From contig JAJPKR010000006.1 in NCBI GenBank assembly GCA_021323595.1, positions 1 to 64,000 on the forward strand: a stretch of 64,000 nt of DNA, in the 5' to 3' direction. Source of the DNA: Terriglobia bacterium. GTDB taxonomy: Bacteria; Acidobacteriota; Terriglobia; Terriglobales; SCQP01. How positions within the stretch are numbered: position 1 is the stretch's first letter; each line of letters opens with the position of its first letter. This document shows, piece by piece, positions 1 through 64,000 of this stretch. The notes beneath the pieces were generated by a model that made no database searches, had not been told where the DNA came from, and worked only from the letters and a program-made list of their open reading frames with translations. A program made the translations under genes and the position numbers.

Positions 1-4
1 ACTT

Positions 5-20
5 GGGGGGGGGGGGGGGG
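5..20. other. Homopolymer run of 16 G at window edge
   Basis: Sixteen consecutive G residues follow the first four bases. Such runs at an end are a familiar artefact of two-colour Illumina chemistry or of assembly collapse. I read it as a contig edge, not biology. The true upstream sequence of the first gene is therefore unknown beyond about 40 bases. Confidence 0.7.
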
Positions 21-62
21 TAATATCCACTCGGCTGCACTCATTGCAGCCAGGAGGTAAGT

Positions 63-272
63 ATGGCACATAACACTCAACGGCGGCTTCGTGCCGGTTT
101 TTTCGCCGGTTCGGCTATCGCCACCCTGGCGATGGCGCTTCTGGTGGCTTTTTCTCCCCGGAAGGCCTTCGCGTCACCCAGCACCTGGGCCACAGGAACG
201 TGGAACGCAGGAGAGGCAACCTGTACTTGTCCGACGTACTACGCGGGTTGCAAATGCGTCAACCGGGGTTGA
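63..272 (+). CDS. Small exported Cys-rich peptide (hypothetical)
   Basis: This encodes 69 residues. A strong AGGAGG Shine-Dalgarno at 52-57 sits five bases before the ATG, so it is very probably translated. Residues 7-10 are basic, residues 11-30 form a hydrophobic stretch, and a signal-peptidase-like AFA site ends at residue 37. The predicted mature peptide has about 32 residues with a symmetric CxC-x6-CxC pattern (Cys54, 56, 63, 65), suited to two disulfides or one metal site. I do not recognise the family. The setting, a small exported Cys peptide directly upstream of an exported beta-propeller protein and a redoxin, recalls the NVEALA-peptide/6-bladed-propeller pairs of Bacteroidetes. That comparison is inferred from layout only, not from homology. 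The function is unknown. Confidence 0.75.
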   Translation: MAHNTQRRLRAGFFAGSAIATLAMALLVAFSPRKAFASPSTWATGTWNAGEATCTCPTYYAGCKCVNRG

Positions 273-302
273 CGCATGAAAGGGGCGCCGCGCGCGGCGC
301 CC
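254..302 (+). promoter_or_regulatory. Two adjacent near-perfect palindromes at peptide/propeller junction
   Basis: Bases 254-277 form a perfect palindrome with 11-base arms and a GG centre; it holds the peptide's stop codon and the ATG proposed for the next gene. Bases 283-302 form a second GC-only palindrome with 10-base arms. No U-tract follows, so this is not a classical intrinsic terminator. Hairpins here could stabilise the short peptide mRNA, attenuate transcription into the propeller gene, or hide its start site. Confidence 0.6.
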
Positions 303-1318
303 TCCCCTTGTTCCCACGGTGCGCCAGGGCGCTCTTGACCGCTGCCGTGGCGGTCTCTACCGTCGCTGCAGCGGGGCTCAGTGCCGGGCGGCTGAGAAAG
401 GTGGACTCGGTCGTCTTAAAAGGGGCGCCGCGGGCGGATCAAGTGGTGGCCTTCAGCGGCGGCTTCGTTGTGCGGGAGGCGGACTTTCGCCGGCCTGGAA
501 CCCAGCAAATCGCGGTGTACGACGCGAACGGCAACCTCGAGTCTCGCGTCGGGCGGTACGGACCCGGACCGTTTGAGTTCGACAGGCTCGTAGGTATCGC
601 GCTGGGTCCAGACCGGGCAATTTGGGCGGTCGACCTTTACAGCAAGGTTATCCGTTACTCGCTGCAGGGGCGTCCGCTGAGCACAACGCTCATTCAGAAT
701 CCGGGGTTCGAACCGCAGGCGATAGCACTAGTCCCCCGCCGCAGAGTGTTCTATCTGGCGGGCTGTCAGCCGCTGCACTACTATCTTGATCTCGGCTGCT
801 CGCTACTTCACGAGTACAGCATCGCGGGGCGGGCGTTCCAGCGCTCTTTTCTGCCGACGGCTCCAGTCGCGGTACGGGATCACCTGTTCCCGCTCGAAAA
901 TTATTTTCTCGCGGCTGGGCAGAACGGCGATTTGTTTTTTGCCGACGGGCCCGTTTTCGAGTTGGACCGGCTGAATCCGCGCACGGGCTCGATCAGGCGC
1001 TTTCCAATCCGGTCCAGTCGAGCGCAGCCACCCGGGCCGCTTCTAACCGGGCAGCAAGCCGCATACTACGAGAGGAGGTATCGTGAGGCCTGCCTTATTC
1101 AGGCTCTTTTCGCCGCCGGACGGGTCGTGCTCGTGCAGTTGCGGGTGCCCGCGGAACACGAAGGTTGCCTGGAGGCTTTCCTCGGAAGCGGCCGCCAGAT
1201 AGCTACAGATCTACTCTCGCCGGGGCGGCTTGTCGGCACTGACGAGGAAAACTTCCTGTTCGCGCAGCAGGGACCGCAGGGGGTCCGCCTCACCGAGTGG
1301 CGGTTCACGGGCCAGTGA
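254..1318 (+). CDS. Exported 6-bladed beta-propeller-like protein
   Basis: This is a protein of about 354 residues from the ATG at 254. An in-frame GTG at 200 and a TTG at 308 are alternatives, and the start is uncertain because 254 lies inside a palindrome. Residues about 22-42 form a signal peptide (RCARALL followed by an Ala/Val stretch). The body has repeated strand-turn units such as VYDANGN, GPDRAIWAVD and NGDLFFADGP, typical of NHL/6-bladed propeller proteins, which usually bind ligands or scaffold complexes outside the cytoplasm. Several Cys residues (GCQ, GCS, EACL, EGCL) fit an oxidising compartment. The gene overlaps the Cys-rich peptide gene and shares a GTGA overlap with the redoxin gene downstream, so the three are probably co-expressed. 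Confidence 0.65.
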   Translation: MRQPGLTHERGAARGALPLFPRCARALLTAAVAVSTVAAAGLSAGRLRKVDSVVLKGAPRADQVVAFSGGFVVREADFRRPGTQQIAVYDANGNLESRVGRYGPGPFEFDRLVGIALGPDRAIWAVDLYSKVIRYSLQGRPLSTTLIQNPGFEPQAIALVPRRRVFYLAGCQPLHYYLDLGCSLLHEYSIAGRAFQRSFLPTAPVAVRDHLFPLENYFLAAGQNGDLFFADGPVFELDRLNPRTGSIRRFPIRSSRAQPPGPLLTGQQAAYYERRYREACLIQALFAAGRVVLVQLRVPAEHEGCLEAFLGSGRQIATDLLSPGRLVGTDEENFLFAQQGPQGVRLTEWRFTGQ

Positions 1319-1875
1319 CGGGACCACGGCGGCCGGGAACTTGGTTTTTTGCGCTGGGCACCCTCGGGTTCGTCAGTGCTGCCGTCGTGCTCGCCTGGAA
1401 AGTCAGGGTTCTTAGCAGCGAGATCTCACACCTGCCGCCGTCGGTTGACCCTTGCGCCTTGGTCGCTTTACTTAACACCGCCTTGCCGAGCGGCGACGGC
1501 GCTGAGATTCGACTGGGCGAGATCAGGACGCGGTACCTGGTCCTTTACATTTTCACGCTACAGGACTGCTTCGGGTGCTTACCGGAGTTGACGGACTTGA
1601 ACCAGCTGGAACGCCGGCCCGACACTCGCGTTTTCGGGTTGCTGGCGTTCGCCAGCTCCGACGAGGCTCAGCAAACCCGCCGGAATTTCGGCCTCAAATT
1701 CCCAGTGCTCCTCGACACAGATGGGCATCTCCTGCGTGGGCTGCGGGTGCCGAAGACTCCCTGGAAATTGGTGATCCGCTTGTCGGACAAGAGGATTATT
1801 TATGAGGATCCGCCGAGCGTCGGGCTGAGGGAGCGGGGCGCGTTCCTTGATCGTGTCGAGCAGCTTGCACCCTGA
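1315..1875 (+). CDS. Membrane-anchored thioredoxin-fold (TlpA/redoxin-like) protein
   Basis: This encodes about 186 residues from a GTG at 1315 that overlaps the preceding stop as GTGA; a GTG at 1297 is also in frame. Residues about 10-28 form one membrane anchor. The thioredoxin-like domain follows, with the redox motif C85-F-G-C88 and, later, the cis-proline loop region (VPKTPW). TlpA/ResA-type proteins of this shape reduce or exchange disulfides on exported partners. Its coupling to an exported Cys-rich peptide suggests that peptide or the propeller protein as substrate. The stretch NFGLKFPVLLDTDG resembles AhpC/TSA-type redoxins. Substrate and direction of electron flow are not known. Confidence 0.75.
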   Translation: MTGPRRPGTWFFALGTLGFVSAAVVLAWKVRVLSSEISHLPPSVDPCALVALLNTALPSGDGAEIRLGEIRTRYLVLYIFTLQDCFGCLPELTDLNQLERRPDTRVFGLLAFASSDEAQQTRRNFGLKFPVLLDTDGHLLRGLRVPKTPWKLVIRLSDKRIIYEDPPSVGLRERGAFLDRVEQLAP

Positions 1876-2116
1876 TTCCGCGCAGTGACCCGTTCCCCGC
1901 AGTCCGCAGGCATCGCATCTCCATCGTTAGCGCCGTACTTGTTGGACTTGGCGAATGGTTTGGCGGACCGCGGCGCCGTCATGCGCGCCGTGCGTCCTGC
2001 GGCGACCAGCGTGCACGTCCAATCGTGCGCTCCGCCCCACGCTTGAGCGTCGTCGCAGCCGCGCTTCCCGTCCTAGCGGCGCTGCCCGGCGCCGAGAAGC
2101 CCTGGGGGTGCAGTTT

Positions 2117-2147
2117 TGCGCTGCCCCACCTCCCGTCCCGTAAAATG
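2117..2147 (+). promoter_or_regulatory. Putative promoter of ispH
   Basis: A TAAAAT -10 box at 2142-2147 ends five bases before the GTG start at 2153. A weak TTGCGC at 2117-2122 lies 19 bases further upstream. If used, transcription starts at or next to the first codon, giving a leaderless mRNA. The preceding gap, 1876-2116, holds no gene that I can support. Confidence 0.45.
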
Positions 2148-2152
2148 GATAG

Positions 2153-3103
2153 GTGACGACGGGCCAAGCCAAGACCGTGCTGATTCTGAAGCCGCGCGGA
2201 TTTTGCGCCGGTGTGGTGCGGGCCGTGGAAGCGGTGGAGCGCGCGCTCGAGCAATTCGGCCCTCCGATCTACGTCTTCAACGAGATTGTCCACAATCGCA
2301 CCGTGATTCGCGATCTCGAGGCGCGCGGCGCGATCTTCGTCCGCAGCTTGCAGGATCCTCCGGCCGGAGCGCGCGTGTTTTTCAGCGCCCATGGGGTATC
2401 GCCGCAGGCCTGGAATGCGGCGCGCGCCCGTGGCTTGCAAGTCATTGACGCGACTTGCCCGCTAGTCAGCAAGGTGCATATGGAGGCGCGGGATTACATC
2501 CGCCGCGGATTCAGCTTGATCATCATCGGGCACCGCGAGCACGACGAGATCATCGGCCTTTTGGGCGAAGTGCCGGCGGAGACGCCCGTCGTGGAAACTC
2601 CGGAGCAGGCCGACCGGGTCGAAGTGGCCCATCCCGAGCGCGTCGCCTACTTGACCCAGACCACGCTCAGCCTGGATGAGACAGGCGAAATCATCGCGCG
2701 GCTGCGGGCGCGGTTTCCCCGGATCGCCGGGCCCAAGGCGCAAGACATTTGTTACGCCACCCAGAACCGCCAAACCGCGCTGAAGGCGATCGCGCCGGAG
2801 GTCGACGCAGTGTTGGTGGTGGGATCGGAAAACAGTTCGAATTCGCTGCGCCTGGTCGAAGTCGCCGCCAAGGCCGGCACGCCTTCCTATCGCATCGACG
2901 GCGTGGAAGAGATCCAGCCGGAGTGGCTTGCGGGCGTGACCACGCTGGCATTGACGGCGGGCGCTTCGGCGCCGGAGAGCTTGGTGCGCCAGGTGGTGGC
3001 GGAGCTGCAGCGCCGCTTCGGCTTCGAGAACGTGCGAGAAACCGGCGCGATCGAAGAGAACGTACGATTTACCTTGCCGGCCGCGGTGGCCGCCAAGGCG
3101 TAA
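2153..3103 (+). CDS. ispH: 4-hydroxy-3-methylbut-2-enyl diphosphate reductase
   Basis: Last step of the MEP isoprenoid pathway: an iron-sulfur enzyme that reduces HMBPP to isopentenyl and dimethylallyl diphosphate in the cytosol. The 316 residues match the usual family length. The three cluster cysteines are visible as C18 (RGFCAG), C102 (DATCPLV) and C200 (DICYAT), and the substrate-binding SAHGVSP and GSENSSNS motifs are intact. The GTG start at 2153 places the first conserved segment at the usual distance. Transketolase follows 24 bases downstream on the same strand, and the two may be co-transcribed; both enzymes use or produce triose-derived metabolites. Confidence 0.95.
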   Translation: MTTGQAKTVLILKPRGFCAGVVRAVEAVERALEQFGPPIYVFNEIVHNRTVIRDLEARGAIFVRSLQDPPAGARVFFSAHGVSPQAWNAARARGLQVIDATCPLVSKVHMEARDYIRRGFSLIIIGHREHDEIIGLLGEVPAETPVVETPEQADRVEVAHPERVAYLTQTTLSLDETGEIIARLRARFPRIAGPKAQDICYATQNRQTALKAIAPEVDAVLVVGSENSSNSLRLVEVAAKAGTPSYRIDGVEEIQPEWLAGVTTLALTAGASAPESLVRQVVAELQRRFGFENVRETGAIEENVRFTLPAAVAAKA

Positions 3104-3127
3104 GGATTTCAGTCAGGGAGAACGCCC

Positions 3128-4993
3128 ATGCCCGAGGATCGCCAGGCATTGCTCAACGGGTTGCGGAATATCGCCACCCAACTTCGAATCGACTCCATTC
3201 AGGCCACGAGCGCTGCCGGCAGCGGCCATCCGACCAGTTCGATGTCGGCGGCCGAGATCATGGCGGCGCTGTTCTTCGCCGAGATGCGCTTCGACCCCAA
3301 GCGGCCGGCGGCGCTGGAGAACGACAAGTTCGTGCTATCGAAAGGCCATGCCGCTCCCGTGCTCTATGCCGTCTGGGCGGAACTGGGCTTCATGCCGCGC
3401 GAGCACTTGCTGACGCTGCGGCGGTTCGATTCCGACCTGGAAGGGCACCCGACGCCCATCCTGCCCTTCGTGGCGGTGCCGACCGGCGCCTTGGGGCAAG
3501 GCTTGGCGGTGGGGCTGGGAATGGCGTTGGCGGCGCGGATCGAGTCCCGTCCCTATCGCACCTACGTGCTGATGGGCGACGGCGAGACTGCGGAAGGCTC
3601 GGTTTGGGAGGCGGCACAGGTCGCGAGCCATCACGGCGTGGACAACCTTTGCGCCATTGTGGACGTGAACCGGCTGGGGCAGAGCCAGCCGACCATGCTG
3701 CAGCACCAGATGGAAGTCCATCAGCGGCGCTGGGAGGCCTTCGGCTGGAACGCGCTGGTGGTGAACGGCCATGACCTCGGGCAACTGCTGGACGCCTTCG
3801 CGCAGGCGCGCGCGGCGCAAGGCCGGCCCACGGTGATTTTGGCGCGCACGCTCAAGGGCCGCGGCGTCTCGTTTCTCGAGGACAAGGAAGGCTGGCACGG
3901 CAAGGCGCTGAAGAAGGGGGCCGAGACGGAAGCGGCCTTGAAGGAGCTGCAGGCGCAGTTCGTGGCCAACGGCGTCAAGCCCGTGCCGCCGGCACCGGTG
4001 GGCGGGCCGCCGCCGGCGCCGCGCGAAGGCCTCTCGTTGCCGCGCCCGCCGTTCGACAAGCCGATCGCCACGCGCGAGGCCTTCGGCCAGGCGCTGGCGG
4101 CGCTGGGCCGGCTCGACAGCCGGGTGGTGGCTCTCGACGGCGACGTCAAGAATTCGACCTTCACCGAAGATTTTCAGCAAGTGGCGCCCAATCGCTTCTT
4201 CGAGAGCTATATCGCCGAGCAGAACATGGTGGGCATGGCCATGGGCATGGCGGCTGAGGGTAAGATTCCGTTTCTCGCGACCTTTGCCTGCTTCTTGACG
4301 CGCGCTGCGGATTTCATACGGTTGGCGGCGCTGGCGCGTTCGAACGTGAAGGTGGTGGGGACGCACGCCGGCGTCTCCATCGGCGAGGATGGCGCGTCGC
4401 AGATGGGCCTGGAGGACCTGGCGCTGTTCCGCGCCACGCCGGAATCGCTGGTGCTGTACCCCAGCGACGCGATCGCCACCTGGCGGGCCGTGGAGTTGGC
4501 CGCGCGCCACCAAGGGCTGGCGTACATCCGCACGGGACGGCCCAAGAGCCCGCTCGTGTACAGCGCCGACGAAACGTTTGCCATCGGGCAAGCCAAGGTG
4601 CTGCGCGAGAGCGCGGACGACATCGCGACGGTCGTGACCGCGGGCGTGACGCTGGCCGAGGCGCTGGCGGCTTATGAAGAACTGAAGAAGGCGGGGCTGG
4701 TGATTCGCGTCATCGATCTCTTCAGCGTGCGTCCGATTGACGGCAATACCCTGCGCGCCGCCGCCCGCGCGACCAACAATCTGATCATCACCGTCGAGGA
4801 TCATTACTTGGCGGGCGGATTGGGGGACGCCGTCGCCGAGGCGCTCGGCCCGGAGGGGGCGCGCGTCGTGCGGCTGGGCATCACCCAGATTCCGCATAGC
4901 GGCACGGCTGCGCAACTGCTGCACGCCTATAAGATCGACGCCGCCGCCATCGTCGAGCGCGTGCACGCACTGGCCCCCGCCCGCGCCCGGTAG
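3128..4993 (+). CDS. tkt: Transketolase (full-length)
   Basis: Moves two-carbon units between ketose and aldose phosphates in the pentose phosphate pathway and produces sedoheptulose 7-phosphate. That product is the precursor of the ADP-heptoses made by the hld genes elsewhere in this window. The 621 residues carry the N-terminal thiamine diphosphate domain (GSGHPTSSMSAAEI near residue 31, the GDGE...N cofactor motif near residue 150), a Pro/Ala-rich linker around 285-300, and the pyrimidine and C-terminal domains (YIAEQNMVGMAMG near 360). An AGGGAG ribosome site precedes the ATG. The length is slightly under that of classical enzymes of about 660 residues and fits the shorter transketolase type. 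Confidence 0.93.
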   Translation: MPEDRQALLNGLRNIATQLRIDSIQATSAAGSGHPTSSMSAAEIMAALFFAEMRFDPKRPAALENDKFVLSKGHAAPVLYAVWAELGFMPREHLLTLRRFDSDLEGHPTPILPFVAVPTGALGQGLAVGLGMALAARIESRPYRTYVLMGDGETAEGSVWEAAQVASHHGVDNLCAIVDVNRLGQSQPTMLQHQMEVHQRRWEAFGWNALVVNGHDLGQLLDAFAQARAAQGRPTVILARTLKGRGVSFLEDKEGWHGKALKKGAETEAALKELQAQFVANGVKPVPPAPVGGPPPAPREGLSLPRPPFDKPIATREAFGQALAALGRLDSRVVALDGDVKNSTFTEDFQQVAPNRFFESYIAEQNMVGMAMGMAAEGKIPFLATFACFLTRAADFIRLAALARSNVKVVGTHAGVSIGEDGASQMGLEDLALFRATPESLVLYPSDAIATWRAVELAARHQGLAYIRTGRPKSPLVYSADETFAIGQAKVLRESADDIATVVTAGVTLAEALAAYEELKKAGLVIRVIDLFSVRPIDGNTLRAAARATNNLIITVEDHYLAGGLGDAVAEALGPEGARVVRLGITQIPHSGTAAQLLHAYKIDAAAIVERVHALAPARAR

Positions 4994-5094
4994 GCGGCGC
5001 TCCCCGCGGCGCAAGAACAGCGACCAGAACGCCGGCAGCGGCGCACAACCGCCGCCCCGCGCTACAGCCGGGGATCGCGGTATGGGCGCGCGGC

Positions 5095-5520
5095 TCAGGC
5101 GGCGTCAGTGCCCAGCGCGAGAACGAAATACTGTGCGTGAGCGGGTCCGGGATTGCGCACGCCATGTTCCTGGTTGGAGGCCACGTAGGCGACTCCGCCG
5201 GGGCCGAGGACGACGCTTCGGTTCGCGATCGTAACTTCGAGCTGTCCTTCGCGGATCAGGAAGATCTCTTCATGCCGGTGATGGTGCGGCGGGTGCGGCC
5301 GGGCGCCTGGCGCCAGATCCGTTTCGTGCAGTTCAACGTGGAAGCCGGTATGGGTTTCGCCCGCCAGCACCGGCCGGGTCCGGCTGGCGCCGGCGCCATG
5401 CACCGGCAGGCCGGAGAAGCGAAAGATGCGGGAGGGCAGCGGGGAGGCGGCGGCGCCGAAGGCGGGCAGCGCCGGCAGTCCGAAGAGCCAGGCAAGCGAT
5501 TGGCGGCGAGAGTAGCGCAT
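5095..5520 (-). CDS. Exported cupin-domain protein
   Basis: This is a 141-residue single cupin. The N-terminus has SRRQSL followed by a hydrophobic stretch ending in AFGAAA, a good Tat-type signal. The metal-binding cupin motif 1 is present around residues 72-92 (GARPHPPHHHRHEEIF), with a Glu and several His residues, and motif 2 is around GPGGVAYVASNQEHGV. Such proteins are small metal-dependent sensors or enzymes of very varied function; no substrate can be named. It is convergent with transketolase and follows the frr operon, 149 bases downstream on the same strand. Confidence 0.75.
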   Translation of the reverse strand: MRYSRRQSLAWLFGLPALPAFGAAASPLPSRIFRFSGLPVHGAGASRTRPVLAGETHTGFHVELHETDLAPGARPHPPHHHRHEEIFLIREGQLEVTIANRSVVLGPGGVAYVASNQEHGVRNPGPAHAQYFVLALGTDAA

Positions 5521-5669
5521 CCGGCGATTCTACCGGCAGCCGCACGATTCCGGCGCGTTCGCGCCGAGAGGAAAAGTGCATGCGCCATTTTTCCCCGGAG
5601 TGCGCTCTCCCGGCGCATTCCGGCGAGGAGATCGACTGGATCCCTCGCCCGCCGCGCATGGCGGCCGGG

Positions 5670-6254
5670 CTAGACGGTCATGATTTCTTTTTCTTTGGCG
5701 GCGGCGGCCTCGTCGAGGCGCTTCAACTCGTCGTCGGTGAGCTTCTGGATGTCTTCGTGGGCGCGGCGCTCCTCGTCCTCGCTGATCTTTTTTTCGCTTT
5801 TGAGCTTCTTCACGCCGTCGTTGCCGTCGCGGCGAATATTGCGCACCGCGGTGCGGTGATCCTCGAGCACTTTGTGCAGGTGCTTGACCAGCTCCCGGCG
5901 GCGCTCCTCGGTGAGCGGCGGCACCGGGATGCGAATCAGCTTGCCGTCGTTCGCGGGGTTCAGGCCCAAATCGGCGGCCCGGATCGCCTTCTCGATGTTG
6001 CCCAAGGCGCTGACGTCATAGGGCTGGACGGTGAGCAGTTGCGGATCCGGCGCGTGAATGGTGGCCAGCTGATTGAGCGGCATCTCCGTGCCGTAGTATT
6101 CAACCCGCACCGCATCCAGCAAGTGGATCGAGGCGCGGCCGGTGCGGATGGAGCCTAGGGCGGCGCGGAAATCGGCGATCGCTTTGTCCATGCGGGTGCG
6201 CAGGGATTGAAAAACCTCGCGAAGGGCGGGAACGGAAGCGGATGCGACAGCCAT
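5670..6254 (-). CDS. frr: Ribosome recycling factor
   Basis: Splits post-termination ribosomes together with EF-G. The 194 residues include the conserved GRASIHLLD and RIPVPPLTEERR segments and the long three-helix bundle; RRF is usually about 185 residues. It lies last in the classical rplM-rpsI-rpsB-tsf-pyrH-frr order, 60 bases after pyrH. It ends in MTV, following the glutamate- and lysine-rich final helix. Confidence 0.97.
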   Translation of the reverse strand: MAVASASVPALREVFQSLRTRMDKAIADFRAALGSIRTGRASIHLLDAVRVEYYGTEMPLNQLATIHAPDPQLLTVQPYDVSALGNIEKAIRAADLGLNPANDGKLIRIPVPPLTEERRRELVKHLHKVLEDHRTAVRNIRRDGNDGVKKLKSEKKISEDEERRAHEDIQKLTDDELKRLDEAAAAKEKEIMTV

Positions 6255-6314
6255 GGCTCAAAGTCCTCGGGGCGACTGTTTTTCGATGATTATAGCGGGC
6301 CGGCCCTCGCCCGG

Positions 6315-7064
6315 TCAGCCGCGCGCGACGGCCGGTGTGGTGGTTTCGGCGATGCGCGAACCGATGGGCTCGCCGAGCACCACGCGGCGCACGTTGCCGG
6401 GCTCGCGCAGGTTGAACACGATGACCGGGAGCTTGTTGTCTTGGCAGAGGGAAACGGCGGAAATATCCATGACGCGCAGGTTGCGCTCGATGAAATCTTG
6501 GTAGCCGATGGCGGTGAAGCGGCGCGCACCGGGCACGAGCGCGGGGTCGGCGTCGTAGATGCCGTCCACCTTGGTGCCCTTGAGAATGACCTCGGCTTTC
6601 ACTTCCATGGCGCGCAGCGCGGCGGCGGTATCGGTGGAAAAATAGGGATTGCCGGTGCCGCCGACGAAGATGACGACGCGGCCTTTTTCGAGATGGCGGA
6701 TGGCGCGGCGGCGGATGAAGGGCTCGGCCACCTGATGCATTTGGATCGCGCTCATCACCCGTGTAGTCCAGCCGCGGCTCTCGAGCGCGTCTTGCATGGC
6801 GAGACCGTTGATGACCGTCGCCAGCATGCCCATATGGTCGGCGGCGACGCGGTCCATCTGTTTGGCTTGCAGCGCGACGCCGCGAAAGAAGTTGCCGCCG
6901 CCAAGCACCAAAGCGATCTCGACCTGCAACGCGCGCAGGCTTACGATTTCGTCGGCGATTGCGCCCAGCCGCTGGGGATCGATGCCGAATTCCCGATTGC
7001 CCGCCAGCGCCTCGCCGGAGAGCTTGAGCAGGACGCGTTTGAAGGCTGGGGCAGGGGCGGCCAT
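6315..7064 (-). CDS. pyrH: Uridylate kinase
   Basis: Phosphorylates UMP to UDP for pyrimidine nucleotide synthesis. The 249 residues begin at the ATG at 7064. The open frame extends 39 codons further upstream inside tsf, but that extension is out-of-frame tsf sequence and not family-like. The amino-acid-kinase fold is visible from [12 protein letters not shown], then LGGGNFFRG and the [18 protein letters not shown] loop. It starts seven bases after the tsf stop with no clear ribosome site, so translational coupling to tsf is likely. Confidence 0.96.
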
Positions 7065-7071
7065 GAGGAAG

Positions 7072-7674
7072 TTAGCCGAGGTCTTCGCCGACCTTGTAGC
7101 GGGCGAAGCGGCGTACGGCAATATTTTCGCCGAATTGGGCGATTTTGCCGGCCACCAATTCAGCCACCGACATTTTGTCATCCTTGATGAAGCGCTGATC
7201 GAGGAGGCAGGTCTCTTCGTAAAACTTGCCGAGCTTGCCTTCGACGATCTTTTCGATGACTTGCGCCGGCTTGCCGCTGTCCTTCATTTGGGCGCGGAAG
7301 ATCTCCTTCTCCTGCTCGAGCACGGCCGCCGGCACCTGCTCGCGGCTCAGATAGCGCGGCGCGGCGGCCGCGACGTGCATGGCCAAATCGTGCAAGAGGG
7401 CCTGGAACTCGGGCGTGCGCGCCACGAAGTCGGTTTCACAGGCGAGCTCGATGAGGACGCCGATCTTGCCGCCGGCGTGGATGTAAGCGCCGATGGAGCC
7501 CTCGGAGGCGGTGCGCGCGGCCTTCTTGGCGGCGGCGGCGATGCCCTTCTTGCGCAGCCAGACCTCGGCTTGCGCCAAATCGCCTTGGTTTTCGGCCAAG
7601 GCCTGCTTGCAGTCCATCATCGGGGCGCCGGTGCGGTCGCGGAGCTGTTTGACTAAGGTGGCGGTGATTTCCAT
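7072..7674 (-). CDS. tsf: Elongation factor Ts (short form)
   Basis: Nucleotide-exchange factor for EF-Tu. The ATG at 7674 gives 200 residues; the frame stays open upstream to 8034, but that region is antisense-like Pro/Ser/Arg-rich sequence inside rpsB. The N-terminal UBA-like domain ([19 protein letters not shown]) and the TDFVAR signature are present, along with the C-terminal module. The protein is shorter than the E. coli factor of about 283 residues and resembles the single-core type seen in Thermus and other phyla. It sits between rpsB and pyrH, as in most bacteria. Confidence 0.95.
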
Positions 7675-7735
7675 GTCTCGATTGGGGCGCCAGGCCGAAC
7701 CCGCGTCGGGAAATTCGGCTGCAAGCGCTTGCCAG

Positions 7736-8641
<906 letters not shown>

Positions 8642-8698
8642 TTACCCTCCTCGTGGAGTTTGCAATCCCGCCGGGCGGGATTTTCTCTCCGGGCGCGG

Positions 8699-9094
8699 TT
8701 AGCGCTTGGAGAATTGGAAGCGCTTGCGCGCCCCTTTTTGTCCGTACTTTTTGCGTTCCTTCATGCGCGAATCGCGGGTGAGCATGCCGGCGGCGCGCAG
8801 CCGCGCCCGCAGTTCGGCGTTGTACGCAAGCAGCGCCCGCGCGATGCCCATGCGCAGGGCGCCGCTTTGGCCGCTGGGGCCCCCGCCCTCGACGCGCGCG
8901 ATCAGATCGAACTGCGCGGTGAGTTCCAGCAACCGCAGCGGCTCGCGCGCCTGAATGCGCAGGGTCTCGCTGGGGAAATATTGTTCGAGTTCGCGGCCGT
9001 TGATGCGGGTTTGACCGCTGCCCGGACGCAAGATCACTCGCGCCACCGCCAGCTTGCGCCGGCCAGTGCCTCGGTATTGAACCAACTCCGCCAT
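8699..9094 (-). CDS. rpsI: 30S ribosomal protein S9
   Basis: The 131 residues have the typical GTGRRKLAVARV start, GGGPSGQSGALRMGIARAL core and the basic C-terminal tail ending in SKR that reaches the P-site tRNA. It begins nine bases after rplM ends, the normal L13-S9 pair. Confidence 0.98.
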   Translation of the reverse strand: MAELVQYRGTGRRKLAVARVILRPGSGQTRINGRELEQYFPSETLRIQAREPLRLLELTAQFDLIARVEGGGPSGQSGALRMGIARALLAYNAELRARLRAAGMLTRDSRMKERKKYGQKGARKRFQFSKR

Positions 9095-9103
9095 GAAAAT
9101 GTT

Positions 9104-9553
9104 CTATTCCTTGTCGAGAGACTTGCCCACGCGGCGCGCCTGCGGCATTTGGGCGGCGTGGGGATGTTGGGCGTCGCGGTAGACGCGCAGTTTGCGCGCC
9201 AAGCGCTTGCCGAGGCGGTTGTTGGGCAGCATCCCTTCGATCGCGTCGCGCACCACGGCTTCCGGATGCTTGCTCATGCGCTCGCGAAGGGTGCGCGTCT
9301 TCAGCCCGCCGGGATAGCCGGAAAAGTGATGAAATTCCTTGGCCGCCAGCTTCTGGCCCGTAATCTTGACTTTGGCGGCGTTGATCACGACCACGTGCTC
9401 GCCGGTGCTCAGGAAGGGCGTGTAGGCGGGATTTTCCTTGCCGCGCAAAAGGCGCGCGACACAGGAGGCCAGCCGGCCCAACACCATGCCGTCGGCATCG
9501 ACGACGTACCACTTCGCTGCGAGCTCGGCGGCTCGCGGAAAATATGTGCTCAT
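9104..9553 (-). CDS. rplM: 50S ribosomal protein L13
   Basis: Assembly protein of the large subunit. The ATG at 9553 gives 149 residues beginning MSTYFPRAAELAAKWYVVDA; the 40 in-frame codons further upstream lie in the untranslated leader and do not look conserved. Motifs VLGRLASCVARLLRGK, VVVINAAKVKITGQK and KRLARKLRVY are present. It is first in the ribosomal operon, about 120 bases downstream of a good promoter. Confidence 0.97.
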   Translation of the reverse strand: MSTYFPRAAELAAKWYVVDADGMVLGRLASCVARLLRGKENPAYTPFLSTGEHVVVINAAKVKITGQKLAAKEFHHFSGYPGGLKTRTLRERMSKHPEAVVRDAIEGMLPNNRLGKRLARKLRVYRDAQHPHAAQMPQARRVGKSLDKE

Positions 9554-9679
9554 CGCGTCCAAGCTCCCGCCGGCACGTGCAGCCGCTCCGTCTGGCCTTT
9601 CACCCCCGACGGACTCGCGTCGCCTCGATTCGGGTTGAAATGGACACCCGCGGCGAAGCCCCGTGCGGGACAATTCTCA

Positions 9680-9708
9680 ACGATAGCGGAGACCCAAGGG
9701 GATGTCAA
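9680..9708 (-). promoter_or_regulatory. Promoter of the rplM operon
   Basis: On the minus strand TTGACA (9708-9703) and TATCGT (9685-9680) are separated by exactly 17 bases, close to the sigma-70 consensus. The -35 box overlaps the stop codon of the preceding gene. The expected start near 9673 gives a leader of about 120 bases before rplM, long enough for feedback control by L13 or S9, though I cannot identify a specific element. Confidence 0.75.
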
Positions 9709-10418
9709 ACGCCCGGCGGTGGGGTCGTAGGCGGAGCGGGCACGGTAGAAGAACCGCCCTGCGGCTGCTTGGGCGCGGGCTTGGCTTTTTTCGTACGCGC
9801 GCGCGAGGAATGGCGGGACGGAGCCGGCCCGTTGGCATCGTTGATCACCAGGGTTTTGGGCGGCGGCGAGGCCGGCGGCGCGTCCGGATGCGCGGTGCGG
9901 AAGCGAGCCAGCTCCGCCGCCTGCGCGGAGCCGGTCACTTGGATGAAATCGGCGAGCGCGTTCAGGCTGGCGTCGGTTTGCTGCAGCGCCGCGGCAATCG
10001 CCTCGGCCTGCGCCTGGTCGCCGTAGCGGCCGGCGAGGTCCGCGGCGCGCAGCGCCACCGCATACACCGCTTCGCCGTCGCGATAAAGACGAAACGCCGC
10101 GCCCAGATCCTCGGGCGCGCCTTCGAGCTTGAGCGCGAGGCCCGGCAGCGCCTCGACCACGTTCCGTTCGATCGAGGCCCGATCGGTGCGGAATTGCACG
10201 CGGTCGGAATCCTTGGCGCGCCATTGCTCCGGCGCGACCTGCGCGAGCGCGCCTTGCAGGTTTTGGAGCGCGCTGAAAAGCGAGCGCGCCAGGGCTGGGC
10301 TATCCGGCGCGGCGGCGGGCGCGGCCTGGGCTCGGGCAGCGCATGTCCAGGCGAGGAGCAGGGCCAAGGCGAAGACTAACCTCGCTCCGCGCGGAACAAG
10401 CTGGCCCGGGTGGCCCAT
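9705..10418 (-). CDS. Exported hypothetical protein, Pro/Lys-rich tail
   Basis: This encodes 237 residues. Residues 12-31 form a signal peptide ending ARAQA. The middle (about 45-175) is helical and Ala/Leu-rich, with no motif I recognise. The tail (about 185-237) is rich in Pro, Lys and Ser and probably disordered, possibly touching peptidoglycan or envelope polymers. It starts 15 bases after bshA ends and is likely co-transcribed with it. Function unknown. Confidence 0.65.
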   Translation of the reverse strand: MGHPGQLVPRGARLVFALALLLAWTCAARAQAAPAAAPDSPALARSLFSALQNLQGALAQVAPEQWRAKDSDRVQFRTDRASIERNVVEALPGLALKLEGAPEDLGAAFRLYRDGEAVYAVALRAADLAGRYGDQAQAEAIAAALQQTDASLNALADFIQVTGSAQAAELARFRTAHPDAPPASPPPKTLVINDANGPAPSRHSSRARTKKAKPAPKQPQGGSSTVPAPPTTPPPGV

Positions 10419-10433
10419 GCCACGATGATAAGC

Positions 10434-11564
10434 CTAGACGGCGGCGGCGCGCCCCAAGACCTTGAGGTAAAGGTTTTCGTACATGGGAATGATCTGGGTT
10501 GCGCAGAAATTCTCGTCGGCGCGCGCGCGCGCCAGCTCGCCCATTTCGCGCAGGCGGGCGGGGGAGGCCAGCAGGTCCAGGGCTGCGGCCGCCATGCCCT
10601 CGATGTCCCCAACCGGGAACAGAAGGCCGCTGCGCCCATCCTCGATCACTTCGGGCAAGCCGCCGACGCGGGTCGCGATCGCGGGCACCTTATAGGCCAT
10701 GGCTTCGAGGGCGGCCAAGCCGAACGATTCCATTTCGCTGGGCAGCAGCATGAGGTCGCTGATCGAGAGGAGCTCGTGAATGCGGTCTTGCTTGCCCACG
10801 AACGTCACCTCGCCGGCGACGTGCAAGCAGCGGGCGCGATGCTCGGCGTTGGCGCGTTCGGGCCCGTCGCCGATCATCAGCAAGCGCGCGGGGCGCTGGC
10901 GCGCGATGCGGGCGAAAATTTCGATGGCATCCAAGACGCGCTTGACGGGCCGGAAATTCGAAAGATGCACGAGGATCGGCACCCCGTCGGGGGCGAAGCG
11001 GGCCCGGAGCTCGGGGAGCTCGCGGCGGAAGTACTGCTCGCAGTTGACAAAATTCGGAATCAGCTCGATGGGGCGGCGGATTTCGAACTCGGCGATCGTT
11101 CGCTGGCGCAAGTACTCGGAGATGGCGGTGACGCCGTCGCTGCTCTCGATCGCAAAGCGCGTAATCGGCAAATAGCCGCGATCGGCGCCCACGAGCGTGA
11201 TGTCGGTGCCGTGCAGGGTGGTGATGAACGGCAAGCGGCGCGAACTCATGGCGCGGGCCAGATACGCGCTGACGGAATGCGGGATGGCGTAATGGACGTG
11301 GAGCAAATCGAGGCGGGCGGAAGTCGCGACCTCTTCCATCTTGCTGGCGAGGGCGAGCGCGTAGGGCGGGTAGTCGAAAAGCGGGTAGCTCGCGACCTCG
11401 ACCTCGTGGAAATAAATTCCGGATTGGTCAAGATCCAGGCGAATCGGCTGGGCGTAGCTGATGAAATGGATTTCGTGGCCGCGCTGGGCTAGCTCGCGCC
11501 CCAGTTCGGTGGCTACAATGCCGCTGCCGCCGTACGTGGGGTAGCAGGTGATGCCGATGCGCAT
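10434..11564 (-). CDS. bshA: N-acetyl-alpha-D-glucosaminyl L-malate synthase (bacillithiol)
   Basis: First step of bacillithiol synthesis: transfers GlcNAc from UDP-GlcNAc to L-malate. It is a GT4-family enzyme of about 376 residues. The N-terminus GITCYPTYGGSGIVATELG and the segments HVHYAIPHS, TTLHGTDITLVG, LIHLSNFRPVKR-like and LLPSEMESFGLAALEAMA are highly characteristic of BshA. I chose the ATG at 11564 over the adjacent in-frame GTG at 11567. No other bsh gene lies in the window. It is preceded by a 250-base gap with a strong hairpin. Confidence 0.92.
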   Translation of the reverse strand: MRIGITCYPTYGGSGIVATELGRELAQRGHEIHFISYAQPIRLDLDQSGIYFHEVEVASYPLFDYPPYALALASKMEEVATSARLDLLHVHYAIPHSVSAYLARAMSSRRLPFITTLHGTDITLVGADRGYLPITRFAIESSDGVTAISEYLRQRTIAEFEIRRPIELIPNFVNCEQYFRRELPELRARFAPDGVPILVHLSNFRPVKRVLDAIEIFARIARQRPARLLMIGDGPERANAEHRARCLHVAGEVTFVGKQDRIHELLSISDLMLLPSEMESFGLAALEAMAYKVPAIATRVGGLPEVIEDGRSGLLFPVGDIEGMAAAALDLLASPARLREMGELARARADENFCATQIIPMYENLYLKVLGRAAAV

Positions 11565-11626
11565 CACCCAAGCTTAACAAGCGGCCAGGCGGTTGGCTGG
11601 AGACGGGAGCAGGCGGGCAAATAACG

Positions 11627-11670
11627 AGGAACGGCCGGTTCGCTTCCCCCCGGATGAGCCGGCCGTTCCT
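11627..11670 (-). terminator. Strong hairpin between dedA-like gene and bshA
   Basis: AGGAACGGCCGG at 11627-11638 pairs perfectly with CCGGCCGTTCCT at 11659-11670, a 12-base stem with a 20-base loop. On the transcribed minus strand it is followed by CGTTATTT, only a weak U-tract. It may end the upstream dedA transcript or act in the bshA leader. The rest of the gap (11571-11819) shows no gene and no riboswitch that I recognise. Confidence 0.5.
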
Positions 11671-11819
11671 GACTGATCGTCGCGCGGTAACGCGGCCGAT
11701 GAGACACCCGGGACTTAGCACCTGAAGCACCAAAGCGCGCCGCTGCGCGAGGGACTTGATAATGCGCGGCCTTGCAGTGGGAGGGGCGCCCGGCGAGGCG
11801 CGGCCGACCAGCGGGCCTG

Positions 11820-12488
11820 TTACTTTTCGTTCCCAAATGCCTTTTCTTTCGGACTGGAGAGCCGAGGGCCGGCGTTGGCGCGCTTGGGCCAATGGTGCCA
11901 GGCAAACCAGACGACGACTGTGGCGATCACGACGACGATGGCTAGATCGAAGCGGCGGAAAATGCCCTCGATTTGCGGCCAGTTCCGGCCGAGCCGCAAG
12001 CCGACGTAGGCCAGCGCCCAGCACCAAGGGAGCGAGCCGAGGAAGGTGTACAGGTGGAAGCGCACCGGGCGCATCCGGGCAACTCCCGCAGGCAGCGCGA
12101 TAAAGGTGCGGAAAACGGGCAGCAGACGGCAGAAAAAAACCGTCGCTTCCCCATAAGAGGCGAACCAGCGATCCACCTGGTCGAGGTCCTCGGGGCGCAG
12201 CAGCAACCAGCGGCCGTAGCGTTCGAGCCAGCCGCGGCCTCCCCGCGCCCCGACTTCATAGGCGACGGCGGAGCCTAAATTGCAGCCCAACGCGCCGACA
12301 AGGGCCACGGCCAAGAGATTGAAGCGCCCGGTCCAAGTCAGGTAGCCGGCAAAGGGCAAAATGACTTCCGAGGGCAGGGGAATGCAAGCCGATTCCATGG
12401 CCATCAGCAGCAGCACGCCGCCGTAGCCTAGGGTGCCGATGACGTGGAGAATCCAGGTGGCAAGCTGGCCGAGCAGGTGGCCGGTCAT
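11820..12488 (-). CDS. DedA-family membrane protein
   Basis: A polytopic inner-membrane protein of 222 residues in the DedA/VTT (SNARE-associated) family; members include lipid transporters and flippases that recycle polyprenyl phosphate or phospholipids. The family segments ESACIPLPSEVILPFAGYL (about 32-50), the G-x-N-LGSAVAYEVG region and FCRLLPVFRTFIALPAGVARM (about 118-138) with its conserved Arg are clear. Its start overlaps the small upstream gene by four bases (ATGA), so the two are translationally coupled. Confidence 0.88.
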   Translation of the reverse strand: MTGHLLGQLATWILHVIGTLGYGGVLLLMAMESACIPLPSEVILPFAGYLTWTGRFNLLAVALVGALGCNLGSAVAYEVGARGGRGWLERYGRWLLLRPEDLDQVDRWFASYGEATVFFCRLLPVFRTFIALPAGVARMRPVRFHLYTFLGSLPWCWALAYVGLRLGRNWPQIEGIFRRFDLAIVVVIATVVVWFAWHHWPKRANAGPRLSSPKEKAFGNEK

Positions 12489-12736
12489 CGGCGCTCGTTG
12501 GCAGAGCCGGCGCCGGCCTCATCCACGTTGAACTCGCCCGATTCTTGGGTGAAACCGGGCAGTGGGTGCTGGAGGTCGCGGCCTTGGACTTTCAGCCGCA
12601 TTGTCTCCTCGCCCTCGACGCGGCGCAAAATCGCGAATTGATCGAAGAGCTCGTTGTAAACGCGCGTGACGAGGAAATGCACGCCCGTCGCGTCTTGGCG
12701 CCAGATCTGACCCGCTGCGACCTTGGATTTCGACAT
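12485..12736 (-). CDS. Small conserved-looking hypothetical protein
   Basis: An 83-residue cytosolic-looking protein. The first 60 residues form a compact, probably beta-rich domain (AAGQIWRQDATGVHFLVTRVYNELFDQFAILRR) that reads like a short SH3-like or DUF1653-type fold. That resemblance is weak. The tail is acidic and Gly/Ala-rich. Coupling to the dedA-like gene through an ATGA overlap argues that it is real. Confidence 0.6.
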   Translation of the reverse strand: MSKSKVAAGQIWRQDATGVHFLVTRVYNELFDQFAILRRVEGEETMRLKVQGRDLQHPLPGFTQESGEFNVDEAGAGSANERR

Positions 12737-12911
12737 GTGGATGCGCCGGCGCCTGCCGGCGTCTTCAGTTTAGCGCGGCGTCGCGCGGCTCCGCTCCTGG
12801 CTTAATGGCCGGGAGAAAATGAAGATCGCCAGGGTCGAGCGCGCATCGCGGCGGTGCGAATGCGTGTGGGACGAGGAAACGATGGTACGTTTATAAGGCG
12901 GATTCGAGAGC

Positions 12912-13820
12912 ATGAAAGTCGCATTTTTAGGCACGGGAATCATGGGCGGCCCGATGGCCGTCAATTTGGTCAAGGCCGGCCACGATGTCACCGTGTGGAA
13001 CCGGACGGCAGCCAAGGCGCAGCTCGTGCAAGATGCGTGCGGCGCGCGCGTGGCGATTTCACCCGCCGAGGCCGCCGCCGATTGCCAAATCGTTTGGATT
13101 TGCGTGAGCGATACGGCGGCGGTGGAACGGGTGTTGCTGGCGGAGGATGGCGTGCTGGGGGTGGCGCGGCCGGGGTTGCTGGTGGCCGATTCCAGTACGA
13201 TTTCCCCGGTCGCCAGCCAGAATTTCGCCGCCCGGCTGCGCGAGCGCGGGGCGGATTTGGTGGATTGCCCCGTGACCGGCTCGAAGCGCGGCGCCGAAGC
13301 GGGCGAGTTGATCTTTATCGTCGGCGGCAAGCAAGAGTCCATCGAGCGGCTGGAGCCGCTGTTCTCGGCCATGGGGCAGCGAGTCTTTGCCATCGGCGGC
13401 AATGGCATGGGTCTGGTGGCCAAGCTGGCGATGAACCTGAACATCGCATTGATTTTCCAGGGCTTCGCGGAAGGCCTGGTGCTGGCCGAGAAGGGCGGCG
13501 TGCGGGTGCGGCAAATGCTGGAGATCATCGGGGCGACGATGCTGCGCTCGGGCGTGGTCGAATACAAGGGCCCGTTCATCGAGCGGCGGGATTTCACCGC
13601 CAATTTCCCGCTGGCGCTGATGCTCAAGGACATTCATCTAATGCTCGATTTCGCCCGCGAAAATCGGGTGAAATTGCCGGCGCTCGAGACCGTGGAGGAG
13701 ATTTATACGGTCGCGGCCGAAGAGGGTCTGGCCGGAGCCGATTACGCGGCGATATTGACGCTGCTGGAGAAATGGGCGGGATTGCGCTCGCCGGCGCCGA
13801 CGCCGGTGGAAGCGCGTTAA
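12912..13820 (+). CDS. NAD(P)-dependent 3-hydroxyisobutyrate dehydrogenase-family enzyme
   Basis: A 302-residue beta-hydroxyacid dehydrogenase. The Rossmann motif FLGTGIMGGPMAVNLVKAGH opens the protein. The substrate loop DCPVTGSKRGAEAGEL (about 117-132) and the catalytic Lys region GNGMGLVAKLAMNLN (about 164-178) are intact. Members reduce or oxidise short beta-hydroxy acids such as 3-hydroxyisobutyrate, tartronate semialdehyde or glyoxylate (GLYR type); the loop Ser-Lys-Arg resembles glyoxylate/succinic-semialdehyde reductases. A TATAAG box at 12892-12897 may be its -10 element. The neighbours give no further clue. Confidence 0.87.
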   Translation: MKVAFLGTGIMGGPMAVNLVKAGHDVTVWNRTAAKAQLVQDACGARVAISPAEAAADCQIVWICVSDTAAVERVLLAEDGVLGVARPGLLVADSSTISPVASQNFAARLRERGADLVDCPVTGSKRGAEAGELIFIVGGKQESIERLEPLFSAMGQRVFAIGGNGMGLVAKLAMNLNIALIFQGFAEGLVLAEKGGVRVRQMLEIIGATMLRSGVVEYKGPFIERRDFTANFPLALMLKDIHLMLDFARENRVKLPALETVEEIYTVAAEEGLAGADYAAILTLLEKWAGLRSPAPTPVEAR

Positions 13821-13876
13821 CGTTTCCCTGCTCACTTTTCCGGGGGCCGAGCCGTCCCAGCCACAGAGGGATTGTC

Positions 13877-14845
13877 ATGTCATGTTCCCGTGTCGCTTTT
13901 CTGGGATTGCTTGGGGCGTTAACGCTGGCCGTGGCCGGCTTCACCTGGGCGCAATATGAAGGGTCCTTTCAACGGACCTTGAGCGTGAGCGGGCCGGTGC
14001 AGATGACGGTGCAGACCGGCTCGGGCGCGATCGTGGTGCGCCGCGGCGCGGCGGGGGTCGTCAGCATTCGGGCGATTATTCGCGGGCGCGACCAGGACCA
14101 GATTCACGAGATCGAGCAGCACCCGCCCGTTGAACAGTCGGGGAACATCATCGAGATCGGGCGGCTCAGCGGCGATCTCGGCCGCAACATCGCGATCTCG
14201 TACGAAATCACCACCCCGGCGGCGACCTCCGTGAAGGCCAGCAGCGGCTCCGGCAGCGACACGGTGACGGGCCTGGACGGGACGGTGCGGGCGGAGACAG
14301 GCTCGGGCAGGGTGGAGCTGCGGCAAATCGGCGGCGACGCGAGCGCGGAAACCGGCAGCGGCGGCGTGGCGGTGAGCGACGTGCGCGCCGCCGTGCGCGC
14401 TTCGACGGGCAGCGGCAGCATCGAAATCGACCGCGCGGGCGGAGCCGCGCGCGCTTCGGCGGGCAGCGGCTCTATTACCGTCCACGGCGTCCAGGGTGAG
14501 GCGCGCGTGGCCACCGGCAGCGGCTCGATCCAGGTCACGGAAGCGGCGGCGGGCGTGCACGCGGAGACGGGGAGCGGGACCATCGTGATCAGCGGCAGCT
14601 TGCCCGCGTTGGCGCGCTGGGAAGCGCAGAGCGGTTCCGGCGGCATCATTTTGCACGTGCCGGCGCAAACGGTGGCCGAGGTGGATCTTTATTCCGGCTC
14701 CGGCAGCATCGACTCGAGCCTGCCGCTGACGGTGCGCGGAACGATCAACCGCCACGAACTGCACGGGTTTCTGCACGAGACCGCGCCGGGCCGGGGCGCC
14801 TTCATCATCGCGCGCACGAGTTCGGGCTCGATCCGGATCGATTAG
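13877..14845 (+). CDS. Exported DUF4097-type beta-repeat protein
   Basis: This encodes 322 residues from the ATG at 13877, with a signal peptide (about 5-26, ending TWAQ). From about residue 110 it is built of short repeats of about 20 residues, each with a T/S-G-S-G-S turn and alternating valine/isoleucine strands. This is the beta-helix-like pattern of DUF4097/DUF2807 adhesin-like proteins. They are common in Acidobacteria and are often linked to envelope stress; no enzymatic site is visible. The stop codon overlaps that of the convergent HD-GYP-like gene in the tetranucleotide TTAG. Confidence 0.8.
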   Translation: MSCSRVAFLGLLGALTLAVAGFTWAQYEGSFQRTLSVSGPVQMTVQTGSGAIVVRRGAAGVVSIRAIIRGRDQDQIHEIEQHPPVEQSGNIIEIGRLSGDLGRNIAISYEITTPAATSVKASSGSGSDTVTGLDGTVRAETGSGRVELRQIGGDASAETGSGGVAVSDVRAAVRASTGSGSIEIDRAGGAARASAGSGSITVHGVQGEARVATGSGSIQVTEAAAGVHAETGSGTIVISGSLPALARWEAQSGSGGIILHVPAQTVAEVDLYSGSGSIDSSLPLTVRGTINRHELHGFLHETAPGRGAFIIARTSSGSIRID

Positions 14846-15795
14846 ACGACGAGTTCGGGAACTTCGAGCGCGCCGAAGCGGAAAGCTTCGAGGAAGGCAT
14901 CGACGACTTGGGGGTCGAAGTCCGAGCCGGCACCCTTCTGGATGAGGGTCTTGGCCTCGAACGGCGACATCGCCTGGCGATACGGGCGATCGCTGGTGAG
15001 CGAGTCATAGACGTCGGCGACCGAGAGGATCCGCGCTTCGACGGGAATGTCTTGGCCGGCGACGGGGCGGTAACCGGTGCCGTCGAATTTGTCGTGATGC
15101 GCCAGAATGATCGGCAGCACGCGCCGCAGGCTGCCGCCGACCGGCGCCAAGAACTCCACCCCGCGGTCGACGTGGCGCTGCATCTCTTTGAATTCCTCTT
15201 CGGTGAGGCGCGCGGCCTTGTATAGCAGGTCGCGGCCGATATCCAACTTGCCGATGTCGTGCAGCAAAGCGGCGGCGCGGATGTCTTCCAGCCGATCGCC
15301 GTTGAAGCCCATGCGCGCGGCGATGGCGCGCGCATAGAGGGATACGCGGTAGGAATGGTTCTGCGTGTATTTGTCCTTGGCGATGAACTGCTGCAAGATC
15401 ATCAGCACGCCGTGGTAGGTCTCGCGCAACTCCTCGAGGTGCTGGCGGCCGCGGTCATAGAGCAGACCCATGGCGTCCGCCACTAACACCAGCACTCCGC
15501 CCCAGATGATGAACTCGCACCAGATCGCCAGCGGGGTGGCGGGAGCGGCCTCGATCAAGTGGGGCTTGAACCACACCAGCAGCAAAACGATGAAGACACT
15601 GGCGACGGCCGTGAGCACGGCGTGACGGCGTCCGTAAACGTAGGCAGAAAAGACGGCGGGCAGAAAATAAAGGTCGAGCAGCGCGTGCTGGCCCGCCAGC
15701 AGATAGTTGAGCGCTCCGGCGATGGCGAACAGCGAGAGCAGCAGCCATAGTTCCTTATTGACTTCGGCCAGGGCTCTGACATTGAATTTGGGCAT
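14842..15795 (-). CDS. Membrane HD-GYP-like phosphohydrolase
   Basis: This encodes 317 residues from the ATG at 15795. Three to four membrane segments occupy residues about 12-110, followed by a short helix and an HD-GYP-type domain. Visible metal and active-site motifs are HSYRVS, LLHDIGKLDIG, and HHDKFDGTGYR, then DVYDSLTSDRPYRQAM. HD-GYP enzymes hydrolyse cyclic di-GMP or related dinucleotides. Here the signature GYP reads GYR, so the third residue is changed; many such variants remain active. It is transcribed away from a hybrid histidine kinase across a 155-base gap, so a joint signalling role is possible. Confidence 0.85.
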   Translation of the reverse strand: MPKFNVRALAEVNKELWLLLSLFAIAGALNYLLAGQHALLDLYFLPAVFSAYVYGRRHAVLTAVASVFIVLLLVWFKPHLIEAAPATPLAIWCEFIIWGGVLVLVADAMGLLYDRGRQHLEELRETYHGVLMILQQFIAKDKYTQNHSYRVSLYARAIAARMGFNGDRLEDIRAAALLHDIGKLDIGRDLLYKAARLTEEEFKEMQRHVDRGVEFLAPVGGSLRRVLPIILAHHDKFDGTGYRPVAGQDIPVEARILSVADVYDSLTSDRPYRQAMSPFEAKTLIQKGAGSDFDPQVVDAFLEAFRFGALEVPELVV

Positions 15796-15847
15796 AAGAC
15801 AACCTGGTGGATTGGGCCAACAATAACGTTTTTTGCGGGTTGCGCAC

Positions 15848-15867
15848 ACCTGTTAATCGGGACAGGT
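15848..15867. promoter_or_regulatory. Inverted repeat between divergent signalling genes
   Basis: ACCTGT and ACAGGT, separated by eight bases, form a perfect dyad about 52 bases upstream of the HD-GYP-like start and 83 bases upstream of the kinase start. It has the form of a dimeric regulator site that could affect both genes. No regulator is identified. Confidence 0.4.
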
Positions 15868-15950
15868 ATTTGAGGCGTATCGGGTCAGGTTCTCCACTGC
15901 GGGCGGATGCTTTGAATGCGCTAAGGTAGGGCATTGGCTTGGCACATTTC

Positions 15951-18155
15951 ATGCGTTCGGGCAACCTCACTCGCTCGCTCGGCCCACCCCTATTGGGGGT
16001 GGCCGGCGCCGCGGCACTGACCGCGCTCTTGCGGTATTGGCGGCTGGACGGAAATTTCGTCGCCAGCGGCGTGCTGTTGCTCGTGTATGTGCTGGTGGCG
16101 GCCGCCGGGCGGCGCGCGGTGGTGGCGGTGTGTGCGGCGCTCGCCGCGGCGGCCGGTTATGTGTATTTGCTCTGGCCTGCGCGCGCGCATGGAGCTCCCC
16201 CGATGAGCGTGGGCGGCGCGCTGGTCTGGTTCCTGGTCGCGATGTTCGCCGTGGCAGCCACGGCCGAGATCTGGCGGGACCGGGAACGAGCCGCGGATGG
16301 CGCGCTGCTGGCGCTGGAGCGCCGTTACCGGCGGCTCTTCGAACGCAACATGGCCGCGGTTTATACCGCGACGAAAGACGGGCGGCTGCTCGATTGCAAC
16401 GAGATGTGCGCGCGCATGTTCGGCTTCTCGGGGCGCGAGGCGATGCTGGCCCGGCCCGTCGAGCAGTTTTACATGCGTCCGGAAGACCGCCAGGCTTTTC
16501 TCGCCGCGGTCGAAGAGCACAAGCATCTCGCCGGGCGCGAGGCCTGCTACCGCCGCGCCGACGGCGCGCCACTGTGGGTGCTCGAGAGCGCCAGTTGGGT
16601 CGCGGATCGTAACGTGATCGAAGGCACGATGGTGGACATCACCGAGCGCCGGCAGGCGGAGGAATTGCTGCGCGCCCGCGAGCACCGCTTCCGGGCGTTG
16701 ATCGAAAACAGCACCGAAGCGATCGCCTTGGCCGATCCCACCGGCATTTTCATTTTCGCGAGCGAAAACACCGAACGGGTTTTGGGGTACAAGCCTGCGG
16801 ACCTGCTCCAACGCAAGTTCCAAGACTTGCTCCACCCCGAGGACCGCGCCGCGGCCGTGGCCTTGTGGGCCCAAGCCGCGGCGCGCGCGGGGGCCATTTT
16901 GGAGGTCCAGTTCCGGTGCCAGCACCGGGATGGCTCCTGGCGCTGGTTGGGGGGCAGTTTCAAAAACCTGCTCGAAGAGCCGGCGGTGCGGGCGATGGTC
17001 ATCAACTACGGCGACATCAGCGAACGCAAGGCGCTCGAAGATCAGCTGCGGCAGTCGCAAAAAATGGAGGCGATGGGGCGCCTGGCGGGTGGGATCGCCC
17101 ATGACTTCAACAATCTCTTGACAGTGATCAACGGGTACAGCGACATTGCCCTGTTGCGGGCCGGCGACAACGAGCCGCTGCATAAGCAACTGGCCGAGAT
17201 CAAGAGAGCTGGGGAACGGGCCGCGGGCTTGACCCGGCAGCTGCTCGCCTTCAGCAGGCAACAAGCGCTGGCGCCGCGCGTGGTGGACCTTAACGAACTC
17301 GTGCAAAGCATGGAGGCGATGCTGCGGCCGCTGATCGGCGAACAAATCGAGGTCGTGACACGCCTGGCGGCGCAACGGGCCCGCGTGCGCGCCGATCCCG
17401 GGCAGATCGAACAGATTGTGCTTAATTTGGCGGTCAACGCACGCGACGCCATGCCCAAAGGGGGCGAATTAACGCTCATCACCAGCTTGGTGGATGTCAC
17501 GGAAGCCGGCGCGGGCTCCGGGCCGCCGCCGGGGCGCTACGTGATGCTCTGCGTGCGGGATACCGGCATGGGCATCAAGCCGGAGCTGATCTCGCGAATC
17601 TTCGAGCCCTTCTTTACCACCAAAGAGAAGGGCAAAGGCACAGGCCTGGGCTTGGCCATGGTTTACGGCATCGTGCAGCAGAGCGGCGGACACGTGGAGG
17701 TGCGGAGCGAAGTCGGGCGCGGCACCAGCTTTTTCGTCTACCTGCCGGAGGCCGCGGTCGCCGGCAATGCGGGAGGCGGCCGCTCGGGCAAGGGTCCGGA
17801 AACGATTCTTCTCGCTGAAGACGAGGACGGCGTGCGCACGCTGCTGCGCGACGCCTTGGTGGCGGAAGGCTATCGCGTTCTCGAATCCCGAGACGGGGCC
17901 GAGGCGCTTACGGTCTGCGCCGAGCATGGCGCCAGCATCGATCTGCTGTTGACCGACGTCGTAATGCCCAACCTGGATGGCCGCGCCTTGGCGGAGCGCA
18001 TGCGCGCCCTGCACCCGGCGGTGAAGATATTGTTCATGTCCGGCTATGCCGACCCCGGGCTGGGTGAGATTAGCGCCCTGGGGCCGCTGCTGCAAAAGCC
18101 GTTTGCGGCCGAGACGGTAGGCGAGAAGGTGCGGGAAGTGCTCGGGCAGCGGTAA
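15951..18155 (+). CDS. Hybrid PAS sensor histidine kinase with receiver domain
   Basis: This encodes 734 residues from the ATG at 15951; a TTG 12 bases upstream is less likely. It has three or four membrane helices in residues about 10-105, two PAS domains (about 120-240 and 250-365), a HisKA domain with phospho-acceptor His384 ([12 protein letters not shown]), and an HATPase domain ([25 protein letters not shown]). A C-terminal receiver has Asp669 as phospho-acceptor (LLLTDVVMP) and the conserved Lys in LLQKPF. Phosphate probably passes from His384 to Asp669 or to an unlinked protein. No separate response regulator is adjacent; the divergent HD-GYP-like gene is the nearest signalling partner. 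Confidence 0.93.
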
Positions 18156-18156
18156 G

Positions 18157-18426
18157 CTACTTCTTCTTGCCTCGCTTGCCCAGGTGCTGCGTGACCAGAC
18201 GAATATAGTCGCCCACCGTGCGGCAGTCCTCCCACTCGTCCTCGCTGAATTCCTGGGCGCCCAGCTTTTCCTCGGCTTGCATCAGCAATTCGGCCACGTC
18301 GATTTCATCCAGGCCGAGATCTTCGCTCAAGGAAGCGCTGGGAGTCAGTTCTGCTTCTTCGATCGCCATCTCTTCGGCAATCAGATTGAGCAGCTTGGCA
18401 TTGAGGGCCTCGGAAGAACGCGGCAT
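18157..18426 (-). CDS. Acyl-carrier-protein-like protein lacking the carrier serine
   Basis: An acidic 89-residue protein with the length and helix pattern of ACP (LLNLIAEEM, LSEDLGLDEIDVAELLMQAEEKLG, TVGDYIRLV). In ACPs the motif is DSL, with Ser carrying phosphopantetheine. Here it reads D40-E41-I42, so Ser is replaced by Glu and 4'-phosphopantetheine cannot be attached in the normal way. The tail is Lys-rich (GKRGKKK). It may be a regulatory or structural ACP relative. It starts 63 bases from the divergent helicase gene, with an extended -10 (TGGTATCCT) directly upstream. Confidence 0.8.
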   Translation of the reverse strand: MPRSSEALNAKLLNLIAEEMAIEEAELTPSASLSEDLGLDEIDVAELLMQAEEKLGAQEFSEDEWEDCRTVGDYIRLVTQHLGKRGKKK

Positions 18427-18489
18427 ATGCAAACTAGGATACCAGCCGGGGGGAAGCGCCCGTGGGGGTGCAGCCGTTAGACTTGAGGC
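18427..18489. promoter_or_regulatory. Compact divergent promoter region, ACP-like gene and helicase
   Basis: Only 63 bases separate the two start codons. On the minus strand TGGTATCCT (extended -10, TATCCT at 18441-18436) ends nine bases from the ACP-like ATG. On the plus strand TAGACT at 18478-18483 ends six bases before the helicase ATG. Both imply leaders of only a few bases. Confidence 0.4.
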
Positions 18490-20430
18490 ATGGCGAGGGC
18501 TGCGGCCACCAAAACGGACTCGTTGCGGGCCTTTTTCGGCCCCGGCGGACAGTTGCAAGCGGCCCAAGGCGAGGGCTTCGAGTTCCGGCCGGGCCAGCTC
18601 GAAATGGCCCGTGCGGTGGCCGACGCGCTCGAACGGCGCCGGCATTTACTGATCGAGGCGGGCACCGGCACCGGCAAGACGCTGGCGTATCTGTTACCGG
18701 CCGTCGCCAGCGGCCGGCGGATCGTCATTTCCACGGGCACCAAGAACCTGCAAGAGCAGTTGATTTTCAAGGACATACCCCTGCTGGCCGCCGCTCTGGG
18801 ACGACCGCCGCGGGTGGCGTGCGTAAAAGGCCGCAACAATTACGCTTGCCGGCAAAGGCTCGACGATCTGGAAACCCAGCCGGCCCTGCTGACCATTGCC
18901 GAGTTGGAAACGTATCGGCGAATCCGAGCCTGGGCGCGCGAGAGCGAGCTGGGCGATCGCGCGGAACTGGATTTTCTGCCCGAGAACTCGCCGCTGTGGG
19001 AGCGTTTGAACGCCCGCAAGGAGATTTGCACCGCGCAAAAATGCCCCGCCTTTGGCGATTGCTTCCTCACACGGCTGCGCCAGCGCGCGCAAGAAGCGGA
19101 CTTGATCGTCGTCAATCACCATCTATTCTTCGCCGACTTGACGCTGAAGCAGCGCGACCTGCCGGGCGTGCTCCCGCCGTACGAGGCCGTCGTCTTCGAC
19201 GAGGCGCACGAACTCGAGGAGGTCGCGGGTCAGTATTTCGGCGTTTCCATCAGCACGCACCAATTGCAGGAGCTGGCGCGGGATGCGGAAGCCTGGGTGC
19301 GCTTGCAGGTGATCGCCGAGGGACCATGGCTGACCCGCGTGCAGCATGCGGTCGAAAGCGGCACTGCGTTGTTACTCGACCTGGCGGAGGAGCCGGGGCG
19401 GTTCGAGCTGAAGGAGCGGACGCGGTTCTTGGAGGATCACCAAGGCGCCTATCGCCGCTTGCTCGATAACTTGCGCGCCGCCGGGAATGAACTGCTGGCC
19501 GCGCACGACAGCGCGCCGGAGCCGGAAACCCTGGCGCGGCGGATCATCGATCTTGCGGAACGGGCGGAGCTGCTGCTCGAGGGCGACGAAACCGGCTCGG
19601 TCCTTTGGCACGAGCGCCGCGGGCGGGGCGCAATCTTGGGGGCCACCCCGATCGAGGTCGCGGATCTGCTGGAGGAAAACCTCTTCTCCCGCTGCGATAC
19701 CGTAATTCTGACTTCGGCCACCTTGGCGGTCGCAGGAAGCTTCGACTATTTGCGCGGGCGCTTGGGGCTGCGCCATGGCAGCGAGCGCAGCATTCCTTCC
19801 GCGTTCGACTACGAACGTCAAGCCTTGCTGTACATTCCCGACGACCTGCCCGATCCGCGCGAGCCGGAATTCGTGCCGCAGGCGGCCGAGATCATCGCCG
19901 CGCTGCTCGCTGCCAGCCAGGGGCGCGCCTTCGTGCTGTTCACCAGTCACGAACAGATGCGGGAGACCTACCAGCGCCTGGAAGCGAAGCTGCCGTTTCC
20001 GCTGCTGCTGCAAGGCGAGCAGCCGCGCCACCTCTTGCTGGAGCGCTTTCGCGCCACGCCGCAAGCGGTGCTGTTTGCCACCAGCAGTTTTTGGCAAGGC
20101 GTGGACGTGCAAGGCGAGCAGCTCAGTTGCGTGATCGTGCATAAGCTGCCATTCGCCTCTCCCTCGGATCCGGTTACGGCGGCGCGCATTCGGGCGGTGA
20201 ACGAGGCGGGCGGCCAGGCGTTCATGGAGTTTCAGGTGCCGCATGCGGTGCTGGCGCTGAAGCAGGGGTTTGGGCGCTTGATCCGCTCCTCCCGCGACCG
20301 CGGCGTCTTAGCGCTCTTGGACGGGCGGATTCTGCGCCAGCGCTACGGCCCAATCTTCCTCGAGAGCCTGCCTCGTTACCGCCGCACCGGCAGAATCGAT
20401 GAAGTGCGGGCGTTTTTCGCCGGAGACTAA
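18490..20430 (+). CDS. dinG: DinG/XPD-type ATP-dependent helicase with FeS cluster
   Basis: A 646-residue superfamily 2 helicase related to DinG/YoaA, which unwinds DNA 5'-3' and resolves R-loops and D-loops. Walker A is GTGTGKT near residue 58 and the DEAH box (VVFDEAHELEE) is near 236. Between them lie Cys120, Cys180, Cys185 and Cys191 in the spacing of the [4Fe-4S] domain. The C-terminal helicase half includes SSFWQGVDVQGEQL and GFGRLIRSSRDRG. Conservation looks complete. The gene symbol is given by family; whether it is the DinG or YoaA orthologue cannot be decided here. Confidence 0.92.
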   Translation: MARAAATKTDSLRAFFGPGGQLQAAQGEGFEFRPGQLEMARAVADALERRRHLLIEAGTGTGKTLAYLLPAVASGRRIVISTGTKNLQEQLIFKDIPLLAAALGRPPRVACVKGRNNYACRQRLDDLETQPALLTIAELETYRRIRAWARESELGDRAELDFLPENSPLWERLNARKEICTAQKCPAFGDCFLTRLRQRAQEADLIVVNHHLFFADLTLKQRDLPGVLPPYEAVVFDEAHELEEVAGQYFGVSISTHQLQELARDAEAWVRLQVIAEGPWLTRVQHAVESGTALLLDLAEEPGRFELKERTRFLEDHQGAYRRLLDNLRAAGNELLAAHDSAPEPETLARRIIDLAERAELLLEGDETGSVLWHERRGRGAILGATPIEVADLLEENLFSRCDTVILTSATLAVAGSFDYLRGRLGLRHGSERSIPSAFDYERQALLYIPDDLPDPREPEFVPQAAEIIAALLAASQGRAFVLFTSHEQMRETYQRLEAKLPFPLLLQGEQPRHLLLERFRATPQAVLFATSSFWQGVDVQGEQLSCVIVHKLPFASPSDPVTAARIRAVNEAGGQAFMEFQVPHAVLALKQGFGRLIRSSRDRGVLALLDGRILRQRYGPIFLESLPRYRRTGRIDEVRAFFAGD

Positions 20431-20476
20431 AATAAGCAATTCGCTCATGGGTTCTTCGCCCCCAGGATTTGGCGCC

Positions 20477-21532
20477 ATGCGCCTTGGCCGGCCTCGGCCG
20501 GCCACCGCCTCAGCGGCGGTCTTGCGCCGCTGGATCGAGCAGTTTGAGGACCGGCGCGTAGCCGTGATCGGGGATTTGATCCTGGACCATTTTCTTTGGG
20601 GCGACGCGACGCGCATTTCGCCGGAAGCGCCGGTTCCGGTGATCTTGCTGGAACGGGAAAGCTATCGCCTCGGCGGCGCCGCCAATGTCGCGGCGAATCT
20701 GCGCGCTTTGGGCGCGCAGGTTTCCGTCTTTGGAGTGATCGGCCGCGACGAAGCCGGCCGCCGACTGCGGGCCCTGCTGGCCGAGGCGGGGATCGACGAC
20801 CGCGGCGTGCTCGAGCTAGCCGGCCGGCCGACGACCATCAAGCAGCGAGTGCTGGCGCAAAACAAGCACGTCTTGCGGATCGATCGCGAACATTCGGGGC
20901 CGATCGGGGCGGCGGCCGGGCGCCTGGCGAGAAGACTGGCGCAGGCCAGTTTCGACGTCGTCGTCGCTTCCGATTACGGCAAAGGCTGCTTGACCGCGCC
21001 GCTGATGCGGCGCCTGCTGGAGACGGCGCGCCGCCGCGGCTGGCCGGTGTGCGTGGATCCCAAGGGGAACGAGCTGCATTGCCGCGGCGCCACGCTGCTC
21101 AAGCCGAACCTGCGCGAGCTGGCGCATTTGGCGGGCCGCGCCATCGCGAGCGAGAAAGACCTGGCCGCCGCCGCCGAGCGGGTGCGGCGGCGGTATCGCT
21201 GCCGCCATCTATTGGTGACCTGCGGGCCCGCCGGCATGCGCCTCTTCGATGACGATGGCGCCGCGGCGATTCGCAGCGCCACCCTCGAAGTCGCCGACGT
21301 GACCGGCGCGGGCGATACGGTCGCGGCCAGCGTCGCCCTGGCGCTGGCGGCGGGCGCGCCGGCGCGCCATGCCGCCTTGATCGCCAATCTGGCCGCCGGC
21401 GTGGTCGTCACGAAGCCGGGCACGGCCGTCGCCAGCCGGGACGAAATCCTGGCGCACCTGCAAGCGGATAGGGCCGCGGCGGCGACGCCGCAGGCCCAGC
21501 GCGACACCCGCGCAGGGCGGCAACGGCGATGA
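20477..21532 (+). CDS. hldA: D-glycero-beta-D-manno-heptose-7-phosphate kinase (RfaE1/HldA)
   Basis: A PfkB/ribokinase-family enzyme that phosphorylates heptose 7-phosphate at C1 on the way to ADP-heptose for LPS. It shows AVIGDLILDHFLWGDATRISPEAPVPV at the N-terminus, the GGAANVAANL motif and the catalytic DVTGAGDTVAA loop near the C-terminus. The ATG at 20477 has an AGGA site nine bases upstream; in-frame ATGs at 20399 and 20447 exist, the first inside the helicase gene. The usual fused adenylyltransferase domain is absent. The stop overlaps hldD by four bases. A second kinase of this family is at 51457. Confidence 0.9.
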   Translation: MRLGRPRPATASAAVLRRWIEQFEDRRVAVIGDLILDHFLWGDATRISPEAPVPVILLERESYRLGGAANVAANLRALGAQVSVFGVIGRDEAGRRLRALLAEAGIDDRGVLELAGRPTTIKQRVLAQNKHVLRIDREHSGPIGAAAGRLARRLAQASFDVVVASDYGKGCLTAPLMRRLLETARRRGWPVCVDPKGNELHCRGATLLKPNLRELAHLAGRAIASEKDLAAAAERVRRRYRCRHLLVTCGPAGMRLFDDDGAAAIRSATLEVADVTGAGDTVAASVALALAAGAPARHAALIANLAAGVVVTKPGTAVASRDEILAHLQADRAAAATPQAQRDTRAGRQRR

Positions 21533-22572
21533 TCGCCATCACCGGAGCCGCGGGATTCATCGGCAGCGCGCTGGCTTGGCATTTCAACCGCCTCGGCCGC
21601 ACCGATCTCGTTCTGGTGGATGATCTCGGGGGTGACGGCCGCTTTCGCAATCTCAGCGGGCTCGATTTCGCCGACTTTTTCGGCAAAGACGACTTCTTGG
21701 CGCGCCTCGAGGGCCGCGGCGCACTGCCGGCGCTCGAAGCGATCTTTCATCTGGGCGCGTGCAGCGCCACGACGGAAACCGATGCCGCGTATCTCATGCG
21801 CAACAACTTCGGCTACTCCAAAGCCGTCGCCCAATGGTGCCTGGCGCGCAACGCGCGCCTGGTCTATGCCTCGAGCGCGGCCACTTATGGCGACGGCGCG
21901 CAGGGCTATGATGACGACGCCGCCGGCTTGGCTTCGTTGCGCCCGCTGAATGCCTACGCCTTTTCCAAGCACGCGTTCGACCTGTGGGTCCGGCACGCCG
22001 GCGCCCTGGACCGCGTGGTCGGGCTCAAGTATTTCAATGTCTTCGGGCCCAACGAATACCACAAGGGCGAGATGCGCAGCATGGCGCTGCGCGCCTTCGA
22101 GCAGATCGAGGCGCGGGGCGTGGTGCGGCTTTTTCGTTCCGACCGCGCGGATTTCGCCGATGGCGAGCAGCGCCGCGATTTCGTGTACGTCAAGGACGCA
22201 GCGGCGATTACCGCTTGGTTTCTCGGCGATCCCCGCGCCAACGGAATCTTCAACGTGGGCAGCGGCCGGGCGCGCACCTGGAACGATTTGGCGCGGGCCG
22301 TGTTCGCGGCCCTGGATCGGGAGCCGCGCATCGAGTACTTCGATATGCCGGCGGAACTGCGCGGCAAGTACCAATATGCGACCGAGGCGCCGCTCAGGCG
22401 CTTGCGCGCGGCGGGAGCGCCGATCCCCCGGTGGTCGTTGGAAGAGGCGATCGGCGACTACGTGCGGAACTATCTCGTGCCTGGCCGGTTGACGCTGGCG
22501 GCGGAGCACCCGGCGCCGGTCGGCGCCGCAGGCGAAATGAGCGCTACCGAAGCACAGGATCAGCGGCCATGA
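21529..22572 (+). CDS. hldD: ADP-glyceromanno-heptose 6-epimerase
   Basis: Converts ADP-D-glycero- to ADP-L-glycero-D-manno-heptose, the last step of inner-core heptose precursor synthesis. It is a short-chain dehydrogenase-fold protein of 347 residues with the NADP site GAAGFIGSAL, HLGACSATTE, the YAFSKHAFD catalytic Tyr/Lys motif, and family signatures FNVFGPNEYHKGEMRSMA and GEQRRDFVYVKD. The residues after 325 are an Ala/Glu-rich extension. It overlaps hldA (ATGA) and xylB (ATGA), so one tightly coupled operon is likely. Confidence 0.95.
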   Translation: MIAITGAAGFIGSALAWHFNRLGRTDLVLVDDLGGDGRFRNLSGLDFADFFGKDDFLARLEGRGALPALEAIFHLGACSATTETDAAYLMRNNFGYSKAVAQWCLARNARLVYASSAATYGDGAQGYDDDAAGLASLRPLNAYAFSKHAFDLWVRHAGALDRVVGLKYFNVFGPNEYHKGEMRSMALRAFEQIEARGVVRLFRSDRADFADGEQRRDFVYVKDAAAITAWFLGDPRANGIFNVGSGRARTWNDLARAVFAALDREPRIEYFDMPAELRGKYQYATEAPLRRLRAAGAPIPRWSLEEAIGDYVRNYLVPGRLTLAAEHPAPVGAAGEMSATEAQDQRP

Positions 22573-24089
22573 ACGACAAGAATAAGGATCGGTGGTTGGG
22601 GCTCGACTGCGGCACCGGCGGCACGCGCGCGTTGCTGGTGGACGCCCAAGGCGTCGTGCGTGCGGCGCATTCCGCCGCGCATGCGCCGATCGACATGCCC
22701 CAGCCGCTATGGGCCGAGCAGCGGCCCGAGGATTGGTGGCGCGCGGCGCGCGAGGCGATCGGCGCGGTCTTGCGCGGGGCGGGCGATATCGCAATCCGGG
22801 GCATCGGCCTCAGCGGCCAGATGCACGGTGTGGTCTTGCTGGACCGCGATGGCGCGGTCCTGGGCCCCTCGATCATCTGGTGCGACCAGCGGGCGCATCG
22901 CGAGGCGGAGGCGCTGACCGCTCAGATCGGCTACGAGCGCGCGCTGGCGCTGACCGCCAATCCCATCCTGCCGGCTCTGTCCGCGCCCAAACTGCTCTGG
23001 CTCCAGGAGCATCGGCCGGGAGAATTCAAGCGCGCCCGGCGCTTTTTATTGCCGAAGGACTATATTCGCTTTCAACTCAGCGGCGAGTTTGCGACCGATC
23101 TCGCCGATGCCAGCGGGACCGGCCTGCTCGACGTGGCAAATCGCCGATGGTCCGAGCCGATGCGTGCGGCGCTCGGATTGCCGGAGGGGTTCCTGCCGTC
23201 TTTGCACGAAGGTCCGGAAGTCACCGGCCGCGTCAGCGCGGCTGCGGCCGCGGCGACGGGGCTCGCGAGCGGCATTCCGATTGTCGCCGGCGGCGGCGAC
23301 CAGGCCGCGGGCGCCGTGGGCAACGGCATCGTGCGGCCGGGGCTGGCGTCCGCGACGGTGGGCACCTCCGGGGTAGTGTTTGCCGCCACCGATCGTCCCC
23401 AGACCGACGCGCGCGGCAGCATCCACGCGTTTTGCCACGCGGTGCCCGGACAATGGCACGCGATGGGAGTGACGCAGGCGGCGGGACTGTCGTTCCGCTG
23501 GCTCCGCGATCAGCTCTGTCCCGGGGCGGGGGACGAAGCCTATGACGCGCTCTGCCGCGAAGCGGCGACTGCGCCGCCCGGCTGCAACGGTTTGATCTTC
23601 CTGCCCTACTTGATGGGCGAGCGCGCGCCGCATCTCGATCCGCATGCGCGCGGCGGCTGGCTGGGGCTCACTGCCGCGCACACGCGTGCTCATCTCATCC
23701 GCGCGGTGCTCGAAGGGGTGGCCTTCAGCTTGAAGGATTGCCTGGCCGTCCTGGCCGGCATGAACATCCTGCCGCGGCGCATTCTGCTCAGCGGCGGCGG
23801 GGCGCGCGGGACCGTGTGGCCGCAGATTCAGGCGGATGTCTATGGCGTGCCGTGCGGGCGCTGGCGCAATTCCGAAGGCGCGGCGTACGGGGCGGCGCTG
23901 CTGGCCATGACCGGCACCGGACGCTTTGCCAGCGTGGCAGAGGCTTGCGATCAAACCCTCGCCGCTGACGCCGAGTTCGCGCCTGGCAACGCGCGCCTTT
24001 ACGCTGCCGCGTACGATCTCTATCGCGCGCTTTATCCGCGCCTCAAGGACTTGTTCCCGCACATGGCGACCGCGGCGGCGGCGGGCTAA
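22569..24089 (+). CDS. xylB: FGGY-family sugar kinase, xylulokinase-like
   Basis: This encodes 506 residues. It shows the FGGY layout: GLDCGTGGTRALLVD at the N-terminus, LWAEQRPEDWW, the xylulokinase motif LSGQMHGVVLLD near residue 80, the hinge PYLMGERAPHLDP, and the C-terminal GVAFSLKDCL and LSGGGARGTVWPQIQADV. Xylulokinases make D-xylulose 5-phosphate. Because the gene is translationally coupled to hldA-hldD, a related ketose such as sedoheptulose is a conceivable substrate (inference). The stop codon overlaps that of the convergent next gene in CTAA. Confidence 0.85.
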   Translation: MNDKNKDRWLGLDCGTGGTRALLVDAQGVVRAAHSAAHAPIDMPQPLWAEQRPEDWWRAAREAIGAVLRGAGDIAIRGIGLSGQMHGVVLLDRDGAVLGPSIIWCDQRAHREAEALTAQIGYERALALTANPILPALSAPKLLWLQEHRPGEFKRARRFLLPKDYIRFQLSGEFATDLADASGTGLLDVANRRWSEPMRAALGLPEGFLPSLHEGPEVTGRVSAAAAAATGLASGIPIVAGGGDQAAGAVGNGIVRPGLASATVGTSGVVFAATDRPQTDARGSIHAFCHAVPGQWHAMGVTQAAGLSFRWLRDQLCPGAGDEAYDALCREAATAPPGCNGLIFLPYLMGERAPHLDPHARGGWLGLTAAHTRAHLIRAVLEGVAFSLKDCLAVLAGMNILPRRILLSGGGARGTVWPQIQADVYGVPCGRWRNSEGAAYGAALLAMTGTGRFASVAEACDQTLAADAEFAPGNARLYAAAYDLYRALYPRLKDLFPHMATAAAAG

Positions 24090-24505
24090 AGGCGCCGGCC
24101 CACGAAATAAACCAGCGCCACGACCGCGGCGAAGAGCACCGCGGTGCTGTCGCGGCCGAAATGCCAGCGCTGCGAGGCAAAAAAGATCGCAACGAGCAAG
24201 GCGGTGAGGATTACGGCGGTGGCCGTCAGTTGCAGCACCTCCCGCCAAGAATTCGGGCTCAGGCGATCCCCGACGCTGCGCTCGACGAGCTTCGCCAGGC
24301 GTTCGCCGGGCGGCAGCGCCGCTTGGGCGTGACGCCAGGCGGCGGCCACTTCGACGGCCTCCGCCGGCGAGGTCGCGCGCCGACTCTCCCGCTCGTAGGC
24401 GGCGCGCAGGCGCGCCATGGCTTCGGCGTCATCCGGTTCTTCGTCGCCGGGACCGGCCGCACCCACGCGGCTGGTGAAGAACTCGCGGGCCTCCTCGGTG
24501 GTCAT
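24086..24505 (-). CDS. Hypothetical membrane protein
   Basis: This encodes 139 residues from the ATG at 24505; a TTG at 24544 is an alternative. The first 95 residues are soluble and charged, with a helix of alternating Glu and Arg. Two transmembrane helices follow (about 97-116 and 120-136), and the protein ends GRRL. No family is recognised. The soluble N-terminus followed by a hairpin membrane anchor is common in envelope stress or anti-sigma-like proteins, but no signature is visible. A gap of 113 bases separates it from the GH144 gene upstream. Confidence 0.6.
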   Translation of the reverse strand: MTTEEAREFFTSRVGAAGPGDEEPDDAEAMARLRAAYERESRRATSPAEAVEVAAAWRHAQAALPPGERLAKLVERSVGDRLSPNSWREVLQLTATAVILTALLVAIFFASQRWHFGRDSTAVLFAAVVALVYFVGRRL

Positions 24506-24618
24506 CCTGGTTTCATCTTCGCCCGGCGCGCGGAAGCGGCGCAACGGCTAGCGCGCGACCGCGCTGACCGCGCCAATTCGGCCGGCGCGCAAACGGCGTG
24601 CGGGAGCAGCCCGTCCGA

Positions 24619-25980
24619 TCAGACGCGAGGGTGCGGAGCCGCTTCCGGCAGCAGTTCGATCCGCGCCATGGCTTGCCGGGGTGCCTCATGGCTCATGAAC
24701 CAACGCCAAACCGAGCCGCTGCGGGCATTTTCGGCGCTGAGCAAGCCGATGCCGAGATCGATGCCCAAGACATGCGGGCTAACCCAGCCGGTAAGGGGAT
24801 TGAAGGCATCGCAGAAACCATAGGCGCCCCAGATGGGTTGGCGGAAGCCGTTTCGAGCCGGCAGCCCGTTCCCGTAGTCCCGCAGCATCGCGGCGAGGTC
24901 GTCTTGGCAGAGATCGGGCGTGAACATCAACGACCCGGCCGCCGCGCACGGAACCAGCGTGCCGTCGATGTCGGAGGCGAAGGGCGGTCCGCCCCAGGCC
25001 ATATAGCCGTGCGCGCCCTCGGAAGCGGTGATGCCCCAATGCTCGTCGTCGTAGTCGGGAAAGCGCGCATGCAGGCTGGCGCAGAAGGCGCGGTGCGCGC
25101 GCGTGGCCGCGACCGAATTCTCGAAATAATTGATATGCTCGCCCTGCCGCTCGCGCCGATGCCGGTAGTCAACCCAAGCATGCGAGTACTGGTGGATGAA
25201 TAAGGGACGGGCGCCGGCGATATAGCGATAGCCGGCGAAGTCGATCCACGGGCGCCGCCAGGCGTACCAACTGGCCGGCGCGAGCGGCCGCTCGGCGGCG
25301 CCGATGCCCAGCAAATAGAGAATCGTGGCCTCGTCGTAGCTATCCCAGCGATAGGGGATAAAGCCTCTTTCCGGCGTCCACCCATGGCTCAGCAGCAGGC
25401 GGTCGCCCGCGAGCATCCACTGGAAATCCAAACGTCGATAGAGCCGTTGCGCGAGCGCGGCGATCTCGCGATCGTCGTCGAACGCGGCGCCGGCGGCGAG
25501 CACGCCGGCGATGAGCAAGGCCGTGTCGATCGAGGAAAGCTCGCTTTGCCAGGCGCGGCTGCCGCTGGCGAGATCGAGGAAATGGAAATACCAGCCATGC
25601 ACATGCTGCGCGCGGTGCGCGAAAAAGCGCAGCGTGGCGCGCGCGCGTTGGCGCGCCGCGCCGCCATCCACCCAGCCGCGCTCGGCGCCGATGGCCAGGG
25701 CGGTGAGACCGAAGCCGGTCGCGGCGATGCTGGCGACGTGCCAGTGGTGCGGCTCGTCGGGCCGGCGGTCGAGGCGCGCCCGGTCGCGCACGAGGCCGGT
25801 GCCGGCATCGGCCTGCTCCCAAAAATAGCGGAACGCCCGGTGGGCCAGCTCGTCGGTGTCGAACGCCGGCCGCCGCGCCGGTTGGGCCAGCGCGGGGAAG
25901 GTCGCGAGCGCGGCGATACGGGCTAGAAACTGACGGCGCCCCAGTTCGCCGCTGGGAACGTTAATGTTCGATCTCGACAA
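24619..25980 (-). CDS. Exported glycoamylase-like protein (GH144/DUF2329 type)
   Basis: A protein of about 453 residues with a Tat-type signal (LGRRQFLARIAAL, cleavage near ALAQP). The (alpha/alpha)6-barrel family motifs include AHRAFRYFWEQAD, SIAATGFGLTALAIG, DIDGTLVPCAAAGSLMFTP and the C-terminal GFCDAFNPLTGWVSPHVLGIDLG. This family includes endo-beta-1,2-glucanases (GH144) and related exo-enzymes. The start is a TTG at 25980 that overlaps the end of the GH39 gene by 20 bases; no ATG or GTG is available in frame, so the start is uncertain. It is last in the receptor-GH39-GH144 operon. Confidence 0.85.
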   Translation of the reverse strand: MSRSNINVPSGELGRRQFLARIAALATFPALAQPARRPAFDTDELAHRAFRYFWEQADAGTGLVRDRARLDRRPDEPHHWHVASIAATGFGLTALAIGAERGWVDGGAARQRARATLRFFAHRAQHVHGWYFHFLDLASGSRAWQSELSSIDTALLIAGVLAAGAAFDDDREIAALAQRLYRRLDFQWMLAGDRLLLSHGWTPERGFIPYRWDSYDEATILYLLGIGAAERPLAPASWYAWRRPWIDFAGYRYIAGARPLFIHQYSHAWVDYRHRRERQGEHINYFENSVAATRAHRAFCASLHARFPDYDDEHWGITASEGAHGYMAWGGPPFASDIDGTLVPCAAAGSLMFTPDLCQDDLAAMLRDYGNGLPARNGFRQPIWGAYGFCDAFNPLTGWVSPHVLGIDLGIGLLSAENARSGSVWRWFMSHEAPRQAMARIELLPEAAPHPRV

Positions 25981-27499
25981 GGGCCAGCGCTTTGGGCGCC
26001 AACGTCAACGTTAGCAGGGGATTTTCCGAGTCCAAAGCGCGCACGGAAGGAGGCGGCAAGACGGCGGCGCGGCGCAATTCGGCGATCTGTTCGCGCGTGG
26101 GGTTGGCGGGGCTGCCCATGGCCCGCCAGGCGGGGAGCGGCGAGCCGTGCTGCGGATCCACGATCCAAATGAGGGCGCGGCTGCCCGGCGGCAGGCCTTC
26201 AAACGCCAGGCGGAAGCTGTGCGGCGCGCCGCCGCCATACGCAGGCGCATAGTTCCAAACGGCCAGGGCGAGCGAGCCGTCGGCGCGCCGCGTCGCCAGC
26301 ACCGAATCGGACGCGGCCGGCACCCGCGTTTCGCCCAGCCGATGCAGCAACGCGAACGCGTTGAAGACGGGCTTGGGAATGTGGTCCTCGGCGATCAGAC
26401 CGAAACCGCCGTAAAAGGGCGTGCGCACCACGCCTTGCTCTTCGAAAACGTCGGAGAAAGTCCAATACGCCAGCATCTTGGTCATGCCGTCGCAGGCGCT
26501 GATCGTTTCGGCGAGCCAAGGACCCATGAAAGCCGAATCGGTGACCGCGGGCTCGTTCTTATAGCTGGCGTTGTACTCGCTGAAAATGATCGGCAGTTGC
26601 GGAAACGGCGAGGCTGCCACCTGGTCATGCACTTTCCGCACGGCGCGCGCGACCAGGTCGCGCCGGGAGATTGTTTCCGAGACGCCGAAGACGTTTGCCG
26701 CCGAGTCGTTGCCGTACACGTGCGTCGAAACGAAGTCCACCGGCACCCGGCCGACGGCGCAATGGCGCAGGAAGGGCGTCACCCAGGCCGCTTGTGCGGT
26801 GGCCGGTCCGCCGACCCGCAAGAGCGGGCTCACGCTCTTGAGGGCGCGCGCGGTGACGTCGTAGAGGTGAAAATAGGTCGCCTGCTTCGGCGCGCCCGCC
26901 CAAAAGTCGAGATTCGGCTCGTTCCAGACCTCGAAATACCACTGCGAGACTTCGGCGATTCCGTAACGGGCGACGAGATGCCGGGCGAACGCGGCGATAA
27001 GCTCGCTCCAGCGCTGCCAATCGCGCGGCGGCGCCACATAGGGGTGGTACCAAAAGGCCTGCCGCACCGGCGAGGCGGCCAGTTGGCGCGGCATGAAGCT
27101 CAGTTCGACAAAGGGGCGAACGCCGTGCGCGAGCAGGCCGTCGTAGATCTGGTCCACGTAGGAAAAGTTATAGACCGGCCGCCCCTGCGCGTCTTCGGAA
27201 TACAAGCCAACGTCGTCATCGAGAATGCCGTGCGCCCGGACGTACCGAAAGCCGGTGGCGGCATGGACCGTGGCCAGATCCTCGAGGTAGCTGGCGCGCA
27301 TGGCCAGCCGCGCCCGGCCGGAACCGAACATCTGCTCCCAAAAATGCGGGAACGGATGCCCCGGCCCGCGAGCGTCAATGACGATAGGCGCCGGCGCGTC
27401 GCTCGTCGCGGCTTGGCTGCCGGCTGCGGGCGGCCAAAGCGCCACCGCAGCCGCAAGCAGGAATCCGGCGGCGAGCACGCGTTGGCGAGCCGGACGCAT
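25961..27499 (-). CDS. Exported GH39-type beta-xylosidase-like glycosidase
   Basis: This encodes 512 residues with a signal peptide (about 1-30). The TIM-barrel hydrolase has the GH39 acid/base motif WNEPN with Glu194 and the nucleophile segment FSEYNAS with Glu308, plus YVRAHGILDDDVGLY near 95 and the C-terminal beta-sandwich. GH39 members are beta-xylosidases or alpha-L-iduronidases; the bacterial type removes xylose from xylooligosaccharides. It starts four bases after the stop of the TonB receptor gene, so receptor and enzyme are made together, and export places it in the periplasm or outside. Confidence 0.87.
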   Translation of the reverse strand: MRPARQRVLAAGFLLAAAVALWPPAAGSQAATSDAPAPIVIDARGPGHPFPHFWEQMFGSGRARLAMRASYLEDLATVHAATGFRYVRAHGILDDDVGLYSEDAQGRPVYNFSYVDQIYDGLLAHGVRPFVELSFMPRQLAASPVRQAFWYHPYVAPPRDWQRWSELIAAFARHLVARYGIAEVSQWYFEVWNEPNLDFWAGAPKQATYFHLYDVTARALKSVSPLLRVGGPATAQAAWVTPFLRHCAVGRVPVDFVSTHVYGNDSAANVFGVSETISRRDLVARAVRKVHDQVAASPFPQLPIIFSEYNASYKNEPAVTDSAFMGPWLAETISACDGMTKMLAYWTFSDVFEEQGVVRTPFYGGFGLIAEDHIPKPVFNAFALLHRLGETRVPAASDSVLATRRADGSLALAVWNYAPAYGGGAPHSFRLAFEGLPPGSRALIWIVDPQHGSPLPAWRAMGSPANPTREQIAELRRAAVLPPPSVRALDSENPLLTLTLAPKALALVEIEH

Positions 27500-27503
27500 A
27501 GGA

Positions 27504-30500
27504 TCAGAACGACAGATTCGCTTGCAGCTCCACCATCCTGCCCGCCAACCCGGTCGAGGCGATGCCGAACATCGGATTGGACACCGGCTTGCCTGTGCTG
27601 TCGTTGAAATAGCTGATGGTCGTTTGCGGGCTGCCGAACGTGAACGGCGCCAGATTGAGCGTATTGAGGAAATTGAAAGCGTTGACGCGCAAGCCCAGTT
27701 TGGCGTTTTCGCCCAAGACTCCCGTGGCCGGCAAGCCGAAGTCCTTGGAGAAGCTCAAATCCAAGTTGGAATAGCGCGGGCCGCGGAAGCTGTTCCGGCC
27801 GATGCCGGGGAAACCGGACTTCGTGACGTCGAAATAACTTGCCGCGCCGTTCGGGAAATTGGCGGCGAAAGCACCGGGCGTCCCCGGCGGCAGGAACGCG
27901 CTGTTGCCGCTGGCGTTGCCGGCGCCCCCGAGATAAGCGACGGGGCGGATCGGGCAGATCGTGGCCGCCCCCAGGACGAGATTGCAGTTGTTGGAGGCGA
28001 CGGGCGTCCAGGGAAACCCAGTATGAAACTCGAACACGGGACTGATTTGCCAGCCGCCCAAAGCCTTGCCCAGCAGCGTCGAGGCATCGTTGAAAATGGG
28101 CAGATTCCAGGTGGCGTAGGCGCGCAGATTGTGGGTGTTGTCGTAATCCGAGGGGCCGCGCTCGGTCGCGAGATCGGTGGGATAGGTCTGGTTGGTGACG
28201 AATCCCGGGCCTTCGGCGGAAATTTCGTCGATGGATTTGCTGTACACGTACGTGACGTCCGCCATCAAGCCGCGCGCGAAGTGATGCTGAACTTGCGCCA
28301 GCAGGGCGTTGTAGTTGGCGGTGGTGTCGGGAGTGTACTGGAATACGGCGCCGAACTGCTGGCCGGGTTGCGGATAGAAGTAAAGCAAATTCTTGATGCG
28401 CAGCAGGTCGTGGCTGCTGCTGCCTTGATAGCCGATTTTCGCGACCCAGTCGTCCGGCAACGCGTACTGCGCTTGCAGCGAATACTCGTAAACGTAGGGG
28501 TTCTGCATGGTCGGCGCGGTGGCCCAGACATTCGGGCTCTGGCCGATGGGGAGATTGTTCGCCGGGTTGATGGGAGCGGCCAGCGCGGGAATAGCAGGGA
28601 ACGCCATCGGGGTGTTGGCGCTAGCCAAGGCATAAAGCAATTTGCCGCCCATGAACGGGCTGCCGGCTGTTCCGCAGCAGAGACCGAAGCTGGCGACCAA
28701 CGGGGGATTGGTGTTGGTGTTGTCGAACACGACGTTATCGAAGTTGTCGAAGAAGACGCCAAAACCTCCGCGTAACACCGCCTTGTTTTCGAACGCCTGC
28801 GGACTCCAGGCGAAACCGAGCCTCGGCCCGAAGTTATGGTAGACCGGGGGCCACATCGGATTGGGGAAAACGGCCCGCGCTTGCTGTAAGCCGAGAATCG
28901 GATCGCTGCCGGGCACGAGGTTTTCGAGATGGCCGCGCGTCTCATTGGGCGGCGCGAAATAGTCCCAGCGCAGGCCGGCGGTCAGCGTCAGGTTCGGCCG
29001 AAACTGAAAGTTGTCTTGCACGAACGCGCCGAGAATCGAATCGCGATAGTAACGCTGGGTGTCGGTGGGGGCTCCGGTCCGGGGATCGACCGTCACCGCC
29101 TCGAAGATCGGAGCGCCGTTGGCGAAGTCCCAGGGGCCTTGGAAAACGATATCCGGCCGCGCGCCTCCCAACAGATCGTTGTTGTTTTGCTCGCGGTCGA
29201 ATTCGACGCCCATGGTGAGGGAATGACGGCCGCGCACGGTGCTGAGCTGCTCGCGCAAGGCGAAGGTATTTTCCGCGAAGATGCCCGGCGTCGTGCCCGC
29301 TTGCGCGGCGCCGTAGATCAACCGCTGGCCGTTGGGAAAGATGCCTTGGATTTCCGTGCGCGGGATCGCCCAATTGACGTTGGGATTCGCGGTCAGGTCG
29401 TTGAACGCCCAGCGTGTGAAGTTGAAGCGCAGTTCGTTGATCGTGGTCGGAGAGAGAGTGCTGACCCAAGACAAGAATCCGGAGGGGCTCAGGCGATGGG
29501 TGCTGAGATCGGCCATCGGCCGGCCTTGCGCCGCGCCGTCGGCCTGCGTGCCGTCGAAGACGTTGACGAACAGATTCCCGGTGAAGGTGTTGGCGCCCTG
29601 GGTGAAATCGATCCGGCCGTTGTATTGCGCGCCGGTGGTATGCGACGGCAGGAAGATCTGCGCGAATTCGAACTCGGGCACGCCGCTGAATCCGCCGCCG
29701 ATGCTGGTCGAGAAGTTGTCCACGTAGGTGCCGTAGGCCCCCGTGGGCGATCCGATGTCCACGCCCTGGCCGACCACTTGGCAGCTCGCCGATGCAAATC
29801 CGACGCAACTGGGGGCCAACACCTGCAACACGCGCGGCGCCGCGCCCTTGGCCGCCAAGGTGGCCGCGACCGGGGTCGCCGAGCCGGCGTGCGCGGCGAT
29901 CATCTGACCGAATTGCGGCGTGTCCACCCATTCGTTCTGGAAGGTGGAGCTGTTGTCGCGCAGTCCCTCGTAGTTGAAGAAGAAGAACAGCTTGTTCTTG
30001 AGAATTGGGCCGCCCAGGTGGCCGCCGAACTGGCGGAACGCGGTATCGATGCGCAGCGGCGGGGCGAAGCCGCTCCCCGGATTGAACCCGCCGTATTTGT
30101 TGTAGGCGTTCAATCCGGGATCTTGCAGCTGAAAGAAGCCGCCGCCATGGAATTGATTGGTGCCGCCTCGGGTCACGACTTTGATCTGCGCGCCGGAGTT
30201 GCGGCCGTCGGCGGCGTTGTAGTCGTTGGCGATCACCGTGACCTCCTGCACCGAAGCCGGACTCGGCGTCAGCACCGCCGCGCCGCCCCACTGCAGGCTG
30301 TTCACCGACACGCCGTCGATGGTGTAGTCGTTCGAGGTGATACGCTGCCCGGCCGAGCTAAGAGACTGCTGATTCTCGGTCTGGTAGAGCGCGACGTTGG
30401 AGGCGCCGGTGCCGCCGGAACCGTTGTTGGCGCCCGGGCCGTTAGGAAAGCCGACGGATCGCCCGGTGCCGGAGCGCTCGCCATCGCCGAAGACCCCGGG

Positions 30501-31010
30501 GGTGAGCCGCAGCAACTCGTAGGGATCGCGCCCGAACTTGGGCATCGCCGTCACCACCTGCTCGCTGATGGTGTTCGCGAGGCTGGCATCCTGCGTCTGC
30601 AGGGTGGGCAGGGCCGCGCCATTGACCGTGACCGTTTCGGCCACCTGGCCCACCTTCAGTTGAAAGTTGAGCCCGTGCGGCTGTTCCGCGAGCACGTTGA
30701 CGTTCTGCACCTGCTGGCTTGCAAACCCTTTCGCCGAAACCGTAACGGTATAGAGCCCCGGGGCCAACTGCGCGATCTCATAAACGCCCGCCGAGGTCGT
30801 TATGGTGCTGCGCGCCACTTGCGTGGATTGGTTCGTGGCCGTGACGCGCGCCCCTGCCACGGCCGCGCCGCTGGGGTCGGTCACGGTGCCGCGGATGGCG
30901 GCTTGATTCTGCGCCTGGGCGGCGGGGCCGGGGCCGAGGACGACCGCCAGAATCAGCAGCAACGGGGCGAGGAATCGGGGGACACGGGGAGAGAGGGGAA
31001 ATGGAGACAT
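27504..31010 (-). CDS. Oar-like TonB-dependent receptor 1 with CarboxypepD_reg domain
   Basis: A large outer-membrane protein of about 1168 residues. The signal peptide ends near AAQAQ. A carboxypeptidase regulatory-like Ig domain (about 35-115: IRGTVTDPSGAAVAGARVTA...GLYTVTVSAKGF) comes before a plug domain (about 120-260) and a long beta-barrel ending in an aromatic-terminated strand (LQANLSF). This is the Oar/CarbReg architecture that is very abundant in Acidobacteria and thought to import oligosaccharides. The ATG at 31010 has GAGGA upstream. It heads an operon with GH39 and GH144 and has a LacI-type operator between promoter and start, so its substrate is probably the sugar those enzymes act on. 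Confidence 0.9.
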   Translation of the reverse strand: MSPFPLSPRVPRFLAPLLLILAVVLGPGPAAQAQNQAAIRGTVTDPSGAAVAGARVTATNQSTQVARSTITTSAGVYEIAQLAPGLYTVTVSAKGFASQQVQNVNVLAEQPHGLNFQLKVGQVAETVTVNGAALPTLQTQDASLANTISEQVVTAMPKFGRDPYELLRLTPGVFGDGERSGTGRSVGFPNGPGANNGSGGTGASNVALYQTENQQSLSSAGQRITSNDYTIDGVSVNSLQWGGAAVLTPSPASVQEVTVIANDYNAADGRNSGAQIKVVTRGGTNQFHGGGFFQLQDPGLNAYNKYGGFNPGSGFAPPLRIDTAFRQFGGHLGGPILKNKLFFFFNYEGLRDNSSTFQNEWVDTPQFGQMIAAHAGSATPVAATLAAKGAAPRVLQVLAPSCVGFASASCQVVGQGVDIGSPTGAYGTYVDNFSTSIGGGFSGVPEFEFAQIFLPSHTTGAQYNGRIDFTQGANTFTGNLFVNVFDGTQADGAAQGRPMADLSTHRLSPSGFLSWVSTLSPTTINELRFNFTRWAFNDLTANPNVNWAIPRTEIQGIFPNGQRLIYGAAQAGTTPGIFAENTFALREQLSTVRGRHSLTMGVEFDREQNNNDLLGGARPDIVFQGPWDFANGAPIFEAVTVDPRTGAPTDTQRYYRDSILGAFVQDNFQFRPNLTLTAGLRWDYFAPPNETRGHLENLVPGSDPILGLQQARAVFPNPMWPPVYHNFGPRLGFAWSPQAFENKAVLRGGFGVFFDNFDNVVFDNTNTNPPLVASFGLCCGTAGSPFMGGKLLYALASANTPMAFPAIPALAAPINPANNLPIGQSPNVWATAPTMQNPYVYEYSLQAQYALPDDWVAKIGYQGSSSHDLLRIKNLLYFYPQPGQQFGAVFQYTPDTTANYNALLAQVQHHFARGLMADVTYVYSKSIDEISAEGPGFVTNQTYPTDLATERGPSDYDNTHNLRAYATWNLPIFNDASTLLGKALGGWQISPVFEFHTGFPWTPVASNNCNLVLGAATICPIRPVAYLGGAGNASGNSAFLPPGTPGAFAANFPNGAASYFDVTKSGFPGIGRNSFRGPRYSNLDLSFSKDFGLPATGVLGENAKLGLRVNAFNFLNTLNLAPFTFGSPQTTISYFNDSTGKPVSNPMFGIASTGLAGRMVELQANLSF

Positions 31011-31026
31011 GAGTGTCCTCGAAATC

Positions 31027-31042
31027 ACTAAAACGTTTGAGT
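31027..31042. promoter_or_regulatory. LacI-family operator
   Basis: ACTAAAAC/GTTTGAGT is an inverted repeat matching at 7 of 8 positions around the central CG step typical of LacI/GalR sites. It lies just downstream of the minus-strand promoter, from about +8, and 17 bases before the receptor start. This is the position expected for repression by the divergently encoded LacI protein. Confidence 0.75.
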
Positions 31043-31055
31043 CACTGCGCCATCT

Positions 31056-31084
31056 GATATATCACTAACCCCGGGGAGTGTCAA
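31056..31084 (-). promoter_or_regulatory. Promoter of the receptor-GH39-GH144 operon
   Basis: On the minus strand TTGACA (31084-31079) and TATATC (31061-31056) are spaced by 17 bases. Expected transcription start near 31049, directly upstream of the LacI-type operator. Confidence 0.7.
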
Positions 31085-31149
31085 TGGAACTGGGGACCCG
31101 GGCATGCACGTCTTGCGGACCGAGCCGGAGTGCCGGATGATGACGGCAC

Positions 31150-32244
31150 ATGAGCCAAGCGGGGCAAGCTCGGCGAGGCGGCGCGGCGCCGCCCAGTCTC
31201 AAAAGCCTGGCCCGGCAGCTGGAACTGTCGCCGGCGACGATCTCGGTCGTGCTCAATCGGTCGCCGGTGGCCAAGTCCATTCCGGCGGCGACGCAGGCGC
31301 GCATTTTCGCCGCGGCCGCCGCGGCCGGCTATCGCCCCAACATCCTGGGCCGGTCGCTGCGCGCCGGCCGCAGCTTCAGCATCGGCGTGATCGTGCCGGA
31401 AATCAGCGAAGGGTACGCGGCGCTGGTGCTGGCGGGCATCGAAGACGAATTGCTGCAGGATGGTTACTTTTATTTCGTCGCCAGCCACCGCCATCACGCC
31501 GACCTCTTGCAGGAAGTGCCCCGGCTGCTGCTGGCGCGCTCGGTGGACGGGCTGATTGCCGTGGATACGCCCCTGCGGCGGGCGCTGCGCGTCCCCGTGG
31601 TCTCGATCTCCGGCCATCACGAGTTGCCGGGCCTGACCTACGTCCGCCTCAATCACCGCCGCGCCGCCCGGCTGGCGCTGGAGCATCTCGCGGCCCTGGG
31701 CCATCGCCGCATCGCCTTCATCAAAGGGCAGCGGTTCAGTTCCGATACCCACGTGCGCTGGGAGGCGATCCAGCATGCCGCCGGTGAGCTGGGGCTGACC
31801 ATCGATCCGGCGTTGGTTACGCAGCTCGAGGGCGACTCGCCCTCGCCTGAGCCCGGCTACCGGGCGGCGCTGGCGCTGCTCGAAGCCGGACGCCGCTTCA
31901 CGGCGTTGTTCGCCTTCAACGACGTTTCCGCGATCGGCGCGCTGCGGGCGCTGCGGACGCGGTTCCGCGTGCCTGAGGAGGTTTCCGTCGTCGGGTTCGA
32001 TGACATCGTCAGCGCCGCCTATCATCAACCGGCGCTGACGACGGTGCGGCAGCCGCTGCGCACCATGGGCGAGCTGGCGGCGCGCACGCTGTTGCAGCGC
32101 ATTGCCGCTCCCCGCACGCGATTCCCCAAGTTGGTGACCGTGGAGCCGGAGCTGATTATTCGTGGTTCGACGGCTCGGTGCGCGGAGGTCGAGCGGAAGC
32201 CGGAACCCGTGGCGCACGCCCAAAGCGGCGTGCCGGTGGCCTAA
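31150..32244 (+). CDS. LacI-family transcriptional regulator
   Basis: This encodes 364 residues with an N-terminal LacI helix-turn-helix (SLKSLARQLELSPATISVVLN, about 16-36), a hinge (LGRSLRAGRSFSIGVIVPE) and a periplasmic-binding-protein-like sensor domain with the DDI and PALTTVRQP signatures (FDDIVSAAYHQPALTTV). It presumably binds a sugar released by the neighbouring glycosidases and represses the divergent receptor operon through the site at 31027-31042. It is followed two bases later by the MFS gene, so it probably also controls uptake through autoregulation. Confidence 0.92.
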   Translation: MSQAGQARRGGAAPPSLKSLARQLELSPATISVVLNRSPVAKSIPAATQARIFAAAAAAGYRPNILGRSLRAGRSFSIGVIVPEISEGYAALVLAGIEDELLQDGYFYFVASHRHHADLLQEVPRLLLARSVDGLIAVDTPLRRALRVPVVSISGHHELPGLTYVRLNHRRAARLALEHLAALGHRRIAFIKGQRFSSDTHVRWEAIQHAAGELGLTIDPALVTQLEGDSPSPEPGYRAALALLEAGRRFTALFAFNDVSAIGALRALRTRFRVPEEVSVVGFDDIVSAAYHQPALTTVRQPLRTMGELAARTLLQRIAAPRTRFPKLVTVEPELIIRGSTARCAEVERKPEPVAHAQSGVPVA

Positions 32245-32245
32245 G

Positions 32246-33460
32246 ATGCCGGCCGCGGGCACAGCCGCGCCGCGGGGCCCTAGCGGCGCGCTGCTCGCGG
32301 CTTTCGTGCTCGCGGGCGTGGCCACGACGCTGGCGGGGCCGCTCTTGCCCTGGTTCGCGGCGCGCTGGGGGCTGCAAGACCGGCAGCTCGGCGCCTTCTT
32401 CGTCGTGCAATTTCTGGCCTCGCTGGGTGGGGTCCTGCTCAGCGGCCTGCTGCTGCCGCGCGGCCGCTTTCGCCTGTTGCTGGTCAGCGGCCTGCTGCTG
32501 TTGGCTGGGGGCGTCTCCGCGCTGGCCCTGGATACGATGGCCGTGGCGTTGGGCGCGGTGGGCTGTTACGGGCTGGGGTTGGGTTTGGTGATCCCCACGG
32601 GCAACTTGCTGACCGCCCGTCAGGCGGCTCCCGACTCCGCCGCCGCGCTCAACCTGCTCAATTTCGCTTGGGGCGTGGGCGCCGTGGCCAGTTCCGGCCT
32701 GGTTGCCCTGGCGTTGCGCCAGCCGCATCCCGGTGCAGTCCTCGTCGCCTTCGGCGGCGCCTGCGGGCTCGCCGCCGCCGCCGCTTGGGCCGGCCACCCA
32801 GCCGGCGGCGCGACTTTCGATCTGCCTTCGCCGCGGCGCGCACGCCGGCGCTCCGGGGCTTGGCTCGCGTTAGCGCTCCTGTTCTTTCTCTACGTGGGCG
32901 TCGAGAACGTGATCGGCGGCTGGATTGCGGCCCTGGCGCGGCGCATGGGCTTGGGCGGCGCCCTCTGGCTCTTGCCGGCCGCGTTGTTCTGGGCGGGACT
33001 GCTGGGCGGCCGGGTGACGGCGCCGCTCGTCTTGCGCCGCATCCCGAGTCTGCGGCTGGCGCGCTGGGCGATGGCGCTGGCCCTGGGCGGCATGGCGGCG
33101 CTGGCAGGACTCTTCGCGGCCCGGGCGGCGGGTGGCCGGGCAAGCTCCGCGCTCTGGATCGATGCGTCCGCGTTCTTGTGCGGGGCGGGCTTGTCGGTCG
33201 TCTTTCCGGAGATCGTCAGCCTGCTCTCGCCGGGCCGTCCCGAGGCCCGCCCGCCCGCCATGGCCGAGCCCCTGCTGTTCGTGCCCGCGGCCCTGGGCGG
33301 GGCGGTGCTGCCTTGGCTCTTCGGCGCCATCTCCCAGCAAACGGGCGGGCCGCTCGTCGCCCTCGTCGTGCCGATCGCGGGCGGCTTGGGGATCTTTTTC
33401 GCGCTGCCGGCGTGTGCGCGGCGGCGGCGCGCCGCCGCCGCGGCAGCCGCAGGCGGCTAA
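32246..33460 (+). CDS. MFS sugar-type transporter
   Basis: This encodes 404 residues and about 12 membrane helices, in two groups of six separated by a basic cytoplasmic loop near residue 195 (PSPRRARRRSG). The N-terminal half carries GLVIPTGNLL-type MFS features; the layout is like FucP or YbjJ-type importers or a drug/metabolite MFS exporter. The ATG at 32246 starts two bases after the LacI stop, implying co-transcription and a role in moving the inducer sugar across the inner membrane. It is convergent with the next gene through a CTAA overlap. Confidence 0.82.
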   Translation: MPAAGTAAPRGPSGALLAAFVLAGVATTLAGPLLPWFAARWGLQDRQLGAFFVVQFLASLGGVLLSGLLLPRGRFRLLLVSGLLLLAGGVSALALDTMAVALGAVGCYGLGLGLVIPTGNLLTARQAAPDSAAALNLLNFAWGVGAVASSGLVALALRQPHPGAVLVAFGGACGLAAAAAWAGHPAGGATFDLPSPRRARRRSGAWLALALLFFLYVGVENVIGGWIAALARRMGLGGALWLLPAALFWAGLLGGRVTAPLVLRRIPSLRLARWAMALALGGMAALAGLFAARAAGGRASSALWIDASAFLCGAGLSVVFPEIVSLLSPGRPEARPPAMAEPLLFVPAALGGAVLPWLFGAISQQTGGPLVALVVPIAGGLGIFFALPACARRRRAAAAAAAGG

Positions 33461-34425
33461 ACCTGATGCAAGACGTTCTCGATGCCGTCCATGGACTCGA
33501 TGCTCGAGGTCCAGGGGTCGCGGCGCGCGTTGCGATAGTGCGTCTCGAGCGAAAGCGTGCCTTGGTAGCGCATCGCCTTGAGCGCGCGAAACTGGCCCAC
33601 GAAATCGATGCTGCCCTTGCCGACCGGCATCCAATGATAGTGGCCCGAGGCGTCGCGCACGGCATCCTTGAGGTGCATATGCACGATGCGGGAATGGTCG
33701 AGCTTGCTCCAGGCGAGCGGGTAGGGCGTTTCGCCGGCGACGAAGCAGTTGCCGGGATCCCAGTTGTGGCCGAAACGGCGATCGGGGAGAGCGCGGAATA
33801 GCCGCGCCGTCTCCTCGCCGGTGGCGACGTTGCAGTCGAACTCGTTCTCGATGACGAGTTCCACGTCCTCGCTCCGCGCCACGGCGAGCGCCTTGTGCAG
33901 CTCTTCGACCACGCGGTCGAACACCGTGGCCGGATTGGCGACGCGGCGAAAGGTGAAGATGCGAATCTTGCGCGTGCCGAGTTGATGCGCCACGCCGCAG
34001 GCGTGCTTGAGAATCTCGAGTTGCCGCGAGTAGGCGGTGTTGACGGGATTGAGGTCGGAAGCGTTTTCGCGGCCGCGCGTGCCCGGCAGCCAAACCTTGT
34101 ACACGCCGGTGTCCAGCACCGAGAGCCGCACGCCGGCGCGCGCGAGTTGCTCCTTCACTTGCCGCACTTCGGCGGGCGTGCCGCGTTCCCCGACATACAC
34201 CGGACCGCGGTCGAACCGGACGTTGCGCAGCTCCACCCAGCGCAGGCGGTAGCGCGGCACGAACTGGGTCAGCACCCGCGCCAGATCGGCATCGGCTTCG
34301 TCGGTGATCAGGCCGAGCTTCCAGGGGTAGTCGAAGTCGCCGAAGGGGCGCGCGAGCGCCGGCAACGCCGCCGGCAAGGCCGCGGCCGTCGCGGCGGCGC
34401 GCCACAAAAATTCTCTCCGTCTCAT
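33457..34425 (-). CDS. Tat-exported TIM-barrel sugar isomerase/epimerase-like protein
   Basis: This encodes about 322 residues from the ATG at 34425; a GTG at 34443 is an alternative. A Tat signal opens it (RRREFLWRAAATAAAL, cleavage near ALARP). The body is an AP-endonuclease-2/xylose-isomerase-like TIM barrel with the metal-ligand pattern ELVIENEFDCN, FGHNWDPGNCF, HMHLKD and the final SLETH glutamate. These are the four metal positions of sugar phosphate isomerase/epimerase-like enzymes, so catalysis is likely, on an unidentified sugar in the periplasm. Members are typically paired with Gfo/Idh/MocA oxidoreductases, as here (divergent at 34498). Confidence 0.82.
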   Translation of the reverse strand: MRRREFLWRAAATAAALPAALPALARPFGDFDYPWKLGLITDEADADLARVLTQFVPRYRLRWVELRNVRFDRGPVYVGERGTPAEVRQVKEQLARAGVRLSVLDTGVYKVWLPGTRGRENASDLNPVNTAYSRQLEILKHACGVAHQLGTRKIRIFTFRRVANPATVFDRVVEELHKALAVARSEDVELVIENEFDCNVATGEETARLFRALPDRRFGHNWDPGNCFVAGETPYPLAWSKLDHSRIVHMHLKDAVRDASGHYHWMPVGKGSIDFVGQFRALKAMRYQGTLSLETHYRNARRDPWTSSIESMDGIENVLHQV

Positions 34426-34461
34426 GGCAGGGAAGTCTATCACGAGGGTCGGCTTTAGCGC

Positions 34462-34490
34462 TTGTCAACGGGTCACGGGCGAAATACAAT
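34462..34490 (+). promoter_or_regulatory. Promoter of Gfo/Idh/MocA gene 1 (leaderless)
   Basis: TTGTCA (34462-34467) and TACAAT (34485-34490) are spaced by 17 bases; the -10 box ends seven bases before the ATG at 34498, so the transcript is expected to begin at or beside the start codon. Confidence 0.65.
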
Positions 34491-34497
34491 CCCCGGC

Positions 34498-35958
34498 ATG
34501 ACCAACTCGCCTCTTCTCCACGCCCCGTCCCGCCGCGAATTCCTCGAAGCGGGCGCGGCCGTCGGCCTGGCCGCCATGGCGGCGCCGCGCCGCGTGCTGG
34601 GCGCCAACGATCGCGTGCGCGTGGCCGTGTGCGGCGTGCACGGCCGGGGTTTCGACCATATCCGCAATTACGCGCACGTTCCCGGCGTCGAGATCGCCGC
34701 GATCTGCGACGTGGATGATAACGTGACCCGGCGGCGGGTGGCGGACATGGAGAAGATGGGCTTGCCGCGGCCGCAGACCTACGTCGACGTCCGCAAACTC
34801 TTGGAAGACCACTCGATCGACGCGGTGTCGGTGGCCACGCCGAATCACTGGCATTCGCTGATCGGCATCTGGGTGTGCCAGGCGGGCAAGGATCTCTACG
34901 TCGAGAAGCCCATGTCGCACTACGCCTGGGAGGGCCGGCAACTGCTCGCCGCTGTCAAGAAATACAACCGCATCTGCCAGCACGGCAGCCAGAGCCGCTC
35001 GATGCCGCCGATTCTCGAAGGCGTCGCGCAAATGCGCAAAGGCTTGATCGGCGACGTCTATATGGCGCGCGGCCTGTGCTACAAATGGCGGCCGACCATC
35101 GGCCGCGCGCCGGTGGCGCCGGTGCCCCCGGGCGTGGATTACGACCTGTGGACCGGGCCCGCGCCCAAGCACCCGTTCACCGCCAATCGTTTTCATTACA
35201 ACTGGCATTGGTTTTGGGATACCGGCAACGGCGACCTCGGCAATCAGGGCATCCATGAGCTGGATATCGCCCGCTGGGGCTTGGGCGTGCGCTACCCGAC
35301 CAAGGCGACGGCGGTGGGCGCCAAGGTACTCTTCGAGGATGACCAAGAAACGCCGAACCTGCTCAGTTGCACCTATGAATTCGACGGGCCGGGAGACAAG
35401 AAGCGGATCTTGGAATTCGAAGTGCGCGGCTGGATCACCAACCACGAAGCTGAAATCGGCACCGGCGCCTATCATGGCGAGGGCGTGCCGCTGGTGGGCA
35501 AAGCCACCGCGGCGGCGGAACATCCGCGGCGGCGGCAGTGGACCTGGCAGAACACGCCAATGCACGCCAGCGCCAATGGCCCGGTCAATGGGCCGGGAAC
35601 GATCGGCAACATCTTTTACGGCTCGCAAGGCTATCTGGGCATGGATGGCTACAGCGGCTACCGGAGCTGGCTCGGCCCCGGCGCCGATCCCGGGCCGGGC
35701 GCCTCGGGCGGCAATGAGCTGCTGCATTTCCAGAACTTCATCGACTGCGTGCGCAGCCGCCGCGCCGAAGACATTCATGCGCCCATCGAAGAAGGCTACC
35801 TTTCGGTCTTGCTGGTGCATCTCGCCAACGCCTCGTACCTGACCGGCCGCACCATTCACTACGATGCCGCCAGCGAGCGGGCCATCGGCGACGAAGAAGC
35901 CAACCGTCTCTTGCACGGCCACTATCGCGCGCCGTACACGGTGCCCGACGAAGTCTGA
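34498..35958 (+). CDS. Tat-exported Gfo/Idh/MocA-family oxidoreductase 1
   Basis: This encodes 486 residues. A perfect Tat motif SRREFLEAG is followed by a hydrophobic stretch and GAND. The Rossmann domain starts VRVAVCGVHGRG, then AAICDVDD and the EKP motif (YVEKPMSH), with the C-terminal alpha/beta domain containing FHYNWHWFWDTGNGDLGNQGIHELDIARW. Exported members such as glucose-fructose oxidoreductase keep NAD(P) tightly bound and oxidise or reduce sugars in the periplasm. Its divergent neighbour is an exported TIM-barrel isomerase, which suggests that a keto-sugar intermediate is exchanged. Confidence 0.9.
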   Translation: MTNSPLLHAPSRREFLEAGAAVGLAAMAAPRRVLGANDRVRVAVCGVHGRGFDHIRNYAHVPGVEIAAICDVDDNVTRRRVADMEKMGLPRPQTYVDVRKLLEDHSIDAVSVATPNHWHSLIGIWVCQAGKDLYVEKPMSHYAWEGRQLLAAVKKYNRICQHGSQSRSMPPILEGVAQMRKGLIGDVYMARGLCYKWRPTIGRAPVAPVPPGVDYDLWTGPAPKHPFTANRFHYNWHWFWDTGNGDLGNQGIHELDIARWGLGVRYPTKATAVGAKVLFEDDQETPNLLSCTYEFDGPGDKKRILEFEVRGWITNHEAEIGTGAYHGEGVPLVGKATAAAEHPRRRQWTWQNTPMHASANGPVNGPGTIGNIFYGSQGYLGMDGYSGYRSWLGPGADPGPGASGGNELLHFQNFIDCVRSRRAEDIHAPIEEGYLSVLLVHLANASYLTGRTIHYDAASERAIGDEEANRLLHGHYRAPYTVPDEV

Positions 35959-36021
35959 AACCGGTCGCGCGCCAAGGATCACGCGGCGCGCGGAATATCT
36001 GTTCCAGCGTGAACCTCGCTA

Positions 36022-36050
36022 TTGACATTCCATAACCCGCGGACTATCAT
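36022..36050 (+). promoter_or_regulatory. Sigma-70-like promoter of TonB receptor 2
   Basis: TTGACA (36022-36027) and TATCAT (36045-36050) with a 17-base spacer, the strongest consensus match in the window. Expected start near 36057 gives a leader of about 68 bases with a GGGAG ribosome site before the ATG at 36125. Confidence 0.75.
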
Positions 36051-36124
36051 TCCCGCCACGCTCGGGGCCGAGGCCGTGGTGGAGAGCCGGCACGCCCCGG
36101 CGATTACGGGAAGGCGGGAGCTTT

Positions 36125-39100
36125 ATGCGAATCAAGTGGTGGGTGGTCGCCGCCGTGGCGGCGGTGTTGTGTGCGGCGCCGGCTGCGGCGCAGGTGGAAA
36201 CCGGCTCGGTCGTGGGCATGGTGACCGACGCTTCCGGCGCGGCGATTCCCAACGCCACGCTGGTGCTCACGGAAACGCAAAAGAACATCCAGTGGACCGC
36301 GCGCTCGAACGCCAGCGGCAACTATATCTTTCCCGATTTGCCGCAGGGCGTTTACTCCTTGCAGGGCTCCCATTCCGGCTTCAAGACGATCACGCAGACA
36401 GGCCTGCAACTCGCGGTCAACCAGACGGTGCGGGTCAATCTCACGCTGCCGGTGGGCGAGGAGCAGCAGACGGTGGACGTGAGCTCGGCGCCGCCGGCGA
36501 TTCAAACCGACACCGCCGATATCGGCAAGGAAGTGACGGCGGCGGAAGTGCGCGATCTGCCGCTGGGGGGGACGCGCAACTTCCAGCAGCTCTTCGCCCT
36601 GCAGCCGGGGGTCACCGGCGTGAGCCGCCAGCACTCCGATTTCTTCAATCCGCAAGCGAGCCTCGACATGCACGTGAACGGCCAGCCGAACGTGGTGGAC
36701 AACCTCATGATCGAGGGCGTGACCGACAATGAGCGCACCCGTTTGCTGCAAATCTACATTCCTCCCGCGGATGCGATCCAAGAAGTCAGCGTTACCACCA
36801 GCAATTACGATTCGCAGTTCGGTCAGGCGGGCGGTTATGTGGCGAACGTGATTTTGAAGTCGGGCACCAATCAATTGCACGGTGACGCTTATGAGTTCCT
36901 ACGGCCCGACAATTGGGGATCCGCGTCGCCCTATTGCATGTTGACGCCGCCCGCGACGGCGAGCGCCTGTCCGACGTTGACGCCCTATCATTTCAATCAA
37001 TTCGGCGGATCGATCGGCGGCCCGATCGTGCACAACCGCCTGTTCTTTTTCGGCGACTGGGAAAGCACGCGCGAGAATTTCTCAAGCTTCCGCCAGGCGA
37101 CCGTGCCCGATGCGCTGTTCCGGCAGGGCGATTTCAGCGAGGCGCTCGATCCGACGCTGATTCAGCAGAAAGGACCGGAATTGGTTTACGATCCGGCGAC
37201 GGGCGATTCGCAGGGCAACAACCGCACGCCGTTCCCCGGCAACATCATTCCGCCCAGCCGCCTGCAGTCGAACCCGGCGTGGCCGATCATCCAGAACATC
37301 ATGGCGCTGTGGCCGATGCCCAACGAGCCGGGGCTGGTGAACAACTACGTCGTGAATACGCCGGAGATTCGCAACAACAACCAGTTCGACGTGAAAATCG
37401 ACGGCCGCTGGCATGAGCGCGACAACTTCTCCTATCGCTTTAGCTGGATGAATCCGCACACCACCACGCTCGGCCTGTTCGGGCTGGCCGGGGGCAACAC
37501 CGACTTCGACGCCAACGGCACGGACACGACCTATCAGTCGAGCGTCGAGTGGACGCACACGTTCAGCCCCACTGCCATCAATGAGCTGCGCTTGGGGCTG
37601 AGCCGCTACCGCAACGTCGCCAACCCCACCGACTACGGCCAGAACGAGGCCGATAAGCTCGGCATCAAGGGCGTGAACATCCAGCCGTTCAACAGCGGCA
37701 TGCCGACCATCAGTCCGCACGGCGGGACCACCAGCCTCGGATACTCGGCGAGCTTGCCGTGGATTCGCACTGAAACCGACGGCGACATCGTGGACAATTG
37801 GACCTTCATCCACGACAACCACACCTTCACCTTCGGAGTGGACCTGGCGCGGCTGCGGGACGATCTGTTGCAGGATCAGACGTATGGACCGCGCGGCGAC
37901 TTCGAGTTTTATTCCTACGGCACGGCGCTGGGCGGCAGCACGCAAGCCGCCAAAATTTCGCAGGGCGGCTTGGCCAACGGCTTCGCGTCGTTTTTGCTCG
38001 ACTATGCCGGCTTCGTCGGGCGGGATTTGCCCAACGTCTTCCCGGCCTTGCGCCAGACGCAGCTTTCCTCGTATTTCGGCGACAAGTGGCAGGTCAATCC
38101 CCGGCTGACCGTCAACTTGGGGCTGCGCTACGAGTTGTATTCGCCGCTCAAGCCGCATTTCCCCGGCGGCCTGTCCAACTACGATCCCACCAGCAACGTT
38201 CTGCTGATCGCCGGCTATGGCGACATTCCGACCTCGCTGGGACTGAAGACCAGCTTCAAGAACCTGGCGCCGCGCGTGGGGCTGGCCTATCGCCTCAGCA
38301 ACAGCTCGGTGCTGCGGGCGGGCTATGGCATCAGCACGATTCCGTTCTACGACAACAATTACGCCTTCAACTATCCGGTGCGGCAAAACAACGGCTACCC
38401 ATCGCCCAACTCGTTCTTGCAAGCTACGGATGCGAGCACCGGGCAAATCGTGAATCTGGCCACCGGCATGCCGGCGCCGACGCCGGCCGTGATTCCCGCG
38501 AACGGCATCATTCCCGCCACCGGGCCGCTGCTGTCGCAATCGTTCGAAGCGGTGCCCCTCAATCTGCACGAAGCTTATTTGGAGATGTGGAACGTGGCGT
38601 ATGCCCGGGAATTGCCCTGGGGCTTTTCGATGGATGCCGCCTACGTCGGCAATCACGGCGTGGACATCTTGTATCACCGCAACATCAATGCCGGCCTGGC
38701 GCCGCTCTGCCAAAACAAGTGCCTGCCGCTCGGCCTGGCATTCGGCAAGACGGTCGGCGTGGATCAGTTCACGCCCATGGGCAACAACTACAACGCCCTG
38801 CAAGTAAAACTGGATCATCGTTTGGGGCGCGCGATCATGTCCACGACGACGATGGCTTGGGGCAAGGCGATCGACTACGGCGGCGGCACCGACATGCCCG
38901 GTCTGGGCGACAACGTCAATTTTTCCCGCGACCGCGGCCGCGCCGATTTCGATCAGGCGTTTGCGCTCAGCGAGGGCTTCATTTACCAGCTGCCCTTCGG
39001 CGCGGGCGGCTCCTGGGCCAAAACGGGGGCGGCGGCGGCGGTGCTCGGCGGCTGGCAACTCAATGGCATCATGACCATGCACAGCGGCCAGCCGTTTTCG

Positions 39101-39490
39101 ATCGGCAGCAGCACCACGCTGAATTGGACGGGCGTGAACCAAAGGGGGAATATCGTCGGCCCGTTCAAAGTGCTCCACGGTATCGGTTTCGGCAATCTTT
39201 GGTTCGATCCCAGTTCGTTCAGCGACCCGCCTTCGGGGACGCTCGGCGACGTGGGGCGCAACACGTTTTCCGGCCCCGGCTACTTCAACCTGGATGCTTC
39301 GTTGTTCCGGACTTTTCAGATGAGCGAGCGGATGACGCTTCAGGTGCGCATCGAAAGCTTCAATACCACCAATACCCCTGCGTTCAACAATCCGAACTCG
39401 GGCAACATCGATGCCACCAATTTCGGCATGGTCACGGGCGAGAACAAAGCCGCGCGCAACCTGCAATTCGGGTTCAAGCTCGCCTTCTAG
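36125..39490 (+). CDS. Oar-like TonB-dependent receptor 2 with CarboxypepD_reg domain
   Basis: A 1121-residue outer-membrane receptor. The signal peptide is in residues 1-23 (AAAAQ). The carboxypeptidase regulatory-like domain is about 26-112 (GSVVGMVTDASGAAIPNATL). The plug carries the GRxxN-like segments MHVNGQPNVVDNLMIEGV and GYVANVILKSGTNQLHGDAYEFLR, and a beta-barrel follows up to the terminal LQFGFKLAF. It probably imports an oligosaccharide or glycoside handled by the flanking exported enzymes. It has its own strong promoter and no glycosidase in the same transcript. Confidence 0.9.
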   Translation: MRIKWWVVAAVAAVLCAAPAAAQVETGSVVGMVTDASGAAIPNATLVLTETQKNIQWTARSNASGNYIFPDLPQGVYSLQGSHSGFKTITQTGLQLAVNQTVRVNLTLPVGEEQQTVDVSSAPPAIQTDTADIGKEVTAAEVRDLPLGGTRNFQQLFALQPGVTGVSRQHSDFFNPQASLDMHVNGQPNVVDNLMIEGVTDNERTRLLQIYIPPADAIQEVSVTTSNYDSQFGQAGGYVANVILKSGTNQLHGDAYEFLRPDNWGSASPYCMLTPPATASACPTLTPYHFNQFGGSIGGPIVHNRLFFFGDWESTRENFSSFRQATVPDALFRQGDFSEALDPTLIQQKGPELVYDPATGDSQGNNRTPFPGNIIPPSRLQSNPAWPIIQNIMALWPMPNEPGLVNNYVVNTPEIRNNNQFDVKIDGRWHERDNFSYRFSWMNPHTTTLGLFGLAGGNTDFDANGTDTTYQSSVEWTHTFSPTAINELRLGLSRYRNVANPTDYGQNEADKLGIKGVNIQPFNSGMPTISPHGGTTSLGYSASLPWIRTETDGDIVDNWTFIHDNHTFTFGVDLARLRDDLLQDQTYGPRGDFEFYSYGTALGGSTQAAKISQGGLANGFASFLLDYAGFVGRDLPNVFPALRQTQLSSYFGDKWQVNPRLTVNLGLRYELYSPLKPHFPGGLSNYDPTSNVLLIAGYGDIPTSLGLKTSFKNLAPRVGLAYRLSNSSVLRAGYGISTIPFYDNNYAFNYPVRQNNGYPSPNSFLQATDASTGQIVNLATGMPAPTPAVIPANGIIPATGPLLSQSFEAVPLNLHEAYLEMWNVAYARELPWGFSMDAAYVGNHGVDILYHRNINAGLAPLCQNKCLPLGLAFGKTVGVDQFTPMGNNYNALQVKLDHRLGRAIMSTTTMAWGKAIDYGGGTDMPGLGDNVNFSRDRGRADFDQAFALSEGFIYQLPFGAGGSWAKTGAAAAVLGGWQLNGIMTMHSGQPFSIGSSTTLNWTGVNQRGNIVGPFKVLHGIGFGNLWFDPSSFSDPPSGTLGDVGRNTFSGPGYFNLDASLFRTFQMSERMTLQVRIESFNTTNTPAFNNPNSGNIDATNFGMVTGENKAARNLQFGFKLAF

Positions 39491-39505
39491 CGCGCGGGCG
39501 CGTTG

Positions 39506-40285
39506 CTATTGATTGACGCCGCTGGCGAGGAAGCCGCCATCCACGGCGAGGATCTGGCCGGTGAGGAAGCTGGCCGCCGGCGAGCTCAAGAAGACCGTGG
39601 CGCCGACGAGTTCCTCGACGCGGCCGAAGCGGCGCATGGGCGTGCGCAGCAGCAGCTCCTGGCCGCGCGCGGTGGCGTCGAGCAGGGCGGCGTTGAGATC
39701 GGTGCGAAACACGCCGGGCGCGACGGCATTGACGCAGACGCCGCGCGGCGCCCATTCGATCGCCAGCGACTTGGTCAGCATCGCCACCCCCGCCTTGCTC
39801 GCCGCGTACGCCGCGACCTCGTGAAATGCCACGAAGGAGGTCAGCGAAGCGATATTGACGATGCGTCCGTAGCCGCGCTCGAGCATGGGGCGCGCGAAGA
39901 CCTGGCAGGCAACGAGCGTGCCGGTGAGGTTGGTGTCCAGAATGGCTTGCCATTCCGCCTCGCTGACCTCGAGCGTCGGCTTTCTCTGCGTGCGGCCGGC
40001 GCAGTTCACCAAGATCTCCACCGGGCCGAGCTCGCGGCTGGCGGCCGCGAGCAAGGCTTCGATGCTGGCGCGGTCCGTGACGTCGGCCGCGGCGCCGAAC
40101 CCGCGGCGTCCCAGCGCCCGCACCTGCTCCGCCGCGGCCTCGGCGAGCGCCAGGCGGCGGCCGGCGGCGGCGACATTGGCGCCCGCCGCGGCCAAGCCGC
40201 GCACCAGGGCCAAGCCGATGCCGGAGGTGCCGCCGAGGACGACGGCATTGCGGCCGGAAAGATCGAGAGCGGGCAGCCCGGGCAT
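39506..40285 (-). CDS. SDR-family oxidoreductase (gluconate-5-dehydrogenase-like)
   Basis: A 259-residue classical short-chain dehydrogenase from the ATG at 40285; longer frames reach into the upstream gene and do not look coding. The cofactor loop is GGTSGIG, and the NCAG motif, catalytic Ser (IASLTS), YAASK and the NAVAPGVFRTDL stretch are all present. Close relatives act on sugar acids or 3-ketosugars, which fits its position 13 bases after a TIM-barrel isomerase gene and beside a LarA homologue. It is cytosolic, with no signal. Confidence 0.88.
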   Translation of the reverse strand: MPGLPALDLSGRNAVVLGGTSGIGLALVRGLAAAGANVAAAGRRLALAEAAAEQVRALGRRGFGAAADVTDRASIEALLAAASRELGPVEILVNCAGRTQRKPTLEVSEAEWQAILDTNLTGTLVACQVFARPMLERGYGRIVNIASLTSFVAFHEVAAYAASKAGVAMLTKSLAIEWAPRGVCVNAVAPGVFRTDLNAALLDATARGQELLLRTPMRRFGRVEELVGATVFLSSPAASFLTGQILAVDGGFLASGVNQ

Positions 40286-40298
40286 GGCGAGCGCGGCT

Positions 40299-41252
40299 TT
40301 AGACGGTGGAATGGCGCGCGCAGAGGCGCCGCACCTCCGCCACCAGCTTCGGCACGCCGGTGATTGGATCTTCGCCGTGAGCCAGGCTGGGCTCGTATTC
40401 GACTGACATATAGCCCTTGAATCCGGCGCGGGCGAACATGGCGAAGACGCGATCCAGATCGATCGGCGTCTTGTCATCGAACTCGGCGCGAATGTGGGTG
40501 TTCGTCGCGAAGGGGATGCAAGCCTGGATCTGCGCGTACGCGTCGCGGCCGGGCGCGGGCAGAAAGTGTGTGATGTCGAGATTGATGCCGGCCCAGGGCG
40601 AATGCACGCGATGCAGGATTTCCAGGCAGACCTCCGCGGTCTGCGTGATGCCGGCGTGATCCTCGAGGCCGACCATGATGCCGCGGCGGCCGGCGTAATC
40701 GCAAGCCGGCTTCATGGTTTCGGCCACCCAGCCGATGGCCTCGTCGAGGGAATGGCCGGCGGGCAGGGGCCCGGCGAAGACGCGCAGATGGGGCGCGCCC
40801 AGCTGGTCGGCGACATCGATCCAACCGCGAATTTCCGTTAAGGCCGCGCGCCGCGCGCCGGCGTCGGCGCGCACCATCGCGGTGCCGCAGGCGGCGCCGG
40901 AGAGGGCGAGGCCGTTGCGATAAACGAGATTGCGCAGCGAGGCCAGATACCCCGGATCGGTGGACGGGAAGTAATAGGCGGTGAGGTCGACGGCGGCCAG
41001 CTCGAGCTTCACCGCCATGCGGATGAAGTCCTCGAGGGTCATGGCGCCGCGGCGCAAATATCCGTTATAGGAGTAGGCGCAGCAGCCCGGCAGCAGGCGC
41101 GCGTCGGCGGCCACTGCGGCCGGAGTCACGTCCAGGGCGGCGCGTTGCGCGGCGGTGATCGGCGTCCCGCGGCGCTGGCCGGCCGTGGCGCCAGCCAGCG
41201 CCACGGCGCCGCCGGCCGCTAAGAATTCCCTGCGGGTTGGCGGAAGGCGCAT
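40299..41252 (-). CDS. Tat-exported xylose-isomerase-like TIM-barrel protein
   Basis: This encodes 317 residues with a Tat signal (TRREFLAAGGAVALAGATAG). The TIM barrel has the metal-ligand pattern GIMVGLEDHAGI, GINLDITHFLPAPG, IRAEFDD and SVEYEPS. It is similar in plan to sugar phosphate isomerase/epimerases but exported. The Cys pair GCCAYSYNG near residue 56 may form part of the site. It is co-directional with the SDR downstream and divergent from Gfo/Idh/MocA gene 2 across about 71 bases. Confidence 0.82.
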   Translation of the reverse strand: MRLPPTRREFLAAGGAVALAGATAGQRRGTPITAAQRAALDVTPAAVAADARLLPGCCAYSYNGYLRRGAMTLEDFIRMAVKLELAAVDLTAYYFPSTDPGYLASLRNLVYRNGLALSGAACGTAMVRADAGARRAALTEIRGWIDVADQLGAPHLRVFAGPLPAGHSLDEAIGWVAETMKPACDYAGRRGIMVGLEDHAGITQTAEVCLEILHRVHSPWAGINLDITHFLPAPGRDAYAQIQACIPFATNTHIRAEFDDKTPIDLDRVFAMFARAGFKGYMSVEYEPSLAHGEDPITGVPKLVAEVRRLCARHSTV

Positions 41253-41323
41253 GCGTGTTCCTCAAAACCGGCGGTGCTTCATGGTCTCCGGCGCGGTTCA
41301 GTCACGCTATTATATGCGGCGTC

Positions 41324-42508
41324 ATGTCCAAGGGTTTGCGCGTGGGTATCGCCGGCGCGGGCTTCGCCGCCAATCTCCACGCCGTGAGTTGGCGCCGCGT
41401 GGCGGGCGTGCCCGTCGAGTTGGCCGGGGTCTTCAGCCCGTCCCCCGAGCGCCGCGCCGCCTTCGCGCAAAAACATCGGATGAAGGCGTTCGCAAGCTGG
41501 GCCGAGCTGGCCGCCGCTTCCGACGTGATCGATGTCTGCGCGCCCGGCGCGGTCCACGAAGCCCTGGCCGTCGCCGCGCTCGAAGCGGGGCGGCATGTGA
41601 TCGTCGAGAAGCCCTACACCGGCTATTACGGCCGCGAGGAGCCCGAGGACATCAACGGCCATAACTACGATCGGGAGCGCGCGCTGCAGCGCGTGCAAGA
41701 GAGCTGCGCGCGGCTGCGCCAAGCGGTGACGCGCTCGGGGCGGCTCTTGGGCTACGCGGAAAATTGGGTGTACGCGCCGGCGGTGCAGAAGGAGCGCGAG
41801 ATCCTGGAAAAATCGCGCGGCCAGATTCTGCGCATGCTGGGCGATGAATCCCACTCCGGCTCTCACGCGCCGAGCTACGGAGTTTGGCGCCAGTCGGGGG
41901 GCGGCGCGCTGGCGACCAAGGGCTGCCATCCGCTCTCGGCGGCGATTTACTTCAAGCTGATCGAGGGCCAAAACCGGCTGGGACGCCCAATCCGGCCGGT
42001 TCGCATCAGCGCTCATGTTCACCGGCTCACTCAACTGCCCTCCTACGTGGATGAAGGCTGGCTGCGCACCGACTATGTGGACACCGAGGATTACGGCCAG
42101 ATGCACGTCACCTTCGAGGACGGCACCGTGGCGGACATCCTGGCCTCCGACGTCGTGCTGGGGGGCGTGGCGAATTGGATCGAGGTCTTCGGCGGCAATC
42201 ACCGCACGCGCTGCAACCTGAACCCGATCGATGCCCTGGAAAGCTTCGTCCCCGGCGCCGAGACCTTGCGCGACGTTTACGTGGTCGAGAAGATCGCGCC
42301 CAAACAGGGCTGGATGCGGCCGGCGCCGGATGAGGATTGGCAGCACGGCTATCCCCAGGAGATGCAGGATTTCGCGCTCGCCTTTTCCACCGGGCGCGAG
42401 CCGCTGGCCAGTTGGCCGCTGGGCGAAGCCGTCAGCCTGACCCTGGCGGCCGCCTACCTCTCCGCCAGCGAGGGGGGACGCGACGTCGCCATCCCCCAGG
42501 TGGCCTAG
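41324..42508 (+). CDS. Gfo/Idh/MocA-family oxidoreductase 2 (cytosolic)
   Basis: This encodes 394 residues from the ATG at 41324. A TATTAT box at 41308-41313 lies ten bases upstream, implying a leader of only a few bases. The Rossmann motif is GIAGAGFAANLHA and the dehydrogenase signature EKP is present (VIVEKPYTGYY). There is a sizeable insertion after it and a His-rich C-terminal domain (SHSGSHAPSYG). No signal peptide, so it acts in the cytosol. It starts the pair with the LarA-family gene four bases downstream, which suggests that oxidation and epimerisation of the same sugar acid are coupled. Confidence 0.88.
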   Translation: MSKGLRVGIAGAGFAANLHAVSWRRVAGVPVELAGVFSPSPERRAAFAQKHRMKAFASWAELAAASDVIDVCAPGAVHEALAVAALEAGRHVIVEKPYTGYYGREEPEDINGHNYDRERALQRVQESCARLRQAVTRSGRLLGYAENWVYAPAVQKEREILEKSRGQILRMLGDESHSGSHAPSYGVWRQSGGGALATKGCHPLSAAIYFKLIEGQNRLGRPIRPVRISAHVHRLTQLPSYVDEGWLRTDYVDTEDYGQMHVTFEDGTVADILASDVVLGGVANWIEVFGGNHRTRCNLNPIDALESFVPGAETLRDVYVVEKIAPKQGWMRPAPDEDWQHGYPQEMQDFALAFSTGREPLASWPLGEAVSLTLAAAYLSASEGGRDVAIPQVA

Positions 42509-42512
42509 CGCT

Positions 42513-43805
42513 ATGCCCTGGTTCATCCATGAGGAAGCGGCGATCGCGCCGGCCACGCTGGAAGCGCTGGTGGCGCGTTTGCTCGCGGAAGCGCGCGAGC
42601 GCATCGCGCCGGATTTGCGCCGCGTTCTCCTGCTGCCGCCGGATCTGACGCGCATGCACAGCGGCGCCGGCCGGGTGGCCGAGCTCCTCTACCGGCAACT
42701 GGGCGAGAAGTGCGACACCCACCTGATCCCCACCCTCGGCCAGCATCGTCCGCACACGGAAGCGGAGAATCGCCGGATGTTCGGCGCGGTGCCGGAGGCG
42801 CGCATTCACGTGCACGATTGGCGCGGCGGCGTGCGGCGGCTGGGCGCGATTCCGGCTGCGGTGGTCGCCGAACACACGCAAGGCAAGGCCGATTGGGAGA
42901 TTCCCATCGATCTCAACCGCGCCGTGCTGGAGGAGCGCTGGGACTTGATTGTGCACATCGGCCACGTCGTGCCCCACGAAGTGCTGGGCTTCGCCAGCCA
43001 CAACAAGAACTATTTCATCGGTCTGGGCGGGGGCGAGACGATTTCCGCCGCGCATATGGCGGCGGCGGCCTGGGGCATCGAGAACAATTTGGGCCGCCTG
43101 ATCACGCCCGTGCGCGCCTGCTTCAACTGGGCGGAGGAACGCCTGCTCGGGCGCCTGCCCGATGTCTATTGCCTCTTGGTGCTGGCGCAGGATGAAGCCG
43201 GCGGGCGCCTGGTCACGCGCGGCGTTTATGTGGGCGATGACCTCGAGACCTATCTCGCCGCCGCGCGCGCCAGCACGCGGCACAACATCGTCACCGTCGA
43301 GGCGCCGCTGCCGCGCGCCGTCGCGTACATGCAGCCCGATGAGTTCCGCTCGACCTGGGTCGCCAACAAGGCGATCTATCGCACGCGCATGGCGCTCGCC
43401 GATGGCGGCGAGTTGGTGGTGCTGGCGCCCGGCGTCAAGCGCTTCGGCGAGCAGCCGCAAGTGGATGCGCTGATTCGCCGTTATGGCTATCGCGGCACGC
43501 CGGCCACCATGGCCGCCTACCGCGCCGATCCCGAGCTGCGCGCGTTCGGCCTCGCCGCCGCCCATCTCATGAACGGCTCGAGCGAGGGCCGGTTCAAGAT
43601 CGCTTACGCCGCGGGCGGCCTCACCCGCGCGGAGGTTGAATCGGCGGGGTTCGATTGGCTTGATGCCGACGCGGCGCTGGCGCAATACGATCCGGCGCGC
43701 TTGCGGCCAGGCTGGAACGAGCTCGCCGGCGAGCGCGTTTATTTCGTCAATACTCCTTCGCTCGGCCTCTGGACCACCGCCGCGCGTCTCGCCGCCGGCG
43801 CCTAA
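42513..43805 (+). CDS. LarA-family (DUF2088) racemase/epimerase homologue
   Basis: This encodes 430 residues. The LarA features are LLPPDLTRMHSGAG near residue 44, GQHRPHTEAE with the proton-shuttling His near 77, HIGHVVPHEVLGFASHNKNYFIGLGGGE near 155 including the Lys that links the nickel-pincer nucleotide in LarA, and AVAYMQPDEFRSTWVANKAI. LarA is a lactate racemase; homologues include epimerases of malate and sugar acids. The sugar-enzyme neighbours point to a sugar acid such as an aldonate (inference). The LarB/C/E cofactor genes are not in the window. The stop overlaps the convergent macrodomain gene in CTAA. Confidence 0.83.
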   Translation: MPWFIHEEAAIAPATLEALVARLLAEARERIAPDLRRVLLLPPDLTRMHSGAGRVAELLYRQLGEKCDTHLIPTLGQHRPHTEAENRRMFGAVPEARIHVHDWRGGVRRLGAIPAAVVAEHTQGKADWEIPIDLNRAVLEERWDLIVHIGHVVPHEVLGFASHNKNYFIGLGGGETISAAHMAAAAWGIENNLGRLITPVRACFNWAEERLLGRLPDVYCLLVLAQDEAGGRLVTRGVYVGDDLETYLAAARASTRHNIVTVEAPLPRAVAYMQPDEFRSTWVANKAIYRTRMALADGGELVVLAPGVKRFGEQPQVDALIRRYGYRGTPATMAAYRADPELRAFGLAAAHLMNGSSEGRFKIAYAAGGLTRAEVESAGFDWLDADAALAQYDPARLRPGWNELAGERVYFVNTPSLGLWTTAARLAAGA

Positions 43806-44332
43806 CCCCGCGGCAGGTCGCCGAGCAGGCGGGCATACACGTCGCGGTCGGCCGGGCGGAAGAGGACGAAGCGCACCAGCGCCAGCGGCGGCGCCGCTTC
43901 CGCGCTCACGGTGGCGATCGCCACTCTGGCCGCCGCCTCGAATGGATAGCCGAAAACGCCGGTGGATAGGGCCGGGAACGCGATCGAGCGCACCCCGTGC
44001 CGCCGCGCCAAGCGCAGCGCCTCGCGGTAGCAGGATGCCAGCAACTCCGCCTCGGGCCGATCCACGCCATATACCGGCCCGAGGCAGTGAATCACGAAGC
44101 GATTGGGCAGATTGTGCGCGCCGGTGATCACCGCTTGGCCGGGGCGGATCGGGGCGAGCGGGCGGCATTCTTGCTCCAAGCCCGGGCCGGCGGCGCGATG
44201 GATCGCCCCAGCAACCCCCGCTCCCGGCTGCAACGCGGCATTGGCCGCATTCACCACGGCATCGATGTCCGGCTGCCGGGCGATGTCGCCGACCAGACAT
44301 TCCAAACGGACATCTTCGAACTGAGCCGGCAT
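43802..44332 (-). CDS. Macrodomain protein (MacroD-type ADP-ribosyl hydrolase)
   Basis: A 176-residue single macrodomain with the ADP-ribose site intact: LECLVGDIARQPDIDAVVNAANAALQPGAGVAGAIHRAAG, then AFPALSTGVFGYPFEAAA. MacroD-type enzymes remove ADP-ribose from acidic residues or deacetylate O-acetyl-ADP-ribose. The catalytic Asn-Asn and Gly-rich loop 2 are visible. It faces the LarA-like gene and is divergent from the CRTAC1 gene. No ADP-ribosyltransferase is nearby. Confidence 0.93.
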   Translation of the reverse strand: MPAQFEDVRLECLVGDIARQPDIDAVVNAANAALQPGAGVAGAIHRAAGPGLEQECRPLAPIRPGQAVITGAHNLPNRFVIHCLGPVYGVDRPEAELLASCYREALRLARRHGVRSIAFPALSTGVFGYPFEAAARVAIATVSAEAAPPLALVRFVLFRPADRDVYARLLGDLPRG

Positions 44333-44405
44333 GACGCGCTAGTTTGACCGATTTCGGGCTTCGCCAGAAAAAAGTGTAATTAAAAATACGAAAATCCACA
44401 GAACC

Positions 44406-46154
44406 GTGGTATTGATTACACTCGTGGCCTCGGGTGTGAGCGATTGGCGGCTTCCGCGTAGGGTCTTTCTCGGGCGCCTCGGCGGGGTCATGTGCGGGGT
44501 GATTCCGGCAGCGGTGCGATGGGGAAACGAGTGGCTATTGGCGCCGTTGTCCGGCGGCGGCGTGCCGTTGTTTACGAATGTGGCCCAGGCGGCGGGACTG
44601 AGCCGGTTCCATGACATTTGCGGTTCGCCAAAAAAAGACTACTTGGTCGAGACAGTGGGCAGCGGCGTCGCGATCTTCGACTACGACGGGGACGGGCTGG
44701 CCGACATCCTGCTGATCAGTGGCAGCCGGTTCGATCTTCCCGTTCACCCTCGACTCTCCCCGTTCGCCAGCCGCTTGTTTCACAACAACGGCGACGGAAC
44801 CTTCTCCGATGTCACCGATAAGAGCGGACTCGTGAACACCGGCTGGGGCATGGGGGCCGCGGTGGCCGATTACGATAACGACGGTCGCCCGGACGTTTAC
44901 ATCACCAACTACGGCCGCAATGCGCTGTTTCACAACAATGGCGACGGAACCTTCAGCGATGTGACGGAAGCGGCCGGGGTCGGCGGGGGCAACTGGAGCA
45001 CGGGCTGTGCATGGGGCGACTTCGACGGCGACGGAAGGCTGGACTTGTACGTTGCGCGTTACGTGGACTTCGACCGCCGGCGTATCCCTCCGCCCGGGGC
45101 GGGCGGCTTCTGCCGCTACCTGGGCGTGCCGGTGGCGTGCGGGCCGCGCGGCTTGCCCGGATTGCGAGATCTGCTCTACCACAACGAAGGCAACGGCAAA
45201 TTTCGCGAAGTGGCGTGGGATGCCGGCGTGCGCGATAGCGGCGCGTATGGTTTCAGCGTGGTGTGGTGCGACTTCGACAATGACGGCCGGCCGGACATCT
45301 ACGTCGCGAATGACTCGATGCCGAACTACCTGTGGCACAACGTGGGCGGCCGCTTTGAAGAGATCGGACTCGAAGCAGGGTGCGCACTGAGCGGGGACGG
45401 CCAAGCGCAAGCCTCGATGGGCATTGCTCTGGGCGACTACGACAACGACGGTTGGCTGGACCTCTTCGTCACCAACTTTTCGGAGGATTACAGCACGCTG
45501 TACCGCAACCGCGGCGGGCAATTCGAAGACGTCACGTTCGCGGCGGGCTTGGGCGTGGGCAATAACCGCCTGCTCAAATGGGGCGCCGCGTTTCTCGACA
45601 CCGGCAACTCGGGCTGGAAGGACATTTTCGCGGCCGACGGGCACATCTATCCGCAAGCGGTGCAAGCCGGCAACTCCTATCGGCAGCCCAATCAGCTCTA
45701 TCGCAATCTCCGCAACGGCCGCTTCGAGCTGGCCCGGAGCGCAGAAAGCGGATTCACCGAATGGCGCAGCAGCCGCGGCGCGGCGGTCGGGGACCTGGAA
45801 AATCGCGGCGCGCTCTCGATCGTCGTCAACAACATCGACGACGAACCTTTCTTATATCGGCGGGCCTCCCCGCCGGCCGGACATTGGCTCGAATTGCGGC
45901 TCATCGGCGCCCGCTGCAACCGCGATGCCATCGGCGCGCGCGTGCGGGTGACGGCGGGCGGCCTGACGCAGACGGATTGCGTGTCGAGCGGCGGCAGCTA
46001 TCTCTCCTGCCACGATATCCGCCTGCATTTCGGCTTGGGGCGGGCCGCCGTGGCCGAGACCGTCGAAATTCGTTGGCCCGACAATACCGTGGAGACGCGG
46101 CGCGGTTTGCCGGGGGATCGCGAGCACGTGATCCGCCAGGGCGAGGGGATCTAA
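44406..46154 (+). CDS. Exported CRTAC1-type FG-GAP/VCBS + ASPIC/UnbV protein
   Basis: This encodes up to 582 residues. The start is uncertain: GTG at 44406, 44424 and 44436 are in frame. The last gives a Tat-like signal (LPRRVFLGRLGGVMCG) immediately. Calcium-type FG-GAP repeats recur (FDYDGDGLADI, ADYDNDGRPDVYI, GDFDGDGRLDLYV, CDFDNDGRPDIYV, GDYDNDGWLDLFV), forming a beta-propeller, followed by the ASPIC/UnbV domain (LELRLIGARCNRDAIGARV...SGGSYLSCHDIRLHFGLG) with paired Cys. It is paired with a TPR protein four bases downstream, a combination seen repeatedly in Acidobacteria, Planctomycetes and Verrucomicrobia. An AT-rich patch (44365-44400) upstream probably holds the promoter. Confidence 0.87.
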   Translation: MVLITLVASGVSDWRLPRRVFLGRLGGVMCGVIPAAVRWGNEWLLAPLSGGGVPLFTNVAQAAGLSRFHDICGSPKKDYLVETVGSGVAIFDYDGDGLADILLISGSRFDLPVHPRLSPFASRLFHNNGDGTFSDVTDKSGLVNTGWGMGAAVADYDNDGRPDVYITNYGRNALFHNNGDGTFSDVTEAAGVGGGNWSTGCAWGDFDGDGRLDLYVARYVDFDRRRIPPPGAGGFCRYLGVPVACGPRGLPGLRDLLYHNEGNGKFREVAWDAGVRDSGAYGFSVVWCDFDNDGRPDIYVANDSMPNYLWHNVGGRFEEIGLEAGCALSGDGQAQASMGIALGDYDNDGWLDLFVTNFSEDYSTLYRNRGGQFEDVTFAAGLGVGNNRLLKWGAAFLDTGNSGWKDIFAADGHIYPQAVQAGNSYRQPNQLYRNLRNGRFELARSAESGFTEWRSSRGAAVGDLENRGALSIVVNNIDDEPFLYRRASPPAGHWLELRLIGARCNRDAIGARVRVTAGGLTQTDCVSSGGSYLSCHDIRLHFGLGRAAVAETVEIRWPDNTVETRRGLPGDREHVIRQGEGI

Positions 46155-46157
46155 GCC

Positions 46158-48032
46158 ATGGCGCGGCGCGCATGCCCAAAGCGGACGAGAGCCCAGACGA
46201 GGTCCTGGGTGCTGGCGCTGGCTCTCCTCGCGAGCTGCGCCGCCGGCGGCGGGCGGGCGCTGGCGCAAAGCTCCCGCGCGGGCGGGCCGCCGATTAGCCC
46301 CAAGCTCAGCGCCGCCGCGATGGAAACGACGCTGCAAGCCGTGCAGAGCGCGCGCCGGCGGCTGCAGGCGCACCCCAAGGATGCCGCCGCTTGGCTGAGC
46401 CTGGGCGAGGCGCTGGCGGCCGGGGGCGACGACGCGCAGGCGCAAACGGCGGTTGCAAGGGCATTGGCGCTCGATCCGCGGCTCTGCCGCGGGTGGGAAG
46501 TGGAAGGCCAGTTGGCCGACGCCCGCCAGCAGTGGCCGCTGGCGGCGCAGCAATACCAGCGGGCCGTCCAATGCGAGCCCCGCGCCGCCGCCCCCCGCTT
46601 CTTCTTGGGCGAAGCCCTGCTCCGCCTCGGCGAACTGCAGGCGGCGGAAACGCAATTGCGCGCCGCGCTCGCGGGCGGCCGGAAGCTCTGTTGTTTTTGC
46701 GCCGGCTCGCGGCAGACCCCGGTATGTGGTCCCGCCGCTTTATTCATCGACGTGGGCCTGGCGCAAATTGCGCGTCAATTGGGCGATGAGCGCACGGCGG
46801 CGAAGGAGTTGCGCGCGGCCCTGGCGCTCGATCGCGATGATCCAGAGGCCCTGATCAGCCTCGCTGAGATCGACCTGAGCTCTGGCCGGGCGCAATCGGC
46901 GGCGGCCGGCTTCCGCCAAGCGCTGCGGATCGAGCCGGACTCGGTTGCCGCCTGGAGCGGCTTGGCGGCGGCGCTGCGGCGGGACGGCGAGCCGCAGCAA
47001 TCGGAAGAGGCGTTCCGGCAGGTGCGCGATTTGGTGCGGCGGAATCAAGCGCGGCTTCAAGCCCGGCAGGAGAGCGACGCCGGCCTGCTGCTGTGGCGGC
47101 AAGGCAAGCTCGCGGACGCGGCGGACCGATTTCGCCGGGCGCTGGCGGCGGCGCCGGACGACGCATCCGCGTACAACAACCTCGGCGGCGTGCTGAGCTT
47201 GATGGGCGACCGAGCGGCGGCGGAGCGCGCCTTCGCCGAGGCCATCCACCTGCGGCCCTTCTATCCCATGGCTCGTGACAACTGGGGGCTCGTGCTGCTG
47301 CAAGACGGCAAGGTGGCGGCGGCGATCGAGCAGTTCCAAACCGCGGTTGCCGAAGAACCGGCCTATCCGGCAGCGCATTTGAACCTTGCGGTCGCTCTCG
47401 AACGCAAAGGCGACCTGGCGGGCGCGCAGACGGAACTGCGCCGGGCGCTGGCGCTGGCGCCGGCGATGGCCAAGGCGCACGTCGAACTCGGCCTGCTGCT
47501 CCTCCGGCAACATGGCGCGCTTACGGCGGATGCTCGCGATGAGATCGAAACCGGCCTGCGGCTGGATCCGGCGCTCAAGGATTTGCTTCCACCTCAGGTC
47601 GGGACGCAACTCGCGCCGCGGCGCTCGCGCACCTCTAACGCGAGAGGCCCGGCGCCCGATATAGGCGGGTGGCCGGATGGTAGTGCAGCCAGTCGAACCA
47701 ATCTTCGACCAAGCTCGGGATTCGGGCCAGGCACTCGCCGCGGCGCGGGCCCGCCGTCGCGCAGCCGCGAAAATTCCAGCGGCTGGCGCCGGCATCATCC
47801 ACCAGCGCCCAGGCCGGCGGCGTCGCCGCGGCCGGTTTCGCTTGGGCCGGGGAGCGCGGCTTGGCGCCGGGCGGTTGCTGGCCGGCGGGCGCCGGCGCGG
47901 CCACGGCTCGGAAGAATTCGGGCGCGGCGGGACCCTGCGCGCCCGCGAAGCGCCGCGCGAAGACGCGCACGGTCGTTTGGTCGGGACCGAGGGCGATCAG
48001 CAGGGGCGTGCCGCCGAGCGTGTCCTGGATGA
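46158..48032 (+). CDS. Exported TPR-repeat protein (3' end doubtful)
   Basis: Residues about 15-37 form a signal peptide. From about residue 50 to 490 there are roughly ten tetratricopeptide repeats (for example AAWLSLGEALAAGGDDAQAQTAVARAL, AYNNLGGVLSLMGDRAAAERAF, AHLNLAVALERKGDLAGAQTEL), with a Cys-rich insert (LCCFCAG...PVCG) near 180. The frame stays open to 48032, but after about 47600 the translation turns into Pro/Arg-rich sequence that is simply the antisense of the DUF3179 gene. A TAA in another frame at 47636-47638 overlaps the DUF3179 stop exactly as other convergent pairs here do, so a small frameshift near the end is suspected. It forms a pair with the CRTAC1 gene. Confidence 0.8.
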   Translation: MARRACPKRTRAQTRSWVLALALLASCAAGGGRALAQSSRAGGPPISPKLSAAAMETTLQAVQSARRRLQAHPKDAAAWLSLGEALAAGGDDAQAQTAVARALALDPRLCRGWEVEGQLADARQQWPLAAQQYQRAVQCEPRAAAPRFFLGEALLRLGELQAAETQLRAALAGGRKLCCFCAGSRQTPVCGPAALFIDVGLAQIARQLGDERTAAKELRAALALDRDDPEALISLAEIDLSSGRAQSAAAGFRQALRIEPDSVAAWSGLAAALRRDGEPQQSEEAFRQVRDLVRRNQARLQARQESDAGLLLWRQGKLADAADRFRRALAAAPDDASAYNNLGGVLSLMGDRAAAERAFAEAIHLRPFYPMARDNWGLVLLQDGKVAAAIEQFQTAVAEEPAYPAAHLNLAVALERKGDLAGAQTELRRALALAPAMAKAHVELGLLLLRQHGALTADARDEIETGLRLDPALKDLLPPQVGTQLAPRRSRTSNARGPAPDIGGWPDGSAASRTNLRPSSGFGPGTRRGAGPPSRSRENSSGWRRHHPPAPRPAASPRPVSLGPGSAAWRRAVAGRRAPARPRLGRIRARRDPARPRSAARRRARSFGRDRGRSAGACRRACPG

Positions 48033-48990
48033 CGCCGCGGTTCCGCAGGTCCGCGAGGGGATAGGCGGCGGCTTGGCCGTCGCGCGCGACGCCCACGACG
48101 AGGTCGCGCGGCCGCGGCGAGTTCTTCGGCACGGGCACCACCGCCGGATCCTTGGCTAAACGCTTCTGCCATCCCGCATGGGCGTAGGATTTTTCGTCCG
48201 ACGCAACGGGCGCCAGCACGAGCCCCGCCGGATTCTCCTCGCGCCACAAGCCGAAGGTCGTTTCCTCGCTGCTCAGCAGTTCGAGGCGCGCGCCGCGCAG
48301 CGGGCCGGCGATGGCCGCGCCCGTGACTTGTTGCCACCACGAGCCGGTCTCGCGATCGCGCATCAGGAAATTTTGGTCGTTGATGCCGGCCAAATAGAAG
48401 TGCAGCACGCGCCCGCCGGCCGTTCGCTTCCACACCAGACCGGTGTGGCAGAGCGTTCAATACGTCGCGACGATAGGGACGCCGGCCAATCGATCGTTGA
48501 CGAGATGGTGGTAGGCCATCTCGAGCACGGGATAGGCCTTGGCTTGGCCTCCGAGGCCGACATCGAGGACGATGTCGCCCGGCTTGATCTTGGCTTGGGC
48601 GGCGGGGATGAAGCCGGGATCGGCGACCGGATGGAACAGCCATTCGAAGTAATTAGCGCGCGCCAGCCCGGCGCCTGCCGCCGCCAGTACGATCAGCAGG
48701 CCGAGCGAGCTCCGGCGCAGCCACCGGCGCCGGCCAGCGCCCGGGCTCGCGATCCAAAGGCCGGCGGCGCAGAGGATGACGATCGCCGCTGCCGGCAGCG
48801 CGATCCGCGGGCCGGCGGTTCTCAGCGCGAGGGCGAGCGACAGGGCGCGCGGCGACTGCGCGCGGAAGGGGCGAATGATCCAGATCGGCGCGCCGACCAC
48901 CCAAAGCTCGGCCACGAATGCGGCGGCCAACAAGGCCCAGACCAGCCGCCGGAGCCGAGGCGCGGTAGAAGCGGAACTTGCGACACTCAT
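47635..48990 (-). CDS. DUF3179 membrane protein with in-frame UGA: probable selenoprotein
   Basis: Read through one UGA (48459-48457), this is a single 451-residue frame. Residues about 13-37, 61-80 and 91-110 are membrane helices. Then comes DUF3179: DIVLDVGLGGQAKAYPVLEMAYHHLVND, LAGVPIVATY, the UGA as residue 178, TLCHTGLVW, MRDRETGSWWQQVTG, and a C-terminal FDWLHYHPATRLY. In the family the segment reads TYCxLC; the UGA sits exactly at the first Cys, giving U178-T-L-C181, a UxxC redox motif. The frame and conservation continue after the stop, and a SECIS-like hairpin follows. Annotated naively it splits into 48457-48990 and 47635-48435. DUF3179 function is not known to me. A nonsense mutation or sequencing error is the alternative. 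Confidence 0.85.
48430..48459 (-). promoter_or_regulatory. Putative bacterial SECIS element with Sec UGA codon
   Basis: On the minus strand UGA is at 48459-48457. Eight bases later CCACACC (48448-48442) pairs perfectly with GGTGTGG (48436-48430) around a GGTCT loop (48441-48437). Beyond one G-A mismatch two further pairs can form. The loop begins 15 bases after the UGA. E. coli fdhF has the same arrangement: the UGA, about 17 bases, then a small hairpin whose loop contains GGUC recognised by SelB. Confidence 0.8.
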
Positions 48991-49434
48991 AAGCGCAAGC
49001 TTCTTTCCTTGGCCGATTATGGCTGAGATCGAGATCGCTGAATCCGCCGCCGGCCCGGAGTCGCGTGGCAGCCGCCCGGAGTGGCGTTGCCGGCGATGCG
49101 GCGTGGCGGAGGCGCTCGCGACCTGATGCGCGCGCCTCGCCGCATTCGCCTCGGGGCCGCCGCTCGGGCGTGGATCGAGGGTCGTGGCGGCCCCGCCGCA
49201 TCTCTTCCGGCGGCGGATGAGCGAGTTCGATCATCCGTCTTCCAGCGGCTCTCGTCCATAGTCAGTGCTGATTAGCCAGGGCGGTGTCGAGAGGTTAGCG
49301 GCGAGGCGGCGATTGGGCGGCGACCGAATCCTTTGGTCGCATCACGGCTCCGCTGCATCGAGGTGCGCGGGCCGGCGCCGCGCGGGTCCCCCGTTCGGTC
49401 CCGATGGCGAGGAGCCCAGTGTAGAATCGCCGCT
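48991..49434. other. Non-coding gap upstream of DUF3179 and ankyrin genes
   Basis: This is 444 bases between divergent starts. It is GC-rich and slightly palindromic in places; the open frames across it look like shadows. I find no tRNA, no riboswitch and no insertion-sequence end. A TAGAAT box near its right end (49422-49427) is the likely -10 element of the ankyrin gene, seven bases before its ATG. Confidence 0.55.
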
Positions 49435-49944
49435 ATGCCGAGCGCGGTGCTGCTGGCGCTTTATCGCGGCGATCAAGAACGGGCGCGGCAAATGGCGCAG
49501 GGCCGGTCGCTAGACGTCTTCGAGGCTGCGGCGCTAGGCGATCAGGCGCGGCTGGAGGCGCTCTTGCGGGAAGCGCCGGCGCTGGCCACGGCCTGGAGCG
49601 AAGACGGCTTTACGGCCCTGCACCTCGCCTGCTTTTTCGGCCATCCGGGCTGCGCGCGGAGCTTGATCGCGGGGGGCGCCATGCTCGAGGCCGAGGCGCG
49701 CAACGCGATGCGCGTGCGGCCGCTGCACAGCGCCGTGGCCGGGCGCTGCGCCGAATGCGCCCGCGCCCTTTTGGCCGCCGGAGCCGATCCCAACGCTCGT
49801 CAAGCCGGCGGCTTCACGCCGCTGCACGCGGCGGCGCAAAACGGCGACGGCGAAATCGAGGCGCTTTTGCGGGAGCACGGCGCCGATGCCGCCTTGCGTG
49901 ACGACCGCGGGCGCGACGCCCAGGCCTTCCGCCAGGCCCAATAG
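49435..49944 (+). CDS. Ankyrin-repeat protein
   Basis: This encodes 169 residues from the ATG at 49435. About four ankyrin repeats are visible (LDVFEAAALGDQARLEALLRE, DGFTALHLACFFGHPGCARSLIAGGA, VRPLHSAVAGRCAECARALLAAGADPN, GGFTPLHAAAQNGDGEIEALLREHGAD). It has no signal peptide, so it is probably a cytosolic protein-protein interaction module; the partner is unknown. The upstream TAGAAT box predicts a leaderless transcript. Single short ankyrin proteins of this kind are widespread in Acidobacteria. Confidence 0.87.
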   Translation: MPSAVLLALYRGDQERARQMAQGRSLDVFEAAALGDQARLEALLREAPALATAWSEDGFTALHLACFFGHPGCARSLIAGGAMLEAEARNAMRVRPLHSAVAGRCAECARALLAAGADPNARQAGGFTPLHAAAQNGDGEIEALLREHGADAALRDDRGRDAQAFRQAQ

Positions 49945-50028
49945 CGGCAGCCAATAGATCGCCGGCCGCGGCCGGCGGCGTCAAGACCCCGCGCGGGCCG
50001 CGCGGCTCGCGGCTAGCGGCGCGGCGGC

Positions 50029-50057
50029 TTGTGGGGCCCAGGCGAAGTCCGTATGAT
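50029..50057 (+). promoter_or_regulatory. Promoter of SDR gene (leaderless)
   Basis: TTGTGG (50029-50034) and TATGAT (50052-50057) with a 17-base spacer; the -10 box ends six bases before the ATG at 50064. Confidence 0.6.
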
Positions 50058-50063
50058 CCCGGC

Positions 50064-50852
50064 ATGGCCGACCCCTTCTATGCACTGGTGACCGGCGCCA
50101 GTTCCGGCATCGGCGCGGCGCTGGCGCGGGCGCTCGCCCGCCGCGGGCGGCGGCTGGTGGTGACCGGGCGCAACTTGGAGCGACTGGAAAAGCTGGCGGC
50201 GGAAACGCGGCCCGCCGCCGGCGACGTTCGCATCGTGCTCGCCGACCTGCGCGCCGAAACTGGCCCCGATCAGATCGAGGAATATCTGGCGCGCGAGGGG
50301 CTGCAGGTGGACCTGCTCGTCAACAACGCCGGCTTCGGCGCCGGCGGCGACTTCGCGGCGCTGCCGATCGCGCGGCAACTGGAGATGCTCGACGTCAATA
50401 TGCGTTCGCTGGCCGAGCTGACCCATCGCCATCTCGTTCGCATGCGGAAACGCGGCGCGGGCGCGATCCTCAACGTGGCCTCGACCGCCGCCTTCCAAGC
50501 GGTGCCGTACATGGCGGCCTATGCGGCGTCGAAAGCCTTCGTGCTGCATCTTTCGCTGGGGCTGTGGGAGGAGAATCGCCATACCGGCGTGCACGTGATG
50601 GCCCTGTGTCCGGGCACGACGCGCACCGGCTTCTTCGCCGTTTCCGGCATCGCCATGGACGGCCCTTACATCGAGACGCCCGAACAAGTGGCGGAGGCGG
50701 CGCTGCGCGCGCTGGCGCGCCGCCGGCCGATCCTCGTCTGCGGCTGGCCGAACCGGGCGATGGTCGCCCTCGAGCGGCTGCTGCCGCGCCGCTGGGTGGT
50801 GATGGCGGCCGCGCGCTACATGCGAAAGCGGACGACGGCGGCGCTGGGCTAG
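50064..50852 (+). CDS. SDR-family oxidoreductase (DltE/YqjQ-like)
   Basis: This encodes 262 residues. It has the classical SDR loop VTGASSGIGAAL, VTGRNLERLEKLA, NNAGFGAGGDF, the Ser of NVASTAAF, YAASKAF and the PGTTRTGF stretch. This subgroup (short-chain dehydrogenases with a long basic C-terminus, KRTTAALG) is often membrane-associated and acts on lipids or hydrophobic carbonyls. No operon partner is clear. The gmhB gene starts 17 bases after it, but with its own TAGAAT box at 50850-50855. Confidence 0.85.
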   Translation: MADPFYALVTGASSGIGAALARALARRGRRLVVTGRNLERLEKLAAETRPAAGDVRIVLADLRAETGPDQIEEYLAREGLQVDLLVNNAGFGAGGDFAALPIARQLEMLDVNMRSLAELTHRHLVRMRKRGAGAILNVASTAAFQAVPYMAAYAASKAFVLHLSLGLWEENRHTGVHVMALCPGTTRTGFFAVSGIAMDGPYIETPEQVAEAALRALARRRPILVCGWPNRAMVALERLLPRRWVVMAAARYMRKRTTAALG

Positions 50853-50869
50853 AATCAAGGTTCTTCCGC

Positions 50870-51460
50870 ATGAAACCGGCCGTTTTCTTCGACCGCGACG
50901 GCACGCTGAACGAAGAGTTGGGGTACATCGGCGAGCCCGAGCGATTTCACCTGTTTCCCTTCGCGCCGGCGGCGGTGCGGCTGGTGAACGAGCGTGGCTG
51001 GCCGGCGGTGCTCATCACCAATCAAGCGGGCGTGGGGCGGGGCCTGTACACCGAAGCCGACGTGGCGCGCATCCACGCTTTGCTCAACGAGCGCTTGCGC
51101 GCGGAGGGAGCCCATCTCGACGCCATCTACTATTGCCCGCACCATCCCACCAAGGGCGTCGGCGACTATCTCGTTGTGTGCGCCTGCCGCAAGCCCAGTC
51201 CCGGCATGATGCGCCAGGCAGCGGCGGAACACGCGCTGGATCTGACCCGTTCGTTTCTCGTCACCGACCGCTTCGACGAAGTGCTGATGGCGGAAGCCGT
51301 GGGCGGGCAGGGAGTGCTCGTGCTCACCGGCTACGGGCAACGCGACTACGAGGAGCATCGGGCGCAGTTCGGGGCCGATGGCGCGCCGCCGCGGCTGGTG
51401 GTCGCCGACGCGCTCGCAGCGGTGCGGGAGATTCTGCCGCGCATGGAGCCGTGGCGGTGA
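50870..51460 (+). CDS. gmhB: D-glycero-D-manno-heptose-1,7-bisphosphate 7-phosphatase
   Basis: A HAD-IIIA phosphatase of 196 residues that removes the 7-phosphate during ADP-heptose synthesis. FFDRDGTLNEELGYI holds both catalytic Asp residues, LITNQAGVGRGLY is the second motif, and the zinc loop YYCPHHPTKGVGDYLVVCACRKPSPGM contains the CxHH...CxC ligands. The heptose kinase gene follows through a GTGA overlap. Confidence 0.92.
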   Translation: MKPAVFFDRDGTLNEELGYIGEPERFHLFPFAPAAVRLVNERGWPAVLITNQAGVGRGLYTEADVARIHALLNERLRAEGAHLDAIYYCPHHPTKGVGDYLVVCACRKPSPGMMRQAAAEHALDLTRSFLVTDRFDEVLMAEAVGGQGVLVLTGYGQRDYEEHRAQFGADGAPPRLVVADALAAVREILPRMEPWR

Positions 51461-52479
51461 GAGGCGCATGCGCGCTGATCGAGCGCTGGCAGGGCTTGCG
51501 CGTCGCGGTATGGGGCGACTTCGTCGCTGACGAGTTCGTGCAGGGCGAGATTGCCCGCGTCTCGCGCGAAGCGCCGGTGCTGATCCTCAAGCAGCACGCG
51601 CGCACCTTGGCGCCGGGCGGCGCCGGCAACGCCGCCATGAATCTCGCCGCCATCGGCGTGCGGGTGAGCGCGATCGGCGCCGTGGGGGACGACGAGGCGG
51701 GGGCGGCGATCGTCGCCTGTTTGCGCGGCGTCGGCGTGGATACCGGCGGGCTGCTGCGCATTTCCGGCCGCCCCACGCCTACCAAGACGCGCATCCTCGC
51801 CAGCCAGGCGCACACCACGCCGCAGCAAGTGATTCGCGTGGATCGCGAACCGGCGCCCGGATTGAAGCCGGCGCAGGAGCGCGCGCTGCTGCGCCGCGCC
51901 CGCGCCTGGGTGGCCCGCGGGCAGGCGCTGCTGATCTCCGACTACGGCTACGGCGCGGTCACGCCGCAGTTGGGCAAGGCGGCTGGCGAGGCGGCGCGGA
52001 GCGGCGCCGTGATTACCGTGGATAGCCGCTATCGCCTCGCCGATTACAACTGCGGCTTCACCGCGGCCACGCCGAACGAGCCGGAGTTGGAAGAGATCTT
52101 TCATCTGCGGATCGGGCACGATCAAGCCAATCTGGAAGCGGCGGGGCGGGCGCTGCTCGCGCGGCTGGGCTGCCGCTGGCTGCTGGTGACCCGCGGGCGC
52201 GATGGCATGGCGGTCTTCGCCCCCCAATGCGCCACGGCTCTGATTCCCGTGCATGGCTCGGATCAGGCGGTGGACGTCACCGGCGCGGGCGATACCGTGA
52301 TCGCGGTGTTCACGGCGGCGCTGGCCGCGGGCGCCGACGGCTTGACGGCGGCCCGCATGGCGAACGTCGCCGGCGGGCTGGTCGTCATGAAGCGCGGCAC
52401 GGCGACGGTGAGCGCCGCCGAACTGCGGCAGGCGTGCCGGCAGGCGGAACGCGGCGGCGGGGGGCGGCGCACGGGCTGA
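51457..52479 (+). CDS. PfkB-family heptose-7-phosphate kinase (second RfaE1-like)
   Basis: This encodes 340 residues from the GTG at 51457, which overlaps the gmhB stop. It is a ribokinase fold with VAVWGDFVADEFVQGEIARVSREAPVLIL, GGAGNAAMNLAAIG and the catalytic DVTGAGDTVIAV loop. Compared with the kinase at 20477 the SPEAPVPV motif is changed to SREAPVLI, so substrate preference may differ. The adjacent gmhB, hldC and heptosyltransferase genes make this the likely partner in the ADP-heptose branch. Confidence 0.87.
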   Translation: MRGACALIERWQGLRVAVWGDFVADEFVQGEIARVSREAPVLILKQHARTLAPGGAGNAAMNLAAIGVRVSAIGAVGDDEAGAAIVACLRGVGVDTGGLLRISGRPTPTKTRILASQAHTTPQQVIRVDREPAPGLKPAQERALLRRARAWVARGQALLISDYGYGAVTPQLGKAAGEAARSGAVITVDSRYRLADYNCGFTAATPNEPELEEIFHLRIGHDQANLEAAGRALLARLGCRWLLVTRGRDGMAVFAPQCATALIPVHGSDQAVDVTGAGDTVIAVFTAALAAGADGLTAARMANVAGGLVVMKRGTATVSAAELRQACRQAERGGGGRRTG

Positions 52480-52970
52480 TGTCCTATCGCGAAAAGATCC
52501 TGCCCCTCGAGACCTTGGCCGAACGCGCGGCGGCGTGGCGGGTGCGCTCGGCCAAGATCGTGCTGGCCAATGGCTGCTTCGTCCTGCTGCACGTGGGCCA
52601 TGTGCGGTATCTCAAAGGCGCGCGCGCCGAGGGCGACAAGCTGATCGTCGGCGTCAATTCCGACCGCGGCGTGCGGGCCTTGAAAGGGCCGGGGCGGCCG
52701 ATCCTGCCGCAACAGGCGCGGGCCGAACTGGTGGCGGCGCTGGGGGTGGTGGACGCGGTGGTGATCTTCGACGAGCCGGACGTGGGCGCCCTGCTGCGCC
52801 GGCTGCGTCCCGACGTCCACGCCAAGGGCACCGATTACACTGAGGACAGCGTTCCCGAGCGTGCCCTTGCCGGTGAACTGGGAGTGCGCGTCGCGATCGT
52901 GGGCGATGCCAAGGCCCATTCGACGCGCGATCTCCTGGCGCGGCTGCACGCGCGCTCTGGCGCCCCCTGA
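52479..52970 (+). CDS. hldC: Heptose 1-phosphate adenylyltransferase (RfaE2)
   Basis: A 163-residue nucleotidyltransferase that joins AMP to heptose 1-phosphate, giving ADP-heptose. The HxGH motif is in ANGCFVLLHVGHVRYL, followed by VGVNSDRGVRALKG, then DYTEDSVPERAL near the ISSTxK-like end. It is the stand-alone form of the domain fused to the kinase in E. coli HldE. The ATG shares one base with the upstream stop (TGATG). Confidence 0.9.
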   Translation: MSYREKILPLETLAERAAAWRVRSAKIVLANGCFVLLHVGHVRYLKGARAEGDKLIVGVNSDRGVRALKGPGRPILPQQARAELVAALGVVDAVVIFDEPDVGALLRRLRPDVHAKGTDYTEDSVPERALAGELGVRVAIVGDAKAHSTRDLLARLHARSGAP

Positions 52971-52990
52971 TTGCCGGAGCACGCTCTGCC

Positions 52991-54028
52991 ATGTCCATGC
53001 CGGGCCGCATCCTGATCGTGAAGCTGAGCAGTCTGGGCGACATCGTTCATGCGCTGCCGGCCGCCTGCTCGCTGCGCGCGACCTACCCCCAGGCCAAGAT
53101 CGCCTGGGCGGTGGAGCGGCGCTGGCTGCCGCTGGTGGCGAGCCGCGCCGCCTGGGACGAGGTCTTTCCCGTGGATACGCTGCGGCTGCGCGGCGACCCG
53201 CGCACCTGGCCGGACTTCTTGGGCGAGATGCGCGCGCTCCGCGCCTTCGCTCCCGAGGTCGCTCTCGATCTGCAGGGCACGTTCAAGTCCGCCCTCGTGG
53301 CCCGTTGCAGCGGCGCGCCGCGCCGGCTCGGCTTCGCCGCGCCGGCGCTGCGCGAACCCGGCGCGGGGTTTCTCTATACCCAGCGCGTGGCGCCGCAATC
53401 GGTGCATATCGTCGATCAGATGATGGATTTGGCGGCGGGCTTGGGGCCGCTGCAGCGCGTGCGGCAATTTCCCTTTCCCATTCCCGACGACGTTGCCGCC
53501 GGCGTGCAGCGCTGGCTGGAGGATAACCGCGTGGGGCCCTTCGTCTTCTTGTCGCCGGGCGGCGGCTGGGCCTCCAAGCGCTGGCCGACGGAACGCTACG
53601 CCTCGCTGGCGGAAGTGCTCTTGCGCGATCACGGCTTGGCGTCGGTGCTCAACCGCGGCCCGGGCGAGCAGGCCATGGATGACGCTTTCCGCCGCGCCTC
53701 GGCGATTCGCGCGCGCATTTTCTCCGGCGATACGCTGCATCTGGCCGCGATGCTCCGCCAAGCGCGCTTGGTGGTCGGGGGCGATACCGGGCCGCTGCAT
53801 CTGGCGGCGGCTTTGGGAACGCCGGTGGTCGCGCTCTTCGGCCCGACCGATCCGCGGCGCAACGGGCCGTATTCGAGCCTGGCGATCGTGCTGCGCAAGG
53901 AAGACCGCGTCAGCTATGCGCGCTCGCGCCGCTATTCTCCGGCGATGCTGGCGCTGACGGTCGAGGAGGTCGCGGCCGCGTGCGCCGAAGTGCTGCGCTT
54001 GCCCGCCTTGGGGACGACCTCCGCATGA
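52991..54028 (+). CDS. ADP-heptose:LPS heptosyltransferase (GT9, WaaC/WaaF-like)
   Basis: This encodes 345 residues. A GT9 enzyme that adds heptose to Kdo or to heptose I of the LPS inner core at the cytosolic face of the inner membrane. Motifs: RILIVKLSSLGDIVHALPA at the N-terminus, ALDLQGTFKSALVA, FLSPGGGWASKRWPTERYA, and the ADP-heptose site GGDTGPLHLAAALGTPVVALFGPTDP. The N-terminal SSLGD is more like WaaC (heptosyltransferase I), but the assignment is not certain. It is the last of the heptose genes, 20 bases after hldC. Confidence 0.9.
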   Translation: MSMPGRILIVKLSSLGDIVHALPAACSLRATYPQAKIAWAVERRWLPLVASRAAWDEVFPVDTLRLRGDPRTWPDFLGEMRALRAFAPEVALDLQGTFKSALVARCSGAPRRLGFAAPALREPGAGFLYTQRVAPQSVHIVDQMMDLAAGLGPLQRVRQFPFPIPDDVAAGVQRWLEDNRVGPFVFLSPGGGWASKRWPTERYASLAEVLLRDHGLASVLNRGPGEQAMDDAFRRASAIRARIFSGDTLHLAAMLRQARLVVGGDTGPLHLAAALGTPVVALFGPTDPRRNGPYSSLAIVLRKEDRVSYARSRRYSPAMLALTVEEVAAACAEVLRLPALGTTSA

Positions 54029-54612
54029 ATGCGCCGTCCACGCCGAGCCCGGCCGGCGGCGGCGTTTCCTTTGCCGCCGTGGCGAGCCGCATTCGCGTGC
54101 CGCTGGGCTTCGTGCTCGCGGCCCTCTTCATCTGGCTCGCCCGGCCCTCCGCGCGCACGCTCGCCATCGGTTTGCCCGTCGCCGCGCTCGGCCTCGCGGT
54201 GCGGGCGGCGGCCGCCGGGCATATTCGCAAGAACGACGTGCTCGCCACCACCGGGCCCTACCGGTACACCCGCCATCCGCTCTACTTGGGCAGCCTGCTG
54301 CTGGCCATCGGCTTCGTGATCGCTGCCGCGAGTTGGGTGCTGGCGGCGCTGGCGGCGGTGATGCTGGCGGCGATTTATCTGCCGGTGATTCGCCGCGAGG
54401 AGGCGTTCCTGGCGGCGCGCTTCCCTGCCGAGTTTGAGGCGTTCCGGCGGCGCGTGCCGCAATTGCTGCCGCGGTTTCCCCCGGCGGCCGCGCAGCGCGG
54501 CCAGGGATTTTCCTGGGGGCTTTACCGGCGGCATCGCGAGTACAATGCGCTTTTCGGCTATCTCGCCTTGACCGCGGTCGTGATTTTGAAGTGGTGGATC
54601 GCCAAGAGCTAA
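54025..54612 (+). CDS. Isoprenylcysteine carboxylmethyltransferase-like membrane protein
   Basis: This encodes 195 residues with four to five membrane helices and the ICMT/PEMT motif GPYRYTRHPLYLGSLL, followed by RREEAFL near 130 and EFEAFRRRVPQLLP. These enzymes methylate small lipids or isoprenoid cysteines with S-adenosylmethionine. It overlaps the heptosyltransferase gene by four bases (ATGA), suggesting lipid A or undecaprenyl work in the same operon. Substrate unknown. Confidence 0.85.
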   Translation: MNAPSTPSPAGGGVSFAAVASRIRVPLGFVLAALFIWLARPSARTLAIGLPVAALGLAVRAAAAGHIRKNDVLATTGPYRYTRHPLYLGSLLLAIGFVIAAASWVLAALAAVMLAAIYLPVIRREEAFLAARFPAEFEAFRRRVPQLLPRFPPAAAQRGQGFSWGLYRRHREYNALFGYLALTAVVILKWWIAKS

Positions 54613-55407
54613 ATGTCCAGCTCCTCACGGCCGTACGTCCTGATCTTGCTCCTCTGCGCGCCGTTGCTCGCGCAAAATTCGGCGCCCAGCCGCATCGCCA
54701 TTCCCAACGGCGAAACCCTCGCCTACCGCGCGACCTGGCGGTTGTGGCCGGCGGGGAACGCGACCCTGGCGTTCGCCGATAACGGCGCCAGCGACAAGAT
54801 TTCCTTTCGCGCGGTCGCCACCGGGGTGGCGGCGATCTTGTACCCGGTGCAGGACGTCATCGAGTCGGCTTACGATCCGCTGTCGTTTTGCGCGCAATCG
54901 GTCGAAAAGCAAACTCGCGAGGGGCGGCGCAAGCTGCACACCGAAATTCATTACTACCCCAGCCAAAAGCGCCTGGTGCTCGACGAGCAGAATCTTGACG
55001 GGCCGCATCCGGTGGCCAAGCACGAGGTCAAACCCATTCCCGGCTGCGTGCTGGATCTATTCAGCGCTTTGTATTACGTGCGCACGCTGCCGTTGCGGCT
55101 GGGCGAGGTGTACAACTTTCCCGTCAATGAAGGCGGCCAGACCGTGGAAGTGCAGCTCACGCCCGACATCAAGGAATCGCTCACCACCCCCGCGGGGACC
55201 TTTTCTTGCATCCGCGCCGAGCCGGCGGTCTTCAACACCGCGGTCTTCCGCCGGCCGGGGAAGATGTGGATTTGGTTCAGCGACGACAACCGCCATTTGC
55301 CGGTGATGGTCAAAGCGCGGGTGAGCTGGGGGACGATCACGGCCACGCTCACCAGCGTCACCGTGCCATCGCCGGCCGCGGCGCAGCCCGCGCCCCCGCC
55401 GCACTGA
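54613..55407 (+). CDS. DUF3108 exported protein
   Basis: This encodes 264 residues with a signal peptide (about 1-21, LLLCAPLLAQ). The DUF3108 body is a beta-sandwich resembling the LolA/LolB or VioE fold: NGETLAYRATWRLWPAGNATLAF, YDPLSFCAQSVEKQTREGRRKLHTEIHY, LDLFSALYYVRTLPLRLGEVYNFPV, CIRAEPAVFNTAVFRRPGKMWIWFSDDNRHLPVMVKA. Homologues are suspected to bind lipids in the periplasm. It begins directly after the preceding stop codon, so it belongs to the same transcript as the LPS genes. Confidence 0.85.
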   Translation: MSSSSRPYVLILLLCAPLLAQNSAPSRIAIPNGETLAYRATWRLWPAGNATLAFADNGASDKISFRAVATGVAAILYPVQDVIESAYDPLSFCAQSVEKQTREGRRKLHTEIHYYPSQKRLVLDEQNLDGPHPVAKHEVKPIPGCVLDLFSALYYVRTLPLRLGEVYNFPVNEGGQTVEVQLTPDIKESLTTPAGTFSCIRAEPAVFNTAVFRRPGKMWIWFSDDNRHLPVMVKARVSWGTITATLTSVTVPSPAAAQPAPPPH

Positions 55408-55420
55408 CCGGGAGAAGCCG

Positions 55421-56050
55421 GTGAGCCGCTTGCGATCCCTCTTGTGCTTGGTGCTGGCCGCGCTCGCGATTCCGGCGCGCGGGCAAGCGCCGCCGCCCGC
55501 GCCGCGCCAGCGCCATCTTCCCGCCCATTTTTGGCTGGTGGCGGCGGCGGGCTTGGCGGCCGGGCTCGCGATCGGAGAGGCAGGCGTGAGCTATGCAGCG
55601 GTGGCGCCCGGCCAGCGCGCGGTGCAGCGCGTGCGCGTCGGCGTCACCTTTGGCGCGATCGGCGCCGCGCTCGGCGCCGGCTGGGCGGCCGCCGCCGCGC
55701 CCTATCCGCCCGGCGAGAACGCGCCCCACTCCTTTTGGCGGGACCGCTGGAACACGCCGCTGCTGGCCGGGATCGTGACCGTGCAGGCGCTCGACTACAC
55801 CAGCACGCGCTATTTTCGTGACCGCGGCCTGCCCGAATGGCTCTTGACCAACAGCCTGGTGGATAACCGCGCCGCCTTCATCGCCACGGAAGCCGCCTCG
55901 GTCGCCGCGGCCATTGCGCTCGCCTATGTGCTTCATCGCACAGGCCATCATCGCTGGGAGCGACTGTTCGAAGCCGGCTATGTCGGCATGGGAATGGTCT
56001 CGGCCATCGCCAACTATCGCTATCCCACCGTAGGGCACGCCTTGTTTTGA
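55421..56050 (+). CDS. Hypothetical exported/membrane protein
   Basis: This encodes 209 residues from a GTG. The signal peptide is residues about 4-22 (ARGQA). Then come three or four Ala/Gly-rich membrane helices (about 36-52, 70-90, 110-125, 150-165) and a hydrophilic loop (RDRWNTPLLAG...LDYTSTRYF). No family is recognised. It is the last gene of the LPS-linked run, 13 bases after the DUF3108 gene. Confidence 0.6.
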   Translation: MSRLRSLLCLVLAALAIPARGQAPPPAPRQRHLPAHFWLVAAAGLAAGLAIGEAGVSYAAVAPGQRAVQRVRVGVTFGAIGAALGAGWAAAAAPYPPGENAPHSFWRDRWNTPLLAGIVTVQALDYTSTRYFRDRGLPEWLLTNSLVDNRAAFIATEAASVAAAIALAYVLHRTGHHRWERLFEAGYVGMGMVSAIANYRYPTVGHALF

Positions 56051-56510
56051 CGGCCACCCCCGGGCGCCGGCCCTAACGCCTGGAAAGTCCCGCCGCGCCG
56101 CTCCCCGGCCAACCTTTGCTGGCGCAAGCTGAATCCTACTTTTGAGGCCCCCCAGGGGAACCCTCCGCGGGCCGTCAGAGTCTTTGCGGCCCGCCGCTGT
56201 TTGACAACTGAATCTTGCCTTCCTCCGCCCCCAACCAACCGATGCCAAGGAGGGGATTGCCGGCCCATGGCCGCCGACACCCCTCCTTGCGGGTGCCCCA
56301 GTTTGGGTTCCCCTCGTTGGGAAGCTCAACACTGCAACGCGCTTTTTGGCTGCCTAGCTCCAAGCTCAACTCAAAGCGTCTCAACGATTTAGCCCTGATG
56401 TTCCAGCGGCCGTCGCATCAGGGGTGTTGACCTGTACTTCCGGCCAGGTAAAGCAGCCGAGGGCCGCGGCAGGGCAGGAGGCCGATGGGGCATTCGGCTA
56501 TGCTCGATCC
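56051..56510. other. Hairpin-rich non-coding region (460 bp)
   Basis: No credible gene is seen. It contains three perfect inverted repeats: GCGGGCCG/CGGCCCGC (56167-56174, 56187-56194), CAAGGAGGGG/CCCCTCCTTG (56246-56255, 56280-56289; the loop holds GGCC-CAT-GGCC) and CCCTGATG/CATCAGGG (56393-56400, 56416-56423). The base composition is less GC-rich than the neighbouring genes. It could be a structured RNA, a set of terminators, or remains of a mobile element. A TATGCT box at 56499-56504 lies six bases before the next ATG. Confidence 0.55.
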
Positions 56511-56873
56511 ATGCCGATCTGGCGCGTAGGCAAAAGCGGGTTTCGCTTCAATGCCATGCATTCCTTTCCCAACGATGGGGGATACGACCGCAATCCGCAT
56601 GGCCACGATTACGAGCTGACGATCTTGGTCGAGGGCACGCGCGCCGCCGGCGAAATGTTGCTGGATACGCGCGAGCTGAAGGCCCTGGTGGATGAGCACG
56701 TGATCGCGGCGTTAGATCACCGCGACTTGAATCAAGTTTTGCCCGACCCCAGCACCGAGGCGTTAGCCGAATGGATCTGGCAGCGCCTGCGGCCTCGCAT
56801 TTCCGCGCACGTGAGGCTGGGCATTCACCTCTGGGAGACGCGCACGACCTCGGTGGAATTCTGGGGTGACTAG
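56511..56873 (+). CDS. 6-pyruvoyltetrahydropterin synthase/QueD-like protein without catalytic Cys
   Basis: A 120-residue T-fold protein. The zinc ligands are visible as His17 (NAMHSF), His30 and His32 (PHGHDYEL), and WETRTTSVEF closes the fold. In QueD and PTPS a catalytic Cys precedes the HGH pair by four residues; here that position is Asp26 in YDRNPHGH and no Cys exists in the protein. It may have another activity (PTPS-III-like enzymes use other residues) or be inactive. The start was chosen because TATGCT lies just upstream and the fold begins at once. Confidence 0.82.
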   Translation: MPIWRVGKSGFRFNAMHSFPNDGGYDRNPHGHDYELTILVEGTRAAGEMLLDTRELKALVDEHVIAALDHRDLNQVLPDPSTEALAEWIWQRLRPRISAHVRLGIHLWETRTTSVEFWGD

Positions 56874-56928
56874 AGCTGCGCCCCAGCGGAGGTTGCGGCC
56901 AAGCTCCTAGAGCGTGCCGGATCGCCGT

Positions 56929-57348
56929 TCAGATGCCCTCGGTGCGGGGCAGGCGAGCATGCGCGGTGCCCGACCAGGCCAGCGTCAGCAAGAACGCGCT
57001 GTCTTCGAGAGCCTCGACGTCGTGAGGGATGGTGCGATCCAAGACCAGCACATGGCCGGCGGGCAAATCCGCGACGCCCTCGGAGCTGTGCACGCGCACA
57101 TGCCCGCTGACGGTTTGGATCGAGATCCGGCCGTCGGCGTGATGGCCGGGAATGCGCGTGCCGCCCTTCATGACCGTCAAGACGATGCGGAAATCGGCGA
57201 ATTTGACCAGGGTCTTGCTATTGCGCCCGGCTTGCCAGGGTTTTTCCGCGCGCAGTTGCTCGATTTGCTCAGCCAGATCGAAACGCAATGCCGGTCCGGC
57301 CGTGGGCTCGAGGACCTCGCGCATCCGGCCTTGGGGCGGAGAGGACAT
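56929..57348 (-). CDS. Cupin-domain protein
   Basis: This encodes 139 residues from the ATG at 57348, with AGGAGGT five bases upstream; a GTG two codons earlier is less likely. One cupin core is present: GGTRIPGHHADGRISIQTVSGHVRV is motif 1 with two His residues and a changed third ligand, and AGHVLVLDRTIPHDVEA is motif 2. No signal peptide, so it is cytosolic. It is divergent from the NnrS gene, which makes a role in the same stress response possible. Its enzymatic role is unknown. Confidence 0.72.
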   Translation of the reverse strand: MSSPPQGRMREVLEPTAGPALRFDLAEQIEQLRAEKPWQAGRNSKTLVKFADFRIVLTVMKGGTRIPGHHADGRISIQTVSGHVRVHSSEGVADLPAGHVLVLDRTIPHDVEALEDSAFLLTLAWSGTAHARLPRTEGI

Positions 57349-57469
57349 GGGCACCTCCTGGTAAGTATGAAACCGTTCCTAGACGATAGTATGCTCGTGA
57401 AAATCGCTCGCTTGCGGGCCTGAGCAAAATCATGGCGCCTCGAGCTAATCCGACGCAGGCTGGAAGACG

Positions 57470-59035
57470 ATGACCACGACGACCGCGCTGCCTCCGCAAT
57501 GGGCGGCAGCTTATGAACGAGATCACCGGCAAGCGCCCGACGCCGCCGATCCGGGACCGGAGCGAAGCGCGGCGCGGCTGCTGGCGGCCTTCATCCTGGC
57601 CGGGCTGGTTTTTCTGGCGCTGCCGGGCACGTTCATGGGGGTTTGGAATCTGGTCGAGATTTCGGCCCATCGCGCCCTGGCCGGGGCGAGCACGGCTTGG
57701 ATTCAAGCGCACGGGCAAGCGCAGGTCTTCGGCTGGGTGGGCAGCTTCATTCTCGGAATCTCGCTTTACATCCTGCCCAAGATGCGGCGGGCGCGGCTGC
57801 GCTCGATGGCGCTGGCGTGGGCCACCTGGGCGCTGTGGACGGTGGGAGTTGGCTGGCGCTGGGCGGCGGGCGTGGGCGCGGCGAATTGGCGCATGGGGCT
57901 GTGGATTGCGCCGGTGCTCATGATGATCGCCTGGGCGGGGAGTCAGTATCTGCTGATCTTTCCGCAGCACGGCCATCGCGAAAAATTTCCCAGCGATCTG
58001 GGCTCGTTGCTGGGAATCGTGGGCTTTGCCGGATTAGGCGCGGCGCTGGTCGTCAATTGGATCGCCGCTTGGCAGCTCGCCTTGCACGGCTCCGCGCCGG
58101 CCTATCCGCCGCGGCTCGACCGGATCGTGGTCGAGCTGGCGCTGTGGGGATTCATGCTGCCGCTGGCGTGGGGTTACAGCACGCGCTTCGTGACGGTCTT
58201 TTTGGGGTTACAGCCGCCGCGGCAGCACGCGGCGGCGGCGCTCAGCGCCGGTGTGACGGCCTTGATCGTGGTCTTGCTCGCGGGCCAGTTCTGGACGGCG
58301 GATCTGCTGGCGGTAATTTTGGTCATCGCCGCGATCTGGACGCTGCGCGTCTATGAGCCGGCGGCGAAGCCGGCCAAGCGGCAAGGCGTGTACCGGCATT
58401 ACCCGGCGTTCATTCGCGCTTCCTACGGTTGGCTGTTGGCCGGCGCGCTGATCGGCGTTGCCGCCGACGCCTGGCCGGCGCACCCGGGGCTGGGCGGCGC
58501 GGGGCGCCATGCGCTGACCGTGGGTTTCATCGCCACGTTGATCTTCGCCCTGGGGCCGCGCATCCTGCCGTCGTTCCTGAGCAGCCGTGAACTTTTCAGC
58601 TCGCGCCTGATGGCCGCCAGCCTGTGGCTGCTGAACGTGGGCTGTCTGCTGCGCGTGATCAGCGAAATCGCTGCTTACGGCGCGGCCACGGGCTGGGCTT
58701 GGCGGTTCTTGCCGGTCTCGGCGTTTTTGGAACTCGCGGGCGTGCTGGCGTTCGTGGTCAATATCGCGCTAACGGCCGCGCAGGCGCCGCGCGCCTGGTT
58801 CCGGCCGGAGACGATGGGCGTGAACGTGCCGCTGTATTGGTACGTCACCAGCTATCCCGGCACGCGCCGCCTGCTCATCGCCGAGGGCATGGGCACGTTG
58901 GCGAAAGTGCGAGACGTGCCGCGCTCGCTGACCTTGGCGGAGGCGGCCGCGGCGGATGGCCTCGACGCCGAGGCTGTGCTCGCGCGCTTGCACGATTTCT
59001 TCCGGCAGCGGCAGCCGCGCCGCGCCGGCGCTTAG
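57470..59035 (+). CDS. NnrS-family membrane protein with C-terminal DUF1858-like domain
   Basis: A 521-residue protein with about 12 membrane helices. NnrS is a haem/copper membrane protein that protects cells from nitric oxide and is usually under NnrR/Fnr-type control. Conserved features are HGQAQVFGWVGSFILGISLYILPK near residue 80, GRHALTVGFIATLIFALGPRILPSFL near 350, and a helix pattern that matches the family. The last 70 residues (YVTSYPGTRRLLIAEGMGTLAKVR...SLTLAEAAAADGLDAEAVLARL) read like a DUF1858 domain lacking Cys. Its stop overlaps the DUF488 stop in TTAG. Confidence 0.84.
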   Translation: MTTTTALPPQWAAAYERDHRQAPDAADPGPERSAARLLAAFILAGLVFLALPGTFMGVWNLVEISAHRALAGASTAWIQAHGQAQVFGWVGSFILGISLYILPKMRRARLRSMALAWATWALWTVGVGWRWAAGVGAANWRMGLWIAPVLMMIAWAGSQYLLIFPQHGHREKFPSDLGSLLGIVGFAGLGAALVVNWIAAWQLALHGSAPAYPPRLDRIVVELALWGFMLPLAWGYSTRFVTVFLGLQPPRQHAAAALSAGVTALIVVLLAGQFWTADLLAVILVIAAIWTLRVYEPAAKPAKRQGVYRHYPAFIRASYGWLLAGALIGVAADAWPAHPGLGGAGRHALTVGFIATLIFALGPRILPSFLSSRELFSSRLMAASLWLLNVGCLLRVISEIAAYGAATGWAWRFLPVSAFLELAGVLAFVVNIALTAAQAPRAWFRPETMGVNVPLYWYVTSYPGTRRLLIAEGMGTLAKVRDVPRSLTLAEAAAADGLDAEAVLARLHDFFRQRQPRRAGA

Positions 59036-59385
59036 GCGCGCAGCTTCCCTTCCAGAAACGACTTGAGGACCACGGCGTTATTGTGTTCGGCGTCGTGGGA
59101 GCTGTAGATCAGGGTCACCGGGCCCGCGCGCGCCGCCTCGAGCAGCGGCTGCCAGGCTTGGGAATTCGCCCGCAGTTCGGCGACATAGCGCTTTTGGAAC
59201 TCCGGCCATTTTTCGACATCGTGCGAGAACCACTTGCGCAGCGCGGTGCTCGGCGCCACGTCCTTGAGCCAACTCTCGAGCGGCAGATTTTCTTTCTTGA
59301 CGCCGCGCGGCCACAGGCGCTCGACCAAAAAGCGGCGGCCATCGCTTCGCGCCGGCGGGTCGTAAGCGCGTTTGAGGGCGATCAT
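59032..59385 (-). CDS. DUF488-family protein
   Basis: A 117-residue protein from the ATG at 59385, preceded by an AGGAGG-like site; the longer frame upstream is not family-like. The DUF488 signatures are YDPPARSDGRRFLVERLWPRGVKKENLPLESWLKDVAPS and the C-terminal VTLIYSSHDAEHNNAVVLKSFLE. The family is cytosolic and poorly characterised, often beside nitrite or stress genes. It shares four bases with the AhpD-like gene upstream, so both are read from one message. Confidence 0.88.
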   Translation of the reverse strand: MIALKRAYDPPARSDGRRFLVERLWPRGVKKENLPLESWLKDVAPSTALRKWFSHDVEKWPEFQKRYVAELRANSQAWQPLLEAARAGPVTLIYSSHDAEHNNAVVLKSFLEGKLRA

Positions 59386-59861
59386 GACGCCTCCTGGGCC
59401 ACCGGCTTGGCGGTGGGGTGATAAGTGCCTGCCTGGCTGCGGAACGAGATCGCCAGCCGATTCCAACCGTTGATGGCGATGATGGCCATGGTCAGATCGA
59501 TCATCTCCTGTTCGTTGAATTCGCGGCGGGCCTCTTCATAGACTTCGTCGGGAACGTGGGAATCGGCGACGAGGGTGACGGCTTCGGTCCAGGCGAGGGC
59601 GGCGCGCTCGCGCGGCGAGTAGAAGGGCGCTTCGCGCCAGGCCGGGAGCACGTAGAGGCGTTGCTCGGTTTCACCCAGTTGCCGCGCGTCCTGCGAATGC
59701 ATGTCCAAGCAGTAGGCGCAGCCGTTGAGCTGCGAAGCGCGCATCTTGACCAATTCCAGCAGCTTCGGATCGAGGCCGGAATGGTTGACGTATTCCTGAA
59801 CTCCGTACATGGCGCGCATCGCGCCGGCCGCCAGTTTCGAGTAGGCGATTCTTTGTTTCAT
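59382..59861 (-). CDS. AhpD-like carboxymuconolactone decarboxylase-family peroxidase
   Basis: A 159-residue alpha-helical protein with the redox pair Cys48 and Cys51 in NGCAYCLDMHSQDAR. The motif ExxCxxC-x3-H is typical of AhpD-like alkyl hydroperoxidases. The rest of the family (EAVTLVADSHVPDEVYEEARREFNEQEMIDL...INGWNRLAIS) is complete. It probably removes peroxides or acts as a redox adaptor in the same stress response. A TATGCT box stands directly upstream on the minus strand, and the gene is divergent from the Crp/Fnr regulator across 51 bases. Confidence 0.88.
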   Translation of the reverse strand: MKQRIAYSKLAAGAMRAMYGVQEYVNHSGLDPKLLELVKMRASQLNGCAYCLDMHSQDARQLGETEQRLYVLPAWREAPFYSPRERAALAWTEAVTLVADSHVPDEVYEEARREFNEQEMIDLTMAIIAINGWNRLAISFRSQAGTYHPTAKPVAQEAS

Positions 59862-59912
59862 CGCACCTCCTCCGTTTCAAGCATACCGCTCGGGGATGAT
59901 TGAGAATGAACG

Positions 59913-60593
59913 GTGACGATGACGACGGCGCTCTCGAACGTGCTGGCGGCTCTGCCGGGAAAACCGCGGCGCTGGCGCTTGAGCCGCGGGCAGGCGGTGT
60001 GGCGGGCCGGCGATCCGGCGCGGGACTTCATCGCGGTGGAAAGCGGCCTGGTCAAGATCGTGCGGCTGGGGCCGGAGGGCGTGGAAGCGATCGTGGGCCT
60101 ATTCGGCCCGGGCGATTCGATCGGCGACACGGCGGTGATCGAGCGCGGCGTGTATCCCGCCGACGCCATCGTCGCCAGCCGCGCCGCGGCGCTCGCGGGC
60201 ATCGAAGCGGCGCCGGTGTTGCGGGCGGCGGAGAGCGACGCGCGGCTGGCGGCGGCGCTGCGGGAGGCCTTGCTGGCCCACACGCACGCGCTGCGAAACA
60301 AGATCGAGGTCATGACTGCGGGCGGCGTGTCGGAACGCGTCGCCACGCTGCTGCTGCTGCTGGCACGGCGCTTCGGACACCCGGCCGGCGGCGGGGTCGA
60401 GATTCCCATCGCGCTTTCCCGCACGGAATTGGCGGCCTTGGTGGGCGCCACGGTCGAAACCACCATTCGCGTTCTCAGCGCCTGGCGCCGCCAGGGGCTT
60501 GTGCTTTCGCTGCCCCAAGGCCTGCGGCTCACTGCCGCCGGGCTCGAGACGCTGGGGCGGAGCGCCGCCGCCGCGTCCTTCGAGGACAAGTGA
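59913..60593 (+). CDS. Crp/Fnr-family regulator without cysteines (Dnr-like)
   Basis: A 226-residue regulator starting with GTG at 59913 or ATG at 59919. The cNMP-binding-type sensor domain occupies residues about 15-115 (GLVKIVRLGPEGVEAIVGLFGPGDSIG), then comes the dimer helix and a winged HTH (LSRTELAALVGATVETTIRVLSAWRRQGLV). It contains no Cys, so it cannot hold the [4Fe-4S] cluster of Fnr. Dnr/NnrR regulators, which sense nitric oxide by haem, also lack it. With NnrS, AhpD and DUF488 alongside, an NO-responsive role is a reasonable inference. Confidence 0.85.
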   Translation: MTMTTALSNVLAALPGKPRRWRLSRGQAVWRAGDPARDFIAVESGLVKIVRLGPEGVEAIVGLFGPGDSIGDTAVIERGVYPADAIVASRAAALAGIEAAPVLRAAESDARLAAALREALLAHTHALRNKIEVMTAGGVSERVATLLLLLARRFGHPAGGGVEIPIALSRTELAALVGATVETTIRVLSAWRRQGLVLSLPQGLRLTAAGLETLGRSAAAASFEDK

Positions 60594-60722
60594 GGGCCTG
60601 CGGCAGGCGCCGCCTCGCTTCATCGCCGCTGGCGCGGCTGCGCCGGTTCGTCGCCGCTGCCGCAGCTTGGCCCACGGACATCCGGGTACGCTCGCCCGGC
60701 GAACCTCGCGGCGCCTCGAACG

Positions 60723-61046
60723 TCAGTGAGCGCCGCAGGTGATCGGTTCGACGCCGCCGCCCAGGCGGCAGTGCAACACGACCAACTCGAGGTCTTCGCG
60801 GGCCTCGATGGAATGCGGCGTCTTGGGCGCCATGTCGATGACGTCGCCGGGGGCGATGGAGCGCGGCTCGCCGTTCACGGTGAAGGTGCCGGAGCCGCGG
60901 ACGACGACGGCGATGACATCGGCATTGCTGTCATGGGTCGGAACGGACGCGCCGGCGCGGACGCCCAAGCGCACGGCGCGCACGCCGGCGCGCTCAAAGA
61001 TCGGGCCCTTGCGAACGGGTGCTTCTAAAACAGTGGTTTCGGCCAT
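60723..61046 (-). CDS. Small cupin protein, coupled to agmatine deiminase
   Basis: A 107-residue single cupin from the ATG at 61046. Motif 1 is VPTHDSNADVIAVVVRGSGTFTVNG with one His, and motif 2 is APGDVIDMAPKTPHSIEAREDLELVVLHC. It is cytosolic. It begins four bases after the stop of the agmatine deiminase gene, so the two are co-translated and it may regulate or assist polyamine synthesis. Otherwise unassigned. Confidence 0.75.
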   Translation of the reverse strand: MAETTVLEAPVRKGPIFERAGVRAVRLGVRAGASVPTHDSNADVIAVVVRGSGTFTVNGEPRSIAPGDVIDMAPKTPHSIEAREDLELVVLHCRLGGGVEPITCGAH

Positions 61047-61050
61047 GACT

Positions 61051-62160
61051 TTATTGGAAGGCGGGGGCCGGCGAACTGCCATGAGAAATATCAGCCGCGG
61101 CGGCCGGCTGCTGCTGCGTCAAGCAGTGGCAAGCGCCCAAGCCCCAGACGAGGTCGCGCGCCGGGATCGGCACTACCATGCGCCCGGGAAAAAGCGCGGC
61201 CAAGATCCGTTGGGCGCGCTCGTCTTGCGCGCAGCCGAAAACAGGCAGCAGAACGGCGCGATTGGCGATATAAAAATTGGCGTAACTGGCGGGCAGGCGC
61301 TGGCCCTCGTATTCGACAGGATCGGGCATCGGCAACGGGACGACGCGCAGCGGCGCGCCATCCTCCAGGCGCATGGCTTGCAGCCGCGCGAGGTTGGCGC
61401 GTAGCGGCTCGAAATTGGGATCACGGGGATTCTCCTCGAGCACCGTCACCACGGTGCCGGGGGCGACAAAGCGCGTGAGGTCATCCACGTGGCCGTCGGT
61501 GTCGTCGCCGGCGATGCCATCGCCGAGCCACAAGATTTGCCGCACGCCGAGCCAATCGCGCAGGGCCGCTTCGATCTCGGCACGCGACAGGCGGGGATTG
61601 CGATTGGGATTGAGCAGGCACGATTCCGTGGTGAGCAAAGTTCCGGCGCCATTGACGTCAATGGAGCCGCCTTCGAGGACCATGCCGGGAGAACGCACCG
61701 GAATTCCGAGCAGTTCGCCGACGCGCGCCGGCACCGCGTCGTCCTGGGTGAAGGGCGGATACTTGCCGCCCCAGGCGTTGTAATCCCAGTCCAGGATCAT
61801 CTGCTCGCGGTGGCCGCGCCGGTCGCGCACCAGCCAGATGGGGCCGTGGTCCCGCGCCCAGGCGTCGTCGGTCGGAATGCGATGCAGGTGAATTGGCGCT
61901 TGCGCTAATCCCGCGGCGGCGAGGCGGGCGCGGACCGAACGCTCCATACTCTCGTCGAGCACGTTGACGTGCACCGCCTCGCCCTCCACCAGGGCGCGAA
62001 TCATGGCGACAATTACGGGGGGAATGCGGTCGAGCAGGCCCGGCCAACTGGCCTCTTTGTGAGGCCAGGCGAGCCATGTCGCCGCGTGCGGCTCCCACTC
62101 GGCTGGCATGCGAAAGCCCTGCCGTCCGGGTGGGAGAGCGGAGTTGCCGGCGTCGGACAC
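61051..62160 (-). CDS. aguA: Agmatine deiminase
   Basis: Converts agmatine to N-carbamoylputrescine, the first step of the AguA/AguB putrescine route. A guanidino-group-modifying enzyme of 369 residues from the GTG at 62160. This start supplies the GRQGFRMPAEWEPHAATWLAWP N-terminus typical of the family; an ATG at 62109 would cut into it. Further motifs are DDAWARDHGPIWLV, DWDYNAWGGKYPP, LEGGSIDVNGAGTLLTTESCLLNPNRNP, GDDTDGHVDDLTRFV and the catalytic Cys346 in ACHCLTQQQPA. The next step, aguB, is encoded nearby on the other strand. Confidence 0.92.
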   Translation of the reverse strand: MSDAGNSALPPGRQGFRMPAEWEPHAATWLAWPHKEASWPGLLDRIPPVIVAMIRALVEGEAVHVNVLDESMERSVRARLAAAGLAQAPIHLHRIPTDDAWARDHGPIWLVRDRRGHREQMILDWDYNAWGGKYPPFTQDDAVPARVGELLGIPVRSPGMVLEGGSIDVNGAGTLLTTESCLLNPNRNPRLSRAEIEAALRDWLGVRQILWLGDGIAGDDTDGHVDDLTRFVAPGTVVTVLEENPRDPNFEPLRANLARLQAMRLEDGAPLRVVPLPMPDPVEYEGQRLPASYANFYIANRAVLLPVFGCAQDERAQRILAALFPGRMVVPIPARDLVWGLGACHCLTQQQPAAAADISHGSSPAPAFQ

Positions 62161-62187
62161 GGGGATTAGAATCGCACGGCTTTGCGC

Positions 62188-62193
62188 TATGCT
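62188..62193 (+). promoter_or_regulatory. Putative -10 box of GNAT gene (leaderless)
   Basis: TATGCT ends six bases before the GTG at 62200. On the other strand TCTAAT (62170-62165) ends four bases before the aguA GTG. Each suggests a transcript starting at about the first codon. No clear -35 box was found for either. Confidence 0.4.
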
Positions 62194-62199
62194 GGGGGG

Positions 62200-62754
62200 G
62201 TGAGCCGAGCCGGGCAGGCCGCGAGTTTCGACCTCTGCACGGTCGCGCCGAGCACGGCGGCCGACGCGGAGGCGATTCGCGCCATTGCCAGGGCGGCATG
62301 GCGGGCGACGTACGCCGGCCTGATCAGCCCGGAGGCCTGCGACCGCTACGTGGAGCGCGCCTACGGCATCCCGTGGCTGGCGGAGTTGCACGGGCGCGGT
62401 GACGTGCGCGGTTTTATCGCGCGCGAACGAGGTCGCGCGGTGGGCTTTGCCATGCTGTCGCTGGGCTCGCCCGCCGACGATCCGCCCGGCGCCGTGCTGC
62501 GTAGCTTGTACCTCGATCCGGCCTGCCAGGGCCGGGGTCTGGGCGCGCGCTTGCTGGAGGCGGTGCGGCAGGCCGCGGAAGCGGCCGGCGAACCGTGCTT
62601 GTGGGTGGCGGTGCACGAAGATCTCGCCGCCGCGCGGCGGTGGTACGAAGCCCACGGCTTCGTGTACGACGGGCCCGCGAGCTCTTCCATCGGCGGCGAA
62701 AAGATCCAGCAGGCGGTGTATCGCCTTCCGCTCGCTTCCGCGGCCGTTCGCTGA
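62200..62754 (+). CDS. GNAT-family N-acetyltransferase
   Basis: This encodes 184 residues from the GTG at 62200. The acetyl-CoA loop is SLYLDPACQGRGLGARLLEAV (Q/R-x-x-G-x-G/A), with VAVHEDLAAARRWYEAHGFVYDG following; the N-terminal strand is EAIRAIARAAWRATYAGLISPEAC. The substrate is unknown; polyamines are possible because it is immediately followed by aguB. The five-base spacing to aguB supports a shared message. Confidence 0.88.
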   Translation: MSRAGQAASFDLCTVAPSTAADAEAIRAIARAAWRATYAGLISPEACDRYVERAYGIPWLAELHGRGDVRGFIARERGRAVGFAMLSLGSPADDPPGAVLRSLYLDPACQGRGLGARLLEAVRQAAEAAGEPCLWVAVHEDLAAARRWYEAHGFVYDGPASSSIGGEKIQQAVYRLPLASAAVR

Positions 62755-62759
62755 CCCCC

Positions 62760-63665
62760 ATGGCTCGCTCGACGCGCATCGCCCTGGTGCAATGCCGCGC
62801 CGAGCCCGATCCCGCCGAGAATCTGCGGCGCATGCTGGCGCGCATCGGCGAAGCGGCGGCGGGCGGGGCGCGGGTGGTGTGCACGCCGGAATTGTTCCGG
62901 ACGCGCTACTTTTGCCAAAGCGAAGATCACGCGCATTTCGAGCTGGCCGAGCCCATCCCCGGACCGGCGAGCGAGGCGCTGGCGCAGGCGGCGCGGCAGC
63001 ACCGGGTGGCGATCGTGGCCTCGCTTTTCGAGCGGCGCGCCGCGGGACTGTTCCACAACACGGCCGCGGTATTCGACGCGGATGGGTCGCTGCGCGGGCT
63101 GTATCGCAAGATGCATATTCCCGACGATCCCCGCTATTACGAAAAGTTCTATTTCACGCCTGGCGATTTGGGATTTCGCAGCTTCGCCGTCGAGCCGGCG
63201 CGGGTGGGAGTGCTCGTTTGCTGGGATCAATGGTTTCCGGAAGCGGCGCGTCTGACGGCGCTGGGCGGGGCGGAGATCTTGTTCTATCCCACCGCCATCG
63301 GCTGGCATCCGGCCGAAAAGCAGGAGTACGGGCAGGAACAAATCGAGTCTTGGCGGCTGATCCAGCGCGCGCACGCCATTGCGAACGGCATTTTCGTGGC
63401 AGTGCCGAACCGGGTGGGTTTCGAACCCGCCGCGGGCGGCGCGGGCGATGGCGCGCTCGGGGCGGGCATCGAGTTTTGGGGCTCGAGTTTCGTCTGCGCT
63501 CCCGACGGCGCCGTCATCGCCCAAGCCGGCTGCGCGGAAGAGACGATCGTTTACGCCGATTGCGATCTGGAATGGGTGCAGCGCCAGCGGACCCATTGGC
63601 CCTTTCTGCGCGACCGCCGCGTGGACGCGTATCAACGCTTGACCGAGCGCTGGCTCGACGATTGA
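62760..63665 (+). CDS. aguB: N-carbamoylputrescine amidase
   Basis: Hydrolyses N-carbamoylputrescine to putrescine, CO2 and ammonia. A nitrilase-superfamily enzyme of 301 residues with the catalytic triad Glu44 (CTPELFRTRYF), Lys117 (YRKMHIPDDPRYYEKFYFTPGD) and Cys154 (VLVCWDQWFPEAARL). The RxxxIPDDPxYYEKFYF loop distinguishes AguB from other nitrilases. With aguA it completes agmatine-to-putrescine conversion. Its 3' end overlaps the convergent M48 gene by 34 bases. Confidence 0.94.
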   Translation: MARSTRIALVQCRAEPDPAENLRRMLARIGEAAAGGARVVCTPELFRTRYFCQSEDHAHFELAEPIPGPASEALAQAARQHRVAIVASLFERRAAGLFHNTAAVFDADGSLRGLYRKMHIPDDPRYYEKFYFTPGDLGFRSFAVEPARVGVLVCWDQWFPEAARLTALGGAEILFYPTAIGWHPAEKQEYGQEQIESWRLIQRAHAIANGIFVAVPNRVGFEPAAGGAGDGALGAGIEFWGSSFVCAPDGAVIAQAGCAEETIVYADCDLEWVQRQRTHWPFLRDRRVDAYQRLTERWLDD

Positions 63666-64000
63666 AGCGCCGGGCGAGACGCGGGCGCCGCTCCGAGGCC
63701 AACCGCCGACGGGCGCGCCCGGCGCTGCCAAGCCCGGCAATAGGACTGCGCAAACGCGATGCGCTCGGCGTCGCTGGGATGATTGAAGAACCACCACTCG
63801 ATCCAGCTGGGCGGATCGGGGGGAATCAGATCGGTGCGCAGGTCCGCTTGAAACGAGCGCACCGCCGCGCAGGGATCGGGAGCGACGCGCAATCCGTAGG
63901 CGTCGGCTTGATGCTCGAGATGGCGAGAGAAGCCGTGGATGGCGGGCGAGGCCAGGAAGAATAGGACGTAGAGCGACAGCGCCAAGAACGGCAAGCCGGC
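63632..64000 (-). CDS. M48-family metalloprotease (partial, N-terminus beyond window)
   Basis: About 122 residues of the C-terminus are visible. A membrane helix (LALSLYVLFFLASPAI) comes before RHLEHQADAYGLRV, the E-x-x-A-D zinc-ligand motif of M48/Ste24 proteases; HPSDAERIAFAQSY is the conserved region after it. The HEXXH helix must lie outside the window. M48 enzymes cut proteins at the membrane, often in envelope quality control. The C-terminal tail is Arg/Ala/Ser-rich. Confidence 0.82.
   Translation of the reverse strand, partial: AGLPFLALSLYVLFFLASPAIHGFSRHLEHQADAYGLRVAPDPCAAVRSFQADLRTDLIPPDPPSWIEWWFFNHPSDAERIAFAQSYCRAWQRRARPSAVGLGAAPASRPALQSSSQRSVKR

Follow-up and report, generated by a model that had tools for sequence, protein, structure and literature searches.

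A gene on the minus strand at positions 47635-48990 of the window (the whole 64,000-nucleotide stretch of DNA analysed) is best explained as encoding a probably membrane-anchored selenoprotein of the DUF3179 family, in which UGA codon 178 is read as selenocysteine (Sec). We assign this reading a probability of about 93%, because the UGA lies at a conserved cysteine and precedes a SECIS-type hairpin, and because the source genome carries a complete set of Sec insertion genes. The UGA is thereby very probably decoded as Sec at the active-site position; SelB with Sec-tRNA would decode the codon and translation would run on to the TAG.

The frame extends from an ATG at 48988-48990 to a TAG at 47635-47637 and specifies 451 residues, the sole interruption being a single TGA at 48457-48459. 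The read-through product matched DUF3179 (PF11376) across residues 122-441 with 200 bits (E 7.5e-59), above the curated cut-off of 27 bits; this was the only family found by the Pfam search, and no NCBIfam model exceeded its own cut-off with this protein. The TGA is located at the first Cys of the family CxxC, within TY-U-TLC, giving the motif U178-T-L-C181. Across the 50 homologues aligned, this column held either Cys or UGA and never Trp. A further 273 residues are encoded C-terminal to the UGA, and codon-position G+C was the same before (0.71/0.55/0.83) and after (0.73/0.58/0.85) the codon. The first-pass annotation had described a DUF3179 frame split by one UGA at this Cys with family conservation continuing beyond it, and both observations were borne out.

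The frame would be open under any code giving UGA a residue, and near-cognate read-through, or reassignment of UGA to Trp or Cys, was considered as an alternative to Sec. TGA terminates about 16 of the 36 long ORFs of the window, therefore the genetic code has not been globally changed. Together with the lack of Trp in the column this led us to reject code reassignment, and the UGA genes accompany selA and have a hairpin specific to them (below). Decoding of the UGA by one of these routes is extremely improbable, the least probable of the alternatives considered.

DUF3179 was detected in 133 of 396 genomes surveyed from the phylum, and each match listed was either free of stops or had a single one, a TGA; TAA and TAG did not occur among them. 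The 94 loci examined were picked to include UGA loci, and the proportions among them are consequently not an estimate of frequency; TGA was present at the site in 54 and TGC or TGT in 40. The TGA was at the Cys column in 54/54 UGA loci, the same codon as in the window gene. The motifs of these 54 genes were UxxC (34), UxxA (13), UxxT (4), UxxV (1), UxxD (1) and UxxS (1), while those of the 40 Cys genes were CxxC (37) and CxxT (3). The 16 UxxA/V/D/S genes had no other conserved Cys, and the UxxT forms were likewise without any further conserved Cys.

These homologues bear on the possibility that the UGA is a true stop, leaving either a decayed pseudogene or two ORFs of 177 and 266 residues that are expressed apart. 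Standard ORF calling yields precisely this split, and other ORFs of the window do end at UGA as a normal stop. Against it, 54 genes from many families share UGA at the same codon with intact conserved sequence downstream, none has TAA or TAG, the hairpin is conserved and covarying and the Sec machinery is complete. Decay after an ordinary stop in near relatives had been named as grounds for abandoning the selenoprotein reading; the UGA is retained in L113 as well as in L114, the closest relatives identified. The pseudogene was rejected on these data and a true stop is considered very improbable.

The source genome is an Acidobacteriota draft with a completeness of 97.6%, its 65 contigs totalling 3.55 Mb, and its nearest named relatives are also in the Acidobacteriota. 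The search for Sec genes that had been proposed as a check identified selA (521 bits), selB (346 bits), selD (351.5 bits; L020, G000:C5:39148-40068) and selC, the tRNA-Sec (69.7 bits; anticodon UCA according to ARAGORN), and the four genes by which bacterial selenoprotein synthesis is recognized were accordingly found in one genome. The selD gene has an in-frame TGA of its own (AAGUASKLSP), at what we take to be the known Cys/Sec site of SelD, and SelD is probably itself a selenoprotein. A second DUF3179 copy on another contig (L001, G000:C51:175059-175946) has a single TGA at the codon where the window gene has it (W-U-S-Y-C), with a hairpin of its own downstream. As selD and both DUF3179 copies each contain an in-frame TGA, the genome is likely to harbour at least three selenoprotein genes.

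A SECIS-type hairpin, CCACACC-GGUCU-GGUGUGG, is situated at 48430-48448 on the minus strand, beginning 8 nt past the UGA, with a loop that opens 15 nt past it. It has a stem of 7 bp and folds alone at -11.0 kcal/mol. A published model of the bacterial SECIS specifies a loop of 3-9 nt with G in its first two positions, a stem of 4-16 bp, a spacing of 16-37 nt and an MFE of -7.5 or lower (PMC13188914). The hairpin agrees with this model, with its spacing at the lower edge: 16 nt given a loop-closing G-U pair, otherwise 15 nt. The hairpin and its GGTCT loop were hence as first described, and the SECIS-like element for which a search had been advised was present. An Rfam scan of 46000-50000 found no SECIS family match and one chance miRNA match. 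The hairpin had also been likened to the E. coli fdhF SECIS in both loop and placement. The first part of the comparison stands, since both have GGUC within a small apical loop shortly past the Sec-UGA; the placement is similar only, the fdhF GGUC loop beginning about 3 nt further from its UGA. Unlike that of fdhF, the hairpin described here is a perfect 7-bp stem with a 5-nt loop and no bulged U.

To control for coding constraint, the SECIS-like score of each gene was compared with those of synonymous recodings of the same gene. The window hairpin alone was unexceptional, 17% of its recodings scoring equally high, and the conserved peptide partly dictates it. Its significance comes from comparative data rather than from the window gene by itself. 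UGA genes had a mean z of 1.34 against their recodings and Cys genes one of 0.16 (Mann-Whitney p 2.7e-10). Among the 18 UGA genes with the peptide TY[U/C]xLCHTG, 15 had CACACCGGUCUGGUGUGG identically, and the remaining three (L063-L065, one group) had lost only the loop-closing pair; in L065 both sides of an inner pair were changed with pairing kept. Cys genes encoding this peptide use different codons (GGG for GGT, TTG or TTA for CTC), and in nine of the ten the stem has lost one or two of its seven pairs. In the sister UGA subfamilies the stem sits five bases further from the UGA and shows compensatory changes in five of the seven pairs; 94.6% of cells pair versus 25-44% in slid controls, and the covariation counts are inflated by related sequences, a relatedness that the slid controls retain. 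Within the window's own subfamily the stem varies too little for covariation to reach significance.

The Sec/Cys state required five changes on a tree of 101 rows, compared with 33.8 when labels were shuffled, and four of the five were forced by well-supported branches. The clade of the window gene comprises 23 UGA and 10 Cys genes, the latter forming one nested group confined to a single family (f2) of the same order. No selA above the cut-off was found in any of the ten genomes of this Cys group; one genome of f2 (G084) has a UGA-type gene together with selA, the one UGA relative in that family. This constitutes a natural experiment, in which an identical peptide occurs with or without Sec and the hairpin is kept or lost to match, beside loss of selA. 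Overall selA was present in 43/46 UGA genomes and 19/34 others (Fisher p 8.6e-5, uncorrected for relatedness). It was not found in two UGA genomes, G046, which has selB, and G317, in which a clear selB is also absent, and a third, 75% complete (G080), yielded a selA fragment only. G317 (locus L035) is 93% complete and has a UGA-type DUF3179 gene; its lack of selA and of a clear selB would reflect missing data or recent loss.

The first-pass annotation did not regard DUF3179 as an established selenoprotein family, and in this it was wrong. The DUF3179 domain-containing protein (PF11376, motif UxxC/T) is tabulated as a bacterial selenoprotein family in two reviews, both of which credit the Olavius algarvensis symbiont study of Zhang and Gladyshev 2007 (PMC9312934, PMC13188914). 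The window gene is an additional member of this known family and not a new family, with the same Pfam assignment and with Sec as the leading residue of the motif. It differs from the family as tabulated in being from the Acidobacteriota and in its three N-terminal membrane helices, predicted here, and its relatives extend the motif to UxxA/V/D/S, forms absent from the tables of both reviews. A literature search that left most subscription journals outside returned no mention of acidobacterial DUF3179 proteins, the UxxA form, the duplication or any resemblance to Rieske domains. As far as was found, the UxxA/V/D/S forms, the tandem duplication with one site and the remote Rieske-type similarity (both below) are apparently new. 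Annotation cuts such genes in two, which makes it easy to overlook a selenoprotein that is widespread among acidobacteria.

The AlphaFold model of the protein (pLDDT 92.6) consists of three long helices followed by a beta domain. The helices, residues 10-38, 47-81 and 87-111 (48658-48963), are predicted to cross the membrane and to anchor the protein. Positive residues precede helix 1 (RLRR) and lie between helices 2 and 3 (RRRWLRR), and by the positive-inside rule the beta domain should face outside the cytoplasm. Profile comparison (99.8%, 123 columns) demonstrated that the DUF3179 domain is a tandem duplication; together with the model it placed the first repeat at about residues 132-262 (48205-48597) and the second at about residues 296-447 (47650-48105). 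The UxxC site is in the first repeat only, the second having no CxxC. The comparison of homologues directs attention, for the function of DUF3179, to a single residue of the first repeat.

With HHalign the second repeat matched a Rieske profile at 75-79%, scoring 32-33 where controls with shuffled columns reached no more than 12.6, and the first repeat gave no match. A sequence search of solved structures returned no relatives. A Foldseek search with the model of the whole protein returned nothing reliable, probably as the membrane helices draw matches. When the beta domain was modelled alone, the PDB matches were repeatedly Rieske-type chains, of NirD type and Rieske ferredoxins (Foldseek probabilities 3c0d 0.98, 3gce 0.92, 4nbc 0.89, 4aiv 0.87; E about 0.1 to 0.7, target TM about 0.5). 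The Rieske [2Fe-2S] ligands CxH...CxxH were absent from the alignment of DUF3179 homologues. The chain matches and the second-repeat profile match are suggestive of a remote similarity to a cluster-free Rieske-type fold, as in NirD, which lacks the cluster ligands; DUF3179 differs from these domains in being tandemly duplicated and in carrying UxxC, and lacks the CxH/CxxH ligands. The domain-only model also matched two uncharacterised giant-virus proteins, BFVD A0A1V0SD44 from Indivirus (E 5.3e-8) and A0A1V0SF28 from Hokovirus (E 2.5e-3).

We consider it reasonably probable that the protein is a redox enzyme working outside the cytoplasm, with Sec178, in the first repeat, as its attacking selenol. 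Cys181 would then resolve Sec178 via a selenenyl-sulfide. Resolution in the UxxA/T subfamilies would need an external thiol, since other conserved Cys are absent there, and the second repeat, its site lost, would probably have a structural role. Gene neighbours lend no support to a redox function, none being conserved: within stretches of 8-14 kb around 20 UGA relatives no conserved partner gene was present beyond close synteny. A selenoprotein in which UxxC is a pair of metal ligands instead of a thiol/selenol redox site would suit a fold that may resemble metal-cluster (Rieske) domains, and CxxC pairs frequently bind metals. In 20 of the 54 UGA genes, though, the second Cys is replaced by Ala, Thr, Val, Asp or Ser, and with no further conserved Cys in those 20 genes the pair is removed as a ligand set; metal binding by this pair is therefore unlikely. 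Returning to redox chemistry, a more tentative picture, which we put forward with less than even confidence, is that DUF3179 has a duplicated Rieske-type fold without a cluster, unrelated to thioredoxin, and that one selenol, carried on a beta-hairpin, performs the chemistry outside the cytoplasm, the UxxA forms working on Sec alone. If true, this would represent an extracytoplasmic selenoenzyme scaffold distinct from that of thioredoxin.

In the window the DUF3179 gene is adjoined by a plus-strand ASPIC/UnbV and FG-GAP protein gene (44406-46154) and then a TPR-protein ORF (46158-48032, plus strand), which overlaps the 3' end of the DUF3179 gene by 398 bases; the final part of this ORF had no TPR match. 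An extra Cys pair, GCA...GxCL, is located in the second repeat at residues 410-420 (47729-47761) and is shared by 16 members of the window's subfamily, those besides the window gene being L113, L114, L077, L081, L086, L110-L112 and L115-L121. It was found in UGA-type and Cys-type genes alike, and might form a disulfide or act as a relay to the first repeat.
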